Shown here one piece after another: positions 1-64,000 of a stretch of DNA of 64,000 nucleotides. Location: assembly GCF_000701365.1 (NCBI RefSeq), contig NZ_JNIK01000002.1, positions 1 through 64,000 on the forward strand, read 5' to 3'. The position numbers and the translations under genes were made by a program. The first letter of the stretch is position 1, and each line of letters opens with the position of its first letter. Below the pieces are notes generated by a model. It searched no databases. It was not told the origin of the DNA and worked only from the letters and a program-made list of their open reading frames with translations. This DNA comes from Blastococcus sp. URHD0036 (GTDB lineage: Bacteria > Actinomycetota > Actinomycetes > Mycobacteriales > Geodermatophilaceae).

Positions 1-827
1 CCGGCGTCCACGCGGAGCTGGAGACCGGTCACGTAGCGGGACTCGTCCGAGGCGAGGAAGAGCACCGCGTTGCTGATGTCGATCGGCTCGACGTAGGGGA
101 TCGGGAGGAGCTGCTGGGCCGGGAAGGCCAGCAGCGCGTCCTCGCGGGTCGGGTTCTCCAGGTCCGGCCGGAACGCCCGGTACATCGGGGCGCTGTTCAG
201 CATGTTCGTGTTGCAGTTGGTCGGGTGCACCACGTTGGCCCGGATCATCCGGGGGGCGACGTTGCGCGCGATCTCGTGCATGAACTCCGACAGCTGCAGC
301 TTGGCGTAGCCGTACCCGGCGCCACCCGGGTCCTCCCCCGCCTGCGCGATGCCGGCGCCGGTCATGAACGCCGCGGCCGACCCGGTCGCGATGATCGAGG
401 CACCGTCGGGCAGGTGCGGCAGCGCCGCGTGGACGGCGTTGACGACCCCGAGGAAGTTGGTGTCCACGACGTCGGTCCAGGCCTGCAGCTTGGGCTCGCC
501 ACCCAGCGGCATGATGCCGGCGTTGGCGACGACGACGTCGACCTTGCCGAGCTCGGCGATGCCCTGCTCCAGCGCCGCGGCCAGCTGGCTGCGCTCACGG
601 ACGTCGGCCTCGACGGTGACGATCCGCCGGTCGTGCGCCTCGACGAGCCGGGCGGTCTCCTTCAGGTCGTCCGCCGAGGACAGCGCGTACTCGTTGGTCG
701 CGATGTCCTTGCAGATGTCGACCGCGATGATGTCGGCACCCTCCTCGGCCAGCCGCACCGCATGGCTGCGGCCCTGGCCACGAGCGGCACCGGTGACGAA
801 AGCGACCTTGCCCTCAACACGTCCCAC
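1..827 (-). CDS. Mycofactocin-type SDR oxidoreductase (3' end outside window)
   Basis: Short-chain dehydrogenase, expected to oxidise an alcohol to a ketone or aldehyde in the cytoplasm. The Rossmann motif TGAARGQG lies near residues 12-19, the active-site Ser is in ATGSAAA and the Tyr/Lys pair is in YGYAK. Between strand 2 and the NADVR-type segment it carries the extra loop (about residues 36-65, DICKDIA through AHDRRIV) that marks the mycofactocin-coupled SDR family, whose NAD is held tightly and re-oxidised by mycofactocin. The start is the GTG at 827, preceded by AGGAGA. About 275 residues are visible and the frame is still open at base 1, so only a few C-terminal residues can be missing. 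It is last in a run of minus-strand catabolic genes, 46 bp after the aldehyde dehydrogenase. Substrate unknown. Confidence 0.9.
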   Translation of the reverse strand, partial: MGRVEGKVAFVTGAARGQGRSHAVRLAEEGADIIAVDICKDIATNEYALSSADDLKETARLVEAHDRRIVTVEADVRERSQLAAALEQGIAELGKVDVVVANAGIMPLGGEPKLQAWTDVVDTNFLGVVNAVHAALPHLPDGASIIATGSAAAFMTGAGIAQAGEDPGGAGYGYAKLQLSEFMHEIARNVAPRMIRANVVHPTNCNTNMLNSAPMYRAFRPDLENPTREDALLAFPAQQLLPIPYVEPIDISNAVLFLASDESRYVTGLQLRVDA

Positions 828-873
828 GGGGATGTCTCCTGTTCTTCTCTGGTCTGTCTGCTGTGCCCGGCGG

Positions 874-2349
874 TCAGTCGACCGCGGGGAAGGCGATGGT
901 CTTGACCTCGAGGAAGTCCTCGAGACCCTCGGCACCCCACTCGCGGCCGAGGCCGCTCTGCTTGTAGCCGCCGAACGGGGACTGGACGTCGAACCACTGG
1001 GCGCCGTTGACCCCGACCGTGCCGGTGCGCAGGCGGCGGGCCACCCGCATCGCGCGGTCGGCGTCGGCGCTGTACACGGCTCCGGAGAGGCCGAAGATCG
1101 TGTTGTCGGCGATCCGGATCGCGTCCTCCTCGTCGTCGTAGGGCAGCACGACGAGGACGGGACCGAAGATCTCCTCCTGGGCGACCGTGGACTTCGGGTC
1201 CACGTCGGCGATCAGGGTCGGCGGGACGAAGTAGCCCTTGTCACGGTCGAGCGGCTCGCCGCCGTAGGCGATCCGGCCGCCCGCGTCCTTCGCCGACTGG
1301 ATGTAGCGCATGATGCTGTCGCGCTGCCGGGCGTTGACGACCGGGCCCATGACGGTGCCGGGGTCGGTGGGGTCGCCCCACGGGATGTACGGCATCACGC
1401 CGGCGGCGATGGCGATCGCCTCCTCGTAGCGCGCGCGAGGCACCAGCAGGCGGGTCAGCTGCGCACAGCCCTGACCGGCGTGGGCGCACACACCACCGGC
1501 CAGCATCGGGATGATCGCCTGGAAGTCGGCGTCCTCGAGCAGGATCGCCGCGGACTTGCCGCCGAGCTCCAGGGTGACCCGCTTGACGGTGGCGGCGGCC
1601 GCGGCCATGACCTTGCGACCGGTGGCGGTCGACCCGGTCAGCGTCACGTGGTCGACGTCGGGGTGGGTCGCCAGGATCTCGGCGACCGAGTTGTCGCTGG
1701 TGGTGACCACGTTGAACACGCCGGCCGGGATGTCGGTGTGCTCGGCGGCGATCGCGCCGAGGGCCAGCGCGCTCCACGGGGTGTCCGGCGCGGGCTTGAG
1801 CACGACCGTGCAACCGGCGGCCAGCGCGCCCGCGATCTTGCAGATGTTGAGGTAGAAGGGGTAGTTCCACGGCGTGATGGCCGCGACCACGCCCGCCGCC
1901 TCCCGGCGGATGACCCGGTCGACCCGGGTGCCCATCAGGTCCTTGGTCGGGACGGCGCGCTCGAACTCGTAGGTCTCGAGCATGTCGATGTAGTGGTCGA
2001 AGAACCCGATCGGCGCCTCGAGCTGGATGCCCTGGGTGAGCATCACCGGCGATCCGGTCTCGGCGATCACCTGGCCGCGGAGCGTCTCCACCTCGGCGCG
2101 CAGCGCGTCGCGGAGCTGGATGAGGCAGCGGCGGCGCAGCGCCACGTCCGTCGACCAGTCGGTGGTGTCGAACGCCCGCCGGGCCGCCCCGATCGCCCGC
2201 TCGACGTCGGTGGCGTCGGCGTCGGGCACCGAGCCGATGACCTCCTCGGTCGCCGGGTTGACGTTGTCGAAGGTGCGGCCCGTGCCGGCGGGCACCAGCT
2301 CGCCGTCGATGAGCATGCGGTCCACGGCGTAGGTCCCGGTGCTGGCCAT
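874..2349 (-). CDS. Aldehyde dehydrogenase family protein
   Basis: NAD(P)-dependent oxidation of an aldehyde to the acid. 491 aa, the normal family length. The N-terminal half has the nucleotide-binding segment ITPWNYPF and the GSTATGRKV loop. The catalytic region has ELGGKSAAI (general-base Glu) and the nucleophile Cys in GQGCAQLTR. The C-terminal part has EEIFGPVLVV and PFGGYKQSGLGRE. The ATG at 2349 gives MASTGTYAV, with an upstream GGAGAC-type ribosome site. It sits between a beta-hydroxyacid dehydrogenase and the mycofactocin-type SDR, so an alcohol-to-aldehyde-to-acid sequence with the SDR is a reasonable inference. Confidence 0.93.
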   Translation of the reverse strand: MASTGTYAVDRMLIDGELVPAGTGRTFDNVNPATEEVIGSVPDADATDVERAIGAARRAFDTTDWSTDVALRRRCLIQLRDALRAEVETLRGQVIAETGSPVMLTQGIQLEAPIGFFDHYIDMLETYEFERAVPTKDLMGTRVDRVIRREAAGVVAAITPWNYPFYLNICKIAGALAAGCTVVLKPAPDTPWSALALGAIAAEHTDIPAGVFNVVTTSDNSVAEILATHPDVDHVTLTGSTATGRKVMAAAAATVKRVTLELGGKSAAILLEDADFQAIIPMLAGGVCAHAGQGCAQLTRLLVPRARYEEAIAIAAGVMPYIPWGDPTDPGTVMGPVVNARQRDSIMRYIQSAKDAGGRIAYGGEPLDRDKGYFVPPTLIADVDPKSTVAQEEIFGPVLVVLPYDDEEDAIRIADNTIFGLSGAVYSADADRAMRVARRLRTGTVGVNGAQWFDVQSPFGGYKQSGLGREWGAEGLEDFLEVKTIAFPAVD

Positions 2350-2407
2350 CTGGGTCTCCTCTTCGGGGTGCGTCACGGCGACGGTGCCGGGACGGTGGTC
2401 GGACGGG

Positions 2408-3250
2408 TCAGGCACTCGCGTCGGCGAGCAGCAGCGCGCGGTGCTCGGGGAGCAGCAGGTCGGCCAGCACGCGGTGCGGCCCGTCCATGACGCCGAGGTC
2501 GACGCCCAGCTGCGCGGCGACCTGCTTGACGACGGCGACGTCCTTGCCGACGAACTCGCCGACGGCCTGGCCGAAGGCGGCGATCGAGCCGGCGTGGGCC
2601 GCGCCGCCGAGGGCCCGGCTGCTGCCACTGCCGCTGGTGATCCCGCGCAGCACGGCGCCCTCGTCCAGGCCCAGCTCCCCGGCCAGGCGCACGGCCTCGG
2701 CGAGGATGCCGATGTTCGCCGCGAAGACGGCGTTGTTGATCAGCTTCACCTGCTGGCCGGCACCGGTCGGGCCGAGGTGCACGATCGGGTCGCCGTAGGC
2801 CGACAGCACCGGCCGTGCGCGCTCCAGCCCCGCCTCGGTCGCCCCGGTGAAGAGGGTGACGGCCCCGGCCTCGATGTCGTGCGGGCCGCCACTGATCGGG
2901 GCGTCCACCACCTCGATGTCCTTCGCCCGGCCGCGCTCGGCGATGGCGGTCGCCGTGAGCGGGCTGCCGGTGGTGTGGACGACGACGAGGGTGCCGGGGT
3001 CCATGTGGTCGAGCAGGTCACCGTCGACGGCGATCTCGCGGACCTGGGTGTCGCTGTAGGGGCAGAGCAGGACGGCCTGTGCGCCCCGGGCCACGGCGGC
3101 GACGTCGTCCACCGGGACGGCGCCGAGCGCGGCGACGGCGTCGCGGGCGGCGTCGGACCGGTCCAGGACGTTGACCTGGTGACCGGCGGCGACCAGCCGG
3201 CCGATCATGGGCCGGCCGATGCGGCCGGCACCGATGAATCCGAGCGTCAC
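2408..3250 (-). CDS. NAD(P)-dependent beta-hydroxyacid dehydrogenase (3-hydroxyisobutyrate dehydrogenase family)
   Basis: Oxidises a beta-hydroxy acid, or reduces the matching semialdehyde, with NAD(P). 280 aa. The N-terminal GFIGAGRIGRPM is the dinucleotide motif, followed by the family's substrate-binding DAPISGGPHDIEAG (near residue 115) and the catalytic Lys region GAGQQVKLINNAVFA (near residue 165). The GTG at 3250 was chosen because GAGGAG lies 7 bp upstream. It is a paralogue of the gene at 4498-5343, and the two flank the amidohydrolase. The substrate is not determinable from sequence. Confidence 0.9.
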   Translation of the reverse strand: MTLGFIGAGRIGRPMIGRLVAAGHQVNVLDRSDAARDAVAALGAVPVDDVAAVARGAQAVLLCPYSDTQVREIAVDGDLLDHMDPGTLVVVHTTGSPLTATAIAERGRAKDIEVVDAPISGGPHDIEAGAVTLFTGATEAGLERARPVLSAYGDPIVHLGPTGAGQQVKLINNAVFAANIGILAEAVRLAGELGLDEGAVLRGITSGSGSSRALGGAAHAGSIAAFGQAVGEFVGKDVAVVKQVAAQLGVDLGVMDGPHRVLADLLLPEHRALLLADASA

Positions 3251-3284
3251 GCGTGCTCCTCGAGGTGGGTGGTGGGGCACCGGG

Positions 3285-4412
3285 TCAGGCGGCGAACCGG
3301 AAGAGGCGGCGGGCGTTGCCCGCCGCGATCAGCCGGGCCTCGTCGTCGGGGACGTCGACCAGCTGCTCGCCCAGGACCTTGCGGGTGTGCGGCCAGTTCG
3401 AGTCGGCGTGCGGGTAGTCGCCGGCGAAGAGGATCTGGTCGACGCCGATCGCGTACCGCTGGTCGATCCCGGCCTGGTCGGAGGTGAAGCAGCCGTACAC
3501 GTGGTCGCGGAAGAGCTCCGACGGCCGGCGGTCGGCGTCCACCCCGGACCAGAAGCGGTGCCGTTCCCACGAGTAGTCGGTGCGCTCGAGGACGTAGGGG
3601 ATCCAGCCGATGCCGGCCTCCGACAGCACGACCCGGAGCCCCGCGAAGCGGTGGAACACCGGCGACATCAGCAGCTCGACGCACGCCATGACCGAGCCGA
3701 CGCCGAACAGCGCGATGCTGACGAACGCGTCGGCGTCGCGCGCCACCCCCTGCGGCGCACCGCAGGAGCCGAGGTTCATCGAGACCGGGAGCTCGGCCTC
3801 CTCGCAGGCGCGCAGCAGCGGGTCCCAGTGCCCGGTGCCGTACGAGGGCAACCCCAGGCGGTGCGGCGCCTCGAGCAGGCTCACCGACCGTGCCCCGAGG
3901 GCGGCCGTCCGCTCGACCTCCGCCACCGCGGCCGGCACGTCCCAGAACGGCACGAGGACCAGCGGGATCTGGCGGTCGGGGGCGTAGTCGCACCACTCGT
4001 CGAGGACGAAGTCGTTGTAGGCCCGCACGCACGCCGCGGCCAGTTCCGGGTCGCGGGCCCGGGAGAAGGTCGTGCCCGCGGCGCCGGCGAACGTCGGGAA
4101 GCACAGCTGCGCCCACACGCCGTCGGCGTCCATGTCCCGGATCCGCTCGGCGATGTCGTGGCAGCCGGGGCGCATGTCGGCGTAGCCGCGCGGCGCCAGG
4201 TCGATGTCCCGCGGGTCCTTGCCGGCCACCACGTCGAGGCCGAAGTCGGCGACCGGCTCGCCCTCGAACAGCCAGACGTCGCGACCGTCGGCGCCGCGGT
4301 CGACCTGCGGAGCGGCCTCCCGGTAGCGCAACGGCAGCCGGTCGAGCCACAGCCGGGGGTGCTCGACGACGTGGTCGTCGGCGGAGACGACCCTCGTGTC
4401 GTCGGGCAGCAT
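3285..4412 (-). CDS. Amidohydrolase family protein (amidohydrolase-2 / ACMSD-like)
   Basis: TIM-barrel metal-dependent hydrolase or decarboxylase, 375 aa. The early VVSADDHVVEHP segment takes the place of the usual metal-binding HxH. Later metal and active-site positions are suggested by VLSEAGIGWIPY (near residue 270) and GDYPHADSNWPHT (near residue 340). This subfamily is often found in actinobacterial degradation of aromatic, terpenoid or steroid rings. The start ATG at 4412 gives MLPDDTRVV. Its leader is short (GGGGGAC upstream) and follows a strong hairpin at 4445-4482. Real activity (hydrolase or decarboxylase) is uncertain. Confidence 0.85.
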   Translation of the reverse strand: MLPDDTRVVSADDHVVEHPRLWLDRLPLRYREAAPQVDRGADGRDVWLFEGEPVADFGLDVVAGKDPRDIDLAPRGYADMRPGCHDIAERIRDMDADGVWAQLCFPTFAGAAGTTFSRARDPELAAACVRAYNDFVLDEWCDYAPDRQIPLVLVPFWDVPAAVAEVERTAALGARSVSLLEAPHRLGLPSYGTGHWDPLLRACEEAELPVSMNLGSCGAPQGVARDADAFVSIALFGVGSVMACVELLMSPVFHRFAGLRVVLSEAGIGWIPYVLERTDYSWERHRFWSGVDADRRPSELFRDHVYGCFTSDQAGIDQRYAIGVDQILFAGDYPHADSNWPHTRKVLGEQLVDVPDDEARLIAAGNARRLFRFAA

Positions 4413-4444
4413 GGTCAGTCCCCCAGCAGCAGGGCGGCGCAGCG

Positions 4445-4482
4445 GCGAGGAGCCGGCCGGGCGGACCCGGCCGGCTCCTCGC
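4445..4482. terminator. Strong intercistronic hairpin, possible attenuating terminator
   Basis: A perfect 17-bp stem (4445-4461 with 4466-4482) with a 4-base loop, in the only sizeable gap of this operon. There is no clear T run. It lies between the stop of the 4498-5343 gene and the start of the amidohydrolase. Either the distal genes are reached by read-through or the hairpin stabilises processed mRNA ends. Confidence 0.6.
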
Positions 4483-4497
4483 ACACGGGAGTGCAGG

Positions 4498-5343
4498 TCA
4501 CCGCTGGCAGCCCATGGAGTCCAGCGCCGCGTCGGCCGCGGTCAGGACGGTCCCCGGCTCGGCGCCGGCGGCGCGGGCCAGGTCGACGACCAGCCGGGTG
4601 TCCTTCTGCAGCAGCGGACCGGCCATGGCGCCCATCGGGCCGAGGACGAAGTCCGGACCGCGGAGGACGTTGACCGCGAAGCTGTTGCCGCTGCCGTGGC
4701 TCAGCACGGTGCTCAGCTGCTCGGGGTCGACCTCGAGCGACCGGGCCAGCGCGTACGCGCTCTCCAGCACGCCGAGGTTGGCCGTGAGCATCAGGTTGTT
4801 GATCAGCTTCGCCCGCTGGCCGGCGCCCACCGGGCCCAGGTGCACGATCGGGTTGGCGTAGGTGGCGAACACCGGCCGGACCCGCTCGAGCGTCTCGGCG
4901 TCGCCGCCGACCATCACGAGCAGCTTGCGCGCCTCGGCACCCATGCCACCGCCGCTGACCGGGGCGTCGATGAGCGTGATGCCCTTCTCCGCCGCCTGCT
5001 CGGCCAGCCGCCGGCAGGTGTCCGGGTGCACGGTGCTGTGGATGACGATGACGCCGCCGGAGGCCATCGACGACAGGAGTCCGCCGTCGCCGGCGACGAC
5101 CTGCTCGACGCCGGCGTCGTCGACGACGCAGACGCAGGCGATGTCGACCCGCGACCCCAGGTCGGCCGGGGAGGACGCGTACTCGGCCTTCGTGTCCGAG
5201 TAGGCGTCGAGCGTCTCCTGCCGGCGGGCCCACAGGACCGTCGCGATGCCGTCCTCGACGATCCGCCGGGCCATGGGGCCGCCCTGGCTGCCCAGTCCGA
5301 TGAAGCCGACCCGGTCGGTCGTCGGCACAGTCGTCTCGGTCAC
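4498..5343 (-). CDS. NAD(P)-dependent beta-hydroxyacid dehydrogenase (second paralogue)
   Basis: 281 aa of the 3-hydroxyisobutyrate/tartronate-semialdehyde dehydrogenase family. RVGFIGLGSQGGPMA is the dinucleotide motif, DAPVSGGGMGAEA the substrate loop and VGAGQRAKLINNLMLTANL holds the catalytic Lys. The GTG start overlaps the stop of the upstream CoA transferase by 4 bp (GTGA), implying translational coupling. It shares the fold and many residues with the 2408-3250 gene, so the operon carries two copies of the activity, possibly with different chain-length or stereochemical preference. Confidence 0.9.
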   Translation of the reverse strand: MTETTVPTTDRVGFIGLGSQGGPMARRIVEDGIATVLWARRQETLDAYSDTKAEYASSPADLGSRVDIACVCVVDDAGVEQVVAGDGGLLSSMASGGVIVIHSTVHPDTCRRLAEQAAEKGITLIDAPVSGGGMGAEARKLLVMVGGDAETLERVRPVFATYANPIVHLGPVGAGQRAKLINNLMLTANLGVLESAYALARSLEVDPEQLSTVLSHGSGNSFAVNVLRGPDFVLGPMGAMAGPLLQKDTRLVVDLARAAGAEPGTVLTAADAALDSMGCQR

Positions 5344-6566
5344 GTGACGGCGCCGGCGATCTTGAGCTGGATGGCCTCCTCGTCGGAGAGCCCGAGCTCG
5401 GCGAGGATCTCGTCGGTGTGCTCGGCGAACAGCGGCCCGCGGGTGAGCTTCGGGGCCTCCCGGTTGAAGTGCACCGGGTTGGTGATCAGCTTGCGCGGGT
5501 TGCCCTCGGCGTCGGTGACGTCGGCGACGTTGCCGGTCGCGAGCAGCTGCGGGTCGTTGCCGACCTCGTAGGTGTTCTGCACGACCGCCCACTGGCCCTC
5601 CATCGCCGTGAAGGCGGGGAGCCACTCGTCCTTGGTCTTCTCGGCGATGATGTCGGAGACGATCTCCGCGGCGACCTTGGAGTTCTGCATCAGCTTCTCG
5701 GCCGAGTCGAAGCGCTCGTCGGTGGCGAGCTCGGGGTGGCCGATCTTCTCGACGAAGTCGGGCCAGTAGCGGCCCGGCTGCAGCATGACCAGGTTGAGGT
5801 ACCGGCCGTCCTTGGTCTTGTAGGTGCCGGTCAGCGGGTTGGAGATGTTGCCCGCCTTGGGGTCGAACTTGGGCAGCGGGCCGCCGGCCATGAGCGCCAG
5901 GCCGATGTTCATCTGGCCGGCCCAGGCGCCGACGCCGAGCAGCGAGATGTCGACGGTCGCCGCCTCACCGGTGCGCTCGCGGGCGAACAGCGCCGCCGAG
6001 ATGCCACCGGCGATGGTCATGCCGCCGATGTTGTCGCCGTAGGCGCCACCGGGCTGCTGGATCAGGCCGTCGTAGCCCAGCGGGGTCGCGGTGTCGGCGC
6101 CACCGGAGCGCGACCAGAAGGCCGTGCCGTCGTAGCCGCCCTTCTCCGCCTCGGCGCCGGCGTAGCCGAAGGCCGAGCCGACCGCGTAGATGATCTTCGG
6201 GTTGATGGCCCGGATGTCCTCGATGTCGATCTTCAGCTTGCGCCGGGCCTCGGGGAGGAAGTTGGTGAGGAAGACGTCGCTGGTCTTGACGAGCTCCTCG
6301 AGGACCTTGCGGCCCTCCGGCTTCTCCAGGGAGAGCCCGAGGCTGCGCTTGCCGCGGTTCGGGCCGTCCATGATCGGGGCGAAGCTGTTCTTCCCGGTGA
6401 CGTCGTGACCGAGGGCCTTCACCAGGCCGCGCTGCGCGTCACCCTTCTCGGCGTGCTCGACCTTGATGACGTCCGCGCCCCAGTCGGCGAGCACGGCGCC
6501 GGCAGAGGGCACGAAGGTGAACTGGGCGACCTCGAGGACACGGACGCCATCCATCGGCTTCAACAC
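5340..6566 (-). CDS. CaiB/BaiF family CoA transferase
   Basis: Class III CoA transferase that moves CoA between carboxylic acids through an aspartyl-CoA intermediate. About 408 aa. MDGVRVLEVAQF opens the protein and FLTNFLPEARRKL and YDGTAFWSRSGG are typical family stretches; the catalytic Asp is expected near residue 170. Start choice is open: the GTG at 6566 has GAGG 9 bp upstream, a TTG lies at 6575 and an ATG at 6555. It is the first gene of the operon running to base 1, so its CoA-ester product probably feeds the dehydrogenases that follow. Confidence 0.88.
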   Translation of the reverse strand: MLKPMDGVRVLEVAQFTFVPSAGAVLADWGADVIKVEHAEKGDAQRGLVKALGHDVTGKNSFAPIMDGPNRGKRSLGLSLEKPEGRKVLEELVKTSDVFLTNFLPEARRKLKIDIEDIRAINPKIIYAVGSAFGYAGAEAEKGGYDGTAFWSRSGGADTATPLGYDGLIQQPGGAYGDNIGGMTIAGGISAALFARERTGEAATVDISLLGVGAWAGQMNIGLALMAGGPLPKFDPKAGNISNPLTGTYKTKDGRYLNLVMLQPGRYWPDFVEKIGHPELATDERFDSAEKLMQNSKVAAEIVSDIIAEKTKDEWLPAFTAMEGQWAVVQNTYEVGNDPQLLATGNVADVTDAEGNPRKLITNPVHFNREAPKLTRGPLFAEHTDEILAELGLSDEEAIQLKIAGAVT

Positions 6567-6597
6567 GCGATGCAACCTCAGCTTCTCGACAGGGGGA

Positions 6598-6671
6598 ACC
6601 GCCCGGCAGGACCCGCCGGGCGGTCAGGCGAGTCGGGACGCCCGCCCGGTCCTCGCGGACCGTGCGGGCGT
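6598..6671. other. Two GC-rich stem-loops in the leader of the CoA-transferase operon
   Basis: Stem 1 pairs 6638-6652 with 6657-6671 (15 bp, one mismatch). Stem 2 pairs 6598-6607 with 6615-6624 (10 bp). Both lie between the promoter candidate at 6712-6739 and the first start codon, so they would form in the 5' leader and could act as an attenuator. The rest of the 6567-6880 gap holds that promoter and the hairpin at 6816-6866; no gene was seen in it. Confidence 0.5.
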
Positions 6672-6711
6672 GCAGGTCACGGAGACCGCCCTCACGCCTG
6701 AGTCGAAACGG

Positions 6712-6739
6712 AGTATATCCATCGAAGTGTCGAACTCAA
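6712..6739 (-). promoter_or_regulatory. Candidate sigma-70-type promoter of the CoA-transferase operon
   Basis: On the minus strand TTGAGT and TATACT are separated by 16 bp, an unusually AT-rich patch for this genome. The predicted start would lie about 135 bp upstream of the CoA-transferase GTG. The spacer contains the 11-mer ATCCATCGAAG (plus strand 6717-6727), which recurs at 11019-11029 between the acyl-CoA dehydrogenase operon and korA. Confidence 0.55.
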
Positions 6740-6815
6740 GGGCCAGGTGCGTCCTGGCTCACAGTGGGCACCCGGCCTCCCCCGCCCTCTCCGACGAGGC
6801 GCTGACCACGGCAAA

Positions 6816-6866
6816 CAGCCGGCCGGCCGCCGCCCCGAGAGCTCGGGAGCAGCGGCCGACCGGCTG
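6816..6866. terminator. Imperfect hairpin downstream of the acyl-CoA ligase
   Basis: 6816-6830 pairs with 6852-6866 (15 bp, one mismatch), with an inner CCGAGAGCTCGG palindrome in the loop. It sits 15 bp beyond the stop of the minus-strand ligase gene and is a plausible terminator of the 10848-6881 operon. Confidence 0.5.
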
Positions 6867-6880
6867 AGGTGCGCGGGCGT

Positions 6881-8380
6881 TCAGGCGGGCTGGGTGCTCG
6901 TCTCGGTGACCAGCGCGACCAGCTCGCGGCGGACCACCTTGCCGGTGGGGGTGGTCGGGAACTCCTCGACGAAGAGCACGCGGTCGGGGGTCTTCGAGCC
7001 GCGCAGCCGCTCCCGGACCCACTGGCGCAGCTCGTCCTCGTCGGCCCGGCTGCCCGGACGCAGGAGCACGAAGGCTCCGATGACCTGTCCCCACTCGACG
7101 TCGGGCACCCCGGCCACGACGGCCTCGAGCACCGCGGGGTGCCGGCCGAGGACGTCCTCGATCTCGGCGGGGGCGATGTTCTCGCCGCCCCGGATGATCG
7201 TGTCGTCGGAGCGGCCGCGGACGAAGATGAAGCCGGCGTCGTCGACGTAGCCGCGGTCGCGGGTCGGGAACCAGCCGTCGGACTGCACCTTGCTGCCCTG
7301 CTCGAGGTACTCACCGGCGACCTGCGGGCCGCGGACGACGATGTCGCCGACGACGCCGGGCGCACACACGGCCCCCTCGTCGTCGTGCACCTGGATCTCC
7401 ACCGACGGCAGCGCCCGGCCGACCGAGCCGAGCCGCGCACGCACGGCCGGGTCGTCGGAGGCCACGGCGTCGCGGTGGTCGTCGGGGCCGAGGACGGCGA
7501 TGGAGGAGGCGGTCTCGGTCAGGCCGTAGGCGTTGACGAAGCCGGTGGCCGGGAACAGCTCGAGCGCCTTCTCGATGATCTCGGCGGCGATCTTCGCCCC
7601 GCCGTAGGACACCGACCGCAGCGATGCCGGCCCCTGCGTGCCGCGGGACTCCAGCTCGGCCACGATCCGGGCCAGCATCGTCGGCACGACCATGGCGTGC
7701 GTGATGCCCTGCTTCTCGACGACGTCGAGCCACTCACCGGGGCTGAACACGTCGAGGTAGACCACGCGACGACCGGCGTACAGGTTCGACAGGCAGTTGG
7801 CGACCGCGGCGATGTGGTACGGCGGCACGCTGACCAGCGTCGCGTCGCTCTCCTCGACCGACGCGAACTCCACCGAGCCGAACAGGTAGGCGGTCAGGTT
7901 GCTGTGCCGCAGGACGGCGCTCTTGGGTGCCGCCGTCGTGCCACTGGTCATCAGCAGGACGGCGACGGACTCGGAGTCGATCTCGTAGGCCTGCAGCGGC
8001 GCGGCGTCGACGGCCGGGAGCGAGGCGAACTCGTCGATGCCGATGGTCCGCGCACCCGGGACCCGCTCGGGGGTGTCGGTGACCACGAGCGGCGCGGTCT
8101 GCCGGCTCATGACCTCGGTCAGCTGCTCCTCACCGAGCCGGTAGTTCAGCGGGAGGAACGGCACGCCGGCCAGGGTCGCGGCGAAGAGCGCGACCGGGAA
8201 GCCGGCGCCGTTGGGCCCCAGGAAGACCAGCCGGTCGGCGCCGAGCGAGGCCACGTGGGCCGCACCCGCGGTGGCCTTCGCGCGCAGCGTCGTCCCGGTC
8301 AGGCCGTCCTCCCGGTTGCCGATCAGGACGCGGTCGGGCATCCCGTCGGCGACCATGTCGAGGATCATCGCGAGGTTCAT
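6881..8380 (-). CDS. Acyl-CoA synthetase / class I adenylate-forming ligase
   Basis: Activates a carboxylic acid to its acyl-AMP and then acyl-CoA. 499 aa. The P-loop MTSGTTAAPKSAV is near residue 155 and YGLTETAS near residue 285. The hinge DRGYVDDAGFIFVRGRSDD is near residue 380, and the C-terminal catalytic Lys is in PTGKVVRREL. The ATG at 8380 has GGAG 6 bp upstream. It is the last gene of a three-gene run after two acyl-CoA dehydrogenases, so its product is the likely substrate of those enzymes. Acid specificity cannot be told. Confidence 0.92.
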   Translation of the reverse strand: MNLAMILDMVADGMPDRVLIGNREDGLTGTTLRAKATAGAAHVASLGADRLVFLGPNGAGFPVALFAATLAGVPFLPLNYRLGEEQLTEVMSRQTAPLVVTDTPERVPGARTIGIDEFASLPAVDAAPLQAYEIDSESVAVLLMTSGTTAAPKSAVLRHSNLTAYLFGSVEFASVEESDATLVSVPPYHIAAVANCLSNLYAGRRVVYLDVFSPGEWLDVVEKQGITHAMVVPTMLARIVAELESRGTQGPASLRSVSYGGAKIAAEIIEKALELFPATGFVNAYGLTETASSIAVLGPDDHRDAVASDDPAVRARLGSVGRALPSVEIQVHDDEGAVCAPGVVGDIVVRGPQVAGEYLEQGSKVQSDGWFPTRDRGYVDDAGFIFVRGRSDDTIIRGGENIAPAEIEDVLGRHPAVLEAVVAGVPDVEWGQVIGAFVLLRPGSRADEDELRQWVRERLRGSKTPDRVLFVEEFPTTPTGKVVRRELVALVTETSTQPA

Positions 8381-8441
8381 CGGGGGCTCCGGGTGTTCGG
8401 GATGGGGCGGGCGCTGGCGGGTCCGGGCGGGACCGTACCGG

Positions 8442-9689
8442 TCACGCCCGCCCGCGCTTGACCTGGTTGAAGGGGATGTCGCGGTCGTTGCTCTGCTCGC
8501 GGGGCATGCCGAGCAGCCGCTCGCTGATCTGGTTGCGCCCCATCTCGGTGCTGCCACCGCCGAGGCTGGCACCCTGGCGGCTCAGGTAGGAGACGCCCAC
8601 CCGGCCGGTGATGCCCTCCTCCGTGCCGACGCCCGCGGCGATCTGCGCGCCGGCGATCTCCATGGACAGGTCGGTCGAGCGCTGCGCGGTCTCGGCGTGG
8701 AACAGGCGCAGCAGCGCGGCGCCGGGCGCGGGCAGCGCGCCGGTTCCGATGGCGCGGCTGACGCGGCCCACCATCTGGTTCTGGACCGTCTCGTTGGCCA
8801 GCCACTCGCCGACCCGCTCCCGGACCCCGATCTCGCCGGCCCGGCCGGTGGCCTTGGCCACGGTGAACGGCGACTGGCCGCCGAGGGCGCGGGGACGGCC
8901 GGCCTGACCGCTGACGAAGGGCGAGCCGCCGCCGACGGCGTTGCGCTCGTGGAACAGCTGACGGGACGCGACGGCCCAGCCGTTGTTCACCTCGCCGACG
9001 ACGTTGGCCACGGGCAGCGCGAGGTCGGTGAAGAACTCCTCGCAGAACTCGCGGGAGCCGTTGACCATCTTGACCCGGTTCATCTGCAGGCCCGGGGCCT
9101 TCGTGGGGATGAGGAACATCGTGAGCCCGCGGTGCTTGGGCACGTCCCAGTTCGTGCGGGCCAGGCCCAGACCCCAGTCCGCGGCGTAGGCCGACGTGCT
9201 CCACGTCTTCTGCCCGTTGAGGATCCAGGTGTCGCCGTCGAGCTCACCGCGGGTGAGCAGGCCCGCCAGGTCGGAACCGCCGCTGGGCTCGGACAGGAAC
9301 TGGCAGAAGACCTCGTCGCCGCGGATGGCCGCCGAGATGCGCTCGCGCTTCTGCTCCTCGCTGCCCATGTCGAGCAGCGTCGCGCAGACGATGCTGAACG
9401 TCGGGATGTTGAGCTGCACCGGCATCTCGTAGCCGGCGGTCTCCTCGGTGAACGCCCGCTGGTGGGCGGGGCTCAGGCCCAGGCCGCCGTACTCCTGCGG
9501 GAAGCAGATCCCGGCGAAGCCGCCGGCGTACAGCGTCTTCTGCAGCTCGCGGGCGCGCACCCACTCCTCGTCGTCGTCACCCAGGGCGGGCAGCGCCGCG
9601 TTCTCGTCCAGGCGCGGCATCGTGTCGGCCAGCCAGGCGCGGGCCCGGGAGCGGAACGACTCGACGCTCTCCATCTCGGCAGTCGTCAT
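8442..9689 (-). CDS. Acyl-CoA dehydrogenase
   Basis: FAD enzyme introducing a 2,3 double bond into an acyl-CoA. 415 aa. GICFPQEYGGLGLSP marks the N-terminal domain, CQFLSEPSGGSDLAG and NGQKTWSTSA the middle beta domain, and QGASLGGGSTEMGRNQISERLL the C-terminal end. The ATG at 9689 is preceded directly by an alternative GTG at 9692. Together with the shorter acyl-CoA dehydrogenase at 9718-10848 it resembles the heterotetrameric pairs known from actinobacterial sterol side-chain degradation; this pairing is inference. Confidence 0.92.
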   Translation of the reverse strand: MTTAEMESVESFRSRARAWLADTMPRLDENAALPALGDDDEEWVRARELQKTLYAGGFAGICFPQEYGGLGLSPAHQRAFTEETAGYEMPVQLNIPTFSIVCATLLDMGSEEQKRERISAAIRGDEVFCQFLSEPSGGSDLAGLLTRGELDGDTWILNGQKTWSTSAYAADWGLGLARTNWDVPKHRGLTMFLIPTKAPGLQMNRVKMVNGSREFCEEFFTDLALPVANVVGEVNNGWAVASRQLFHERNAVGGGSPFVSGQAGRPRALGGQSPFTVAKATGRAGEIGVRERVGEWLANETVQNQMVGRVSRAIGTGALPAPGAALLRLFHAETAQRSTDLSMEIAGAQIAAGVGTEEGITGRVGVSYLSRQGASLGGGSTEMGRNQISERLLGMPREQSNDRDIPFNQVKRGRA

Positions 9690-9717
9690 CACAGATCAGC
9701 CCTTCGCAGCAGCGGGG

Positions 9718-10848
9718 TCAGAGGGAGGAGAGGTCGGCGAGCCGGCGGCGGTGGTCCTCGGGCGTGCCGTAGAGCGCCCGGTCCGACGTCGCACGGCGCA
9801 GGTAGAGGTGCAGGTCGTGCTCCCAGGTGACGCCGAGGCCGCCGTGCAGCTGGACGCAGTCCTGCAGGATCCACTGGGCGCGCTCGGCGACGAAGGACTT
9901 CGCGACGCTGACCAGCTGGGCGGCGTCCGGCGAGCCGGCCTGGACGGCCTCGGCCGCGGCCTGGGTGGTGGCGTGGCAGGCCTCCAGCCAGGTGCGCATG
10001 TCCGCGTAGCGGTGCTTGAGCGCCTGGTAGGACGCCAGGGGCCGGCCGAAGGAGTACCGGTCGAAGCCCCACTGCAGGGTGACGGCGAACATCCGGTCCA
10101 GCCCGCCGCACAGCTCGGCGCACTGGATGAGCAGGGCGACCTGCAGCTGCCGCTCGAGCACCTCGGGCGTGGTGGCCGGCGTGCCGACGACGGCGTCGGC
10201 GCCGACGACGACGGCGTCGAACCGCACCTCGGCGAGGGGCCGGGACAGGTCCAGCGCCCACTGCGGGGACACGGTGACCCCCGGGGTGGCGGTGGGGACG
10301 AGGAACTGCGCCACGCCCTCGGGGGTGGTGGCCGTGACCAGCAGCAGGTCGGCCTCGGTGCCCGCCTCGACCCGGTCCTTCGTCCCGTCCAGGCGCCAGC
10401 CGTCGGGGGTGGCCGTCGCCGTCACGTGCGCGGCGTCGGGGGCCCACTGGCCGCCGGGCTCGTAGACCGCCCACGTGGCGATCTGCTCGCCGGAGACGAG
10501 GGCCTCGATGTCGGCGGAGTGGTCGGGGCCGGTGCCGTGGGCGGCGACCAGCCCGGCGAGCACGACGTTGACCGGCAGGAACGGCCCGGCGGCGACCACC
10601 GAGCCGAGCTCCTCGGCCAGCAGCGTCAGGTCACGGATGCCCTCGCCGGAGACGCTGCCGCCGCCGAGCTCCTCGGGGACGATCGTGGCCGCCCAGCCCA
10701 GCTCGGCACCCCGCTGCCAGGCGTCCCGGTCCCACGGCACCTCCCCCGCCTCGAGCCGGCGGAGCCGGTCCAGCGAGTGGTCCTTCTCCAGCAACGACCG
10801 GGCCGAGGCCTGGAAGAGCTTCTGGTCCGCCGTGAGCTCGAGCTCCAC
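9718..10848 (-). CDS. Acyl-CoA dehydrogenase, partner type
   Basis: 376 aa acyl-CoA dehydrogenase fold: VPEELGGGSVSG near residue 75, DRYSFGRPLASYQALKHRYADM near residue 250 and LHGGLGVTWEHDLHLYLRR at the C-terminus. The middle domain lacks the strong SEPxxGSD motif seen in its neighbour, as in the second subunit of heteromeric acyl-CoA dehydrogenases. The GTG at 10848 is fixed by AGGAG 5 bp upstream. It is first gene of the 10848-6881 operon and divergent from korA across a 265-bp control region. Confidence 0.9.
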   Translation of the reverse strand: MELELTADQKLFQASARSLLEKDHSLDRLRRLEAGEVPWDRDAWQRGAELGWAATIVPEELGGGSVSGEGIRDLTLLAEELGSVVAAGPFLPVNVVLAGLVAAHGTGPDHSADIEALVSGEQIATWAVYEPGGQWAPDAAHVTATATPDGWRLDGTKDRVEAGTEADLLLVTATTPEGVAQFLVPTATPGVTVSPQWALDLSRPLAEVRFDAVVVGADAVVGTPATTPEVLERQLQVALLIQCAELCGGLDRMFAVTLQWGFDRYSFGRPLASYQALKHRYADMRTWLEACHATTQAAAEAVQAGSPDAAQLVSVAKSFVAERAQWILQDCVQLHGGLGVTWEHDLHLYLRRATSDRALYGTPEDHRRRLADLSSL

Positions 10849-11006
10849 CGGTTCTCCTGTTCCACGTCGTGGGCCTGTCGTCCGGGGAGCCGCCGTCGCG
10901 GGGTCGAGGTGGACCCCTGCACAGGAGGCCGGAACACCTCCGGCCGGCGGCTCGGCCACGGCTGCGCGCGCCCGGGCAGACCCTCGGCGAGGAGACCACG
11001 GGGTGA

Positions 11007-11072
11007 AGAAGCTTGTCAATCCATCGAAGCTTGTGCGTTACTCGTGCCCGCCGCCCGGTGACACGTGTCACC
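11007..11072. promoter_or_regulatory. Control region with direct repeat and GGTGACACGTGTCACC palindrome
   Basis: Between the divergent acyl-CoA dehydrogenase operon and korA. GAAGCTTGT is repeated directly, 18 bp apart (from about 11009), around the shared 11-mer ATCCATCGAAG (11019-11029). A perfect 16-bp palindrome, GGTGACACGTGTCACC, follows at 11057-11072. The palindrome has the central CG typical of LacI-family operators and is repeated with its flanks at 16589-16602 next to a LacI gene. Confidence 0.6.
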
Positions 11073-11113
11073 GGCTGCCGCCGCTGCCCCCGGAACGAGG
11101 ACGAACTCCCCTC

Positions 11114-13021
11114 ATGACGTCCACCGACACCCGACCCCCGACCGGCGACGCCCCCGGGCGCCCGTCGCAGCCGACGGTCGTCCGCCGCGACCGCGTCGTC
11201 ATCCGGTTCGCCGGCGACTCCGGCGACGGCATGCAGCTCACCGGCGACCGGTTCACCTCGGAGACCGCCAGCTTCGGCAACGACCTGTCGACGCTGCCGA
11301 ACTACCCGGCGGAGATCCGCGCTCCCGCCGGCACGCTGCCGGGGGTCTCCTCGTTCCAGGTCCACTTCGCCGACTTCGACATCCTCACCCCCGGCGACCG
11401 GCCCGACGTGCTCGTCGCGATGAACCCCGCGGCCCTCCGCGCGAACATCGGCGACCTGCCCAAGGGCGGGATCGTCATCGTCAACACCGACGAGTTCACC
11501 CCGCGGAACCTGACCAAGGTCGGCTACGCCGGCAACCCGCTCGAGGACGACTCGCTCGCCGACTTCCAGGTGCACCGCGTGGCCATGGCCACCCTCACCC
11601 GGGGCGCGCTGGAGTCGACCGGGCTGTCCAAGAAGGACGCCGAGCGCGCGAAGAACATGTTCGCCCTCGGCCTGCTGTCGTGGATGTACTCCCGCCCGCA
11701 GGGGAGCACCGAGCGCTTCCTCCGCGAGAAGTTCGCCAAGCGCCCCGACCTGGCCGAGGCCAACGTGCTCGCCTTCCGCGCCGGGCACGCCTACGGGGAG
11801 ACCACCGAGGCGTTCGCGGTCGTGTACGAGGTCGCCAAGGCGAAGCTGCCCGCCGGCACCTACCGCCAGATCACCGGGAACACGGCCCTGGCCTACGGCA
11901 TCGTGGCGGCCACCCACGTCACCGGCCTCGAGGTGCTGCTCGGGTCCTACCCGATCACCCCGGCGACCGACATCCTCCACGAGCTCTCCCGGCACAAGGC
12001 CTTCGGCGTCACGACCGTGCAGGCCGAGGACGAGATCGCCGGCGTCGGCGCCGCCCTCGGTGCCTCGTTCGGCGGGCGGCTCGGGGTGACGACCACCTCC
12101 GGCCCCGGCGTCGCCCTCAAGGCCGAGACCATCGGCCTGGCCGTGGCGCTGGAGCTGCCCCTGCTCGTCATCGACGTCCAGCGCGGCGGCCCCTCGACCG
12201 GGCTGCCGACGAAGACCGAGCAGGCCGACCTCCTGCAGGCGCTGCACGGTCGCAACGGCGAGTCCCCCGTCCCGGTCATCGCCCCGCAGACGCCGGGCGA
12301 CTGCTTCGACGCCGTCCTGGACGCCGTCCGCATGGCGGTGACCCACCGGACGCCGGTGATCCTGCTGTCCGACGGTGCGCTCGCCAACGGGTCCGAGCCG
12401 TGGCAGGTGCCCGACGTCGCCGCGCTGCCCACCGTCGACCCGGCCTTCGCGACCGAGCCGAACGCGCCCGACGGCTCCGGCGCGTTCTGGCCCTATCTCC
12501 GTGACCCCGGGACGCTCGCCCGCCCGTGGGCGGTCCCCGGCACGCCCGGGCTCGAGCACCGCATCGGCGGTCTGGAGAAGGCCGACGGCTCCGGGTCGAT
12601 CTCCTACGACCCGGCCAACCACGAGCGGATGGTCCACCTGCGGGCGGCGAAGGTCGCCGGCATCCCGGTGCCCGACCTCGAGGTCGACGACCCGGGCGGG
12701 GCCGCGGAGCTGCTGGTGCTCGGCTGGGGCTCGACCTACGGCCCGATCGGTGCCGCCGCCCGCCGGGTGCGGGCGATGGGCCGCGACGTGGCGACGGCGC
12801 ACCTGCGCCACCTCAACCCCTTCCCGGCGAACCTCGGCGAGGTGCTGGGCCGCTACCGCGCCGTCCTCGTGCCCGAGATGAACCTCGGGCAGCTGGCCTC
12901 GCTGCTGCGCTCCCGCTACCTCGTCGACGCCCAGAGCTACACGAAGATGACCGGCCAGCCCTTCAAGGCCGAGGAACTGCAGGACGTCTTCCTGACCCAC
13001 ATCCCCGGAGCCCACTCGTGA
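11114..13021 (+). CDS. korA: 2-oxoacid:ferredoxin oxidoreductase, alpha subunit
   Basis: Large subunit of the enzyme that oxidatively decarboxylates 2-oxoglutarate (or another 2-oxoacid) to the acyl-CoA and reduces ferredoxin. 635 aa. The N-terminal gamma-type domain (VIRFAGDSGDGMQLTGDRF, to about residue 190) is fused to the pyrimidine-binding domain (GSYPITPATDILHELS, VQAEDEIAGVGAALGAS, from about residue 255), as in KorA of mycobacteria. The ATG at 11114 gives MTSTDTRPP. It overlaps korB by 4 bp (GTGA). Its position beside beta-oxidation genes agrees with the use of KorAB during growth on fatty acids or similar substrates. Exact 2-oxoacid is inferred from family resemblance. Confidence 0.93.
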   Translation: MTSTDTRPPTGDAPGRPSQPTVVRRDRVVIRFAGDSGDGMQLTGDRFTSETASFGNDLSTLPNYPAEIRAPAGTLPGVSSFQVHFADFDILTPGDRPDVLVAMNPAALRANIGDLPKGGIVIVNTDEFTPRNLTKVGYAGNPLEDDSLADFQVHRVAMATLTRGALESTGLSKKDAERAKNMFALGLLSWMYSRPQGSTERFLREKFAKRPDLAEANVLAFRAGHAYGETTEAFAVVYEVAKAKLPAGTYRQITGNTALAYGIVAATHVTGLEVLLGSYPITPATDILHELSRHKAFGVTTVQAEDEIAGVGAALGASFGGRLGVTTTSGPGVALKAETIGLAVALELPLLVIDVQRGGPSTGLPTKTEQADLLQALHGRNGESPVPVIAPQTPGDCFDAVLDAVRMAVTHRTPVILLSDGALANGSEPWQVPDVAALPTVDPAFATEPNAPDGSGAFWPYLRDPGTLARPWAVPGTPGLEHRIGGLEKADGSGSISYDPANHERMVHLRAAKVAGIPVPDLEVDDPGGAAELLVLGWGSTYGPIGAAARRVRAMGRDVATAHLRHLNPFPANLGEVLGRYRAVLVPEMNLGQLASLLRSRYLVDAQSYTKMTGQPFKAEELQDVFLTHIPGAHS

Positions 13022-14100
13022 GCATCGACCTCGGCATGCCGCAGCTCGGCGGCCTGGACCTCGTCCCGCAGGCGGAGGCGCCACAGACGGCGAAGGACTT
13101 CACCTCCGACCAGGAGGTGCGCTGGTGCCCCGGCTGCGGTGACTACGCGGTGCTCGCCGCCGTCCGCTCCTTCATGCCGACGCTGGGCATCAAGCGGGAG
13201 AACACCGTCTTCGTCTCGGGCATCGGGTGCTCCTCCCGCTTCCCGTACTACATGGACACCTACGGGATGCACTCCATCCACGGCCGGGCGCCGGCGATCG
13301 CGACCGGCCTGGCCGTGGCCCGCCCGGACCTCTCGGTGTGGGTGGTGACCGGCGACGGCGACTCCCTGTCGATCGGTGGCAACCACCTGATCCACGCCCT
13401 GCGCCGCAACGTCAACCTGAAGATCCTGCTGTTCAACAACCGGATCTACGGCCTCACGAAGGGCCAGTACTCCCCCACCAGCGAGACCGGCAAGGTGACC
13501 AAGTCCTCCCCGATGGGCTCGGTCGACCACCCGTTCAACCCGGTCTCGCTGGCCCTGGGCGCCGAGGCGACCTTCGTCGGCCGGGCGATCGACTCCGACC
13601 GCAAGGGCCTGACCGCGGTCCTGCAGGCGGCCGCCGCCCACCGCGGCACCGCCCTGGTCGAGATCTTCCAGGACTGCCCGATCTTCAACGACGGGTCCTT
13701 CGACGTGCTGCGCTCGCCGGAGACCGCGCCGCAGCGGCTCATCAAGCTCACCGACGGGGAGCCGATCCGCTTCGGCCCGGTGGGAGACGACGGTCTCGGC
13801 ACGTTCGCCGTCGTCCGGGAGGGCTTCGGCCTGCGGGTCGCGGAGGCGGCGGACGTCGACCCGGCCGACGTCGTCGTCCACGACGCGGGCGACGTGCACC
13901 TGGCCTTCGCGCTGTCCCGGCTGTCGGACCAGGACCTCACGCACACGGTGACCGGCGTCTTCCGGGACGTGCAGCGCACGACCTACGACGACGCGGTGCG
14001 CGCGCAGGTCGGCGCGGCCCGGGCGACGGCGGAGCGGGCGGGCGGCCCCGACCTGCAGTCCGTGCTGCGCGGTGCGGACACCTGGACCGTGGAGGACTGA
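13018..14100 (+). CDS. korB: 2-oxoacid:ferredoxin oxidoreductase, beta subunit
   Basis: Thiamine-diphosphate subunit, 360 aa. VRWCPGCGDYAVLAA supplies Fe-S and TPP-site cysteines, GIGCSSRFPYYMDTYGMHSIHGR the substrate loop, and GDGDSLSIGGNHLIHALRRN with NNRIYGLTKGQYSPT the Mg-TPP motif. The GTG start overlaps the korA stop, so the two subunits are translationally coupled. No ferredoxin gene adjoins; the nearest in this window is the small 3Fe-4S ferredoxin at 55420. Confidence 0.94.
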   Translation: MSIDLGMPQLGGLDLVPQAEAPQTAKDFTSDQEVRWCPGCGDYAVLAAVRSFMPTLGIKRENTVFVSGIGCSSRFPYYMDTYGMHSIHGRAPAIATGLAVARPDLSVWVVTGDGDSLSIGGNHLIHALRRNVNLKILLFNNRIYGLTKGQYSPTSETGKVTKSSPMGSVDHPFNPVSLALGAEATFVGRAIDSDRKGLTAVLQAAAAHRGTALVEIFQDCPIFNDGSFDVLRSPETAPQRLIKLTDGEPIRFGPVGDDGLGTFAVVREGFGLRVAEAADVDPADVVVHDAGDVHLAFALSRLSDQDLTHTVTGVFRDVQRTTYDDAVRAQVGAARATAERAGGPDLQSVLRGADTWTVED

Positions 14101-14248
14101 GCGCAGCCCCGAACGGGGGTCCAATCTGGAATGAACCCGGTCTGTGGGACGGTTCACCGCACAAGCGGGTGGGCATGACGACGCCGAAGCGTTAGATTGA
14201 CATTCGTTGAACTACTGAGCGTGAGCGAGATCCGGAGGGGCCCGCGTC

Positions 14249-14641
14249 ATGACCCGTGAAGCCGTCGCAGCGACGGAGGTCTTCAAGGCACTCGGAGACC
14301 CCATCCGGTGGAACATCGTGCAGCAGATGGCGCAGCAGGAGGAACTGGCCTGCAGCGTCCTCGAGGACACGCTCCCGGTCTCCAAGCCGACCATCAGCTA
14401 CCACACCAAGATCCTCACCCAGGCCGGGCTGATCGAGGTGCGCAAGCGGGGCCGCAACTACTTCTACTCCCTGCGTCGCGAGGTGCTGCGGTCGCTCATG
14501 GACGAGATGTGGCTGCTCGCCCCCGGGCCGCGCCTGGTCAGCAGCGACGGCGAGGGCACCGGTGACCGCGCCGAGCGGCCGGTCCTCAAGGCCGCGGTCG
14601 GCGACGACACCTCGCGGTCGGCCGCCCTCCTCACCTGGTAG
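14249..14641 (+). CDS. ArsR/SmtB-type winged-helix transcriptional regulator
   Basis: 130 aa DNA-binding protein. VFKALGDPIRWNIVQQM is the typical first helix pair and VSKPTISYHTKILTQAGLIEVRKR the recognition helix and wing. It has only one Cys (ELACSVLED), so the classic metal-binding Cys box is absent and the signal is probably not a metal. The C-terminal 35 residues look disordered. Upstream, TTGACA lies at about 14198 in an AT-richer patch, and AGGGG-like sequence precedes the ATG. It follows korB by 148 bp and could control the neighbouring beta-oxidation genes. Confidence 0.88.
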   Translation: MTREAVAATEVFKALGDPIRWNIVQQMAQQEELACSVLEDTLPVSKPTISYHTKILTQAGLIEVRKRGRNYFYSLRREVLRSLMDEMWLLAPGPRLVSSDGEGTGDRAERPVLKAAVGDDTSRSAALLTW

Positions 14642-14656
14642 CTCCAGACCTCACCC

Positions 14657-14691
14657 GGAAGGGGCCCGTGCCACTGGCACGGGCCCCTTCC
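14657..14691 (+). terminator. Perfect 16-bp hairpin after the ArsR gene
   Basis: 14657-14672 pairs perfectly with 14676-14691 around an ACT loop. It begins 15 bp after the ArsR stop codon and no T run follows, as is common for terminators in GC-rich actinobacteria. Confidence 0.8.
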
Positions 14692-14756
14692 GCGCTCGTG
14701 GGCCGGGTCCGCTGACGTAGGGTCCTGCCCGCTCTCGACAGAGAAGGGGACGACTC

Positions 14757-15554
14757 ATGGCGGCCGATTCCGGCAGCGCGGTGCTGGTGACCGAACCGGC
14801 GAAGGGCGTCCGGTTGGTGACGCTCAACCGGCCCGGCGTGCGCAACGCGATGACCGCGGAGATGACCGTGGCCTGGAACCGCGCCCTCGACGGGATCGCC
14901 GAGGACCGTGACACCCGCGTCGTCGTCGTGACCGGCGAGGGCAGCTCGTTCTGCTCCGGCGCCGACCTCTCCTGGCTCGACCAGGGGTCCGGCGAGGACG
15001 TGACGATCGACCGGCTGCGCGACCGGATGCTGCCCTTCTACCGCAGCTGGCTGCGTCCGCGGCAGCTGCCGTTCCCGGTGCTCGCAGCCGTCAACGGCGC
15101 CACCGTCGGGGCCGGCGTGTGCCTGGCCCTCGCCTGCGACCTGCGCTTCGCCGCCACCGGTGCCCGGTTCAGCACGCCGTTCATCTTCCGGGGCACGCAC
15201 GGCGGGATGGGCGCGACCTGGCTGCTCCCGGAGGCCATCGGGGTCTCCCGGGCCCGCGAGATGCTCTTCACCGGCCGCGAGGTCGCGTCGGCCGAGGCGC
15301 TCGAGTGGGGCCTGGTCACCGAGGTGGCCGACGACGTGCTGCCGCACACCCTGGCGGTCGCCGAGCGCCTCGCCGAGGCCGCACCGATCGCCGCCCGCCT
15401 GACCAAGACCGGGCTGGAGCAGGCGGCCGCGGGGCTGGAGGCGTCCCTGCAGTGGGAGGCGATGGCCCAGCCGGTGACGATGACGACCGACGACCTGCAC
15501 GAGGGGATCGCGGCCTTCCGGCAGAACCGGCAGCCGCGGTTCCTCGGTCGCTGA
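14757..15554 (+). CDS. Enoyl-CoA hydratase/isomerase family protein
   Basis: Crotonase-fold enzyme, 265 aa, expected to hydrate or isomerise an enoyl-CoA. VRLVTLNRPGVRNAMTAEM opens the fold and GSSFCSGADLSWL is the first oxyanion loop. AAVNGATVGAGVCLALACDLRFA is the second oxyanion loop, and FRGTHGGMGATWLLPEAIG covers the usual catalytic Glu region. There the classical Glu is replaced by small residues, so the reaction may not be standard hydration. AAGGGG lies 7 bp before the ATG. It is bounded on both sides by hairpins, so it is probably transcribed alone. Confidence 0.92.
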   Translation: MAADSGSAVLVTEPAKGVRLVTLNRPGVRNAMTAEMTVAWNRALDGIAEDRDTRVVVVTGEGSSFCSGADLSWLDQGSGEDVTIDRLRDRMLPFYRSWLRPRQLPFPVLAAVNGATVGAGVCLALACDLRFAATGARFSTPFIFRGTHGGMGATWLLPEAIGVSRAREMLFTGREVASAEALEWGLVTEVADDVLPHTLAVAERLAEAAPIAARLTKTGLEQAAAGLEASLQWEAMAQPVTMTTDDLHEGIAAFRQNRQPRFLGR

Positions 15555-15570
15555 GCCCGGGGAGCTGACC

Positions 15571-15590
15571 GGCCGGCGGATCCGCCGGCC
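15571..15590. terminator. 20-bp perfect palindrome between convergent genes
   Basis: A 20-bp self-complementary sequence centred on GGATCC fills the 44-bp gap between the enoyl-CoA hydratase and the flavoprotein, which end facing each other. Likely a bidirectional terminator. Confidence 0.65.
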
Positions 15591-15598
15591 CGGACGGC

Positions 15599-16501
15599 TC
15601 AGCCGACCGAGCGCAGGTGGCCGCGGCGGGGCCGGCCCACCGCGGCGGCCCGTCCGGCCCGCCGACCGGCCGCGGCCTGCAGGGCACCGGCCTCGGGGAG
15701 CAGCGGGGCGGGCCCGGTCAGCTCCGCCACGGCGGCGTACAGACCGGGCACCTCACCGGCGTCGCCGACGGAGAGCTGGCCGGTCGCCGGGTCGACCCGG
15801 AGCTCGGCCAGCGCCTCGGCGCAGGTGCCGGCGCCGGTCTCGCGCGCGCACCAGGCCCGCACCTGCAGCTCGGGGGTGGGCACGGAGGCGCTGGTGCCGA
15901 CCAGGCTGAGCCGGCGGCGGACCGCGCCGACGGCGGGCCGCGGGACGACGCCGGCCGCCCAGACCGCCGGTCCGACGAAGTCCCACTCGGCACGGGCGGC
16001 GCCCAGTACCACTGCCGGCGCGGAGACCGTGCCGACCGTCGCGGCGTCGTGCCAGACCGACTCGGCGGTACGGCGCAGCATGCGCGAGAGACGCGCGGAC
16101 GGTCGCGCGGCCCACGTACTCAGCCGGTCCAGCCACCAGTAGCGGGCACCCGGCACGCTGCGCGGGTCCACGGCGGCGAAGCCGACACCGGTCACCCGGC
16201 CGCCCTCGACGACGAGCTCGTGGACCGCCGTGTGCCGGCGGACCTCGACCCCGGCGGCCACGGCGTCGGCGCGCAGCGCGGCCGGCGAGGGCACCGCCGG
16301 GCCACGGCGCGAGCGGAGCCGGCGACCGACCCGGAGCGCCCGCTCCCGGCCGGGCGTGGTGGGCAGGACCGGCCGGACGCGGACGCCGCGGCGGTCCAGG
16401 ACGAGGACGCGGGCACCCGAGCGGGCCGCCTCGAGGGCGGCGGCCGCACCGGCCGTGCCGAACCCGACGACCACGACGTCGTAGTCCTCAGTTGCCCACA
16501 T
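15599..16501 (-). CDS. Short FAD-binding flavoprotein (fumarate reductase / ketosteroid dehydrogenase-like)
   Basis: 300 aa. The first 40 residues, with VVVVGFGTAGAAAALEAA, are a clear FAD-binding Rossmann motif. The C-terminus LRVDPATGQLSVGDAGEVPGLYA is the closing element of fumarate-reductase and 3-ketosteroid-dehydrogenase flavoproteins. Relatives are usually about 500 aa. Here the SGG-type FAD loop and most of the substrate-capping domain are missing, so it may be a reduced variant or a decayed gene, although the frame is intact. GAGGAGG lies 9 bp before the ATG, and a good promoter with a repeated palindrome precedes it. Confidence 0.75.
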   Translation of the reverse strand: MWATEDYDVVVVGFGTAGAAAALEAARSGARVLVLDRRGVRVRPVLPTTPGRERALRVGRRLRSRRGPAVPSPAALRADAVAAGVEVRRHTAVHELVVEGGRVTGVGFAAVDPRSVPGARYWWLDRLSTWAARPSARLSRMLRRTAESVWHDAATVGTVSAPAVVLGAARAEWDFVGPAVWAAGVVPRPAVGAVRRRLSLVGTSASVPTPELQVRAWCARETGAGTCAEALAELRVDPATGQLSVGDAGEVPGLYAAVAELTGPAPLLPEAGALQAAAGRRAGRAAAVGRPRRGHLRSVG

Positions 16502-16574
16502 CGGCCAGCCTCCTCGCCAGCGCGCACCTCGCCGGGAGACCCGGCGCTGTGGGCCGGATCACCCGGCCACGGCG

Positions 16575-16603
16575 ACCGTACGGAGCCCGGTGACACGTGT
16601 CAA
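16575..16603 (-). promoter_or_regulatory. Promoter of the short flavoprotein gene overlapped by a LacI-type operator
   Basis: On the minus strand TTGACA (16603-16598) and TACGGT (16580-16575) are 17 bp apart, a near-consensus promoter. The plus-strand sequence GGTGACACGTGTCA at 16589-16602 covers the -35 box and repeats the palindrome at 11057-11072. A second perfect palindrome, TGGCACTTTGTGCCA, lies at 16612-16626. Binding by the LacI-family protein encoded just upstream (16677-17717) is inferred. Confidence 0.65.
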
Positions 16604-16676
16604 CGGTCACGTGGCACTTTGTGCCAGCGTTACCGGAAACGGCTCGGTAGGGCCGTCGGCCGCCGGACCGCGGAGG

Positions 16677-17717
16677 TCAGGTCGTCGCGCCCTGGAGCAC
16701 GCTGAAGGTGTCGTCGAAGTCGTTGACCGCCGGCTCCTGGCTCCCGCCCAGGGCCTGCCGGATGGCCTGCCGGATCGAGCTCACCGAGGTGCGGACGTCG
16801 AAGGTGACGGTGCTCAGCCGGGGCTCCACCAGCTGCCCGACACTGCCCCCACCGACCCCGACCACCCCGACGTCCCCGGGGACCGCCGCCCGGAGCGCCA
16901 GCGCGGCGAAGGTGACCGCCACGGCGACCTCGTCGTTGGAGCAGGCGATCCCGACGGGCCGGCCCCGCGTCCGCAGGAGGTCGCAGACCGCGGTCTGGGC
17001 GTCGGCCGCACGCAGCGGCACGCTGATCCTCGCCGGCTCCGGGAGCCCGGCCTCGGCGCAGACGTCGGCGACCACGGTCGCGCGCATCCGGCCGAACGGG
17101 TCGTCGCGCCGGTCGTCGAGGTAGGCGTAGGCCAGCTCGGGGAAGCCCCGCTCGATGAGGTGCTCGGCCTGGGCGCGGGCGATCGCGAAGTTCCCCTCGT
17201 CCACCCCGTGCACGTTCCGGGGCCGGGGCGACAGCACCGGGCAGCCCTGCTCCTCGAGAGCATCGAGGTCGGCCGGGGAGAGGCTGCCGAGGTCCACCAG
17301 ACCGGCCGGCCGCAGCGTCTCGACGAGGTGACGCAGCCGGCTGAGGTTGCCCGCAGGACCACCACCCCGGTCGAAGTGCACCACCGCGCTGTAGCCGACG
17401 TCGTCGAGATCGGCGGCGATCGCCTCGATGATGTCCTGCACGTTGGTCAGCGTGGTGTTCGGCACCGCGAGCACGACGAGGTCGCTGCGCCCGAGGACCA
17501 GCGAGCGGCCGGCCGCCGACGGCACGTACGCGAGCTGGGCCACGGCCTCCCGCACCCGCTCCACCGTCTCCTCGGAGAAGCGGGTGACCTGCCCGTTGAG
17601 GATGTGGCTGACGGTGGAGCGCGAGACACCGGCCAGCCGTGCCACGTCCGCGCTCGTCACCCCCGGACGCCGGGGCGTCGGGGGCAGCACCGTCAGCCGC
17701 TCCGACTCCATCGACAC
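16677..17717 (-). CDS. LacI family transcriptional regulator
   Basis: 346 aa. The N-terminal helix-turn-helix is VTSADVARLAGVSRSTVSHILN (residues about 18-40) and the hinge contains YVPSAAGRSLVLGRSDLV. The periplasmic-binding-type effector domain follows, with the late segment GVVGVGGGSVGQLVEPRLSTV. The GTG at 17717 was preferred because GGAG lies 6 bp upstream; an ATG two codons later is possible. The effector may be a small carbon source or CoA-linked metabolite rather than a sugar, given the neighbours. The palindromes at 16589 and 11057 are candidate targets. Confidence 0.9.
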   Translation of the reverse strand: MSMESERLTVLPPTPRRPGVTSADVARLAGVSRSTVSHILNGQVTRFSEETVERVREAVAQLAYVPSAAGRSLVLGRSDLVVLAVPNTTLTNVQDIIEAIAADLDDVGYSAVVHFDRGGGPAGNLSRLRHLVETLRPAGLVDLGSLSPADLDALEEQGCPVLSPRPRNVHGVDEGNFAIARAQAEHLIERGFPELAYAYLDDRRDDPFGRMRATVVADVCAEAGLPEPARISVPLRAADAQTAVCDLLRTRGRPVGIACSNDEVAVAVTFAALALRAAVPGDVGVVGVGGGSVGQLVEPRLSTVTFDVRTSVSSIRQAIRQALGGSQEPAVNDFDDTFSVLQGATT

Positions 17718-18118
17718 CGGCGACTCCGAACGCTCGGGGCTCCCCGCGCGGGAGCGCGGCAGCCGGGGGGCGGCACAGCACCGGTCGGGGCCGGCCGCGA
17801 GGCGACGCAGTGTGACCCACGTCGTCGGTTCGAAGTATTTACGATCTTCCACCTGCTCGTCTACCTTCGGGAGAGCGCCACCTCCGGAGCAGGCGGGCGC
17901 CTGGTCAGGACAGCGAGGTGGGCCGTGCCGTCGTCCGGACCCCCCGTGGCCCTGTGCCCCCGCCCGGATCCCGGGCCGCCCGTCGCGCGACCGGGCGCTC
18001 CCGCCGGCACCGTCGAGGTCGCCGTGCTCCGCCACTGAGTCCCCGTACCGCCTCCCGCGGGGCCGTCCTCGGCCGCGCGGGGTCCCCCTCCCACCCCGGC
18101 ACCCCGAGGAGCACCGCC
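17718..18118. other. 401-bp divergent intergenic region
   Basis: Separates the minus-strand LacI gene from the plus-strand EthD-like gene. Only one AT-rich patch is visible: TAAATA on the minus strand at 17841-17836, a probable -10 box for the LacI gene. The remainder is GC-rich and no convincing gene was seen. An in-frame extension of the downstream gene back to 17918 reads as arginine- and proline-rich shadow sequence and is rejected. Confidence 0.5.
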
Positions 18119-18448
18119 ATGGCCCAGGGCCTGATGATCGCCTACAGCAGCGCCACGCCCGGCAGGGACGCCGACTACGAGAAGTGGTACGACGGGATCC
18201 ACATCCCGGACGTCCGCGCCGCCATCCCGTCGATCACGGCGGTGCACCGCTACCGGCAGGTCGACCTGCAGGGCGGCGGGGGCGCACCCCGGTACCTCGC
18301 GGTGTACGAGCTCGGGGACGCCGACGTCGCCACCGCGGCCGGGCAGCTCGGCGCCGCCGGCGCCGCGGGGCGGCTGCGCATGACCGACGCCATGGACACC
18401 ACGGACAACCCGCCGGACCTGCAGTGGTTCGCCGCCGCCGACGCCTGA
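18119..18448 (+). CDS. EthD-like / dimeric alpha-beta barrel small protein
   Basis: 109 aa. MIAYSSATPGRDADYEKWYDGIHIPDVRA matches the pattern of EthD and DUF4286-type ferredoxin-like barrels (KWYD followed by H.PD). These are often accessory proteins or small isomerases in catabolic clusters. GAGGAG lies 7 bp before the ATG. It precedes the VOC-family gene by 88 bp and is probably co-transcribed with it. Function unknown. Confidence 0.8.
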   Translation: MAQGLMIAYSSATPGRDADYEKWYDGIHIPDVRAAIPSITAVHRYRQVDLQGGGGAPRYLAVYELGDADVATAAGQLGAAGAAGRLRMTDAMDTTDNPPDLQWFAAADA

Positions 18449-18536
18449 GCGGCTCCGGGGCGCACGCACACGACCACCGCTCCGCGACGCGACCGGCGAC
18501 GACGGACCAGCTCACGACGAGGAAGAGGAACGAGCA

Positions 18537-19472
18537 GTGAAGAAGCAGGTGAAGGTCACCGGGGACTTCGGCCTCGGTCAGATGGTGCACGTCGTCCACA
18601 TGGCCGACGACGCCCAGAAGCTCCGCGAGTTCTACGAGCGCGTCTTCGGCGGCTTCGTCTACATGGGCATCGAGGAGCCGAACTACCTCGAGGTCGAGGA
18701 CCGGCACGCCACGCTGCTCATGATCTCGGATCTGTGCATCGAGACCATGGCGCCGGCGCACCCGGTGAACCCGGAGCTGCCGGTCGGGAAGTTCTTCACG
18801 AAGTTCGGCACCCACCTGCACTCGGTGGGCTACAAGGTCGACGACCTCGGTGGGCTGGTCGACCGCCTCGTGTCGCAGGGCATCTACATCGGCCGTCCCG
18901 GCGGCGGGAAGGTCGAGAAGGCGACGCCCGAACTCGGCTACTGCTACCCGAGCCCGCGCGACACCTACGGGCTCATGGTCGAGCTGTGCATGCACGACAT
19001 GCCCAACGACCCGCGGGACGAGGAGACCTGGTCGTCGCTGCAGAAGATGTGGCAGTCGCACCCGCTCACCATCGAGCGCTTCACCTACGTGACCCTCGGC
19101 GTGAAGAACCTGGACAAGGCCGTCGAGACCTACGTCGACGAGTTCCAGGCCATCCCGATCGAGCACGGCGTGGACCCCGACCTGCAGGCGAAGTACGCCA
19201 CGCTCCAGCTGGGCGACTGCCTCCTGCAGATCGCCGAGCCGCAGTCGGCCGACTCCGACCTCGGCCGCCACGTCGCCCAGTGGGGCAACATGATCTACAG
19301 CCTCCGGTTCAAGGTCACCGACCTCGACTCCGCCGAGGCGTGGCTCACCAAGCAGGGCGTCCGCTCCACCCGGCTCCGCGACACCCTCCTGATGACCGAC
19401 CCGGAGGACTCGTTCAACGCGCCGATCTTCCTGAGCACCGAGGAGATCCACGGCGACCCCTTCGCCGGCTGA
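18537..19472 (+). CDS. Two-domain VOC (glyoxalase/extradiol dioxygenase fold) protein
   Basis: 311 aa with two vicinal-oxygen-chelate halves: domain 1 from about residue 14 (MVHVVHMADDAQKLREFYERVFGG) to 150, domain 2 from about residue 180 (TYVTLGVKNLDKAVETYVDEFQA) to 300. Candidate metal ligands include the His of HLHSVGYKV and Glu in LMVELCMHD. Such proteins are extradiol ring-cleavage dioxygenases, epimerases or lyases; sequence alone does not decide. The GTG at 18537 is preceded by GAGGA. Confidence 0.85.
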   Translation: MKKQVKVTGDFGLGQMVHVVHMADDAQKLREFYERVFGGFVYMGIEEPNYLEVEDRHATLLMISDLCIETMAPAHPVNPELPVGKFFTKFGTHLHSVGYKVDDLGGLVDRLVSQGIYIGRPGGGKVEKATPELGYCYPSPRDTYGLMVELCMHDMPNDPRDEETWSSLQKMWQSHPLTIERFTYVTLGVKNLDKAVETYVDEFQAIPIEHGVDPDLQAKYATLQLGDCLLQIAEPQSADSDLGRHVAQWGNMIYSLRFKVTDLDSAEAWLTKQGVRSTRLRDTLLMTDPEDSFNAPIFLSTEEIHGDPFAG

Positions 19473-19490
19473 GCACCCCGCCGGCCCCGC

Positions 19491-19514
19491 GCCGGGAGCC
19501 CCTAGGCTCCCGGC
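19491..19514 (+). terminator. Perfect hairpin abutting the next start codon
   Basis: GCCGGGAGCC (19491-19500) pairs with GGCTCCCGGC (19505-19514) around a CCTA loop. It starts 18 bp after the VOC gene stop and ends at the base before the GTG of the next gene. Terminator of the upstream unit, or a structure that hides the downstream start. It also contains TAGGCT, a possible -10 box for a leaderless transcript. Confidence 0.6.
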
Positions 19515-19898
19515 GTGGAGTCGGAGCCGCGGGACGTCGTCGCCCGCTACTGGGACGGGTTGTGGCACCGGCGTGACCCGGCGGTGGTCGACGAGCTGAT
19601 CGGCGAGCCCTACGTGCGGCACTCCTCCGCGGGGACCCGCGCCGTGAGCCGCAAGGAGTTCAAGCGCGAGCTCGCGTCCGCCTGGCGGCTGCTGCACGAC
19701 GCGTCCACGACCGTCGAGGACCAGGTGGCCGAGGGCGACCGGGTGTGGACCCGTGCGACCACCCGGGGGATCAACCTGGACACCGGCGAGATGTCGGTGG
19801 TGACGTGGCTGACCATCCACCGGCTCGAGGGCGGCCGCATCGTGGAGTCCTGGACCGCGACGCTGCCCGGGGTCGACTGGCGCCCGCCCGCCCGCTAG
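19515..19898 (+). CDS. SnoaL-like / NTF2-fold protein
   Basis: 127 aa. The opening RDVVARYWDGLWHRRDPAVVDELIGEPYVRH and the closing WLTIHRLEGGRIVESWTATLPGVDWR are typical of the SnoaL-like polyketide-cyclase fold, a small cone-shaped barrel used by cyclases, isomerases and hydrolases. The GTG start has no ribosome site because a hairpin occupies the preceding 24 bp; leaderless translation is possible. It ends tail-to-tail with the MFS gene, sharing the 4 bp CTAG. Function unknown. Confidence 0.8.
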   Translation: MESEPRDVVARYWDGLWHRRDPAVVDELIGEPYVRHSSAGTRAVSRKEFKRELASAWRLLHDASTTVEDQVAEGDRVWTRATTRGINLDTGEMSVVTWLTIHRLEGGRIVESWTATLPGVDWRPPAR

Positions 19899-21175
19899 CC
19901 GAGGTCGCGGAGCACGTCCTCGCGGGCCAGCCGGCCGCGGGTGAACAGCGCGAAGACCGCCATCACGGTCAGGACGACGACGCACATCCCGCCCAGCACC
20001 CAGCGCAGCCCCACCGCGTCGGCGAGGGCGCCCAGCGGGAGCGCGGCGATGCCGAACGCCCCGAAGCTCAGCATCATCAGGCCCTGGATCCGGCCGTGGT
20101 AGGCCATGTCCGACAGGCCCAGCAGCAGGGACTGGTTGGCCGTCTGGAAGGCGAGGCTGGCCCCGCCGATGGCCAGCAGGACGAGAACGGCGACCCAGAA
20201 CACCGGGGCGAGCGCGAGCGCACCGACCCCCAGCCCGAACGCGAAGCCGGCCATGACGAAGACCCTGGTCTGCGAGCCACGGTACGACCGCCTGCTCATC
20301 AAGACGCCGACCGTCACGGCTCCGATCGCCGACGTCGCGGACAGGACGCCGTAGCCCGCGGACCCCAGCCCGAACAGGTCACTGGCGACCGTGGGCAGGA
20401 AGGCGAGGTAGGGCATCCCGGCCATGACGACCCCGAAGCCGCAGAGCAGCAGGGCCGACAGCTCCGACCGGCCGGCCACGTAGCGGAACCCGTCGGCCAG
20501 TTCCTCCCACGGTGACGTCGTCGGCCCCTCGTCGCTCCCCCGCCCGGCCGGCAGGGCACCGGTCATGACCAGGCCGACCGCCGCGAGCACGGCGCTGGCG
20601 AGGAACACCATCTCGATGCCGAAGCTGACCGACCCGACCAGCACCCCGGCGACCGCGGGCCCCACCACTCGGCTGATCTCGCTGTTGACCAGGAGCATGG
20701 AGACGGCGCCGGGCAACGAGCCGTCCGGCAGCACCTCGGCCAGGAACGCCATGCGGGCGGGCCCGAACAGCGCGAACGCGGCCGCCTGGATCATCGAGGA
20801 GCCGAGCAGCATCCAGTACTGGACGACGTCGAACGCCACCGCCAGCCCGATCCAGGCGCTGGAGGCGGCGAGCATCCCGATCGACACCTGGAGCACCAGC
20901 CGCTTGGGCAGCCGGTCGGCCGCGACCCCGCCCCAGGGGGTCGCCACCAGCATCGCGACGCCGAAGGCCAGCAGGACGCCGCCCAGCGCGGCGTTGGACC
21001 CGGTCAGCTCGAAGGCGAGCCATCCCCGGGCGATGGTCTGGGCCATCACGCCGAGGAAGATCACGGTGGCGTTCACGTAGAGGACGGCGAACGGCCGGAT
21101 CCGCAGCAGTTCCATCGGCCGTAGCGGCGACGGGGGCACCACAGTCGCGAGCCCGCCGCTGGTCTCACCGGTCAT
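19895..21175 (-). CDS. MFS transporter (putative exporter)
   Basis: 426 aa membrane protein with about 12 hydrophobic segments. RPFAVLYVNATVIFLGVMAQTIARGWLAFELTGS opens the first helices. GVAADRLPKRLVL is the loop 2-3 motif of enterobactin/macrolide exporter-like (EntS-type) MFS proteins. The ATG at 21175 gives MTGETSGG. It is divergent from the MoxR ATPase across 128 bp containing an AT-rich patch (about 21235-21252) suitable for promoters. Substrate unknown. Confidence 0.9.
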   Translation of the reverse strand: MTGETSGGLATVVPPSPLRPMELLRIRPFAVLYVNATVIFLGVMAQTIARGWLAFELTGSNAALGGVLLAFGVAMLVATPWGGVAADRLPKRLVLQVSIGMLAASSAWIGLAVAFDVVQYWMLLGSSMIQAAAFALFGPARMAFLAEVLPDGSLPGAVSMLLVNSEISRVVGPAVAGVLVGSVSFGIEMVFLASAVLAAVGLVMTGALPAGRGSDEGPTTSPWEELADGFRYVAGRSELSALLLCGFGVVMAGMPYLAFLPTVASDLFGLGSAGYGVLSATSAIGAVTVGVLMSRRSYRGSQTRVFVMAGFAFGLGVGALALAPVFWVAVLVLLAIGGASLAFQTANQSLLLGLSDMAYHGRIQGLMMLSFGAFGIAALPLGALADAVGLRWVLGGMCVVVLTVMAVFALFTRGRLAREDVLRDLG

Positions 21176-21303
21176 GGTGCCTCGCAGGCGGATCAGGGGA
21201 GGCCCCTCCGGAACGCCGCCCTCCGGTGAGCCTTTCGATACAAGTCATAACATGGCCTGGGACGGCGACCGGGACAACGGCCGCGCCCGAGCGAGGAGGA
21301 TCC

Positions 21304-22338
21304 GTGGCGACAGCGGCCGAGCGACCCGACGAGGTGCTCCCGGGCGACCGTGGGGCCGGGCTCCCGGGCGGGGACACCGTCATCACGGGGTCCCGTGTCG
21401 CCGGCGCCGACGGTGCCTCGGTCCGCGACATCCGCCGGCGCGTCGCCCGCCACCTGGTGGGCCGCGACCGCGAGCTCGACCTGCTGCTGGCCAGCGTCTC
21501 CGCCGGCCGCGACGTGCTCCTCGAGGGCCCGCCCGGCACCTCCAAGTCGACGCTGCTGCGCTCGATCACCACCGAGTGGGGCATCCCGCTGCTGTTCGTC
21601 GAGGGGAACGCAGACCTGACGCCCACGCGGCTCGTGGGACACCACAGTCCCGCGCGGGTGCTGCGCGAGGACTACACCGCGGACAACTTCGTGGCCGGCC
21701 CCCTGGTCGACGCCATGCGGTCCGGTGGCTTCCTCTACGTCGAGGAGTTCAACCGCGCTCCGGAGGACACCCTCAACACGCTGCTCACGGCCATGGCCGA
21801 GCGGCGCATCACCGTCCCCCGGGTCGGCACCGTCGAGGCCCTGCCCTCGTTCCGGGTCGTCGCGTCGATGAACCCCTACGACAACATCGGGACCACGCGC
21901 CTGTCGACGTCGGTGTACGACCGGCTGTGCCGGCTGGCCATCGACTACCAGGACGCCGAGGCCGAGCGCGGCATCGTCGGCCGGCGCACCGGCATCGAGT
22001 CGCCCCGGCTGATCGCCGACGCCGTCGCCCTCACCCGGGCCACCCGCGAGCGCGACGACGTCCGCCAGGGCAGCAGCGTGCGCGGGGCGATCGACCTCGC
22101 GCTCGTCGCCGCCCAGCTGGCCACCATGCGGGCCGTCCCGCTGCCGGACGAGCCGTCGGTCGCGCCGCCGCGCGGCCTGCCCGAGGAGTACACGGCGGTG
22201 GTGCTCGACGCGCTGATGCTGGCGCTGTCGGGGCGGATCTTCCTCGACGAGGCGCTGGAGTCCACCCCCGAGCACGTGCTCCGGGAGATCTGGGAGGACC
22301 ACTTCCTGCTGCTGCCCTCGGCGGCCGACCCCGGTTGA
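21304..22338 (+). CDS. MoxR-type AAA+ ATPase
   Basis: 344 aa chaperone-like ATPase. Walker A GPPGTSKST is near residue 80 and Walker B GGFLYVEEFNRAPEDTLN near residue 145; ASMNPYDNIGT holds sensor 1. MoxR ATPases work with von Willebrand factor A partner proteins to insert metals or mature enzyme complexes. AGGAGG directly precedes the GTG at 21304. The vWA gene follows in the same reading frame after the single TGA at 22336-22338, which supports a functional pair. The client is unknown; no molybdenum hydroxylase or carbon monoxide dehydrogenase genes lie in the window. Confidence 0.9.
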   Translation: MATAAERPDEVLPGDRGAGLPGGDTVITGSRVAGADGASVRDIRRRVARHLVGRDRELDLLLASVSAGRDVLLEGPPGTSKSTLLRSITTEWGIPLLFVEGNADLTPTRLVGHHSPARVLREDYTADNFVAGPLVDAMRSGGFLYVEEFNRAPEDTLNTLLTAMAERRITVPRVGTVEALPSFRVVASMNPYDNIGTTRLSTSVYDRLCRLAIDYQDAEAERGIVGRRTGIESPRLIADAVALTRATRERDDVRQGSSVRGAIDLALVAAQLATMRAVPLPDEPSVAPPRGLPEEYTAVVLDALMLALSGRIFLDEALESTPEHVLREIWEDHFLLLPSAADPG

Positions 22339-22512
22339 AGGACGATCGCCGCCGACTCACCGGTCGAGCGGCGGAGCGGGAACCGGCGCGAGTCGCCGCG
22401 GGGCGGCCGGCCGCTGAAGCGCAAGCCCAAGCAACTGACCGAGCAGCCGTCGCTGTTCACGCCCAGCTCGGGCGGCGGTGGGCTGACGCTCACCGGTGGG
22501 GACCGCCGGCGG

Positions 22513-23337
22513 ATGAAGCAGGGGGCCACTCCCCCGGGCCGGACGGCGCGCGGCGCCACCGACGAGGAGGGCACGGTCATCGCCCTGGCCGACCTCGCCG
22601 CCGCCGACGCGGCCGAGGCACGGGTGCGCCAGCGCGCCCGGGAGATCGCCCGACGGCTCGCGGTGGCCCGGCCGCCACGGGAGCGCCGGCCCCGCCGCGG
22701 GGTCGGTGAGCTGACCAGCCTGCCGTGGAGCGGCGGCTCCGACGAGCTCGACCTGGAGCGCACGCTCGACGCGCTCGTCACCAAGCCCCTGCCCGACGAC
22801 GACGACGTGATCGTCCGCGAGCGGGTGCGCCGCCGGCGGTCCGTGGTCCTCGTGGTCGACGTCTCCGGGTCGATGCGCGGCGAGCGGATCCGCACGGCGG
22901 CCGCGACCGTCGGCGCGCTGGCCGGGGAGCTCGCCCGCGACCGGCTGTCGGTCGTCGCGTTCTGGTCCGACGCCGCGGTGCTGGTCCGGATGGGCGAGCC
23001 GGCCGATCCGGCGAAGGTGCTCGACCTGCTCGTCCGCATGCCGGCCCAGGGGCTGACCAACGTCTCCTTCGCGCTGGAGACCGCCGCGGCCCAGCTGTCC
23101 GGCGTCCCCGCCCGCGACGGGCGGGTGCTGCTGCTGTCGGACTGCGTGCACAACGCCGGCCCGGACCCGCGGCTGGTCGCCGCCCGCCTGCCCCGGCTCG
23201 ACGTCATGCTGGACACCACCGGCGAGGACGACGTCGACCTGGGTCGCGACCTGGCCCGGGCGGGTCGCGGCCGGTGCCGGTTGGTCGCCGGCCACCGCGA
23301 GGTGGCCGCGGCGCTCAGCTCGGTCTTCGCCCCCTAG
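22513..23337 (+). CDS. von Willebrand factor A (CoxE-like) domain protein
   Basis: At least 274 aa. The MIDAS metal site is visible as VVDVSGSMRG with a later TNVSFALETAA and LLLSDCVHN. Partner of the MoxR ATPase upstream. The ATG at 22513 is the first ordinary start in frame. However, good coding sequence in the same frame reaches back to 22339 (including RPLKRKPKQLTEQPSLF) with no ATG, GTG or TTG, so the true N-terminus is unclear. A TTG overlapping the ATPase stop (22335) is in another frame. It ends tail-to-tail with the PPOX gene, sharing CTAG. Confidence 0.85.
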   Translation: MKQGATPPGRTARGATDEEGTVIALADLAAADAAEARVRQRAREIARRLAVARPPRERRPRRGVGELTSLPWSGGSDELDLERTLDALVTKPLPDDDDVIVRERVRRRRSVVLVVDVSGSMRGERIRTAAATVGALAGELARDRLSVVAFWSDAAVLVRMGEPADPAKVLDLLVRMPAQGLTNVSFALETAAAQLSGVPARDGRVLLLSDCVHNAGPDPRLVAARLPRLDVMLDTTGEDDVDLGRDLARAGRGRCRLVAGHREVAAALSSVFAP

Positions 23338-23825
23338 CCGCGGGGGGCACCCAGCTTCCGGAAGTCCCAGCTGACGAGCTTCTCCGGGATGATCCGCAGC
23401 CAGGCGTGCCGCCCGTCCGGGACGTAGGTGTCGGTGCCGCCGTACTTGAGCGCGAACGCCCGCTCGACCGGGGCCAGCTCCGGGTCGTCGGCGTCACTGC
23501 GCGGCACGTCTCCCACCGGCTCGGCCCGGCCGGTGATCTCGACGCCCCTCAGCTCGGTGTACTCCACCCCCGTGTCGACGACGACCGCCACCCGGGGGTC
23601 GCGGACCAGGTCGGTCCAGCGCTGGCTGCGGGTGAGGGAGTTCAGCCAGAGCGCACCGCCGTCCCAGACGAACCACAGCGGGGCGACGTGCGGCCGGCCG
23701 TCGCCACCGGCCGTCGCCACCCGGCAGGTCCGCTCCGTGCCGAGGAAGCCGTCGACCTCCTCGGCGGTCATGGCGATGGCCCGGCCGCGGCGCTGGCTCT
23801 TCGGCCCCCCGCCCAACCCGCTCAT
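23334..23825 (-). CDS. PPOX-class pyridoxamine-phosphate-oxidase-fold protein
   Basis: 163 aa split-barrel flavin- or deazaflavin-binding protein: [31 protein letters not shown], then [27 protein letters not shown]. In actinobacteria such PPOX proteins use FMN, F420 or heme; the cofactor is not decided here. The ATG at 23825 overlaps the folE stop by 4 bp (ATGA), fixing the start and showing co-translation with FolE. Confidence 0.85.
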
Positions 23826-24427
23826 CGGCCCAGCACCAGCGACATGGCCTCGGCCCGGGTGGCCGCGCTGTCGCGGAAGAGGCCGCGGACCGCGGAGGTG
23901 GTGGTGACCGCGCCGGGTTTGCGGATGCCCCGCATGCCCATGCAGAGGTGCTCGGCCTGGATCACCACGAGGGCGCCGCGCGGCTTGAGCACGTCGTGCA
24001 GGGCGTCGGCGATCTGCCGGGTCATCCGTTCCTGCACCTGGGGCCGGCGGGCGTAGACGTCGACCAGCCGGGCCAGCTTCGACAGGCCGGTCACCCGCCC
24101 GTCCTCGCTGGGGATGTACGCGATGTGCGCCACGCCGTGGAAGGGGACCAGGTGGTGCTCGCAGGTGGAGTACATCGGGATGTCCCTCACGAGGACGAGC
24201 TCGTCGTGGTCCTCCTCGAAGGTGGTCGCCAGGATCTCCGCCGGGTCCTGGTCGAGGCCGCCGAAGGTCTCCGCGTACGCGCGGGCGACCCGACCGGGGG
24301 TGTCGCGCAGACCGGGCCGGTCGGGGTCCTCCCCCACGGCCAGCAGCAGCTCCCGCACGGCCGCCTCGGCACGGGCGGCGTCGAACGGCGGCCGCCGCCG
24401 GCCACCGGACGTGTCGATCGAGGGCAT
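23822..24427 (-). CDS. folE: GTP cyclohydrolase I
   Basis: Converts GTP to 7,8-dihydroneopterin triphosphate, first step of tetrahydrofolate and pterin synthesis. 201 aa. The zinc site is CEHHLVPF plus the Cys of LCMGMRGI. The substrate loop [21 protein letters not shown] is intact. GAGGAGG precedes the ATG at 24427. Its partner is a PPOX protein rather than the usual folP/folB genes, so this may be a secondary copy serving another pterin need; the main fol operon is not in the window. Confidence 0.93.
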
Positions 24428-24519
24428 GGACGCCTCCTCGGCATCACAGGCACCGGGCAGCTCTCCCGGCGCGACGTCCCGTAAGGCCTACCAGAGCAGC
24501 CCCTCCCGGGACGTGGGCA

Positions 24520-24573
24520 CGGCACGACGACGGCCCGCCGGGAGAGCTCCCCCGGCGGGCCGTCGTCGTGCCG
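24520..24573 (-). terminator. Perfect 23-bp hairpin terminator of the Liv operon
   Basis: 24520-24542 pairs perfectly with 24551-24573 around an 8-base loop. It starts 6 bp after the livF stop on the minus strand. It is the strongest hairpin in the window and separates the Liv operon from folE. Confidence 0.88.
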
Positions 24574-24578
24574 TCGGA

Positions 24579-25337
24579 TCAGGCAGCCGTCGCGCCACCC
24601 AGGTAGGCGTGCAGCAGCTCCTCGCCGGCGTCCTCGGCGCGGCCGGACCACGTCACGCTGCCGCGCTGCAGGATGATCGCCTGGTCGGCGAAGCTCAGCG
24701 CCCGGCTGGCGAACTGCTCGATCATGAGGACGGCGATGCCGGCCTCCCGCATCTTGGCCAGGCTCTCGAACACCAGGTCGACGAGCTTGGGCGCCAGGCC
24801 CAGCGACATCTCGTCGGCGATCACGAGCTTCGGCGACACCATGAGCGCCCGGGCGAGGGAGAGCATCTGCTGCTCCCCGCCGGAGAGCGTGCCGGCGAGC
24901 TGCTTGCGCCGCTGGCCGAGGACCGGGAAGAGCTCGAACGCGTGGTCCAGGCTCTCCTCCTTGCCCGTGCGCTGCGTGGACAGCGCCATGCGCAGGTTCT
25001 CCAGGACGGTGAGCCCGGGGAACACACCCCGGCCCTCCGGGAGGTGCACCAACCCGGCCCGGCGGATCTTGGTGGGCGAGGCCTTCGTGATGTCCTTGCC
25101 GTCGAACCAGACCTTGCCGCCGGAGGACGGGACCAGACCCGACAGGGCCCGGGCCAGCGTGCTCTTGCCGGCGCCGTTGGACCCCAGCACGGCCAGCGCG
25201 CTGTTCACCGGGACGTCGATGCTGACGTCGAACAGCGACTGGGCCGCGCCGTAGCGGACCGCCAGGTTCTCCACCCGCAGCAGCGACCCCGACACCGCCG
25301 GCTCCGACTGCACCGACACCGACTCGCTCGTGGTCAC
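24579..25337 (-). CDS. livF: Branched-chain-type ABC transporter ATPase
   Basis: 252 aa ATP-binding subunit of a HAAT-family importer. Walker A GSNGAGKST, signature LSGGEQQMLSLARAL and Walker B KLVIADEMSLGLAP. RAGLVHLPEGRGVFPGLTV is a LivF hallmark. The GTG at 25337 overlaps the livG stop by 4 bp. Symbol given by family; the substrate need not be an amino acid, since such importers also carry aromatic acids and other organic acids. Confidence 0.92.
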   Translation of the reverse strand: MTTSESVSVQSEPAVSGSLLRVENLAVRYGAAQSLFDVSIDVPVNSALAVLGSNGAGKSTLARALSGLVPSSGGKVWFDGKDITKASPTKIRRAGLVHLPEGRGVFPGLTVLENLRMALSTQRTGKEESLDHAFELFPVLGQRRKQLAGTLSGGEQQMLSLARALMVSPKLVIADEMSLGLAPKLVDLVFESLAKMREAGIAVLMIEQFASRALSFADQAIILQRGSVTWSGRAEDAGEELLHAYLGGATAA

Positions 25338-26203
25338 GCCAGCTCCCCCTGCTCGATCTCGGACTCGGCCTGCTGGACGGCGGGCTTCTCGATCTCCTCG
25401 CCCAGGTACGCGGCGCGGACCGCGGGGTCCTGCCGGACCTCGGCGGGCGTGCCGCCGGCGATCTTGACGCCGAAGTCGAGCACGTGGACGGCGTCGGACA
25501 TGCCGAGCACCAGCTCCACGTCGTGCTCGACCATCAGCAGCGAGACGCCGTGGTCGCGGACGACGGACTTCAGCACCTCCGCGACCTCCTCGGTCTCCCG
25601 GACGTCGAGGCCCGACGAGGGCTCGTCCAGGAGCAGCACGCGCGGCTCCCGCGCCAGGGCCCGGGCGATCTCCAGCAGCCGGGCCGAACCGAGCGGCAGG
25701 CCCGCCGCCGGCCGGTGCTGGATGGCCCCGAGCTGCAGCGAGTCGATCAGCTCGTCGACCCGCGCGTCCTCGGCCTTCGGGGAGTTCGCGAAACCGCGGA
25801 AGTTGACCAGGTCGGTCCAGATCCGGCTCTTGGCGTTCTTCATCCGGTAGGCGATCACCAGGTGCTCGCGGACCGTCAGGGAGGAGAACAGCTCCGGGTG
25901 CTGGAAGGTGCGGGCCAGCCCCCGGGCCGCCCGCTTCTGCGCCGAGGTCCCGGTGACGTCGTCGCCGTCCATGAACACCCGGCCCGCAGTCGGCTTGAGC
26001 AGACCGGACAGCACCGCGAACAGCGTGCTCTTGCCGGCGCCGTTCGGGCCGACCAGACCGACGATCTGCTGGCTGCCGACCGCCAGGTCGACGTCCTTGT
26101 TCGCCACCAGCCCGCCGAAGCGCACGGTCACGCCGCGGGCCTCCAGGCGCGGGACCTCGGTGCCCGGCACCGTCGCGTCGGCCGCGTGCAGTGCGGTGCT
26201 CAT
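25334..26203 (-). CDS. livG: Branched-chain-type ABC transporter ATPase
   Basis: 289 aa. Walker A GPNGAGKST and Walker B VLLLDEPSSGLD. The signature reads LPLGSARLLEIARAL, off the usual LSxGxQ pattern but common in LivG relatives. ARGLARTFQHPELFSSLTV is the Q-loop region. The ATG at 26203 overlaps the stop of the permease by 4 bp, and the gene overlaps livF likewise, so the three cistrons form one coupled unit. Confidence 0.92.
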   Translation of the reverse strand: MSTALHAADATVPGTEVPRLEARGVTVRFGGLVANKDVDLAVGSQQIVGLVGPNGAGKSTLFAVLSGLLKPTAGRVFMDGDDVTGTSAQKRAARGLARTFQHPELFSSLTVREHLVIAYRMKNAKSRIWTDLVNFRGFANSPKAEDARVDELIDSLQLGAIQHRPAAGLPLGSARLLEIARALAREPRVLLLDEPSSGLDVRETEEVAEVLKSVVRDHGVSLLMVEHDVELVLGMSDAVHVLDFGVKIAGGTPAEVRQDPAVRAAYLGEEIEKPAVQQAESEIEQGELA

Positions 26204-28260
26204 GCCTGTCCTCCAGCGGGGATCGTCGCCGACCCACCGCGGGCGGTGGGCGTCAGCAGGGGGTTGTCGGCCTCGTCGCGGTCGGGGAGCGCGGCGCCGG
26301 GGGTGCCCGGGGGGACCGGGGCCTCGGGGTCGGGGTCGCTCCGCCCGAACAGCTTCCGGTAGAGGCTCATGATGTTGTTGCCGACCTGGACGACGGTGCC
26401 CTCCGGGTGCAGGGCCAGACCCAGCGCGCCGAGCCCGAAGAGGATCGTCGGCACGTCGCCCAGATCCGTGGAGATGTAGATCTGGAAGATCTGCGGCATC
26501 AGCACGAAGAGGGCGCCGGCGATGAGCGCGGCGATGTTCGACCGCGCGCCCATGGTCACCAGCACGGCGAGCCAGACGAGCCCGACGGCCGGGTCGAACG
26601 AGTCCGGCAGCGTGGAGCCGGCGTTCATGGCGATGAAGCCACCGCCGACCGCGGCCGTGAACGTGGCCAGGCCGGAGACGAGGACCTTCGTCTGGACGAC
26701 GCTGATGCCGAGCGTCTTGGCGCCGCTCTCGCTGAACCGGACCGCGCTCATCGCCAGGCCCGCGGTCGACCGCCGCACGTTCACGATCAGGATCGCCAGG
26801 ATGCAGAACACCGCCAGCGCCAGGTACGTGAAGTCGTCGTTCGTCGTCGCGTACTCCGGCCGCGGCATCGGCTGACCCGAGCCGAAGTTGTAGTACGGGT
26901 CGCGGCGGAAGACGAGGGTCGTGATCAGCGAGCCGAAGGTCAGCGTCACGAGGGCGATGTAGAGGTTGCCCAGCCGGATGGTCAGCAACCCGATGACCAC
27001 CCCGACCGGCACGATGATCACGGCCGCGACCAGGACGGCGACGAGCGGCTCCCAGCCCCAGTTGCGGACCAGTTCGGCCGACAGGACCGCGCCACCGCCG
27101 GCGAAGGTGATCTGGCTCAGCCAGACCATGCCGCCCTCACCGACGACCAGCGTGTACGACAGCAGGGCGATCGCGAGCGCGACGCCGCCGGCGAGCAGAC
27201 CCGACCAGAACTTGTCGAGCATGCCCGGCAGCATCGCGAAGATGCCGATGACGATGACCCCGGCGAGCAGGCCCGGGTTGAGGAACCGCCGGTTGGAACC
27301 ACCACCGGCGACCGCGGAGACGACGCTCGGGTCACCGCCCTGCGTGGCGATCGCCCGGTCCAGGGCGCCACCGGCGACGAGGTCGCCGGCCTGCCCGCGG
27401 AGGGCGTAGTAGAGCAGGAACAGCAGCATGAAGATGAACGGGATGGCGGGCTTGATGACCGCGCCGAAGGTGCTCGAGGGGTCGATGTACTTCTCGAGCA
27501 CGTTCGTGGTGACGCCCATGAGGAGCGCGACGCCCACCGCCAGCGGCAGGCTGCGCAGCTTCGCCGCGACGACCGCGGCGAAGGCCGCGGACATCAGGAA
27601 GGTCATCGACTGGACCGACAGGCCCTGGGTCGGCGCCAGCAGGATCCCGGCGAGCCCGGCGAGGGTCACGCTGGCCGCCCAGACGCCGAGCGACACCTTG
27701 CCCGGGCTGGTCCCGCTCAGGCTGGTCAGCGCCTCGGAGTCCACCAGGGCGCGGACCTTGAGCCCCACGCTGGTGAACCGGAGCAGCCCCACGCCGACGA
27801 CGAGGACGACGACGAGGCCGATGTAGGTGGCCAGCTGGTCGGCGTTGATCGTCGAGCCGAACACCTTGAAGACGTCGAGCGGGCGCGGGGCGAGACCCGG
27901 CGCCTGCGTGTTGGTCGGCTGCTCGAGGACCAGCTGGATCAGCGGCGGCAGCGCGACCGAGAGGCCGACCGTCGCCATCAGCTTGATCAGCGTCGACCTC
28001 AGCCGCAGGTGCCGGAACAGCACCGCGTACAGGAACATCCCGAGCGCCGGCGCGAAGACGAACAGCGACACGGCCGCCGAGGGGACGATCCCCCAGCCCT
28101 CCTCGACGAGGAGCCAGTAGTAGAAGCGCGCGACCGAGTAGGCCATGGCCGCGAACGCCAGGTTGAAGATGCCGGAGGCGACGTAGGTGATGACGAGAGA
28201 GCCGGCCGCGATCGCGTAGATGGACCCGAGGCCCAGGCCGGCGAGGACGTACGAGAGCAC
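26200..28260 (-). CDS. Fused LivH-LivM ABC permease
   Basis: 686 aa. Residues about 1-300 are LivH-like (LAGLGLGSIYAIAAGSLVITYVASGIFNLA, later GKVSLGVWAASVTLAGLAGILLAP). Residues about 330-650 are LivM-like (GEGGMVWLSQITFAGGGAVL, TIRLGNLYIALVTLTFGSLI, FTAAVGGGFIAMNAGS). The two permease halves, usually separate genes, are thus one polypeptide of roughly 16-18 membrane segments. The GTG at 28260 has GGAG 5 bp upstream. It is first gene of the livHM-livG-livF operon, divergent from the binding-protein genes. Confidence 0.9.
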   Translation of the reverse strand: MLSYVLAGLGLGSIYAIAAGSLVITYVASGIFNLAFAAMAYSVARFYYWLLVEEGWGIVPSAAVSLFVFAPALGMFLYAVLFRHLRLRSTLIKLMATVGLSVALPPLIQLVLEQPTNTQAPGLAPRPLDVFKVFGSTINADQLATYIGLVVVLVVGVGLLRFTSVGLKVRALVDSEALTSLSGTSPGKVSLGVWAASVTLAGLAGILLAPTQGLSVQSMTFLMSAAFAAVVAAKLRSLPLAVGVALLMGVTTNVLEKYIDPSSTFGAVIKPAIPFIFMLLFLLYYALRGQAGDLVAGGALDRAIATQGGDPSVVSAVAGGGSNRRFLNPGLLAGVIVIGIFAMLPGMLDKFWSGLLAGGVALAIALLSYTLVVGEGGMVWLSQITFAGGGAVLSAELVRNWGWEPLVAVLVAAVIIVPVGVVIGLLTIRLGNLYIALVTLTFGSLITTLVFRRDPYYNFGSGQPMPRPEYATTNDDFTYLALAVFCILAILIVNVRRSTAGLAMSAVRFSESGAKTLGISVVQTKVLVSGLATFTAAVGGGFIAMNAGSTLPDSFDPAVGLVWLAVLVTMGARSNIAALIAGALFVLMPQIFQIYISTDLGDVPTILFGLGALGLALHPEGTVVQVGNNIMSLYRKLFGRSDPDPEAPVPPGTPGAALPDRDEADNPLLTPTARGGSATIPAGGQA

Positions 28261-28656
28261 ATCGACTCCATAGAACCGGGAGTAACGGTGTGCCGGCACG
28301 ACCAATGCCCCGCCGACATCACACAGGATGGCGCCGAGGGTGCTGGACTGTTCGATGCACGTCAACACCTCTACGCGTGTTGCGTGGTCTGGGTCACGAT
28401 CCGAGACCTCCCGGGCTCGACTGCGACGCGTCGCTCAGCAGGTCAGACCGCTGCACACCCCCTCTCGGAGGCCCCGTCGACGGACCTCCCGGCCTCGCCG
28501 AGCGGACCCGCCGTTCGTCACGGGGAGGTAACGATCTGGCAGTGACTGCCGCGTAGTTCGGCCCTTCGCCGGTGACACCCACCACAGGGTCGTGCATGGT
28601 GCCGGAGGCGATCCTGTGATCGTTCGACAACTTTCATTCGATGGAGGCACCGAGGT
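28261..28656. promoter_or_regulatory. Divergent control region between the permease and binding-protein genes
   Basis: 396 bp without a gene. It holds the perfect palindrome GGCAGTGACTGCC (28538-28550), matching sites before the second binding protein and the TetR gene. TAACGATCT just before it is repeated at about 29996. A weak CRP-like site, GTGG-N6-TCAC, lies at 28384-28397. The last 86 bp (28571-28656) are a leader closely similar to that of the second binding-protein gene. Confidence 0.6.
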
Positions 28657-29886
28657 ATGCGCAGAAGAGGCGTGGCGCTGATGGGCATGGCGTGTGCGAC
28701 CGCGCTCGTCCTGTCGGCTTGCGGCAGCGACGACGAGGAGTCCGGCGGCGGCGGGGGCGGTGGCGGCGAGGGCGGCGGCACCCTGAAGGTGGGCATCCTG
28801 ACGTCGCTGAGCGGCCCGGCCGCGACCGCGGCCCAGGGCTCGATCCGTGGCGCGGAGGCGCGGTTCGCCGCCTACGAGGAGGCCGGCGAGGGCTGCGCCG
28901 GCGACCTGGACTTCGAGCTGGTCCAGGCCGACGACACCACCAGCGCGCAGGGCGCGCTGGCCGGCGCCCAGAAGCTGGTCCAGCAGGACGACGTGTTCTC
29001 GATCCTGACGATCAGCCCGTTCTTCGCCGGCGCTGCGCCCTACCTCACCGGTCAGGCCGCGGACGTGCCGGTGTTCGGCGGGGCGTGGGACGGCGCGGAC
29101 CAGTGGAACGGGGAGGACAACAACCTGTTCAACTCCGGCGTCGTGCCGGACTACGACACCGTGTACACGTCCTACGGGGACTTCTTCGAGGAGCAGGGCG
29201 CGACCAAGGTCGCCGGTATCGCCTACGTGAGCCCGAGCTCGCAGGCGGGCCTGGAGGCGGGCCTGGCCTCCATCGAGAACGCCGGCCTCGACGTCGCCTA
29301 CACCAACAACAGCGTGCAGTTCGGCAGCACCGACGTCGGCCCGCTGGTCCTCGGCATCCTCGACTCGGGCGCCGACGCGGTCTACACGACGATCAACTTC
29401 GACACCTCGCTCGCGCTGGTGGCCGGGCTGAAGCAGGCCGGCTGGGAGGGCACCTTCGTCTCCCCCACCGGCTACGGCGCGGACTTGCTGGCCTCCGAGC
29501 CGGCCGTCCAGATCGGGCAGGGCGTGATCTTCTCCAACGCCTTCACCCCGGTCGAGGTGGGCACCGAGGCCACCGAGCAGATGAAGACGGCGCTCCAGGC
29601 GGCGGGCAACGAGTCGGGCATCCCGGGCTTCTACGAGAGCCAGGGCTGGTTCGGCGCCGACCTGTTCCTCTACGGCCTCGAGCAGGCCGGCTGCGACACC
29701 GACCAGGCGAACCTGATCTCGACGCTCCAGGAGACCGACGACTGGGACGGCAACGGCCTCTACCCGACGCCGGTCAAGCAGAGCACCACGGCGGTCGACG
29801 AGCAGTGCTCGTACTACCTGACGCTCGAAGGTGACGGCTTCGTGCCGCTCAGCGACGAGCCGTTCTGCGGTGACCCGGTCGACTGA
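28657..29886 (+). CDS. ABC transporter substrate-binding lipoprotein (LivK-like), copy 1
   Basis: 409 aa. The signal peptide ends in the lipobox LSAC (Cys near residue 22), followed by an acidic and glycine-rich linker. LKVGILTSLSGPAATAAQGSIRGAEAR begins the periplasmic-binding-protein type 1 fold. Anchored outside the membrane, it delivers ligand to the fused permease encoded divergently. GGAGG and GAGG precede the ATG. It is highly similar along its whole length to the next gene, evidence of tandem duplication. Confidence 0.92.
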   Translation: MRRRGVALMGMACATALVLSACGSDDEESGGGGGGGGEGGGTLKVGILTSLSGPAATAAQGSIRGAEARFAAYEEAGEGCAGDLDFELVQADDTTSAQGALAGAQKLVQQDDVFSILTISPFFAGAAPYLTGQAADVPVFGGAWDGADQWNGEDNNLFNSGVVPDYDTVYTSYGDFFEEQGATKVAGIAYVSPSSQAGLEAGLASIENAGLDVAYTNNSVQFGSTDVGPLVLGILDSGADAVYTTINFDTSLALVAGLKQAGWEGTFVSPTGYGADLLASEPAVQIGQGVIFSNAFTPVEVGTEATEQMKTALQAAGNESGIPGFYESQGWFGADLFLYGLEQAGCDTDQANLISTLQETDDWDGNGLYPTPVKQSTTAVDEQCSYYLTLEGDGFVPLSDEPFCGDPVD

Positions 29887-29906
29887 CCGGACTCCGCAGT
29901 ACCGGA

Positions 29907-29941
29907 CGGCCCGGCTGGTCCCTCGAGGACCGGCCGGGCCG
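29907..29941 (+). terminator. Hairpin after the first binding-protein gene
   Basis: 29907-29921 pairs with 29927-29941 (15 bp, one mismatch, CTCGA loop), starting 21 bp after the stop codon. A sister hairpin with a similar loop follows the second copy. Confidence 0.75.
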
Positions 29942-29954
29942 TTCCGCGTCTCCT

Positions 29955-29989
29955 GACAGTCTCTGCCGCGAGAAGTGAACCAGATCACA
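29955..29989. promoter_or_regulatory. TetR-type half-palindrome and CRP-like site before copy 2
   Basis: GACAGTCTCTGCC at 29955-29967 matches the TGGCAGTCTCTGCCA palindrome before the TetR gene apart from one arm position. AGTGAACCAGATCACA at 29974-29989 fits the CRP/GlxR consensus TGTGA-N6-TCACA, differing only in its first base. The remainder of the 237-bp gap (to 30123) is a leader homologous to that of copy 1. Confidence 0.55.
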
Positions 29990-30123
29990 GCGCTGTAACG
30001 ATCTCCGGAGCAGACGTTAGGGAGCTCCTGGCACCTAGTGACACGGACCACAGGAGGGTGCATGGTGCGCCAGGCGGTCCTGCGATCGTTCGACAACCTT
30101 CGTTCCGATGGGAGCTCCAAGGA

Positions 30124-31356
30124 ATGCGCAGAAGAGGAATGGCAGCGGTCGGCATCGCGTGCTCGGTCGCGCTGGTGCTGTCCGCGTGCGGCAGCGACGA
30201 CGAGGACTCGGGCAGCAGCGGCGGTGGGAGCGACAGTGGTGGCACCCGCGCCGACGGCCCGGTGGACGTCGGCATCCTGACCTCGCTCAGCGGCCCCGGT
30301 GCGGCCGCGGCGGCGGGTTCCATCCGCGGCGCTCAGGCCCGGTTCGACTCCTACGACGGCGAGTGCAAGGACGTCGAGATCAACATCGTCCAGGCCGACG
30401 ACACGTCGTCGGCCCAGGGCGCCCTGTCCGGGGCGCAGAAGCTCGTCCAGCAGGACGACGTCTTCGCGATGATCAACGTGAGCGCCTTCTTCTACGGCGC
30501 CTCGCCCTACCTGACCGGTCAGGCCAGCGACGTGCCGGTCTTCGGCGGGGCCTGGGACGGCGCCGGGGAGTGGAGCGACCCCGACAACAACCTCTTCAAC
30601 ACCGGCCTGGTGCCGGACTACGAGACGGTCTTCAGCGGCGCGGGCGAGTTCCTCAAGGAGCAGGGCGCCACCAAGGTCGCCGGCATCGCCTACGTGAGCC
30701 CGAGCTCGCAGGCGGGACTGGAGAGCGGCCAGGCGTCGATCGAGGCGGCCGGACTCGAGGTCGGCTACACCAACAACAGCGTCCAGTTCGGCAGCACCGA
30801 CGTCGGCCCGCTGGTGCTCGGCATCATGGAGTCCGGTGACGACGCGGTCTACACGACGATCAACTTCGACACCTCGCTCGCGCTGGTCGCCGGCCTGCAC
30901 CAGGCCGGCTGGGACGGCATCTTCATCTCGCCGACCGGCTACGGCGCCGACCTGCTCGGCTCCGACGTCGCCGTCCAGATCGGGCAGGGCGTGATCTTCT
31001 CCAACGCCTTCGTCCCGGTCGAGAACGACACCCCCGCGACCCAGGAGCTCAGCGCCGCGCTCATGGAGCAGGGCAACGAGTCCGGCATCCCCGGGTTCTA
31101 CGAGAGCCAGGGCTGGTTCGGCGCCTCCCTGTTCCTCTACGGCCTCGAGAAGGCCGGCTGCGACACCGACCAGGCCGGTCTGATCTCCACGCTCCAGCAG
31201 ACCGACGACTGGGACGCCGACGGTCTCTACCCGCAGCCCATCCCGCAGAGCACGTCGAGCTACGACGAGCAGTGCTCGTTCTACCTGCAGCTCGAGGGTG
31301 ACGGTTTCGTCCCGCTGAACGACGGTGAGCCGTTCTGCGGCGAGGCGATCAGCTGA
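30124..31356 (+). CDS. ABC transporter substrate-binding lipoprotein (LivK-like), copy 2
   Basis: 410 aa with lipobox LSAC and the same domain order as copy 1. Whole stretches are identical, for example TNNSVQFGSTDVGPLVLGI and YTTINFDTSLALVAGL. The differing positions lie largely in the linker and some ligand-facing loops, so the two proteins may widen the substrate range of one importer. The ATG at 30124 was chosen over an upstream ATG because it restores the MRRRG signal peptide and has AAGGA upstream. Confidence 0.92.
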   Translation: MRRRGMAAVGIACSVALVLSACGSDDEDSGSSGGGSDSGGTRADGPVDVGILTSLSGPGAAAAAGSIRGAQARFDSYDGECKDVEINIVQADDTSSAQGALSGAQKLVQQDDVFAMINVSAFFYGASPYLTGQASDVPVFGGAWDGAGEWSDPDNNLFNTGLVPDYETVFSGAGEFLKEQGATKVAGIAYVSPSSQAGLESGQASIEAAGLEVGYTNNSVQFGSTDVGPLVLGIMESGDDAVYTTINFDTSLALVAGLHQAGWDGIFISPTGYGADLLGSDVAVQIGQGVIFSNAFVPVENDTPATQELSAALMEQGNESGIPGFYESQGWFGASLFLYGLEKAGCDTDQAGLISTLQQTDDWDADGLYPQPIPQSTSSYDEQCSFYLQLEGDGFVPLNDGEPFCGEAIS

Positions 31357-31430
31357 CCGGAGAGCACCGATCGGTCCGCCGTCGTCCCGTGCAGTCCTGA
31401 CGGGACGGCGGCGGACCGCCGACTCCTCCC

Positions 31431-31471
31431 GGCGGGCCCGGCCGGTCCCTCGCGGACCGGCCGGGCCCGCC
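31431..31471 (+). terminator. Perfect 18-bp hairpin after the second binding-protein gene
   Basis: 31431-31448 pairs with 31454-31471 around CTCGC, 75 bp after the stop. A clear terminator separating this gene from the TetR regulator. Confidence 0.8.
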
Positions 31472-31553
31472 GGGTACCCGGGACCGCGGAGCCCCCGCGG
31501 GCGCGCGCTCCGCATCCGCGGTCCTCCGGGTGGGGTCAGATCTCGCTCCTTCG

Positions 31554-31568
31554 TGGCAGTCTCTGCCA
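31554..31568. promoter_or_regulatory. Palindromic operator candidate TGGCAGTCTCTGCCA
   Basis: A perfect 15-bp inverted repeat 79 bp before the TetR start, followed by a second imperfect GGCA-N5-TGCC at 31572-31584. Related sites lie at 28538 and 29955 before the two binding-protein genes. Autoregulation plus control of the importer by the TetR protein is inferred. Confidence 0.6.
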
Positions 31569-31646
31569 CACGGCAGACCATGCCACATTTCCACGACCTT
31601 CGACAGATCCGGCCCCGGCCGGTCGAGCACGACGAGGTGGCCGGCC

Positions 31647-32213
31647 ATGGAGGGACTCCGCGAACGGAAGCGGGCGCACGCCCGCGCCGCGACGGTGGAC
31701 GCGGCGCTGCAGCTCTTCGCCGAGCACGGGTACGAGAAGGTCACCGTCGCCGACATCTGCGCCGCGGCGGCGATCGCTCCGCGCACCTTCTTCCGCTACT
31801 TCCCCTCCAAGGGCGACGTCCTGGCCGCGCCCGTGCAGGACCTCGCCGACCGGCTGGTCGAGACGGTCATGGCCGCGCCGCCGGACCTGGACGACCGGGA
31901 GGTGCTTCGGCGGGCGCTGCGCGAGGTCGGCGAGCGCATCGTCGCCCACGAGGGCCCCATGGGCGTGCTGTTCCGGGTGGTGCGCAACGCCGAGGAGGTG
32001 CGCACCTCCCCCTGGATGTCGCTGGAGGACCACGAGTTGCGGATCGCCGGCTACCTGACCGCGCGCCGCGGTGGGCCGGACGACCCCGACTGGCGCACCC
32101 GCGTGGACGTGGCGCGGCAACTGGCCGCGTTCCGCGTCTGGCTGCACGACTTCGCCGAGCAGCGCACCCGCGACCCGCTCGGCCTCCTGGACGAGATCCT
32201 CGCCCACCGCTGA
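31647..32213 (+). CDS. TetR/AcrR family regulator
   Basis: 188 aa. The helix-turn-helix lies in VTVADICAAAAIAPRTFFRYFPSKGDVL (residues about 32-60), preceded by ATVDAALQLFAEHGYEKV. The ligand domain is variable, as usual. The ATG at 31647 gives MEGLRERKR; extension further upstream lacks coding character. It is positioned to control the adjacent Liv-type importer. Confidence 0.9.
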   Translation: MEGLRERKRAHARAATVDAALQLFAEHGYEKVTVADICAAAAIAPRTFFRYFPSKGDVLAAPVQDLADRLVETVMAAPPDLDDREVLRRALREVGERIVAHEGPMGVLFRVVRNAEEVRTSPWMSLEDHELRIAGYLTARRGGPDDPDWRTRVDVARQLAAFRVWLHDFAEQRTRDPLGLLDEILAHR

Positions 32214-32232
32214 CCGAGGCGTCGCGAGGGCG

Positions 32233-33114
32233 TCAGCCGGAGGCTCCCTCGACCCGGCGGGCGATGCACTGCTCGGCGAAGGCGAGCACGCGCAGGTGGT
32301 AGGCGCGCGCGGTCCAGCCGAGGCTGATGTTGTGGCCGGCCCCGGTCTCGATCGCCGTCTCCACGACCGGCGCGGCGGTGAACAACCCGGCGACCTCGGC
32401 CAGCGGCCCGCGGCCGGGTGCCCACCAGGCCTCGTGCTCGGCCAGCGCGTACCGGGTCGGCACCCGGACCTCGGCGGCCAGCCGCGGCAGCTCCTCGCCC
32501 CAGCCGTCGATGTCGGGCCCCTCGCTGGCCGGACCGGTGACGGCCGGCCGCACCGCCCGGTGGCTGCCCGGCGGGTAGAGCTCCTCGTGGCCCCAGATGA
32601 GCCGGCGCAGGGAGGACCCGCCCAGCCGCCCGTCGCCGGCCGCGGTGGCCTCGTGCACCTCGGGCGACCAGTGCAGCCCGGTGCCGGAGAACTCCAGGCC
32701 CAGCAGCTCCCGCCCCCGCGGATCGGCCGCCATCCGGATACCGGAGATGCAGCCCATCGAGTGGGCGAGCACGAGGACGCCGGCCCCGCGGTCCCGCTGC
32801 CCGAGGACGACGTCCAGCAGGGCGTAGAGCAGGTCGGTGCGCTCGGCGGCCGGCATCGCCCCCGCGCCGTCGCCGGGCACGTACCCCGGCCGGTCGGGGG
32901 CGACGACGGTGAAGCCGAGGGCCGGGCCCAGCCGCAGCAGCGACAGCTCCGGGTCCAGGGGGTGGTCGAAGTACTCCTTGCCGGAGGCGCCGCCGTGCAG
33001 CGCGAACACCACGCCGCGCGGGCGTTCGGCCGCGGCGACGAGGACCGACACCGGCGTGCCGAGCACCTCGGTCTCGACCAGCTCGGGCGCCGGGGACACC
33101 GACACGGTCGTCAT
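32233..33114 (-). CDS. Alpha/beta hydrolase
   Basis: 293 aa. The oxyanion segment FALHGGASGKEYF, nucleophile elbow LAHSMGCISG and final His in ETGAGHNISLG form the expected triad, with Asp or Glu between. The ATG at 33114 overlaps the stop of the patatin gene by 4 bp, so a two-gene lipid or ester hydrolase operon. Substrate unknown. Confidence 0.88.
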   Translation of the reverse strand: MTTVSVSPAPELVETEVLGTPVSVLVAAAERPRGVVFALHGGASGKEYFDHPLDPELSLLRLGPALGFTVVAPDRPGYVPGDGAGAMPAAERTDLLYALLDVVLGQRDRGAGVLVLAHSMGCISGIRMAADPRGRELLGLEFSGTGLHWSPEVHEATAAGDGRLGGSSLRRLIWGHEELYPPGSHRAVRPAVTGPASEGPDIDGWGEELPRLAAEVRVPTRYALAEHEAWWAPGRGPLAEVAGLFTAAPVVETAIETGAGHNISLGWTARAYHLRVLAFAEQCIARRVEGASG

Positions 33115-33971
33115 CCCCAGAACCCGCGGAGTCCGGCGACCACCGCGTCGGCCTGGGCTCTGCCGGCACGGGCCGACGGCGCCCGGGTGCGCGGGTCGAG
33201 CGGGTTGGTGCCGAACGCGGCGCGGGCGGCCTCGTCGGCGACCACGAGGTGCACCTCGCCGTCGCGCCGGAGCGTGTCGAGCTCCGCGGGGAGACCGGGC
33301 CCCAGCGGGCTGTCGGCGAAGCCCTCGACCGGGGCCACGACGAGGACGCGGCCGTGCCCCGCGGCGAGGTCGGCGTTGGTGGCCGACCGCATCCCGCCGT
33401 CCATGTACCGCCGGCTCCCGATCGTGATCGGCGGCCAGACGCCGGGCACCGCGCAGCTGGCCGTGACGGCGTCGAGCAGCGCGATGCCGGACCCGGCGTC
33501 GAAGGAGGTGAACGCGCCGTCGGCGGTGTCGACGGCGGTGACCACGAGGCGCTGCGCCGGCCAGGACGGTGCCCCGATCCGCGAGGCGATGGCCGAGCGG
33601 CGGTCGGCCTCCGGGACCGTGTCGGCGTGCAGCGCCAGCTCGCCCACGCGGGCCCGCGCCTCCTGCTCCCCCGCCGTGCCGGCCAGCGCGGCGCCGATGG
33701 CGGTCATCAGCGCCATCCCGTCGAAGTCGACGGTCGGCTCGTCCGCGGGCAGGGGCTCGAGCTGGGCGGCGTAGAGCTCCTCGAGGTCCCGGCCGCCGCA
33801 CAGCAGCGCGCCGACGACGGACCCGGCCGACGTGCCCACGACGAGGTCGGCCGACCGCACGTCGATGCCGTGCGCCGCGAGCCCCGACAGCAGGCCGATC
33901 TCCCAGGCCACCCCGGCGATGCCCCCGCCACCGAGCACCAGCGCCCGGCTGGTCGTGTCGCCTCGGGCCAT
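33111..33971 (-). CDS. Patatin-like phospholipase
   Basis: 286 aa acyl hydrolase. The oxyanion hole is LGGGGIAGVAWEIG, the nucleophile Ser is in VVGTSAGSVVGAL and the catalytic Asp in YMDGGMRSATNADL. No signal peptide, so cytoplasmic. The ATG at 33971 gives MARGDTTS. Its promoter overlaps a palindrome shared with the divergent TetR gene, suggesting control by that regulator. Confidence 0.9.
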   Translation of the reverse strand: MARGDTTSRALVLGGGGIAGVAWEIGLLSGLAAHGIDVRSADLVVGTSAGSVVGALLCGGRDLEELYAAQLEPLPADEPTVDFDGMALMTAIGAALAGTAGEQEARARVGELALHADTVPEADRRSAIASRIGAPSWPAQRLVVTAVDTADGAFTSFDAGSGIALLDAVTASCAVPGVWPPITIGSRRYMDGGMRSATNADLAAGHGRVLVVAPVEGFADSPLGPGLPAELDTLRRDGEVHLVVADEAARAAFGTNPLDPRTRAPSARAGRAQADAVVAGLRGFWG

Positions 33972-34012
33972 GCCCCACCGCCCTCCGGCGTCCCCGTCGT
34001 GCGGTCCGGCTC

Positions 34013-34071
34013 ACGCTAGGCGCGACCTTGCACCCGGTGCAAGGGCGTCGCGGGGGCCGACCGCCTAGGGT
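34013..34071. promoter_or_regulatory. Overlapping divergent promoters with operator TTGCACCCGGTGCAA
   Basis: Minus strand: TTGCAC (34042-34037), 18-bp spacer, TAGCGT (34018-34013), leading to the patatin gene. The -35 lies inside the perfect 15-bp palindrome at 34028-34042. Plus strand: TAGGGT at 34066-34071 stands 8 bp before the TetR ATG, the spacing of a leaderless transcript. A TetR dimer on the palindrome could block both. Confidence 0.65.
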
Positions 34072-34079
34072 GCCGGGGC

Positions 34080-34667
34080 ATGGCCGAGCCGAGCCGGGAG
34101 GCGCACCGCCTGCAGACCTGGCGCGGCATCCAGGCGGCCGCGATCCGGCTGGTCGCCGAGCGCGGCTTCACGGCCGTCACGGTCGAGGACGTCGCCGCGG
34201 CCGCCGGCACCTCCCGGCGCACCTTCTTCAACTACTTCCCGACGAAGGTCGCGGCGCTCTTCGACCCCGACCCCGAGCTGGCCGACCGGCTGCAGGAGCT
34301 GGTCGACCGGGCTCCGCGGACCGACGACGCCTGGGCCGACCTCTGCTGGATCTGCCGCGGCTTCGTCATCCCCGGGGACGACGGGACCCTGGCGGTGCGC
34401 CGGCGGCTGGTCGGCGACTTCCCGGAGTTCACCGAGTACGCCGGGTCCGCGCACCGCTACGTCGAGCGGGCGATGGCGACGTGGGCCCAGGGCCGCGTCC
34501 CCGACGACCCGCTGCACGCACGGCTGCTCACCGGCGCGGCCGGCGCCGCCCTGAGCGCGGCCTTCCTGACGTGGCAGCCGGACGGGGGCACCGAGGAGTT
34601 CGACCGGCTGCTCGACCGGGCGCTGGCGTCGGTGCGGGTCGACCCGCCGGGGGCCGCTCAGCGGTAG
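34080..34667 (+). CDS. TetR/AcrR family regulator
   Basis: 195 aa. HTH VTVEDVAAAAGTSRRTFFNYFPTKVAAL near residues 35-62. No ribosome site precedes the ATG, and TAGGGT 8 bp upstream suggests a leaderless message. Divergent from the patatin-hydrolase pair with a palindromic operator in between. Its 3' end overlaps the convergent glutamine amidotransferase gene by 10 bp. Confidence 0.9.
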   Translation: MAEPSREAHRLQTWRGIQAAAIRLVAERGFTAVTVEDVAAAAGTSRRTFFNYFPTKVAALFDPDPELADRLQELVDRAPRTDDAWADLCWICRGFVIPGDDGTLAVRRRLVGDFPEFTEYAGSAHRYVERAMATWAQGRVPDDPLHARLLTGAAGAALSAAFLTWQPDGGTEEFDRLLDRALASVRVDPPGAAQR

Positions 34668-35389
34668 CGGTCGACGAACGTGGCCAGGATCCGGCCGGGT
34701 TCGGTCACCACCGACCGGGAGATCCGCGCGACGAGGTCGTCCAGCTCGGCCGGCGGGAAGTAGCCCGCGTGCTGGTAGACCCGCGCCCGGGTGACCAGGC
34801 CCGCGACGTCGAGCTCCGGGTGGAACTGGGTCGCGTAGACGTTGCGGCCGATCCGGAACATCTGCACGGGGCAGGACGGCGAGGACGCGAGCAGCACCGC
34901 CGAGGGCGGCAGCACCCGGCAGGCCTCCTTGTGGCCGACGAGCGCGTCGAACACCTCCGGCATGCCCGCCAGCACCGGATCGGCCCGGCCGGCCGGGGTG
35001 AGCGTCACCGGCACGCAGGACACCGGCTCCCCGTACGTGCGGTCCACCACCCCGCCCTGGTGCACCCCCAGGGTCCCGATGCCGTAGCAGGCGCCGAGGA
35101 ACGGCTTGTCCGCAGGCACCACCCGGTCCAGCAGGACCGCGAGCTCGGCCTCCACCCGCAGCTGCACCGCCGACTTCTCCGCCGGCGGATCGCTGGAGGT
35201 GAAGGGGCTGCCGCCGACCAGCACCCCGGCGTAGTCGTCCAGGTCCAGGTCCGGCATCGGCCCGGCCTCCAGGCGGATGCGCCGGAGCTCGCCCTCGGCC
35301 AGCCCCGTCGCGCGGAGGAACCCCGCATACTCGCCGTCGGCGGCCTCGTCCTCGGCGCGGGTGGCCAGGAGGAGGAAGGGCCGGCGCAC
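34658..35389 (-). CDS. Class I glutamine amidotransferase-like protein
   Basis: 243 aa, stand-alone GATase domain. The nucleophile Cys is in FLGACYGIGTL and the His-Glu pair in ATQFHPELDV. It resembles GuaA-like orphan amidotransferases that release ammonia from glutamine or gamma-glutamyl compounds. The GTG at 35389 follows TAGCAT by 7 bp, a leaderless arrangement. Divergent from the MFS gene only 18 bp away. Confidence 0.85.
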   Translation of the reverse strand: MRRPFLLLATRAEDEAADGEYAGFLRATGLAEGELRRIRLEAGPMPDLDLDDYAGVLVGGSPFTSSDPPAEKSAVQLRVEAELAVLLDRVVPADKPFLGACYGIGTLGVHQGGVVDRTYGEPVSCVPVTLTPAGRADPVLAGMPEVFDALVGHKEACRVLPPSAVLLASSPSCPVQMFRIGRNVYATQFHPELDVAGLVTRARVYQHAGYFPPAELDDLVARISRSVVTEPGRILATFVDRYR

Positions 35390-35407
35390 GGAGGCGATGC
35401 TAGGTGC

Positions 35408-36604
35408 GTGCCGACCGCCGACGCCCTGTCCGCCCCTCCCCGGGCCGCCCGCACGGCCGTCGCGACGTGCTTCTTCGTCAATGCCGTCCTCTATGCCTCG
35501 CTGGTGCCCCGGCTGCCGGAGGTGAAGGACCGCCTCGGCCTGTCCAACGCCTCCCTCGGCGCCGCGCTGGCCGCGCTGCCGCTCGGCGCGCTGCTCGCCG
35601 CGCTCTCGGCCGCGGCGCTGATGCGCCGGTTCGGCTCGGCGCGGGTCGCGTCGTACGGGCTGGTCGGGCTGGCGGCCGCGCTCTGGGCCGCCGCGGTGGC
35701 CCCGTCGTGGGGGCTGCTCGCCGGCGCGTTGCTGGTGGCGGGTGCGCTGGACGCGGTGGTCGACGTCGCCCAGAACGCGCACGGCCTCCGGGTGCAGCGG
35801 CGCTACGGGCGGTCGATCCTCAACGCCTTCCACGGCATCTGGAGCATCGGCGCGGTCACCGGGGGGCTCCTGGGCTCCGCGGCGGCCGGGCTGGAGCTGG
35901 CGCTGGGCGTCCACCTGGGGATCACCGCCGTCGTCTTCGCCGCCGTCGCGCTGGTCGGTGCGCGCGGGCTGCTGCGCGGTCCCGACGACGCCGACCGGGA
36001 CGACGCCGCGGCCGGCTCCGGAGCGGGCGCCACGCTCCCGGGCCGGCGCAGCGTGCTCCTCGGCATCGGGGCCCTCGGCGTGCTCGCCGCGTGCGGCGCG
36101 TTCGTCGAGGACGCCGGCTCCTCCTGGAGCGCCCTGTACCTGCGCACCGAGCTCGACGCCGGCGCCGCGACGGCCGGCCTCGGGTTCGTGGCCCTCTCGG
36201 TCGCCATGACCGTCGGCCGGCTCACCGGCGACCGGGTGGTCGACCGGTACGGCCAGCGGCGGGTGGCCCGCGGGGGCGGCGCCCTCGTCGCCGCGGGCAT
36301 CGGCCTGGCCCTCGCGCTGCCGACGGTGGCGACCGCGCTGGTGGGGTTCTCCCTCGCCGGGCTCGGTGTGGCCACCCTCGTGCCGGCGGTCTACGCCGCG
36401 GCCGACGCGCTGCCGGGCCTGCGCCCGGGAACCGGGCTGACGGTGATCAACTGGCTGCTGCGGATCGGGTTCCTCGTCAGCCCGCTGCTGGTCGGCGTCC
36501 TCGCCGACGCCGCCGGCCTGCGCGCGGCACTGCTGACGGGAGTGGCCGCCGGGCTGGTCACGCTCGTCGTCGGTCGCGTCCTCGTTCCGACCGCGACCTC
36601 CTGA
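35408..36604 (+). CDS. MFS transporter
   Basis: 398 aa with about 12 membrane segments: ATCFFVNAVLYASLVPRLPEVKDRLGLSNASLG, then repeated Ala/Leu-rich helices and FHGIWSIGAVTGGLLGS in the middle. Resembles the YbjJ-type sugar/drug MFS subgroup. The GTG at 35408 lies almost on the promoter of the divergent amidotransferase, again without a ribosome site. Substrate unknown. Confidence 0.88.
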   Translation: MPTADALSAPPRAARTAVATCFFVNAVLYASLVPRLPEVKDRLGLSNASLGAALAALPLGALLAALSAAALMRRFGSARVASYGLVGLAAALWAAAVAPSWGLLAGALLVAGALDAVVDVAQNAHGLRVQRRYGRSILNAFHGIWSIGAVTGGLLGSAAAGLELALGVHLGITAVVFAAVALVGARGLLRGPDDADRDDAAAGSGAGATLPGRRSVLLGIGALGVLAACGAFVEDAGSSWSALYLRTELDAGAATAGLGFVALSVAMTVGRLTGDRVVDRYGQRRVARGGGALVAAGIGLALALPTVATALVGFSLAGLGVATLVPAVYAAADALPGLRPGTGLTVINWLLRIGFLVSPLLVGVLADAAGLRAALLTGVAAGLVTLVVGRVLVPTATS

Positions 36605-36663
36605 CGTAGCCTCTGCGACCGGTCCCCGCCGCGGTGGCGTGCGGACGCGAGGGGAGCCACAGC

Positions 36664-38106
36664 GTGAGCACACCGGCCGCGGACGCACCCGTCCCCGCCT
36701 GGCTCCCGCTCCTCGCCGACGTGCTCGCCGACACCGCCGGCGGGCCGCTCACCTGGTCCGGTCCGCACCCGGTCACCGGCGAACCGATCACCGTCACCGC
36801 CGAGCTGGCCGACGGGGCCCTGGAGCTGCGGCTGGGGCCCGGCGACGTCGACGGCGTCCCGGCCGCCTCGCTGGACGCGCTCGCCGGCAGCCTCGACGTG
36901 GCGGAGGCCGCCGGTCAGCTGGCCCGCCTCGTCGTCCCGGGGCTGGCCGACTGGGCGACGGTCACGGTCCTGGGCGAGGACGGTGCCGCCGCCCGGTCGG
37001 CCATCGCCCACCGCGATCCGGAGCTGCTCCCCGCCGTCGACACCTACATCTCCCGGCGGCTCACCGCGCCCCGCGACCAGGCGTCGCTGGCAGCCGCGCT
37101 GGCCACGGGCGAGCCGGTGCAGTTCCGCGAGATCGACGGCGAGCTCGGACCGCAGGCCCAGCCCGACCCCCACGTGCGCGCGGCGTGGCGGGCCCTGGAC
37201 CCGACCTCCTCGCTGTTCCTCCCGCTGGAGGCACGCGGGACGAGCTTCGGGGTGCTGTCGCTGGTCAACTGCGGCGACCGTCCCCCGCACGACCCGGCGC
37301 AGGTCGCCGCCGCCGTCCGGGTGGCCCGCCGGGCGGCGGTGGCGCTGGACAACGCGCGCCTGTTCGAGCGGCAGCTCCAGGTCGCCGAGACCCTGCAGCA
37401 CAGCCTGCTCACCCCACCGCCGCAGCCCGAGGGGCTGGCCGTCGCCGTCCGCTACCGGCCGGCCAGCCAGCACGCGCTCGTCGGCGGCGACTGGTACGAC
37501 GCGTTCGAGCAGCCCGACGGCGCCACCCTGCTGGTGATCGGCGACGTCGTGGGGCACAACGTCCAGGCCGCCTCGGCGATGGCCCAGCTGCGCAGCGCCG
37601 TCCGCACGCTGGCCTACGACCGGCCCGACAGCCCGGCCGGGACCCTGGAGCGGGTGGACCGGGTGCTCGCCGGCCTGCACGTCGGCACGCTGGCGACCGC
37701 GCTCGTCGCCCGGCTGGAGGCCCCCGGCTCCGACGGCGGCCGGACGCTGCGCTGGTCGTCGGCCGGGCACCTGCCGCCGCTGCTGGTGCGGCCCGACGGC
37801 AGCACGCTCCTGCTGGCCACACCGCCCGAGCGGATGCTCGGCACGCACGAGCCGGTGCGGCGCAGCGACCACGAGGTGACCGTCGCCCCGGGCGACACCG
37901 TCCTGCTGTGCACCGACGGGCTGGTCGAGGCCGGCCGGGTGGGCATCGACGAGGGACTGGCCCGGATCGCCGACACCCTCGTGGACCTCGCCGGCCTGCC
38001 GCCGGACGCGCTGTGCGACCGGCTCCTCTCCCGGCTGGTCCCCGACCGCGCGGAGGACGACGTCGCCGTCCTCGCGGTCCGCCACCTCCCCACCGGGGGA
38101 CGCTGA
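36664..38106 (+). CDS. GAF domain plus PP2C/SpoIIE-type serine phosphatase
   Basis: 480 aa. A GAF-like sensor region (residues about 75-240) is followed by an RsbU/SpoIIE phosphatase domain: YRPASQHALVGGDWYDAF, LLVIGDVVGHNVQAAS, SSAGHLPPLLV, LLCTDGLVEA and EDDVAVLAV. These contain the metal-binding Asp residues. Such proteins switch anti-sigma antagonists in stress signalling; no partner kinase lies beside it. GGGGAG is 7 bp before the GTG. Confidence 0.92.
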   Translation: MSTPAADAPVPAWLPLLADVLADTAGGPLTWSGPHPVTGEPITVTAELADGALELRLGPGDVDGVPAASLDALAGSLDVAEAAGQLARLVVPGLADWATVTVLGEDGAAARSAIAHRDPELLPAVDTYISRRLTAPRDQASLAAALATGEPVQFREIDGELGPQAQPDPHVRAAWRALDPTSSLFLPLEARGTSFGVLSLVNCGDRPPHDPAQVAAAVRVARRAAVALDNARLFERQLQVAETLQHSLLTPPPQPEGLAVAVRYRPASQHALVGGDWYDAFEQPDGATLLVIGDVVGHNVQAASAMAQLRSAVRTLAYDRPDSPAGTLERVDRVLAGLHVGTLATALVARLEAPGSDGGRTLRWSSAGHLPPLLVRPDGSTLLLATPPERMLGTHEPVRRSDHEVTVAPGDTVLLCTDGLVEAGRVGIDEGLARIADTLVDLAGLPPDALCDRLLSRLVPDRAEDDVAVLAVRHLPTGGR

Positions 38107-38113
38107 GCCGCCG

Positions 38114-38350
38114 TCAGCCGGCGATGCGGCGGCACTCCGGGCAGCGGGCGTCCTCGCCGATCCGCTGCCAGGCCAGGTCGGCCAGCGCGGTGACCAGGAG
38201 GCCGCACTCGGAGGCGGCCAGACCGTCGACGACGGGCCGGGACACCGCGTGCGCCCGGCCCACCACCCGGTCGCCCTCGGCGATCCCGAGGACCCCCGAG
38301 CGGCCGGGGACCGCGGCCGGCGTACCCGCCACGTACAGATCGGCTGCCAT
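38114..38350 (-). CDS. Small conserved-looking protein with C-terminal CPEC motif
   Basis: 78 aa. MAADLYVAGTPAAVPGRSGVLG opens the protein and DARCPECRRIAG closes it. The single CPEC pair could hold half a zinc site, perhaps in a dimer. The ribosome site is a weak G-rich stretch. It is convergent with the phosphatase gene. Function not recognised. Confidence 0.6.
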   Translation of the reverse strand: MAADLYVAGTPAAVPGRSGVLGIAEGDRVVGRAHAVSRPVVDGLAASECGLLVTALADLAWQRIGEDARCPECRRIAG

Positions 38351-38532
38351 GGGCGCACCCTGCCCCCTCCGCGAGGCCGCAGGATGGCGATCCGATGTCG
38401 TTCCGGTGTCGGCGGGCTGGACGTCCGGCTGCCGGATCTCCGACGACGACGGCTCTTCCCGCCCTCCCGCGACGGGAGCACCCTGGAGGGTGCACGGGGA
38501 ACTGCACGGGGGATGCCGCACGGAGGTGCCGC

Positions 38533-39416
38533 GTGACCCTGACGACCCCGACCCCGACCAGCGCCCCGGCCGGGGGGCCGGACGCCCGGCCCCCGCTCCC
38601 CTCCGCCGTGGTCGTCGGCAGCGACGGCGGCGCGTGTGCGCTGGAGGCGGTGCGCTGGGCGACCACCGAGGCGGCCCGGCGCGGGGTGCCGCTGCGGATC
38701 GTGCACGCCGCGCCGCACCTGCGCGCGGCGGCGCCGAGGGGCACCCCGGACCTGCGCGCCGCCCGCCGGCTGACCGGCACGGCCTACACGGTGGCCCGGC
38801 ACACCGACCCCTCGGTCGTGGTCACCACCGAGGTGGTCGTGGACCCGCCGGTGACCGCGCTGCTGCGCGCCGCGGAGGACGCGCACCTGCTGGTCCTCGG
38901 CATCGCCACGACCGGCGCGACCGACGAGCTGGTGCTGGCCCCCGTCGCCCAGCGGGTGGCCGCCGGCAGCCCGTGCGCGGTCGCCGTCGTCCCGCGGCAG
39001 CGGTCCACCCCCGACCCCGACCGTCCCCTGGTCGCCGTCCTCGGACTCGGGAGCCCGGTGACGACGAACCGGTCGCCATCGCGGCGGCCGAGGCGGCGGT
39101 GCGGATGCAGCGGCGCCTCACGGTGCTGCACACGGAGAGCGGCCGGCCCGGCTGGAGCGCCGACCCCGACGGCTGGGCCGAGCGGTACCCGACCGCGGAC
39201 GTCTCGCACGCCCCGCTGTCGGGGGTGAGCGGGGCCCGGCTCATCACCGCGGCCTGCCCGACGCCGCTGCTGCTGCTCACCGCCGGGCACGGCGGCCTCC
39301 TGCACCGGCCCGTCGACTTCCTGCACCGGTGGCTGCTGCGGCACTGCACCTCGCCGATGGAGCTGCTGCCGCCGGCCGGACGGGAGGCGGTGCCCCGCAT
39401 GGTCGCCTCGGACTGA
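38533..39416 (+). pseudogene. Universal stress protein, frameshifted near 39055
   Basis: Two USP domains in tandem. The first (from the GTG at 38533, with GGAGG 6 bp upstream) reads SAVVVGSDGGACALEAVRWATTEAA to VAVVPRQRS and then VAVLGLGSP. The second continues only in another frame: DDEPVAIAAAEAAVRMQRRLTVLH to the stop at 39416. One missing base in the GAGCCCGGTG stretch (about 39051-39060) explains it. Either a real mutation that truncates the protein or an error in this GC-rich sequence; if repaired the protein would be about 295 aa. Confidence 0.8.
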
Positions 39417-39436
39417 GGAGGCACCGCCCGCGGCCG

Positions 39437-39442
39437 TAGGGT
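39437..39442 (+). promoter_or_regulatory. -10 box TAGGGT of a leaderless gene
   Basis: TAGGGT stands 7 bp before the GTG at 39450 and no ribosome site is present, the usual layout of leaderless transcripts in actinobacteria. Confidence 0.5.
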
Positions 39443-39449
39443 CGGCGAG

Positions 39450-42284
39450 GTGAGCCGCACCGCCGCCGCCGAGGGCGCCGAGCTGGCGGCGGCCCTGCGG
39501 CGGGCCGGGCTGACCGACGTCGACGACTCCGGGCTGGCCCGGGCGCTGTACTCCTCCGACGGGTCGCTGTACCGCGTGCTGCCGCGCGCCGTGGTCCGGC
39601 CGCGGCACCCCGACGAGCTGGCCGGCGTGCTCGAGGTGTGCCGGGAGCTCGGTGTGCCGCTGACCGCCCGCGGGGCGGGTACCTCCATCGCCGGCAACGC
39701 GGTCGGGGCGGGCGTGGTCGTGGACACCAGCCGGCACCTGACCCGGGTGCGGGCGATCGACCCGGAGGCGCAGACGGCGACCGTCGACCCCGGCGTGGTG
39801 CAGGCCGCGCTGCAGGCGGCGGTGCGGCCGCACGGGCTGCGCTTCGGGCCCGACCCGAGCACGCACAACCGCTGCACGGTCGGCGGGATGATCGGCAACA
39901 ACGCGTGCGGGTCGCGGGCGCTGGGCTACGGGCGGACGTCGGACAACGTCGTCGGCCTGGACGTGGTGACCGGCGGCGGCGAGCGCCTCCGGCTCGGGAC
40001 CGCCGACGTGGCCACTCCGGTGGTCCTGGAGCGGCTGCGGGAGCTGGTGGCCGGGGACCTGGCGGCGATCCGCACCGAGTTGGGCCGCTTCGGCCGGCAG
40101 GTGTCGGGCTACTCGCTGGAGCACCTGCTGCCCGAGCGCGGCTTCGACGTCGCCCGGGCGCTGGTCGGCAGCGAGGGCACGCTCGCGCTGGTGCTGGGCG
40201 CGACCGTGCGGCTGGTCGAGGACGCCCCGTGCCGCGGCCTGGTCGTGCTCGGCTACCCGTCGATGGCCGAGGCGGCCGACGCCACCCCGGGCCTGCTCTC
40301 GCACGGGCCGACCGCCGTCGAGGGCCTGGACGAGCGGATCGTGCAGCGGCTGCGCGACGTGCCGGCCGCCGCGGTACCGGAGCTGCCGGCGGGCGCCGGC
40401 TGGCTGATCGTGGAGCTCACCGGCGACACGGTCGCCGAGGTCGAGGCGAGGGCCCGCGGCGTCCTGGCCGACGCCGGCGCGGTGGACTCCCTCGTGGTCA
40501 CCGACGTCGCCCGGGCCGCGGCGATCTGGCGGATCCGGGAGGACGGCGCCGGCCTGGCCGCCCGCACCTCCGACGGCCGTCCCGCGCACGCCGGGTGGGA
40601 GGACGCCGCCGTCCCGGTCGAGCGCCTCGGCACCTACCTGCGCGAGTTCGAGGCGCTGCTGGTGGAGCACGACCTGCAGGGCGTCCCGTACGGCCACTTC
40701 GGGGACGGCTGCGTGCACGTGCGGATCGACTTCCCGTTCGGCCGGGAGCCCGACCGCGGCCGGGCCGCCTACCGGGCGTTCGTCACCGACGCCGCGGCGC
40801 TGGTCGCCCGGCACGGCGGGTCGATCTCCGGCGAGCACGGCGACGGCCGGGCCCGGAGCGAGCTGCTCACCACCATGTACTCCGGCCGGGTGCTGTCGCT
40901 GTTCGAGCGGGTCAAAGCCGTGTTCGACCCGGACGACGTCCTCAACCCCGGGGTGCTGGTGCGGCCGGCGCCGGTGGACGCCGACGTCCGGGTCGCCGAC
41001 GCGCCACTCCTGCGCACCGGGCTGGCGCTGGCCTACCCGCACGACGGCGGCGACTTCTCGAACGCGGTGCACCGCTGCACCGGCGTCGGCAAGTGCCGGG
41101 CCGACCTGACCGACTCCGGCGGGGTGATGTGCCCGTCGTTCGTCGCCACCCGCGAGGAGAAGGACAGCACCCGCGGCCGGGCCCGGGTGCTGCAGGAGAT
41201 GCTCGCGCCCGGCGGGCCGGTCGAGGGCTGGCGCTCGCCGGAGGTGCACGAGGCGCTGGACCTGTGCCTGTCGTGCAAGGGCTGCGCGCGCGACTGCCCC
41301 ACCGGGGTCGACATGGCCGCCTACAAGTCCGAGGTGCTGCACCAGAGCCACCGGCGGCGGATCCGGCCGCGCAGCCACTACGTGCTGGGCCGGCTGCCGT
41401 TCTGGTCCGACCTGGCCGCGCGCACGCCGACGCTCGCCAACGGGTTCATGCGCTCGAAGCTGGGCGGGCGCTTGGCGAAGTGGACCGCCGGCGTGGACCA
41501 GCGCCGGTCGCTGCCCGCCTTCGCGCCCCAGACCTTCCGCGCCGGCTGGGCCGCGCGTCCGGCCGCCACCCACGACGGGCCACCGGTCGCGCTGTGGGTG
41601 GACTCCTTCACCGACCACTTCGCGCCCGCGGTCGCGCACGCCGCGGTCGCGGTGCTGGAGGACGCCGGCTACCGGGTGCAGGTGCCCGGCGCCGACACCT
41701 GCTGCGGGCTGACCTGGATCACCACCGGCCAGCTCGACGCCGCCCGGCGGGTGGTCGGCTCGACCGTGGCCGCGCTGGCCCCGCTGGCCGCCGCCGGGGT
41801 GCCGATCGCGGGCGTGGAGCCCTCCTGCACCGCGGTGCTGCGCGGCGAGGCGAAGGACCTCGTGCCCGGCGCGGAGGCCGAGGCTGTCGCCGCCGCCACC
41901 CGGACGCTGGCCGAGCTGCTGACCGCGACCCCCGGCTGGCGGCCCCCGGACCTCGGCGGGCTGCCGGTGGTGGCCCAGCCGCACTGCCACCACCACGCGG
42001 TGATGGGCTGGACCCCCGACGAGACCCTGCTGCGCGACGCCGGTGCCACGGTGCAGCGGCTCGGCGGCTGCTGCGGTCTGGCCGGCAACTGGGGCGTGGA
42101 GAAGGGCCACCACGACGTGTCGGTCGCGATCGCGGAGCACCAGCTGCTCCCCGCCGTCCGCGACCTCCCGGACGACGGCGTGGTGCTGGCCGACGGCTTC
42201 TCCTGCCGCACCCAGCTCGACGACCTCGCCGGCTCCCGCGGGCTGCACCTGGCCGAGCTGCTGGCCCGGCACCTGGCGCGCTAG
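39450..42284 (+). CDS. FAD-linked oxidase fused to Fe-S/CCG reductase (D-2-hydroxyacid dehydrogenase type)
   Basis: 944 aa. The N-terminal PCMH FAD domain (LTARGAGTSIAGNAVGAGVVV, GGMIGNNACGSRALGYG) is followed by the FAD-oxidase C domain (GHFGDGCVHVRIDFPFG, SGEHGDGRARSELL). Next come two 4Fe-4S motifs (about residues 545-620, including CLSCKGCARDCPTGVDM) and CCG repeats (DTCCGLTW, GGCCGLAGNWG). The layout matches Dld-type D-lactate or D-2-hydroxyglutarate dehydrogenases that pass electrons to a quinone or ferredoxin. Leaderless GTG start. Ends tail-to-tail with the histidine kinase, sharing CTAG. Confidence 0.93.
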   Translation: MSRTAAAEGAELAAALRRAGLTDVDDSGLARALYSSDGSLYRVLPRAVVRPRHPDELAGVLEVCRELGVPLTARGAGTSIAGNAVGAGVVVDTSRHLTRVRAIDPEAQTATVDPGVVQAALQAAVRPHGLRFGPDPSTHNRCTVGGMIGNNACGSRALGYGRTSDNVVGLDVVTGGGERLRLGTADVATPVVLERLRELVAGDLAAIRTELGRFGRQVSGYSLEHLLPERGFDVARALVGSEGTLALVLGATVRLVEDAPCRGLVVLGYPSMAEAADATPGLLSHGPTAVEGLDERIVQRLRDVPAAAVPELPAGAGWLIVELTGDTVAEVEARARGVLADAGAVDSLVVTDVARAAAIWRIREDGAGLAARTSDGRPAHAGWEDAAVPVERLGTYLREFEALLVEHDLQGVPYGHFGDGCVHVRIDFPFGREPDRGRAAYRAFVTDAAALVARHGGSISGEHGDGRARSELLTTMYSGRVLSLFERVKAVFDPDDVLNPGVLVRPAPVDADVRVADAPLLRTGLALAYPHDGGDFSNAVHRCTGVGKCRADLTDSGGVMCPSFVATREEKDSTRGRARVLQEMLAPGGPVEGWRSPEVHEALDLCLSCKGCARDCPTGVDMAAYKSEVLHQSHRRRIRPRSHYVLGRLPFWSDLAARTPTLANGFMRSKLGGRLAKWTAGVDQRRSLPAFAPQTFRAGWAARPAATHDGPPVALWVDSFTDHFAPAVAHAAVAVLEDAGYRVQVPGADTCCGLTWITTGQLDAARRVVGSTVAALAPLAAAGVPIAGVEPSCTAVLRGEAKDLVPGAEAEAVAAATRTLAELLTATPGWRPPDLGGLPVVAQPHCHHHAVMGWTPDETLLRDAGATVQRLGGCCGLAGNWGVEKGHHDVSVAIAEHQLLPAVRDLPDDGVVLADGFSCRTQLDDLAGSRGLHLAELLARHLAR

Positions 42285-43795
42285 CGGACGAGCACGGCCG
42301 GGACCTCGTCGGCGGGGTCGTCGCTGTCGTCGGCGTCCGGTTGCTCCACGGTGGCGTGCGGCAGCCGCACGGTGACCACGGTGCGGCCGGGCCGGCTGGC
42401 GACGGCCACGGTGCCGCCGTGCGCCGAGACCACCGCCTGCACGATCGCCAGGCCGAGCCCGGTGCTGCCGGCGGCCCGGTTCCGCGACGCGTCGCCGCGC
42501 ACGAACCGCTCGAACACCCCCGGCTGCAGCTCGGCGGGGATGCCCGGGCCGTCGTCGACCACCTCGAGGACCGCCACGCCGTCGTCGGCGCGCAGCCGGG
42601 TGGTGGCCGTCGTCCCGGGCGGGGTGTGGGTGCGCACGTTGGCCAGCAGGTTGGCCAGGACCTGGTGCAGCCGGGCGCCGTCACCGGGGACGAGGACGGC
42701 GGCCGGGGGCAGGTCGATCCGCCACCGGTGGGCCGGGCCGGCGGCGTGGGCGTCGCTGACCACGTCGAGCACGGTCGCCGTGAGGTCGACGGTGCCGGGC
42801 ACGATCTCCCGGCCGGCGTCGAGGCGGGCCAGCAACAGCAGGTCGTCGACGAGCCCGGACATCCGCACCGCCTCCGCCTCCACCCGGACCAGCGACCGGT
42901 CGGCGTCCTCGGGCAGGTCGGTGGTGCGCCGCACCAGCTCGGTGTAGCCGCGGATGGAGGTCACCGGGGTGCGGAGCTCGTGGCTGGCGTCGGCCACGAA
43001 CTGGCGCAACCGGGTCTCCGACGACTGCCGGGCCGCCATCGCGCCCTCGACGGAGTCCAGCAGCCGGTTGAGCGCGCCCCCCACCCGGCCGACCTCCGTG
43101 CGCGGGTCGGTGTCGGCCGCGGGCACGCGGTCGGCCAGCCGGACCTCGCCGGACGCCAGCGGCAGCTCGGCCACCCGGCCCGCGGTGGCCGCGACCCGGT
43201 GCAGCGGGCGCAGGGTGCGGCCGATCACCACGTACGCGGCGGCGCCGGCGGCGAGCAGGCCGAGCAGCCCGGCGAGGACCTCGACGGCGACCAGCCGCAG
43301 CAGGGCGCTCTGCACGGAGGCCAGGGGCAGGCCGGTGACGAGCACCGTGCCGTCGCCGGTGGCGCTCGCGACCACGCGGTACTCCCCCAGGCCGCCGAGG
43401 TCGACGCTGTGCGGGGCCCCGTCGGCCGGCACGTCGGCGAGCACGGCGGCCTGTGCGCCGGTCAGCTCCCGTCCACCGCCGTCGGTCCCGATGACCGCGG
43501 CCGCGTCGACGACCCCGCCGGTGATGCTGGCGCCCAGCGTGCCGTCGCCCTGGCCGGGGGCGATCAGCCAGTCGGGACCGCCGTCGCCACGGTCGTCGTC
43601 CCACGGCGCCTCGTCGGCGTGCGTGGACCGGTCGGCGGCGGCGGCGAGCCGGGTGTCGACCTCCCCGACGAGCTCGCTGCGCAGTGCGGTGGTGGCCGCG
43701 ATGCCGGCGACCGCGAGGACGACGGCCAGCGGCACGAGGAAGGCGCAGAGCAGCCGCGCCCGGAGCGACAGGCGGCGGGGGGACGGGCGGCGCAT
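42281..43795 (-). CDS. Sensor histidine kinase
   Basis: 504 aa membrane kinase. TM1 is near residues 15-35, then an extracellular domain of about 130 aa and TM2 near residues 170-195. HAMP, then the H box DASHELRTPVTSIRGYTEL, N box LHQVLANLLANVRTH, G1 VVDDGPGIPAE and G2 GSTGLGLAIVQAV. The ATG at 43795 gives MRRPSPRRL. No response regulator lies beside it, so it is an orphan in this window. The divergent small secreted protein is a possible target or ligand. Confidence 0.92.
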   Translation of the reverse strand: MRRPSPRRLSLRARLLCAFLVPLAVVLAVAGIAATTALRSELVGEVDTRLAAAADRSTHADEAPWDDDRGDGGPDWLIAPGQGDGTLGASITGGVVDAAAVIGTDGGGRELTGAQAAVLADVPADGAPHSVDLGGLGEYRVVASATGDGTVLVTGLPLASVQSALLRLVAVEVLAGLLGLLAAGAAAYVVIGRTLRPLHRVAATAGRVAELPLASGEVRLADRVPAADTDPRTEVGRVGGALNRLLDSVEGAMAARQSSETRLRQFVADASHELRTPVTSIRGYTELVRRTTDLPEDADRSLVRVEAEAVRMSGLVDDLLLLARLDAGREIVPGTVDLTATVLDVVSDAHAAGPAHRWRIDLPPAAVLVPGDGARLHQVLANLLANVRTHTPPGTTATTRLRADDGVAVLEVVDDGPGIPAELQPGVFERFVRGDASRNRAAGSTGLGLAIVQAVVSAHGGTVAVASRPGRTVVTVRLPHATVEQPDADDSDDPADEVPAVLVR

Positions 43796-43998
43796 GCCCC
43801 CACGGTGACCCGTTCCGCTGGGGGTTCCCTGGGTCCCGGCGGGGAGTGCGCTGGACGCGGCTCGGCCCCGCACCCGGACCCGGACGTGTACCCGGCGTCA
43901 CGTCCACAGGTCCGCCACGGGCCGGTGACAGGTCCCGCACAGGAAGCGGGCCGACCCTCCCCGCAACGGCTGGACGGTCCGGCCGACAGGAGGACATC

Positions 43999-44580
43999 GT
44001 GCGCAAGAAGCTGATCATCGCCGGCGCCGCCGGGGCGCTGACCCTGGCCGGTCTCGGCGTCGCCCTGCCCGCACTGGCCGACGACGACCCCGCCCCCAGC
44101 GCCACGTCGTCGGAGGACCGCATCCGCGACGCGCTGTCCGGGCTGGTCGACGACGGGTCGATCACGCAGGACCAGGCCGACGAGGTGGCCACGACGCTGA
44201 GCGACGCAGGTCTGGGCGGTCCGCACGGACCCGGCGGACCCGGCGGACCCGCCGGCCGGCTCGCCCTCGACACCGCCGCCGACACGCTCGGCATGACCGA
44301 GGACGAACTCCGCACCGCGCTGCAGGAGGACGGCGCCAGCCTGGCGAGCGTCGCCGAGGCGCAGGGCGTCGCGGTCGACGACCTCGTCGCCGCACTGGTG
44401 CAGGCCGCCCGCGACCACGTCGCCGAGGAGGTCAGCGAGGGCGACCTCACGCAGGAGGAGGCCGACCAGCGCCTGACCGACATCGAGGCCCGCATCACCG
44501 ACCGGGTGAACAGCACCGACCTCCCCGGCCCGCGCGGTGGCGGCCACGGCTTCCCCGGCGGCATGGACGACGGCGACTGA
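43999..44580 (+). CDS. Small secreted protein with glycine-proline repeat
   Basis: 193 aa. The signal peptide MRKKLIIAGAAGALTLAG ends at ALPALA-D, so export by Sec is likely. The mature part is acidic and helical with two related segments (IRDALSGLVDDGSITQDQADEVATTL and LTQEEADQRLTDIEARI). A short GPGGPGGP stretch lies near residue 75 and a Gly-rich tail at the end. AGGAGG is 5 bp before the GTG. No known domain recognised; divergent from the histidine kinase. Confidence 0.82.
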   Translation: MRKKLIIAGAAGALTLAGLGVALPALADDDPAPSATSSEDRIRDALSGLVDDGSITQDQADEVATTLSDAGLGGPHGPGGPGGPAGRLALDTAADTLGMTEDELRTALQEDGASLASVAEAQGVAVDDLVAALVQAARDHVAEEVSEGDLTQEEADQRLTDIEARITDRVNSTDLPGPRGGGHGFPGGMDDGD

Positions 44581-44598
44581 CCCTCCGCCGTCCGCCCG

Positions 44599-44636
44599 CG
44601 ACGCGGCGGTCACCCCTCGGGGTGGCCGCCGCGTCG
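44599..44636. terminator. 18-bp hairpin between convergent genes
   Basis: 44599-44616 pairs with 44619-44636 (one mismatch), between the secreted-protein gene and the convergent 67-aa gene. Probably terminates both. Confidence 0.75.
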
Positions 44637-44652
44637 TGGTCCCGCGGTTCGG

Positions 44653-44856
44653 TCAGCGGTGCGGGTTCACCCGCACCTGGGTGATGTTGCGCTTCTGCAC
44701 GTACGTGGACTGGCCGTCGCCGGACTCCACCTCGTACACCTCGTCGGGACCCGCCCGCCGGAACCACTCGAGGAAGGCGTCGACGACGGCGTCGTCCACC
44801 CGACCCAGGCTCAGGCTGTGGTCCGGCACGTGGATGACCATCTCCCTGTCGCTCAC
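44653..44856 (-). CDS. Small conserved-looking 67-aa protein
   Basis: 67 aa, from the GTG at 44856 with GAGGAGG 8 bp upstream. It reads MSDREMVIHVPDHSLSLGRV, then VDAFLEWFRRAGPDEVYEVE, and ends in ITQVRVNPHR. Clear coding bias and a strong ribosome site support a real gene. Looks cytoplasmic and soluble. No function recognised. Confidence 0.7.
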   Translation of the reverse strand: MSDREMVIHVPDHSLSLGRVDDAVVDAFLEWFRRAGPDEVYEVESGDGQSTYVQKRNITQVRVNPHR

Positions 44857-45040
44857 GCCGACAGCCTCCTCGGTCCGTGCGCCGACAGCACCCCGGTCAG
44901 TTGGCCGGGGTCGCGCCGCCGACGCCGCCGCGGCCCCCACCGCCGGGAGGTCGGCGAGGTCCCTGAGCACCGGCTGGAGCGGGTCCGACCCCGGAGGAGA
45001 TCCGTCGGCGTGACGCCGACGGATCTCCTCCACGCAGACC
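44857..45040. other. Intergenic region with 39-bp perfect palindrome
   Basis: 44993-45011 pairs with 45013-45031 around a single G, a 19-bp stem just upstream of the PadR promoter. It may terminate read-through into the PadR gene or be a binding or processing site. No gene was seen in the gap. Confidence 0.6.
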
Positions 45041-45078
45041 TTGACGGATGACAGTAGCGATGTATCGTTACTGTCATC
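45041..45078 (+). promoter_or_regulatory. PadR promoter covered by a long inverted-repeat operator
   Basis: TTGACG (45041-45046) and TATCGT (45063-45068) are 16 bp apart. An inverted repeat of two 15-bp arms (45047-45061 and 45064-45078, one mismatch) fills the spacer and -10 box. The arms carry ATGACAGTA and TACTGTCAT. Strong candidate for PadR autoregulation. Confidence 0.75.
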
Positions 45079-45099
45079 AGATACAACAGGAGGAACACC

Positions 45100-45723
45100 A
45101 TGCACCCGATGCGAGGACACGCCGGCCACCCCGGCTCCCGACGCTTCCACCACCCCCGCGGCGGCCACCCCGGCTTCGGCGAGGGTGGACCCGGCTCCCC
45201 CGAGGCCGGCGGTCCCTTCCGCGGCCGTCGCGGCGGACCACACCCGGGCGGACGGGGACGACGCCCCCGCGGCGACGTCCGCACCGCCGTCCTGCTGCTG
45301 CTCGCCGACGCACCCATGCACGGCTACCAGCTCATGCAGGCCATCGCCGAGCGCAGCGGCGGGCGCTGGACGCCCAGCCCCGGCGCCATCTACCCCACCA
45401 TCAGCCAGCTCGAGGACGAGGGCCTGGTCACCGTGACCGCCGAGGCCGGCCGCAAGCTGGTCACCCTCACCGAGGCCGGCCGCGCCCACGTCGACCGGGG
45501 CCGGACCGCGTGGTCGGACCCCTACGCCGACGGCGACGCCGAGACCGGCCCCGACCTGCGCGGCCTGATGATGGGCATCCCGAACGCGGTCAAGGAGATC
45601 GCCCGCACCGGCACCGACGCCCAGCGCGCCGAGGCCGCGCGGATCCTCGCCGAGACCCGCCGCTCGCTCTACCTGCTCCTGGCCGACGGCCCGCAGGCCC
45701 CGTCCGCCGGCGGTGCCGAGTGA
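45100..45723 (+). CDS. PadR family transcriptional regulator
   Basis: 207 aa. An unusual N-terminal tail of about 60 residues is rich in Gly, His, Pro and Arg. The PadR winged helix follows (RTAVLLLLADAPMHGYQLMQAIAERSGGRWTPSPGAIYPTISQLEDEGLV), then a short C-terminal helical segment. The His-rich tail could bind metal. AGGAGG precedes the ATG. Overlaps the DUF2218 gene by 4 bp (GTGA). Confidence 0.92.
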   Translation: MHPMRGHAGHPGSRRFHHPRGGHPGFGEGGPGSPEAGGPFRGRRGGPHPGGRGRRPRGDVRTAVLLLLADAPMHGYQLMQAIAERSGGRWTPSPGAIYPTISQLEDEGLVTVTAEAGRKLVTLTEAGRAHVDRGRTAWSDPYADGDAETGPDLRGLMMGIPNAVKEIARTGTDAQRAEAARILAETRRSLYLLLADGPQAPSAGGAE

Positions 45724-46013
45724 CCGCCCCGCTGACCGCCCGGGCCGACGTCGCCACCGCGGCCCCGGAGCGCTACGCCAAGCAGCTGGCCTCCCACCTC
45801 GGCCGGCGCAGCGAGATCCGCGAGGAGGCCGACGGCATCCGCATCGTGCTCGCCGTCGGCGACTGCCTGCTCCGGGCGCACGAGGGCAACCTCGAGCTGC
45901 TCGCCACCGCGCCCGGGCCCGAGGAGCTCGAGCGGGTGGAGCAGGTCGTCGGCTCGCACCTGGAGCGGTTCGGCCAGCGCAACGAGCTCCAGGTGGTCTG
46001 GCAGCGCGGCTGA
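45720..46013 (+). CDS. DUF2218 domain protein
   Basis: 97 aa. ARADVATAAPERYAKQLASHLGRRSEI and LLRAHEGNLELLATA are the DUF2218 pattern. Members are often near siderophore-uptake or PadR genes; function unknown. Co-translated with PadR through the GTGA overlap, so probably under the same operator. Confidence 0.88.
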   Translation: MTAPLTARADVATAAPERYAKQLASHLGRRSEIREEADGIRIVLAVGDCLLRAHEGNLELLATAPGPEELERVEQVVGSHLERFGQRNELQVVWQRG

Positions 46014-46015
46014 GC

Positions 46016-46834
46016 TCAGCCGCGCTGCCCCAGCGCCCGGTCGAGGAAGGCGGTCACGTCCGCGAGGACCTCGTCGGCGTTCGTCTCGTTGAAGACCTCG
46101 TGCCGGGCCCCCGGGTAGACGTGCTCCTCGTGCCGGCCGCCACCGAGGTGCGCGATCCCGGCCCGGCTGCCCTCCACGGGCACCAGCTGGTCGTCGCCAC
46201 CGTGCACCCACAGCAGCGGCAGGTCCCCCAGGTCCGGTCCGGCGTCGATGGCGGCCAGGGCCCGCTGCCAGGCCTCGAGCATCGGCCGCTTGAACGGGCC
46301 GTGCCAGACCAGCGGGTCGGCCGCGTAGGCCTCCCCCACGGCCGGGTCCCGCGACAGCGTGGTGCTGTCGAGCGGGACGTCGGGGATCTCCGGCAGGGCG
46401 AGCAGCACGTCGACCGTGGCGAACGCGCCGACGACCGGGCCCGAGAGCACGAGGGCGGCCAGGGTGTCGCCGTACCGCTGCGCGTACCGGGCCGAGATCA
46501 GCCCGCCCATCGAGTGCCCGATCAGGACGACGGGCAGTCCCGGGTGCTCGCGGCGGACGTGGCTGTCGACGGCGTGCAGGTCGTCCACCACCTGCTCGAC
46601 GTCGGGGAAGACGACCCGCTCGCCCTCGCTGCGACCGTGCCCCATGTGGTCGACGGCGGAGACGACCGCGCCCCGCTCGACCAGCGCGGCGGCCACGTGG
46701 TCGTACCGCCCGAGGTGCTCGCCGTAGCCGTGGGCCAGGAGCGCGACGAACCGCGGGTCGCCGTCCCCTTCCCACGTGCGGGCGGCGAGCTGTCCGATCG
46801 AGCCGTCGAGCGTCCAGTCGCGAGCGGTGGTCAC
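46016..46834 (-). CDS. Alpha/beta hydrolase (monoacylglycerol-lipase-like)
   Basis: 272 aa. Oxyanion motif LLAHGYGEHLGRYDHVAAAL, nucleophile VVLIGHSMGGLISARYAQ, Asp in LWVHGGDDQLVPVEGS and His in YPGARHEVFNE give the full triad of the serine aminopeptidase/monoglyceride lipase group. TACGGT stands 7 bp before the GTG at 46834 and no ribosome site is present, so leaderless. Confidence 0.9.
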   Translation of the reverse strand: MTTARDWTLDGSIGQLAARTWEGDGDPRFVALLAHGYGEHLGRYDHVAAALVERGAVVSAVDHMGHGRSEGERVVFPDVEQVVDDLHAVDSHVRREHPGLPVVLIGHSMGGLISARYAQRYGDTLAALVLSGPVVGAFATVDVLLALPEIPDVPLDSTTLSRDPAVGEAYAADPLVWHGPFKRPMLEAWQRALAAIDAGPDLGDLPLLWVHGGDDQLVPVEGSRAGIAHLGGGRHEEHVYPGARHEVFNETNADEVLADVTAFLDRALGQRG

Positions 46835-46871
46835 AGCCGCGACCGTAGGACGCCCTTTCCGCAGCGGCACC

Positions 46872-48083
46872 TCAGCGCGCCGCGGTACGCCGGGCTCCGA
46901 CCCCGATGCCACCGGTCCGAGGCTGAGGGACCGGAGCCGCGCGGCGCAGCACCTCGGCGTAGAGGGCCTCGTAGCCGTCCGCCATGACGGCAGGTGCGAA
47001 CCGGCGGCGCGCCTCCGCCACGCACTCCTCGGGGTCGATCTCGTCGAGGCGGCGGAGCGCGTCGGCGAACCCGTCCTCGTCCTCGGCGAGGAACCCGGTC
47101 CGCCCGTCCGCGACGAGGGAGGGCAGGCAGCCCAGCGGCGAGGCCACGACCGGCGTCCCCGCGGCCAGCGCCTCGCACACCGCCGTCCCCCCGGGCTCCG
47201 GCCAGCGGACGGGGAACAGCACCGCCCGTGACCAGCGCAGCAACTCCGTCTTCGCCGCCCCGGAGACGCTGCCGATCCAGCGGGCATGCTCGTCGTCGAG
47301 CAGCGGCGCCACGTGCTCGAGGAACCACCGGACGTCCGGATATCCGGCCACCGGGCTCGCCGGGTCGGCCAGCGCCGCGTCGAGGGCGGCCCGGTCCGGC
47401 AGTCCCCCCACCGGTCCGGCGAGCACCAGCGGCACCCCGGCGGCGCGGCACGCGCGGACGGCGACGTCCGTGCCCTTCGCCTCGCAGATCCGGGACAGCA
47501 CCAGCACGGCGTCCGACCGCTCGCCCCGCGGGACCGGCGGATCGTCCGGGACCGGAACGGACAGGGGCACCACGCCCAGGGTCTGCCGGCGGAGCACCTC
47601 CGGCCCCCGGGCCACCTGCGAGTCCGAGACGCCGGCGAAGAAGACCCGGCCGCCGCCGTCGAAGCAGGCGTAGAAGTCGGCGTTGCGGCGCAGGTCCCAG
47701 TGCAGCGTGTGCAGGACCGGCGGTGCCGCGGGGCCCAGCGCGGCCAGCAGCGCCGGGCCGACGACCTCCAGGTGCGTGTGCACGAGGTCGAACGGGATCC
47801 CGGCCGCCGCGTGCCGGTGGATCTCGGCGAGCACCGCGGAGGCGTGCGCGTGCGCGATGCCGGTGACCTCGGGATAGGGGGCCGCGAGCTGCGTGAACTG
47901 CCCGGTCGGGAACCGCGTCACGCGTCCGTCTGCCGGCAGCTCGCTCTCCCCCACCGTGGCCAGCACGACCTGGTGACCGCGCCCGCGCAGCTCGGTGGTC
48001 AGCGTCGCGACGACGTTCTCCAGCCCGCCGTAACCCACCGGCGGCACCGGCAGCCACGGGCCGGCGTCCATCAGGATCCTCAT
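46872..48083 (-). CDS. Glycosyltransferase family 4
   Basis: 403 aa GT-B enzyme: MRILMDAGPWLPVPPVGYGGLENVVATL starts the acceptor domain, and SRICEAKGTDVAVRACRAAG begins the donor domain. FPVRWPEPGGTAVCEALAAGTPVVAS carries the nucleotide-sugar Glu. The ATG at 48083 overlaps the gpgS stop by 4 bp. It probably adds a sugar to the GpgS product or builds a related glycoside; donor and acceptor unknown. Confidence 0.9.
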   Translation of the reverse strand: MRILMDAGPWLPVPPVGYGGLENVVATLTTELRGRGHQVVLATVGESELPADGRVTRFPTGQFTQLAAPYPEVTGIAHAHASAVLAEIHRHAAAGIPFDLVHTHLEVVGPALLAALGPAAPPVLHTLHWDLRRNADFYACFDGGGRVFFAGVSDSQVARGPEVLRRQTLGVVPLSVPVPDDPPVPRGERSDAVLVLSRICEAKGTDVAVRACRAAGVPLVLAGPVGGLPDRAALDAALADPASPVAGYPDVRWFLEHVAPLLDDEHARWIGSVSGAAKTELLRWSRAVLFPVRWPEPGGTAVCEALAAGTPVVASPLGCLPSLVADGRTGFLAEDEDGFADALRRLDEIDPEECVAEARRRFAPAVMADGYEALYAEVLRRAAPVPQPRTGGIGVGARRTAAR

Positions 48084-49048
48084 CGGGTCGCGCCCGGGAT
48101 CCGCGCGCCGCGGTACCCGGGGACGGTGCGCATCGGCGGTCGCTCCCGCACGCCGACCTCCCAGGTGACGGCCTCGATCTCCGTCGCCGTCCGCACGTAC
48201 TGGACGAGCGTGTCGTCGGGCACCGCCACACCCGGACAGCGGGCCAGAGCGGTCTGCAGCACCTGCCCGGCCATCCGCCCCAGGGCGGCGTCGCTCTGGT
48301 GGCTGTGCCGGCGGGTGCCGAGGTCCACCTGGGCAAGCGCATCGACGCCCGCCAGCTCGGCGAGGTCGATCAGCAGGCCCAGCTCCACGCCGTAGTGCGA
48401 CACGAACGGGACCCGGTCCAGCAGCTCCCGGCGGCCCGCGTACTCCCCGGACAGCGGCTGCACGAAGCCCGACAGGTGCGGCCACAGCGCACCGAGCAGC
48501 GGGCGGGCGGTCAGCTCGGTGACGCGTCCACCACCCGTGGGCGCCAGGCCCTCGGCCGTCGCCAGCGGCCGGTCGTAGAGGCCCTTCACGTAGCCGATGG
48601 ACGGGTCGGTCAGCAGCGGGCCGAGCAGCCCGACGACGAAGACGGGATCGAACGCGACGAGGTCGGAGTCGACGAAGACGAGCAGGTCCCCCGTCGTCAC
48701 GTGCAGGGACTTCCACAGCGCCTCCCCCTTGCCGGGGACGTTGCCGCACTCGGGCAGCACCTCGTCGACGGAGACGACGCGGGCCCCCGCTGCCGTGGCG
48801 CGCGCCGCCGTCCGGTCGGTGGAGCCGCTGTCGACCACCACCACCTCGTCGACGAGCGGGATCCCCTCCACGAGGTCGCGGCGCAGCGCGGTCACGATCG
48901 CGCCGACGGTGCGCTCCTCGTCGAGAGCGGGGAGCACCACGCTGACCGTGAGGCCCTGGCGGCGCTTGCGCTCCAGGAGGTCGTGCGGGTCGTAGTCCGC
49001 TGCTCGGAAGGTGCGGGCGTGCAGCCAGCGGGCGACGTCGGTACGCAT
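48080..49048 (-). CDS. gpgS: Glucosyl-3-phosphoglycerate synthase-like GT2/GT81 enzyme
   Basis: 322 aa, close to mycobacterial GpgS length. VVLPALDEERTVGAIV and VVVDSGSTDRTAARA begin the GT-A fold and PGKGEALWKSLHVTTGDLLVFVDSDLV holds the metal-binding DSD. Family-specific GGGRVTELTARPLLGAL, QPLSGEYAGRRELL and FVSHYGVELGLLIDLAELAG are all present. Expected to join glucose from NDP-glucose to 3-phosphoglycerate, first step to glucosylglycerate or methylglucose polysaccharide. No GpgP phosphatase lies beside it. Confidence 0.85.
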   Translation of the reverse strand: MRTDVARWLHARTFRAADYDPHDLLERKRRQGLTVSVVLPALDEERTVGAIVTALRRDLVEGIPLVDEVVVVDSGSTDRTAARATAAGARVVSVDEVLPECGNVPGKGEALWKSLHVTTGDLLVFVDSDLVAFDPVFVVGLLGPLLTDPSIGYVKGLYDRPLATAEGLAPTGGGRVTELTARPLLGALWPHLSGFVQPLSGEYAGRRELLDRVPFVSHYGVELGLLIDLAELAGVDALAQVDLGTRRHSHQSDAALGRMAGQVLQTALARCPGVAVPDDTLVQYVRTATEIEAVTWEVGVRERPPMRTVPGYRGARIPGATR

Positions 49049-49163
49049 CTCGGCCCTCTCGGTCGGGTGCTGTCGTGTCGTCCCCGTTCCCCGGCGGTAC
49101 CCGGAAGTGGCCCCCGTCACTCCGGAGCGGGCGGACCCGCGCCCGGAGCGGCACGATGCCGGC

Positions 49164-50120
49164 ATGGGCATCCGTGTCGGGCTGGTCGGTGCGGGCGGGG
49201 TCGGGGCCCGCCACGCGCGCGTGCTGTCGGGGTTCGAGGACGTCGAACTGGCCGGGATCTGGGACGCCGACGCGGGTGTGGCCGCCGCCCTGGCCGGCGC
49301 GGTCGGGGCCCCCGTGGCAGCCGGCCTCGACAGCCTGCTGGACCGGGGGCTGGACGCCGTCTGGCTCTGCGTCCCGCCGTTCGCGCACGGGGACCTGGAG
49401 CTCGCCGTCATCCGTGCCGGACTGCCCTTCCTCGTGGAGAAGCCGCTGGCGGCCGACCTCGCCGTCGCCGAGCGGGTGGCCGCGGCGGTCGCCGCCGCCG
49501 GACTGCCGACGGCCACCGGCTACCACTGGCGGCACCTCGACACCGTCGACCGGGCCCGCGACGCGCTCGCCGGCGCTCCGGTGCGCCTGGTCGACGCGCG
49601 CTGGTGGGGGACGACGCCGCCGCCGACCTGGTGGAGCCGTTCGGACCGCTCCGGCGGCCAGGTCGTGGAGCAGGCCACCCACGTGCTCGACCTGCTGCGG
49701 GTGCTGGCCGGGGAGGTGGCCGAGGTGGTCGGCGGTGCGGCGCCCTCCACCCGGGAGGGCCGCGACGTGCCGGACGCGACGGCCGCCGTGCTGCGCCTCG
49801 ACTCGGGCGCGGTGGGCACGGTCAGCACCTCGTGCGTGCTCCCGGCACCCACGGCGGCCGCACTGGAGGTCGTCGCCGACGGCACGTGGGTCCACCTCAC
49901 CGAGACCGCGCTCCGGATCCGCACCGCCGCCGGCGACGAGGACGTCTCCCCCGCCGTCGACGGACGCACCGCCGTCGACCGGGCGTTCGTCGACGTCGTC
50001 TCCGGACGCCCTGCGCCGCCGGGCCTGGTGGACGTCGCCGAGGCCCTGGCCACCCACCGCCTGGCCTGGGCGGTCACTGAGGCGACCCGGACCGCGACGA
50101 CCGTGCGGGTGCCGCGGTGA
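49164..50120 (+). CDS. Gfo/Idh/MocA family oxidoreductase
   Basis: 318 aa NAD(P)-dependent sugar dehydrogenase family. VGLVGAGGVGARHARVL is the nucleotide motif, FLVEKPLAAD the conserved EKP, and QVVEQATHVLDLLRVLAG the active-site His segment. The ATG at 49164 gives MGIRVGLV. It overlaps the next gene by 4 bp. Divergent from the gpgS-GT4 pair over 115 bp, suggesting a shared role with a sugar or polyol. Confidence 0.9.
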   Translation: MGIRVGLVGAGGVGARHARVLSGFEDVELAGIWDADAGVAAALAGAVGAPVAAGLDSLLDRGLDAVWLCVPPFAHGDLELAVIRAGLPFLVEKPLAADLAVAERVAAAVAAAGLPTATGYHWRHLDTVDRARDALAGAPVRLVDARWWGTTPPPTWWSRSDRSGGQVVEQATHVLDLLRVLAGEVAEVVGGAAPSTREGRDVPDATAAVLRLDSGAVGTVSTSCVLPAPTAAALEVVADGTWVHLTETALRIRTAAGDEDVSPAVDGRTAVDRAFVDVVSGRPAPPGLVDVAEALATHRLAWAVTEATRTATTVRVPR

Positions 50121-51205
50121 GCACGGTGCGGACGCTCGTGGTGCCGCGGCCCGGGGTGCTCGCGGTCGAGGAGACGCCCGAGCCGCCGCTGGGCGAGGGC
50201 TCCTTCCGGGCGGAGACCGTGTACAGCGGGGTGTCCGCCGGCACCGAGCTCACCTGGTTCCGCGGCACGAGCCCGTACCTGGCGACCGGCTGGGACGCCG
50301 AGCTCGGCCTGTTCGACGCGGCGGGAGAGCCCCGGTCGTTCCCGGTGCGGCAGCTGGGCTACATGGAGGTCGCCCGGGTGACCGACAGCCGCACGCCCGC
50401 GGTGGCCGAGGGCGCGATGGTGGCGATGGCCTACGGCCACGCGAGCGTCGTCCACGCCGACCCGGTGACGCGACACGTGGTGCCGCTGCCGGACGGGCTC
50501 GACCCGCTGCTCGGCGTCTTCGTGGCCCACCTCGGGCCCATCTGCGTGAACGGGGTGCTGCACGCCGCCGCCGACGCCGGGGGGCGCGAGCTGCGTGACG
50601 GGGTCGCCGGCCGGCTCGTGGTCGTGGTCGGCGGCGGGGCGATCGGGCTGCTGGTGGGCCTGCTCGCCCGGGTCTCCGGCGCCGCGGAGGTCGTCGTCGT
50701 CGATCCCACCCCGCAGCGGCGGGCCGCGGCGGCCGGGCTCGGGCTGACCGCCGTCGACGACACCCCCGACGTCGCCCGGGACCTCAAGACGCGCTGGCGG
50801 CACGGCCCGGCCGACCACGGGGCCGACGTGGTGTTCCAGTGCCGTGGGCAGTCCGCCGCACTGGCGACGGCGCTGCGCTGCGCGCGGCCCCAGGCCACCG
50901 TGGTGGACCTCGCCTTCTACACCGGCGGCGCCCCCGACCTGGCGCTCGGCGAGGAGTTCCACCACAACGGGCTCGCGGTGCGGTGCGCCCAGATCGGCCG
51001 GGTGCCCCGGGGTCTCGCGCACGCCTGGGACCGCGCCCGGCTCTCGCGGGAGACGCTGGGGTTGCTGACCGTCGCCGGCGATCTCGTCCGGGCGCACCTG
51101 CTCACCGACGTCGTCCCCGTCGACGAGGCGCCGGCGCTGTTCGCCGACCTCAGCGAGCGGCGCCGGCACGTGATCTCGGCGGTCCTGGACTACCGGGCCG
51201 CCTGA
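50117..51205 (+). CDS. MDR-family (BchC-like) dehydrogenase lacking catalytic zinc ligands
   Basis: 362 aa medium-chain dehydrogenase. The place of the usual GxCGTD zinc motif reads SGVSAGTELTWFRG, with no Cys or acidic ligand pair, and the structural Cys cluster is also absent. The nucleotide fold is VVVGGGAIGLLVGLLAR. Similar zinc-less MDR proteins accompany Gfo/Idh/MocA enzymes in sugar and sugar-nucleotide clusters. GTG start coupled to the upstream gene. Confidence 0.85.
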   Translation: MSTVRTLVVPRPGVLAVEETPEPPLGEGSFRAETVYSGVSAGTELTWFRGTSPYLATGWDAELGLFDAAGEPRSFPVRQLGYMEVARVTDSRTPAVAEGAMVAMAYGHASVVHADPVTRHVVPLPDGLDPLLGVFVAHLGPICVNGVLHAAADAGGRELRDGVAGRLVVVVGGGAIGLLVGLLARVSGAAEVVVVDPTPQRRAAAAGLGLTAVDDTPDVARDLKTRWRHGPADHGADVVFQCRGQSAALATALRCARPQATVVDLAFYTGGAPDLALGEEFHHNGLAVRCAQIGRVPRGLAHAWDRARLSRETLGLLTVAGDLVRAHLLTDVVPVDEAPALFADLSERRRHVISAVLDYRAA

Positions 51206-51215
51206 ACCCGGCCGG

Positions 51216-52265
51216 TCAGACGACCCGGGTCAGCGCGGTCCAGAGGTCGTCGCCCCCACCGGCGACCAGGCCGGCGCCGAGCACACGGGACCACTCCAGC
51301 TCGGTACCGGCCTCGTCGCGCCACGACCAGCAGCGGCGGGTGAGGTGGTGGAGCCGGTACTCCTGGGTGAAGCCGATCGCGCCGTGCACCTGGTGGGCCA
51401 GCCGCGCGACGACCTCGACCGCCGCGCCGGCACGCACCTTGGCCGCGGCGGCGGCGAGGACGACGTCCTCGCCGCGGTCGAGGGCCTGGACGGCGGCGTC
51501 GACGATCGCCGTCACCGCGGTCACCTCGCCGGCCATCTCGGCCAGCTCCATCTGGATGGCCTGGAACTTCGCCAGCGGACGGCCGAACTGCTGCCGCTCA
51601 CCGGCGTACTGCACGGTCCAGGACAGCACCTGCTCCAGGGCCGCGGCGATCTGCACCGACCGGGCGAGCGCGTACCGGGCCCGGAAGGACTCGGCCTGCT
51701 CCGCGCTCAGCCGGGCACCGGCCGCCGGGGTGGCGTCGAACGTCAGCGTGCCGCGCGGCTCGCCGGCGAGGTTGGCCGACGAGGTGACCGCCAGCCCGGC
51801 GGTGTCGAGCACCGCGAGCACCGGCCCGCCCGCACCCCCGACGAGCACGACCACCGAGGTGGCCACGTCGGCGGAGGGGACGGCGGGGACCGTGCCGGTG
51901 AGCCGGAAGCGGCCGTCGCCGTCGGGCTCGGCCGTGACCGCGGGGGCGACGGCGACGGTGACCGGCTGCTCCACCGGCGGCACCGGCAGTCCCGCGGCGA
52001 GCAGGGCGGGCGCGGCGACCAGCAGCTGTTCGGCCAGGGGCACCGCGGCAGCGCCGGCGGCGAGGGTGCGCACGATCGCCACCGCGTCGGCGAGCTCGCC
52101 ACCCGACCCGCCGTCCTCCTCGGCGATGCCCACACCGGTGAGGCCCGTGTCGACCAGGGCCTTCCACAGCCCCTCGTCCCACGGCCGCTCCGGGGTGAGC
52201 ACGAACAACTCGTGCGCCCCGAGCAGGTCCCGGACGGTCTCGACCACCAGGTCCTGATCGCTCAT
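51216..52265 (-). CDS. Acyl-CoA dehydrogenase family protein (partner subunit type)
   Basis: 349 aa. GVGIAEEDGGSGGELADAV starts the N-terminal domain, RQQFGRPLAKFQAIQMELAEMA the C-terminal bundle and QVHGAIGFTQEYRLHHLTRR the end. The middle domain is reduced and Ala-rich, as in the second subunit of sterol side-chain heteromers. The ATG overlaps the stop of the next acyl-CoA dehydrogenase by 4 bp. Last gene of a three-gene coupled operon. Confidence 0.88.
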   Translation of the reverse strand: MSDQDLVVETVRDLLGAHELFVLTPERPWDEGLWKALVDTGLTGVGIAEEDGGSGGELADAVAIVRTLAAGAAAVPLAEQLLVAAPALLAAGLPVPPVEQPVTVAVAPAVTAEPDGDGRFRLTGTVPAVPSADVATSVVVLVGGAGGPVLAVLDTAGLAVTSSANLAGEPRGTLTFDATPAAGARLSAEQAESFRARYALARSVQIAAALEQVLSWTVQYAGERQQFGRPLAKFQAIQMELAEMAGEVTAVTAIVDAAVQALDRGEDVVLAAAAAKVRAGAAVEVVARLAHQVHGAIGFTQEYRLHHLTRRCWSWRDEAGTELEWSRVLGAGLVAGGGDDLWTALTRVV

Positions 52266-53425
52266 CGCAGTCCCAGCCCTCGTGCCACGATCCCGCGCAG
52301 GATCTCGTTGGTGCCACCGCGCAACGTGTAGCCCGGTGCGTGCAGCTGCGCCTCGGCCAGCGCCCGCCCCAGTGGATCCGGGGAGTCCATCGACGCCGGC
52401 ACGTCCACCACCCGGCGCACCTCGTCGACCACGTCGGCCTCGAAGGTGGTGCCGACGTCCTTAACCAGGGCGGCGGCGATGTTGGGCAGCTCCCCGCGGT
52501 CCAGCGCCGCCGCGATCCGCAACGACAGCTGCCGCAGCGCCAGCAACCGGGCCGACAACCGGCCCAGCGCCGCCAACTGCGCCGCATCCCCCGTCGAAGC
52601 GGCCCGGCGGCCGAACTCCGCCAGCAGCGGATACGTCGACAGGAACCGCTCCGGCCCGGACCGCTCGAACGCCAACTCCGCGGTCACCTGGTGCCAGCCC
52701 GCGCCCTCCTCGCCCAGCAGCATGTCGCCGGGGACGACGACGTCGTCGAACACGACCTCGTTGAAGTGGTGCCCGCCGTCCAGGATCCGGATCGGGTTGA
52801 TGGAGATGCCCGGCAGCGACAGGTCGATCAGCAACTGGCTCAGGCCCGCGTGCCGGTTGGCCGGATCCGCCGGCGAGGTCCGCACCAGCACGATCCCGTA
52901 GTGCGAGTGGTGCGCGTTCGACGTCCACACCTTCGCCCCCGACACCACCCAGTCGCCGTTCGCGTCCCGCGACGCCTTGGTCCGGATCGAGGCCAGGTCC
53001 GAGCCGGAGTCCGGCTCCGACATGCCGATCACGAAGAAGCACTCACCCGCCGCGATCCTGGGCAGGATCTCCCGCCGCTGGGCCTCGGTGCCGTAGCGCA
53101 GCAGGTTCGGCCCGGACTGCCGGTCGGCGATCCAGTGCGCCGCCACCGGCGCCCCAGCCGCCAGCAACTCCTCCGTGACCGCGTAGCGCTCCATCGCGGT
53201 CCGCTCGTGACCGCCGTACTCCTTCGGCCACGTCATCCCCAGCCAGCCGCGCTCCCCCAGCTTCCGGGAGAACGCCGGGTCCACCCCCGACAGCCAGGTG
53301 TCCACGTGCGGCACGAAGGTCCCCGCCGCCTGTTCGGCGGCGAGGAACTCCCGGACCTCCAGCCGCACGGCCTCCGCGGCCGCCGACCGCGGGGCCGGCG
53401 CCAGGGTGAGCGAGTCGCCGCTCAC
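52262..53425 (-). CDS. Acyl-CoA dehydrogenase
   Basis: 387 aa. GMTWPKEYGGHERTAMERY, GMSEPDSGSDLASIRTKA, SGAKVWTSNAHHSHYG and the C-terminal GYTLRGGTNEILRGIVARGLG are all standard. The GTG at 53425 overlaps the stop of the reductase gene (53422) by 4 bp. It probably forms a heteromer with the downstream partner gene. Codon choice here changes to unusually C-rich Arg and Asn codons, but not enough to argue transfer. Confidence 0.92.
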   Translation of the reverse strand: MSGDSLTLAPAPRSAAAEAVRLEVREFLAAEQAAGTFVPHVDTWLSGVDPAFSRKLGERGWLGMTWPKEYGGHERTAMERYAVTEELLAAGAPVAAHWIADRQSGPNLLRYGTEAQRREILPRIAAGECFFVIGMSEPDSGSDLASIRTKASRDANGDWVVSGAKVWTSNAHHSHYGIVLVRTSPADPANRHAGLSQLLIDLSLPGISINPIRILDGGHHFNEVVFDDVVVPGDMLLGEEGAGWHQVTAELAFERSGPERFLSTYPLLAEFGRRAASTGDAAQLAALGRLSARLLALRQLSLRIAAALDRGELPNIAAALVKDVGTTFEADVVDEVRRVVDVPASMDSPDPLGRALAEAQLHAPGYTLRGGTNEILRGIVARGLGLR

Positions 53426-54111
53426 GCGCGGGCCCGGCTGGGGTCGACGTGGGTCATCAGCACGCCGGCGCGGGTCTTGTAGCGCTTGTTGACCGCGATG
53501 ATCACCGCGGTGAAGGGCTCGAGCACCCGCGCCTGACGCAGCGCCCCGACGTCCACGCCGGGTCGGCCGGTCACCGCGGCCGCCAGGTCGACCACCCGGG
53601 CACGGGCAGCGGCGTCGTCCCCGCAGACCAGCACGTCCTCGCCGGACAGGTCGCGGTCCAGGTCGGCGACGCTGGGTGCCGAGAGGTGGTGGAAGGCCGC
53701 GGTCACCGTGCTGCCGGGCAGGAGCGCGGCCACCTGCTCGGCCGCGCTGCCCTCGGCGACGGCGAGGCCGTGCGGCCCCTGCGCGTCGAAGCCGAGCGGG
53801 TTGATGCACGAGACCACCAGCCGGCCGGTCAGGGCGGGGGCCAGTGCGGCGATCGTGGCGCCGCTCTCGTCCCACGGCGTCGCGAGCAGCACGATCTCGC
53901 CGGCCGCTGCGGCGTCTTCGTTGGCCGCACCGTCCACCCGGGCGTCGGTGCCCGCGGCCGCGAGGAGCTCCTGCAGTTCCGCGGCGGTGGCCGCCGCGCG
54001 GGCGGCGTCCCGGGAGCCCAGCACCACCGGGGAGCCGCTGCGGGCCAGCCGTAGTGCCAGGGCGCGACCGAGCGCGCCCGTTCCGCCGAGTACGGCGATC
54101 GTGTCGCTCAT
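53422..54111 (-). CDS. NADPH-dependent F420 reductase-like protein (NpdG family)
   Basis: 229 aa. IAVLGGTGALGRALALRLARSGSPVVLGSRD is the NADP site of the F420H2:NADP oxidoreductase family. Later VVSCINPLGF and AFHHLSAPSVADL also match. Would move hydride between NADPH and the deazaflavin F420, or reduce another small substrate. First gene of the operon with two acyl-CoA dehydrogenases. Its promoter region contains the motif shared with the ferredoxin/P450 promoter. Confidence 0.82.
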   Translation of the reverse strand: MSDTIAVLGGTGALGRALALRLARSGSPVVLGSRDAARAAATAAELQELLAAAGTDARVDGAANEDAAAAGEIVLLATPWDESGATIAALAPALTGRLVVSCINPLGFDAQGPHGLAVAEGSAAEQVAALLPGSTVTAAFHHLSAPSVADLDRDLSGEDVLVCGDDAAARARVVDLAAAVTGRPGVDVGALRQARVLEPFTAVIIAVNKRYKTRAGVLMTHVDPSRARA

Positions 54112-54158
54112 CGGTGCTGCCTCCACGGGGTCGGACCGGCGGGATTCCCCCGCGACAG

Positions 54159-54180
54159 AAACTAGGATAAGCATTACCAG
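54159..54180. promoter_or_regulatory. Shared motif AAACTAGGATAAGCATTA, site 1
   Basis: 18 bp identical to 55669-55686, here 7 bp before the MFS start and 48 bp upstream of the divergent reductase start. It contains TAGGAT, a possible plus-strand -10 box, and GATAAGCATTACC, a near-palindrome. Strong candidate operator for a local regulon. Confidence 0.7.
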
Positions 54181-54182
54181 CG

Positions 54183-55436
54183 ATGAGCGGAACCGGTAGG
54201 GACAGACCTCCGGCGACGGGGCGGCTCGCCGTCCTCGTCGTCTGCACCGCGGCGATGGGGCTCGGCTGTGCGCCCACCTTCCTGGTGGGCTACCTGGGTC
54301 CGGACGTCCGCGCCAGCCTCGACCTCTCCGGGGCACAACTCGGCCTGCTGGTCGGGCTCTTCTACGGCGCCACCGGCGTCACGTCGATGGTCGTCTCGCG
54401 ACTCGTCGACCCCTGGGGTGCGCGCGTCTGCATCGTCGGTGACCAGCTGCTGGTCGCCCTGGTCCTGACGGCCGCCGCGCTGCGGCCGGGGTTCGGCACG
54501 CTCGCCGTCGCCAGCGCCCTGGCCGGCGCCGGTTACGCCTTCGCCAACGCCGGCACCAGCCTCGCGGTCACCTCGGTGTCGCTGCCCGAGCAGGCGGGGG
54601 CCGCGGTCGCGACCAAGACCGCCGGCATCCCCCTGGGCGCGACGCTCCTCGCGTTGACCGGCCTCCCGCTGGCCGGCGTCCTGGGCTGGGAGGGCGTCGC
54701 GCTCTGCCTGGCCGCCCTGCTGGCGGTCAACGCCGTCGCGGGATGGGTCCTGCTGCCGCGGACCGTCCGCCGACGCGGCGACGCCGGACCGCTCCCCACC
54801 TCCGGCCGGCTGCCCCGCCGCTTCGGCTGGGTCGTGCTGGCGTCGTTCCTCTACGTGCTGGGCTCCCAGCCGCTGTTCTCCTGGCTGGTCATCACGCTGG
54901 TCGACGCCGGCGTCTCCCGTTCGGTGGCGGGCGCCATCTCGGCCACCGGCACCGCACTCGGCGCCGTCGTCATGGTCCTGGCGGCCCGCCGCGCCGACCG
55001 GGCCGGCCCGCGGCACCGGGCCGTCACCGCCGCGGCGGTTGCCAGCGCCTCGGTCGCCGGCACCGCCCTCGTCTGGATCGGCGGGCACGTCGCCCTGGGG
55101 GTCCTGGTCATCGGCGCGGTCGTGGCCATCCTGGCCGATCTCGTGGGCTCCGGGTTCGCGCACGCCGTGGCCATCGACCGCGCGCCGCAGGCCGTGGGCA
55201 AGGCGACCGCGGTCATGTCCAGCGGCTACTACCTGGGCGCGCTCGTCTCGCCGCTCGTCTTCGGCGCCGCGGCGGACGCGACCGGGTCCTACGACGCCTC
55301 GTGGGCGGTCACGGTCACCGCGATGACGTGCTGCGCCCTGTGCCTGCTCGTCGTCCACCGGTGGGTGCGGCCGCCGGAGGCCGGCCGGGCCGCCGGCCCG
55401 GCCGAGACGTCCGCCGCACTCAGTCCGAGAGGGTGA
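54183..55436 (+). CDS. MFS transporter
   Basis: 417 aa with about 12 membrane segments: LAVLVVCTAAMGLGCAPTFLVGYLGPDVRASLDLS at the start, MVVSRLVDPWGARVCIVGDQ as the loop 2-3 motif. Resembles organic-acid or aromatic-acid MFS permeases. It starts directly after the shared motif and overlaps the convergent ferredoxin gene by 17 bp. Likely uptake of the substrate for the surrounding catabolic genes (inference). Confidence 0.88.
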   Translation: MSGTGRDRPPATGRLAVLVVCTAAMGLGCAPTFLVGYLGPDVRASLDLSGAQLGLLVGLFYGATGVTSMVVSRLVDPWGARVCIVGDQLLVALVLTAAALRPGFGTLAVASALAGAGYAFANAGTSLAVTSVSLPEQAGAAVATKTAGIPLGATLLALTGLPLAGVLGWEGVALCLAALLAVNAVAGWVLLPRTVRRRGDAGPLPTSGRLPRRFGWVVLASFLYVLGSQPLFSWLVITLVDAGVSRSVAGAISATGTALGAVVMVLAARRADRAGPRHRAVTAAAVASASVAGTALVWIGGHVALGVLVIGAVVAILADLVGSGFAHAVAIDRAPQAVGKATAVMSSGYYLGALVSPLVFGAAADATGSYDASWAVTVTAMTCCALCLLVVHRWVRPPEAGRAAGPAETSAALSPRG

Positions 55437-55614
55437 TGGCCCGCTCGGGACAGGCGGAGACGGCCGTGCGGGCATCGGCCTCCATCGAGGCCGGGACCGG
55501 GTCCAGCTGCACGATCGCGTGGCCGTCGTCGGCGTCGAGCTCGAAGACCTCCGGCGCGCTCATGTGACAGACGCCGTGCCCCTGGCAGACGTCCAGGTCG
55601 ACCGAGACTCGCAT
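55420..55614 (-). CDS. 3Fe-4S ferredoxin of P450 systems
   Basis: 64 aa. VDLDVCQGHGVCHMSAPEVF gives Cys-X5-Cys and the distal SACPERAI gives the last Cys-Pro; together the three cysteines of a 3Fe-4S cluster. Such ferredoxins feed electrons to actinobacterial P450s. The ATG at 55614 is preceded by GAGGGGG. It is divergent from the P450 gene with a shared motif in between, so the two are probably co-regulated. No ferredoxin reductase gene is in the window. Confidence 0.9.
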   Translation of the reverse strand: MRVSVDLDVCQGHGVCHMSAPEVFELDADDGHAIVQLDPVPASMEADARTAVSACPERAITLSD

Positions 55615-55668
55615 CGCATCCCCCTCGGGGTGGGCCGGCGCCGGCAGCGCACGGACGTTGACAGCCAC

Positions 55669-55688
55669 AAACTAGGATAAGCATTATC
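55669..55688. promoter_or_regulatory. Shared motif AAACTAGGATAAGCATTA, site 2
   Basis: Between the divergent ferredoxin and P450 genes. Includes the perfect 13-bp palindrome GATAAGCATTATC (55676-55688). TTGACA lies just upstream at 55659-55664, too close to TAGGAT for a standard spacing, so the exact promoter is uncertain. Confidence 0.7.
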
Positions 55689-55721
55689 ACAGGTGAGCAG
55701 GACGACAGAGACGAGGACCAC

Positions 55722-56999
55722 ATGAGCACCGAAGACCGCAGCCCCGTCGTCGACTTCGACCACCACTCCCCGGAGCACGCCGACGACACCGTGGGCAGCT
55801 ACCGCCGGCTGCGCGAGACGGCGCCCGTGGCCTGGACGGAGAACCACGGCGGGTTCTGGGTGCTCAGCGACTACGAGTCGGTCTTCGAGGCCGCCCGCGA
55901 CGACGACGTCTTCTCCTCCCAGCGGCTGGACCAGTACGGCGGCCCGGGCCTGTCGGTGGTCATCCCGAAGACGCCGATGCACTTCCACATCCCGATCGAG
56001 CTGGACCCGCCGGAGTTCCGGTCCTTCCGCAAGGTCGTCAACCCCGTCGCCTCGCCGGCCGCCGTCGCCAAGGTCGAGGACATGATCGTGAAGTGGACGA
56101 CGTGGTTCGTCGACGAGCTGATCGAGACCGGTGAGGCCGACCTCGCCCAGGTCATCGGCGTCCCCGCCATCTGCACCATCGACTGGCTGGGCCTGCCGGT
56201 GCAGGACTGGCAGATCTACGCCCGCTCGCACCAGGCCACGCTCGCCGAGCCGACCGACAGCCCGCTGTACAAGCAGGCGGTCGAGGTCGACCTCCCCTAC
56301 GGCACCGAGCAGATGCGCCAGACCATCGCCGCCCGCGCCGCCGAGCCCCGCGACGACGTCATCAGCTACCTGGTCCAGCAGGAGGTCGACGGGCGGCCGA
56401 TCACCCAGGAGGAGGTCTTCTCCATGGTCGAGCTGCTGGTCAGCGGCGGCGTGGGGACGACGGCCTCGCTGGTCAGCCAGACCCTGGTCTGGCTCTACGA
56501 GCACCAGGACGTGCGGCAGGAGCTGATCGACGACCCGTCGCTGCTGGACCGCGCGATCGAGGAGTTCCTCCGCTACTTCTCCCCCACCCAGGCCCTGGCC
56601 CGCACGGTGGTCAAGGACGCCGACTTCCACGGCAGCCACGTGCACGTCGGCGACCGGGCGCTGCTCGCCTGGTCCTCGGCGAACCGGGACCCGAACCAGT
56701 TCGAGAACCCGGACGAGATCGACATCCACCGCTGGCCGAACCGGCACGTCTCCTTCGGCGTCGGGGTGCACCGCTGCGCCGGCTCCCACTTCGGCAAGCG
56801 CATGGCCAAGGAGATGCTCGCGCAGGTGCTCGAGCGGATGCCCGACTACGAGGTCGACCTCTCCGGCCTCAAGCGCTACCCGCGCCAGGGCGTCAACAAG
56901 GGCTGGCAGCGGATCCCGGCCACCTTCACGCCGGGCGAGCGCCGGCTGCCGCCGGGCGCGGTGCCCGAGGGCGTCTCCGCCGCCTCCGCCCGCAGCTGA
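55722..56999 (+). CDS. Cytochrome P450
   Basis: 425 aa. The I helix is VSGGVGTTASLVSQ, the K helix is EEFLRYFSP, and the heme loop FGVGVHRCAGSHFGKR carries the Cys ligand. Inserts oxygen into an unactivated C-H bond, using electrons from a ferredoxin. The ATG at 55722 has GAGGA 5 bp upstream. It is followed by a mycofactocin-type SDR (91 bp), a natural partner for oxidising the newly made alcohol. Confidence 0.95.
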   Translation: MSTEDRSPVVDFDHHSPEHADDTVGSYRRLRETAPVAWTENHGGFWVLSDYESVFEAARDDDVFSSQRLDQYGGPGLSVVIPKTPMHFHIPIELDPPEFRSFRKVVNPVASPAAVAKVEDMIVKWTTWFVDELIETGEADLAQVIGVPAICTIDWLGLPVQDWQIYARSHQATLAEPTDSPLYKQAVEVDLPYGTEQMRQTIAARAAEPRDDVISYLVQQEVDGRPITQEEVFSMVELLVSGGVGTTASLVSQTLVWLYEHQDVRQELIDDPSLLDRAIEEFLRYFSPTQALARTVVKDADFHGSHVHVGDRALLAWSSANRDPNQFENPDEIDIHRWPNRHVSFGVGVHRCAGSHFGKRMAKEMLAQVLERMPDYEVDLSGLKRYPRQGVNKGWQRIPATFTPGERRLPPGAVPEGVSAASARS

Positions 57000-57090
57000 C
57001 CGTTCCCCACGCCACCCCACCAGCAGCACCGACCGAGCCGCACCGTCGCGGCCGGGGACCCCGGGCAACCGGAGAACAGGAGCGCACGCC

Positions 57091-57930
57091 ATGGCAGGAC
57101 GCATGGAGGGCAAGGTCGCCTTCATCACCGGAGCGGCACGCGGCCAGGGCCGCAGCCACGCGATCCGGCTGGCCCAGGAGGGTGCCGACATCATCGCCGT
57201 CGACATCTGCGAGGACATCGCGACGGTGACGCCCTACTACCCGCTGGCCACCGAGGCCGAGCTGGCCGAGACCGTGGCGGCCGTCGAGGCGCTGGACCGG
57301 CGGATCGTGGCGAAGAAGGCCGACGTCCGCGACCTCGACGGTCTACAGGCCGCCTTCGACGCCGGCGTGGCCGAGCTCGGCCGGGTGGACACCGTCGTCG
57401 CCAACGCCGGGATCGCCACGTACGGCCTCGCGTGGGAGCTCTCCGGCGACCAGTGGAAGGACATGATCGACGTCAACCTGACCGGCGTCTTCCACACCGC
57501 CAAGGTCGCCATCCCGACGATGATCGAGGCCGGCCGCGGCGGCTCGATCATGTTCACCAGCTCGATCGGCGGGCTCAAGGGCATCCAGCACGTGGCCCAC
57601 TACGTCGCCGCCAAGCACGGGATCGTCGGCCTGATGCGCACGCTGGCCAACGAGCTCGGCCCGCACAGCATCCGGGTCAACACCATCCACCCGACCAACG
57701 TCGACACGATCATGATCCAGAACCCGGGCACCTACGCCATGTTCTCGCCGGGCGACCCGGAGCCGAGCCAGGAGAAGGCGATGCCGGGCTTCATGAGCCT
57801 CAACACGCTCCCGGTGCCGTGGATCGAGACCAGCGACATCAGCAACGCCGTCCTCTGGCTGGCCAGCGACGAGAGCCGGTACGTGACCGGCGTGACCCTG
57901 CCGGTCGACGCCGGCGCCTACGTGAAGTAG
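57091..57930 (+). CDS. Mycofactocin-type SDR oxidoreductase
   Basis: 279 aa. VAFITGAARGQGRSHAIRLA is the Rossmann start. The family insertion (about residues 38-73) is long and clear: DICEDIATVTPYYPLATEAE through EALDRRIV. Catalytic TSSIGG and YVAAK. The insertion and the expected bound NAD identify the mycofactocin-coupled group. AGGAGCGCACGCC precedes the ATG. Likely co-transcribed with the upstream P450. Confidence 0.93.
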   Translation: MAGRMEGKVAFITGAARGQGRSHAIRLAQEGADIIAVDICEDIATVTPYYPLATEAELAETVAAVEALDRRIVAKKADVRDLDGLQAAFDAGVAELGRVDTVVANAGIATYGLAWELSGDQWKDMIDVNLTGVFHTAKVAIPTMIEAGRGGSIMFTSSIGGLKGIQHVAHYVAAKHGIVGLMRTLANELGPHSIRVNTIHPTNVDTIMIQNPGTYAMFSPGDPEPSQEKAMPGFMSLNTLPVPWIETSDISNAVLWLASDESRYVTGVTLPVDAGAYVK

Positions 57931-57942
57931 TCGTCCCACCCC

Positions 57943-57987
57943 GCAGCGGGCGCCGTCGCGAGCACGTCTCGCGGCGGCGCCCGCTGC
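57943..57987 (+). terminator. 20-bp hairpin after the SDR
   Basis: 57943-57962 pairs with 57968-57987 (one mismatch, CACGT loop), starting 12 bp after the stop. Terminator of the P450-SDR unit. Confidence 0.8.
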
Positions 57988-57990
57988 CTG

Positions 57991-58030
57991 TTGTGGTGCA
58001 GCCCACACCATGCATATGGTGAGCCTGTTT
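57991..58030 (+). promoter_or_regulatory. P450-2 promoter with motif ACCATGCATATGGT
   Basis: TTGTGG (57991-57996) and TATGGT (58015-58020) are 18 bp apart. The -10 box is the end of ACCATGCATATGGT (58007-58020), followed after GAG by CCTGTTT (58024-58030). The 14-mer recurs with one change at 59441-59454, and CCTGTTT recurs inverted there as AAACAGG. Confidence 0.7.
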
Positions 58031-58068
58031 ACGCACCGACGCGTCAGCCGAGCCAGGGAGCACCCCGC

Positions 58069-59334
58069 ATGAGCCAGTCGACCGCCGCCCCGCCCGCTCC
58101 GGACATCCTCTCGCCGGAGTACGTCGCCGACCCGTACCCGTTCCACAAGGTGCTGCGCGACCACCACCCCGCCACCTACCACGAGGCGACGCAGAGCTGG
58201 CTGATCAGCCGGTACGCCGACTGTGCGCACGCGTTCAAGAGCGAGGCGTTCTCCAGCCGGAACTACGACTGGCAGCTGGAGCCCATCCACGGCCGGACGA
58301 TCCTGCAGATGCAGGGCAAGGAGCACGCCACCCACCGGTCGCTGCTCAACCCGTTCTTCCGCGGCAAGGGCCTCGAGGCCTTCATGCCGACCATCCGTCA
58401 GAACGCCGCGGAGCTGATCACCGCCGCCGTGCAGCGCGCCGGCAGCGAGATGATGGACGAGCTGTCCGGGCGCGGCCGGGTCGACCTCGTCGCCGAGTTC
58501 ACGACCTGGTTCCCGATCCGGGTCATGGTCGACATGCTCGGCCTGCCCAAGAGCGACCACGACCGCTTCCACCGCTGGTACCACTCGGTCATCGCGCACC
58601 TGAACAACCTCGCCGGCGACCCGGCCGTCACGGCCGCGGCCGACCAGACCCGCGAGGAGCTGCGCGAGTACATGCTCCCGATCATCCGGGAGCGCCGGAA
58701 CGGCGACGGCGACGACCTGCTCTCCCGCCTCTGCCGGGCGGAGGTCGACGGCGAGCAGATGTCCGACGAGGAGATCAAGGCGTTCGTGAGCCTGCTCCTG
58801 GTCGCCGGCGGCGAGACCACCGACAAGGCCATCGCCAGCATGATGACCAACCTGATCAAGAATCCCGACCAGCTCGAGGCGGTGCGCGCCGACCGCAGCC
58901 TGGTCGACGCCGCCATCGCCGAGACGCTGCGCTACACGGGCCCGGTGCACATGATCATGCGCCAGACCGAGCAGCCGGTGGAGATCGAGGGGACGACGAT
59001 CCCCGAGGGCGCGACCTGCATCCTCATGCTGGCCTCGGCCAACCGCGACGAGCGGCACTTCAGCGACCCGGACCGCTTCGACATCCACCGCAGCGACCTC
59101 GACGTGGCGCGGGCCTTCAGCGGCGCCGCCAACCACGTCCAGTTCATCCTGGGCCGGCACTTCTGCGTCGGCTCGCTGCTGGCTCGCACGGAGATGCAGG
59201 TGGCCCTGGAGCTGGTCCTCGACTCCATGCCGAACCTGCGTTTCCAGGAGGGCTTCGTGCCGAAGGAGGTCGGGCTCTACACCCGCAGCGTGGAGAGCCT
59301 GCTGGTCGAGTTCGACGTCCCGGCCAAGGCCTGA
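58069..59334 (+). CDS. Cytochrome P450 (second)
   Basis: 421 aa. The I helix is LLLVAGGETTDKAIAS, the K helix is AETLRYTGPVH, and the heme loop FILGRHFCVGSLLAR carries the Cys ligand. Not closely similar to the P450 at 55722 outside conserved motifs, so a different substrate position or substrate is likely. The ATG at 58069 has AGGGAG 8 bp upstream. The nearest ferredoxin is at 55420. Confidence 0.95.
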   Translation: MSQSTAAPPAPDILSPEYVADPYPFHKVLRDHHPATYHEATQSWLISRYADCAHAFKSEAFSSRNYDWQLEPIHGRTILQMQGKEHATHRSLLNPFFRGKGLEAFMPTIRQNAAELITAAVQRAGSEMMDELSGRGRVDLVAEFTTWFPIRVMVDMLGLPKSDHDRFHRWYHSVIAHLNNLAGDPAVTAAADQTREELREYMLPIIRERRNGDGDDLLSRLCRAEVDGEQMSDEEIKAFVSLLLVAGGETTDKAIASMMTNLIKNPDQLEAVRADRSLVDAAIAETLRYTGPVHMIMRQTEQPVEIEGTTIPEGATCILMLASANRDERHFSDPDRFDIHRSDLDVARAFSGAANHVQFILGRHFCVGSLLARTEMQVALELVLDSMPNLRFQEGFVPKEVGLYTRSVESLLVEFDVPAKA

Positions 59335-59350
59335 GACCGCCGCCTGAGCG

Positions 59351-59383
<33 letters not shown>

Positions 59384-59390
59384 AGACCCG

Positions 59391-59425
59391 GAGCCCCGGA
59401 CTGCGCGCCGCCGCGTCCGGGGCTC
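59391..59425 (+). terminator. Hairpin after the second P450
   Basis: 59391-59401 pairs with 59415-59425 (11 bp), directly after the poly-C run and before the next promoter. Confidence 0.65.
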
Positions 59426-59454
59426 TGGTCAAACAGGGTAACCATGCATAGGGT
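59426..59454 (+). promoter_or_regulatory. NTF2-like gene promoter with motif ACCATGCATAGGGT
   Basis: TGGTCA (59426-59431) and TAGGGT (59449-59454) are 17 bp apart. AAACAGG (59431-59437), GTA and then ACCATGCATAGGGT (59441-59454) mirror the elements before the second P450. The same factor probably binds over the -10 box in both. Confidence 0.7.
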
Positions 59455-59514
59455 AATCCCGATCACATCGACCCGGCCGACGACGCCGTCGGCCCGCCGT
59501 CCAGGAGACGCCGA

Positions 59515-59925
59515 ATGTCCGCACGTGGAGACCTCGAGAACGTCCTCAACCGCTACTCCATCGCCTACGACCAGAACGACATGACGGAGATGGCCGACAC
59601 CTTCGCCGACTCCGCCGTGCTCACGATGCGCATCGGCGGCGGCGACCTCATCGGCCCCTTCGAGGGCAAGGAGGCGGTCATGAAGCTGATGACCGACAGC
59701 CTGGCCAGCCAGAGCGACCAGCGCCGGCACGTCACGACGAACATGGCCGTCCGCAAGGAGACCGACGACGCGGCCACCGTCGACTCCTACCTGACGCTGA
59801 TCTCGATCGAGAACGGCAAGGCCACCCTGCTGTCGACCGCGCTCTACCAGGACGAGCTCGTCAAGGAGGCCGACGGCGCCTGGCGGTTCACCAAGCGGCA
59901 CATCGAGCTCGACCTGCCGTACTGA
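59515..59925 (+). CDS. NTF2-like / SnoaL-like protein
   Basis: 136 aa. LENVLNRYSIAYDQNDMTEMADTFADSAVLTM and DGAWRFTKRHIELDLPY are the scaffold of the nuclear-transport-factor-2 fold, used by ketosteroid isomerases, dehydratases and non-enzymatic binding proteins. CAGGAG precedes the ATG. It shares its promoter motif with the second P450, so it probably acts in the same pathway. Confidence 0.85.
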   Translation: MSARGDLENVLNRYSIAYDQNDMTEMADTFADSAVLTMRIGGGDLIGPFEGKEAVMKLMTDSLASQSDQRRHVTTNMAVRKETDDAATVDSYLTLISIENGKATLLSTALYQDELVKEADGAWRFTKRHIELDLPY

Positions 59926-59940
59926 GTCCCGCACGACACT

Positions 59941-59971
59941 GAGGGGGAGGCGCCGGCGGCGCCTCCCCCTC
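59941..59971. terminator. 14-bp perfect hairpin between convergent genes
   Basis: 59941-59954 pairs with 59958-59971 around GGC, between the NTF2-like gene and the convergent SDR. Bidirectional terminator. Confidence 0.8.
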
Positions 59972-59984
59972 GGTCGTCCGCGGA

Positions 59985-60809
59985 TCAGCGGATCAGGGCA
60001 CCCGCGTCGACCGGCAGCGCCACCCCGGTGATGAAGCGGGCCTCCTCCGAGGCGAGGAACAGCACGGCGTTGCTGACGTCGTCGGGCTCCACCCAGCCGG
60101 TGTCCAGCGCGTGCATGCCCTTCATGATGTCGACGACGTCGTCCTTGCCCGGCGCCTCGAGGTCGGGCCGGAAGAGCTTGTAGATCGCGTCGTTGAACAG
60201 CAGCGGCGTGTCGACGTTGGTCGGGTTCACGCAGTTGACCCGGATGCCCTGCGGCGCGACCTCGTTCGCCAGCGCCCGCATGATCCCCACCAGACCGTGC
60301 TTGGCCGCCGTGTAGTGGGTGTTGTTCGGCAGCCCCTTGGCCGAGGCGATCGACCCGGTGAGCACGACGGACGCGCCCGCCGACAGGTGCGGCAGCGCCG
60401 CCCGGATCGTCTTGAAGACGCCGGTGAGGTTGATGTCGATCATGTCCTGCCACGTCTCGTCGGACATCTCGGCCATCGGCGCGCTGCCCCCGACCCCGGC
60501 GTTGGCCACCACGACGTCCAGCCGGCCGAGCTCGGCCACGCCCCGGTCGACCAGCTCCCGCAGTGCGGTGCCGTCGCGGACGTCGACCCGGCCGACGACG
60601 GCACGCCGGTCCTCGGCCTCGATCAGCCGGACCGTCTCGGCGAGGTCGGCCTCGGTGGCCAGGCCGTAGCCGACGGTCGCGACGTCGGCGCAGGCGTCGG
60701 CGAGGACCAGGTCCGCGCCCTCCCGGGCCAGCCGGACGGCGTGGTTGCGCCCCTGCCCGCGGGCAGCCCCGGTGACGAACGCGACCTTCCCCTGGAACCG
60801 CTGGTGCAC
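59985..60809 (-). CDS. Mycofactocin-type SDR oxidoreductase
   Basis: 274 aa. VAFVTGAARGQGRNHAVRLA, then the family insertion (about residues 36-66): DACADVATVGYGLATEADL and LIEAEDRRAV. Catalytic LTGSIAS and YTAAK. The GTG at 60809 has AGGAG 5 bp upstream. It is last gene of the sugar-type ABC operon (38 bp after the ATPase), so the imported compound is probably an alcohol or polyol that it oxidises. Confidence 0.92.
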   Translation of the reverse strand: MHQRFQGKVAFVTGAARGQGRNHAVRLAREGADLVLADACADVATVGYGLATEADLAETVRLIEAEDRRAVVGRVDVRDGTALRELVDRGVAELGRLDVVVANAGVGGSAPMAEMSDETWQDMIDINLTGVFKTIRAALPHLSAGASVVLTGSIASAKGLPNNTHYTAAKHGLVGIMRALANEVAPQGIRVNCVNPTNVDTPLLFNDAIYKLFRPDLEAPGKDDVVDIMKGMHALDTGWVEPDDVSNAVLFLASEEARFITGVALPVDAGALIR

Positions 60810-60847
60810 GTGCTCTCCTCTCCCCCGGGACCGCCCGTGCGGCCCGG

Positions 60848-62385
<1,538 letters not shown>

Positions 62386-62389
<4 letters not shown>

Positions 62390-63462
62390 GTGTGCTTCCG
62401 TTCGAGCCGGCTGATCAGCATGGCGGCGATCAGGACCAGGCCCTGGATGATGTTGATCCACGCGGTGGCGATCTGGAGCATCTGCAGGCCGGTGGTGATC
62501 ACACCGAGGAAGAGCACCGCGACCACGGTGCCCGGCACGTTGAAGACGCCCGGCCGGAACGTCGCCGAGCCGAGGAACGCCGCCGCGTAGGCCGGCAGCA
62601 GATACGGCACGCCGGCGTTGGGCTGGGAGGAACCCCCCTGGGCGGTGATCAGGATGCCGGTGATCGCGGCGGCGACGGCGACGATGACGAAGCCGAGGAC
62701 GCGCAGCCGCTTCACCGAGACGCCGGCGAAGCGGGCCGCGTCCGGGTTGCCGCCGACGGCGTAGATGCGCCGGCCGGTCTCGGTCTGCTCCAGGAAGAGG
62801 TACATGAGGACGGCGACCAGGAGCGCCAGCCAGATCTGGATGTTCACGTCGAACAGCGCCTTGCTCTGGCCGAGGTCCTTGTAGCCCTGCGGGACACCGC
62901 TGAAGAGCGTCTGCTGGTTGGTGAACAGGTACTCGACCCCGAGCAGGATCACGCCCATGGCCAGCGTCTGGACGAACGACGAGGCGCCCAGGTAGGCGAT
63001 GAAGACGCCGTTGACCAGCCCGACCAGCAGGCCGATGCCGAGCGCGAGGAGCACCGCGACGGGCCAGGCCACCCCGTGCAGGGTGATCAGGGCGAGGGCC
63101 GAGGCGCCGCCGAGGCCCACCATCGAGCCGATCGACAGGTCGAACTCCCCCAGGGCGAGCGGGACCGTGAGCCCGATCGCGAGGATCGCCGGCGCGGCCG
63201 CCTGCTGGAGGATCGCGGACAGGTTGTTCGTGGTGAGGAAGCTGTCGGGCTTCGCGATGCCGAAGAACGCGACGACCAGGATCAGCGCGATGAGCACGCC
63301 GCCCCGCGCGAGCAGGGCCACCCAGCCCGGGCGATGGCGCCCGGGAGGACGTGCCTCCCTCCCGCCGGACCGCCCGGATCCGGGGCCGGAGTCGGTGGGG
63401 ATCGCCGCGCCCACCGCGGCGGGTTCCCGGCCGGCGGGTGCGTCGGTCTGTCCTGTCGCCAC
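62386..63462 (-). CDS. Sugar-type ABC transporter permease
   Basis: 358 aa RbsC-type permease with 8-10 membrane segments. PLALGEFDLSIGSMVGLGGAS is the family motif and GRRIYAVGGNPDAARFAGV the EAA-like loop that contacts the ATPase. The first 45 residues are a Pro/Arg-rich cytoplasmic tail. GAGGAG is 5 bp before the GTG at 63462. Confidence 0.92.
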
Positions 63463-63539
63463 TGCTGCTCCTCGACGGGCTGGTCCTCGACGGTGCGGGC
63501 CCGGGGTGCGGCCGCGTGGCCGCACCCCGGGTGGTCGGG

Positions 63540-64000
63540 CTACTGCGAGAGGTTGGTGAACTCGGTCGACCACTTCGTGGTGAAGAAGCCCTCGAAGTCG
63601 ACGGGCGGGGTCGCGAGCTCGCCCTCGTCGGGCAGGTTCTCCGCGTCGACGACGAAGAACCGCCAGAAGTCCAGGTCGGTGCCGTAGTCCGGCCGCGGCT
63701 CGGAGGAGATGGCGGTGTCACGGGCGAAGAACTCGGCCAGCTGGTCCATGGCCACCCAGGCGATCCACTCGTGGCTGTTCTCCGCCGCGGCGTCGACCTG
63801 GCCGGACCGGATCAGGTCGATGGTCGGGAGGTTGGCGTAGAAGGTCGTGATCAGCGGCCGCTCCGGGAACTGGGCGCCCGGCCGGAGCACCTGCATGGCC
63901 TGCGCCGCCCCGATCTCGGAGCCGGAGAAGGTCATGTAGTACGCCTGGAGGTCCGGGTTGCCGTTGAACGACGACGAGACCGACTGCTGGGCACCCGGGA
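63540..64000 (-). CDS. Sugar-type ABC substrate-binding protein (5' end outside window)
   Basis: The C-terminal 152 residues are visible. SGSEIGAAQAMQV and SGQVDAAAENSHEWIAWVAMDQLAEFF match periplasmic-binding-protein type 1 sugar binders (RbsB group). The frame is open through base 64000 and the signal peptide lies beyond it. First visible gene of the importer operon; ligand unknown. No SDR or regulator is seen further upstream in the window. Confidence 0.8.
   Translation of the reverse strand, partial: PGAQQSVSSSFNGNPDLQAYYMTFSGSEIGAAQAMQVLRPGAQFPERPLITTFYANLPTIDLIRSGQVDAAAENSHEWIAWVAMDQLAEFFARDTAISSEPRPDYGTDLDFWRFFVVDAENLPDEGELATPPVDFEGFFTTKWSTEFTNLSQ

Follow-up and report, generated by a model that had tools for sequence, protein, structure and literature searches.

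Genes and features at the locus

The window examined here (the whole 64-kb stretch of DNA; G+C content 73.8%) contains two exact copies of an 18-base sequence, AAACTAGGATAAGCATTA, both on the + strand (Table 1). The first copy lies in a 71-base gap between an F420-reductase-like gene and an MFS transporter gene, and the second in a 107-base gap between a ferredoxin gene and a cytochrome P450 gene. The MFS and P450 genes open a catabolic cluster of ~40 kb, which occupies ~54-95 kb of contig C2 with a conserved gene block up to ~94.6 kb; the left end of this cluster alone falls within the window. Outside the window, gene calls came from a basic script based on codon bias rather than from a curated annotation. 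All 41 genes called between 54183 and 94640 were searched against Pfam or NCBIfam, and one of them (66601) had no family match.

Table 1. Coordinates of the two 18-base copies and of neighbouring features in the window
Feature	Position	Strand	Remarks
18-mer copy 1, MFS promoter	54159-54176	+	ATG at 54183, 6 bases past the motif
18-mer copy 2, P450 promoter	55669-55686	+	Between and over TTGACA (-35) and CATTAT (-10)
Predicted core promoter, P450-SDR operon	55658-55687	+	TTGACA-N18-CATTAT; putative promoter function
MFS transporter gene	54183-55436	+	PF07690, E 1.1e-30; orthologues in 9/9 cluster genomes
Single-cluster ferredoxin gene, divergent from P450	55420-55614	-	PF13459, E 5.7e-15
Cytochrome P450 gene, first of operon	55722-56999	+	PF00067; 84-91% identical in 8 other family genomes
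Mycofactocin-coupled SDR gene	57091-57930	+	TIGR03971, 415 bits (cutoff 300)
NADPH-dependent F420 reductase-like gene	53422-54111	-	TIGR01915, 192 bits (cutoff 149.8); not a conserved neighbour of copy 1
Palindromic site ACACCATGCATATGGTGAG, before the second P450 gene (58069-59334)	58005-58023	+	Model 2 score 12.4; reached in its stretch by 8/3000 permuted models
Related site CAAACAGGGTAACCATGCATAGGGTAAT, upstream of SnoaL-like gene (59515-59925)	59430-59457	+	Found by both models

The cluster encodes P450s, ferredoxin, mycofactocin-coupled SDRs, acyl-CoA ligases, MaoC, a thioesterase and SnoaL-like proteins, together with enoyl-CoA hydratases, a CoA-transferase, aldehyde dehydrogenases, an HpcH/HpaI lyase, a branched-chain-amino-acid-type ABC transporter, a Zn-alcohol dehydrogenase (ADH), a luciferase-like monooxygenase, acyl-CoA dehydrogenases and a thiolase. 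In relatives it also includes an esterase and a flavin monooxygenase whose best NCBIfam match, PtlE, stayed under the cutoff. By sequence, the solved structures that best matched the first P450 were a CYP125 ancestor, P450cin and CYP142 (E 5e-52 to ~1e-43), and the best match for the second P450 was CypX (E 1e-86). These enzyme types suggest an alicyclic or terpenoid-like substrate. Just past the stop codon of the second P450 gene is a run of 32 C (59351-59382), the only run of at least 12 C or G within the window; it was absent from seven aligned relatives, and may be a slippage site or an assembly artefact.

Specificity of the 18-base sequence

When up to 3 mismatches were allowed, AAACTAGGATAAGCATTA matched twice in the window, relative to 0.00 matches expected from 100 dinucleotide shuffles. 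The whole genome of the strain (5,175,939 bases) gave 2 forward and 0 reverse matches at the same threshold, and a reversed control pattern gave 0. The original prediction had described the same 18 bases as occurring twice, in the same orientation and within 1.5 kb, and had judged a chance origin to be very unlikely; both statements were borne out. It had also named hundreds of unrelated genomic sites as the contrary outcome, and the search returned 2 sites in 5.18 Mb.

In the family, a 17-mer version at ≤2 mismatches was found in 8 of 112 Geodermatophilaceae genomes, belonging to 2 of 12 genera. Of 397 genomes sampled from the order, 7 contained the exact core ATAAGCATTATCAC, in every case at the MFS/P450 locus. 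Across six whole genomes, AAMCAGGATAAGCATTA at ≤3 mismatches produced 17 matches, 12 of them at MFS/P450 promoters; the 5 elsewhere all had 3 mismatches. The element was found at two promoters, was specific to them within the genome and was kept across species, as is characteristic of the operator set of a single regulon. Judged from these patterns, the 18-base repeat is a genuine regulatory DNA element, conserved at the MFS and P450 promoters.

Conservation of both sites and of their neighbours

The P450 was detected at a threshold of E 1e-80 in 11 family genomes, in nine of which it was 84-100% identical and encoded at one locus, while identity was 62-64% in G032 and 47% in G110. All nine genomes with at least 84% identity (9 of 112 Geodermatophilaceae) carry a site at both promoters. 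A model of the 18-mer (model 1) was built on 16 sites from eight of these genomes, and in the ninth, G058, which had been left out of training, it scored the P450 site at 33.9 bits and the MFS site at 24.5 bits. Two Blastococcus contigs had exact sites in 4 of 4 cases. In G058 the MFS and P450 genes are ~10 kb apart, with cluster genes between them, and each still has its site; no other observation indicates as strongly that the element belongs to the MFS and P450 promoters.

The element was oriented toward the MFS and P450 genes in all nine genomes, with a divergent ferredoxin gene in every one. The left neighbour of copy 1 was variable. It was the F420 reductase gene here and in the two Blastococcus contigs (with an acyl-CoA dehydrogenase beside it in one, the other stretch ending there), KorAB in G041, G042, G059 and G109, an SDR gene in G045 and G064, another MFS gene in G043 and a gene for an AMP-binding protein in G058. 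The element's orientation and spacing link it to the MFS and P450 genes, and the reductase/dehydrogenase unit is not conserved beside it. Of the proposal that four transcription units come under one factor, the shared element at the MFS and P450 promoters, probably read by one factor, was supported, and the number of four units, as put forward, was not. In the four relatives with KorAB at this position, these genes are directly divergent to the MFS gene across the motif. KorAB-like 2-oxoacid:ferredoxin oxidoreductase genes are also found in the window, at 11114-14100. They were considered as a target and rejected, as they adjoin the MFS copy in four genomes yet are 40 kb distant from the MFS gene here.

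Position of the element relative to the promoters

The arrangement TTGACA-N18-CAT(T/C)AT was present at the P450 gene in all 12 loci compared (nine genomes, two Blastococcus contigs and one contig of a metagenome-assembled genome, or MAG), with the 18-mer filling the spacer and the -10 hexamer; the element therefore overlaps the core promoter of the P450 gene. At the MFS gene, the ATG was exactly 6 bases past the motif in 10 of 11 loci, G058 being the exception. No Shine-Dalgarno sequence was evident by eye between the motif and this ATG, and this arrangement suggests that the MFS message is probably leaderless or nearly so.

The second copy had been credited with a perfect palindrome. This was not upheld, as GATAAGCATTATC (55676-55688) has 5-base arms, GATAA and TTATC, around a non-symmetric GCA. 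The inverted repeat (GATAA-GCA-TTATC) arises where copy 2 runs on as TATC. At the P450 site, the right arm was TTATC in 8 of 8 aligned genomes and TCATC in the ninth, G058. At the MFS site it was absent from 9 of 9 genomes, which had TTACC, TTAGC, TGAGT, TTAAT, TTACG or TTTTC instead, so the two sites do not have this symmetry in common.

A palindromic class of sites at other cluster promoters

Promoter alignments revealed a second class of sites in the cluster, which are palindromic with the approximate form AAYCATG-NN-CATGRTT, such as AACCATGCACATGATTA and AATGATGCGCATCATT. On contig C2, sites of this class lie at 58005 (second P450), 59439 (SnoaL), 79682 (ligase) and 84395 (LivK). In six genomes, AACCNTGCACATGATTA at ≤2 mismatches had 8 matches, all inside the cluster, and at 3 mismatches there were 11 matches, 3 inside and 8 outside. 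A model of this class (model 2) was built on 8 site rows, picked by eye, from two promoters (ligase and LivK). It was compared with 3000 permuted models on stretches placed around matches already seen: its scores on the SnoaL, second-P450, two ligase-side and acyl-CoA dehydrogenase/thiolase stretches were equalled by 2-15 permuted models, and its score on the ADH stretch by 39. The SnoaL-side site CAAACAGGGTAACCATGCATAGGGTAAT scored 11.6 with model 1 and 14.4 with model 2 (- strand), the latter being reached by 4 of 3000 permuted models. By itself, model 2 lacks specificity: the top score that it gives in the window (16.5) falls within a gene, at 18709.

A search of 631,591 bases from nine genomes with model 1 gave 8 secondary matches, all in intergenic regions of the cluster, at the SnoaL (3), ligase (2), divergent ligase (2) and ADH (1) promoters. 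As many intergenic matches were obtained with 10 of 300 permuted models, which could also match known sites and for which the intergenic share was too large, the coding mask having lacked some flanking genes of G042 and G058. Model 2 was weak on the two 18-mers (54 and 124 of 3000 permutations; 32 for both together). When the models themselves were compared, the likeness of the two classes was reached by 15 of 5000 column permutations. The 18-mer and the palindromic class are likely akin on these measures, with a link of moderate strength.

A GntR protein encoded at the far end of the cluster

Among the 41 cluster genes, one encodes a recognised DNA-binding domain. It is the gene for an FCD-type (FadR-subfamily) GntR at C2:93885-94640, on the minus strand, ~38 kb from the 18-mers and past the end of the window. 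The earlier remark that no regulator gene adjoins the element was right inside the window and missed this co-conserved gene; in reading genomes, a regulator can be overlooked because the window ends before the cluster does. The protein has an N-terminal winged helix (PF00392, 44.3 bits; cutoff 27) and a C-terminal FCD ligand-binding domain (PF07729, 86.7 bits; cutoff 24.3). Metal-binding histidines are typical of most FCD domains, and the His residues in DFH, EVH and EHM, which by eye may match these positions of the FCD pattern, were kept in an alignment of nine orthologues. GntR orthologues of 80-100% identity were found in exactly the nine cluster genomes of 112, and the winged helix (HTH) was invariant among them.

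The next-best GntR (64%) was in G032, and weaker relatives (35-47%) were in G032, G033, G035 and G041. With its P450 and GntR both at 64%, G032 had palindromes and weak 18-mer-like matches (best 9.9). Its related cluster contains three FCD-type GntR genes of its own and lacks a strong 18-mer-like site; near-perfect palindromes, TATTCATGCATATGATTAG and CAATCATGCGCATCATCGG, are at promoters of this cluster (L089:11631-11649 and L090:6125-6143).

Other regulators were considered. A resemblance to TGCA-N6-GGNTA, presumably an AraC/XylS-type signature, was considered; an AraC/XylS regulator was set aside because the fit was poor at several MFS sites and the cluster has no AraC gene. The proteins selected from the relatives' unassigned genes (two sets of 10, one of three and one of two), which were part of the genes of these loci, comprised methyltransferases, SDRs, hydrolases, a gluconolactonase-like protein, MFS proteins and others, and the only DNA-binding regulators among them were GntR/FCD proteins in G032. 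In six aligned genomes, no conspicuous site stood out before the family's own gntR gene, and an autoregulatory site was therefore rejected. The usual operator of the FadR subfamily is TKGT/ACMA, with exceptions described for NanR and BioR (PMC4494728). On inspection, TKGT/ACMA boxes were absent from both the 18-mer and the palindromic class.

Related GntR proteins in another family

An order-wide search of 397 genomes identified five further GntR proteins, 49-52% identical, in another family. In four of the five genomes (GntR 50-52%), all of one genus and hence counted as one observation, gntR is oriented divergently from an operon that contains orthologues of cluster genes, including a Zn-ADH (76-78%), an acyl-CoA ligase (69-70%), SnoaL proteins and others. 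The gap between gntR and this operon contains a conserved block, AATTCATGTCAAGGATTAGCAT. In each 20-kb locus, the top match of model 1 was in this block (AATTCATGTCAAGGATTA, 10.0) and the top match of model 2 was also in the gap (16.2-17.3); such gap scores were reached by 3-11 of 1000 permuted models for model 1 and 1-5 for model 2. The 18-mer core AGGATTAGCAT, which was chosen after being seen, was reached in the gap by 0-1 of 1000 permutations. The registers conflict, in that the full model fits AATTCATGTCAAGGATTA while in the register of the core AGGATTAGCAT its scores fall to between -3.6 and -5.5. The fifth genome, G428 (GntR 49%), had neither the site nor the orthologous operon, although its HTH has the same GRGSLREALRILEV stretch. 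The gap matches in this genus are taken as the main evidence for a reading of the 18-mer element by this GntR.

Proposed regulation and alternative explanations

We lean towards the reading in which the two 18-mers are operators of one factor that would govern the ~40-kb cluster, most likely the FCD-type GntR of that cluster. Points against it are the missing TKGT/ACMA boxes (though exceptions are described), the lack of a conspicuous site before the family's own gntR gene, the register conflict in the outside genus, the case of G428, the moderate link between the 18-mer and the palindromes, and the weak 18-mer-like matches of G032. We infer that the GntR binds and that it represses rather than activates. 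Sitting over the spacer and -10 at the P450 gene, or 6 bases before the MFS start, it would block RNA polymerase; such a block is proposed because the site fills the P450 spacer and -10 and ends 6 bases before the MFS start. A substrate or metabolite of the pathway would presumably then release the GntR, which would switch on uptake by the MFS transporter and the ferredoxin/P450 hydroxylation step, while downstream steps would be switched via the related palindromic sites (~AAYCATG-NN-CATGRTT). That a single FCD-type GntR has two operator classes, palindromes downstream and an atypical, asymmetric 18-mer set within the -35/-10 spacer at the uptake and first-hydroxylation genes, is a more tentative proposition, to which we give somewhat less than an even chance. 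If it is true, the ligand level at which the entry genes respond could differ from that of the downstream steps. From the interpretation that had accompanied the repeat, a shared, non-chance element at two promoters, probably under one factor, was retained, and the four units and the perfect palindrome were not.

A rather unlikely but serious rival is that a second regulator, whose gene lies elsewhere in the genome, uses the 18-mer as its operator, with the GntR acting on the palindromes only. The 18-mer is asymmetric, unlike the palindromic class, and lacks TKGT/ACMA boxes, and in the outside genus the full-model and core matches are in different registers, all of which would fit a separate factor. 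One lead is a LysR-type, FinR-like protein: the FinR-bound region before fprA holds GGATAAGCATTATC, 14 bases identical to the P450 copy (PMC5302815). This match came from a very wide text search (six short strings in 5.39 million papers), so that chance is likely; the shared TATC is absent from 9 of 9 MFS copies, and there is no LysR gene among the 41 cluster genes. Also against this rival, the best matches of the 18-mer model in the other family sit beside the GntR gene.

We regard as improbable that the shared sequence is a core-promoter signature alone (spacer plus -10, or the site of an unusual sigma factor) with no dedicated regulator. Its overlap with TTGACA-N18-CAT(T/C)AT at 12 of 12 P450 promoters would be expected of such a signature, and YANNNT-like hexamers were seen by eye at neighbouring promoters too. 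Identity nevertheless reaches far past the -35 and -10 boxes, the MFS copy has no conserved -35, and the genome of the strain has just two such sites, whereas a sigma factor would use many; the sequence also tracks one cluster in nine genomes and is absent from the other 103 family genomes at ≤2 mismatches. A recent local duplication or conversion without function, which 18 identical bases 1.5 kb apart might suggest, has a negligible probability and is already refuted by the conservation pattern: the flanks of the two copies differ, each site is old, occurring in two genera as well as in two Blastococcus contigs, and the copies of several genomes differ from each other with each keeping its core.

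The reading we favour, with the cluster's GntR acting at the 18-mers, pairs a repeat of no assigned role with a regulator, as a prediction that can be tested in a large catabolic cluster of the Geodermatophilaceae. If true, it would provide an operator type, without the usual TKGT/ACMA boxes, for an FCD-type GntR protein, as well as a candidate inducible promoter together with its repressor.

Comparison with known systems

The general type, a local repressor with several operators, is familiar. Among the open-access papers listed on the motif, on Geodermatophilus P450 clusters and regulators, on Geodermatophilaceae operators and on FCD GntR proteins, none was seen to describe this regulon. HypR of Streptomyces coelicolor is, like the candidate, an FCD-type GntR of an actinobacterium with a catabolic cluster (hydroxyproline catabolism), and the repressor covers its own -10 (PMC6608401). 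The HypR motif given there, CTNTGC(A/C)ATGTCAC, is only partly symmetric or of unclear symmetry, and its TGCA-ATG core is reminiscent of the second site class here (TGCACATG). The two systems differ in substrate, gene content and motif, and HypR binding is proven whereas binding is predicted here (PMC6608401). By sequence, the best solved-structure match of the candidate GntR was NanR (6on4, E 1.3e-15). NanR of Escherichia coli is likewise a FadR-subfamily protein with a non-palindromic operator, but it reads GGTATA direct repeats (PMC8012715); the candidate scored 106.1 bits against the NanR profile NF003011 (cutoff 260) and is thus not classed as NanR.

Non-palindromic conserved operators before lipid/steroid catabolic units are also described in Mycobacterium tuberculosis, for the Mce3R regulon (PMC11667970). 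The regulator there is a double TetR protein, and one of this kind was dropped because the 41 cluster genes here include no TetR gene. The strings TAAG and AAGCA are absent from the running text of that paper, which says little, since it shows the operator in a figure. FinR/fprA of Pseudomonas aeruginosa resembles the P450 locus in having GGATAAGCATTATC in the bound region, beside a ferredoxin reductase gene (PMC5302815). At 55675-55688 of the window, these 14 bases are identical to the central part of the dyad that FinR binds in the finR-fprA promoter. FinR differs in being a LysR-type protein of a proteobacterium with a longer dyad, and at the MFS copy here the dyad has not been retained; the long dyad TCTGGATAAGCATTATCCAGA of PMC5302815 was not present here, where the 14-base middle alone was found, at the P450 copy alone. 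The FinR match is probably a coincidence.

Occurrences in the wider genome collection

Of 20 stretches with AAACYAGGATAAGCATTA in the genome collection, 8 belonged to Geodermatophilaceae, covering 7 named strains, 11 to unrelated genomes and one to a contig of a Thermomicrobiales MAG. The named strains were Geodermatophilus dictyosporus, G. telluris, G. aquaeductus, Geodermatophilus sp. LHW52908, Trujillonella endophytica, Blastococcus endophyticus and Blastococcus sp. CPCC 205250. The stretches from unrelated genomes (local G+C 0.31-0.64) were taken as chance.

The Thermomicrobiales contig (AVDCRST_MAG33, CADCWK010000105.1, L048) carries the same cluster with a complete P450 promoter. Compared with the best-matching of five Geodermatophilaceae genomes, most of its proteins showed 82-93% identity, with an extra SDR (~55%) and a partial ferredoxin reductase (76%) as outliers; the contig is either mis-binned or the product of a recent transfer. 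An exact AAACCAGGATAAGCATTATCA was also observed in a Competibacteraceae MAG (L040:5910-5927), between called genes and near thiolase and enoyl-CoA hydratase-like genes, and is probably a chance match.
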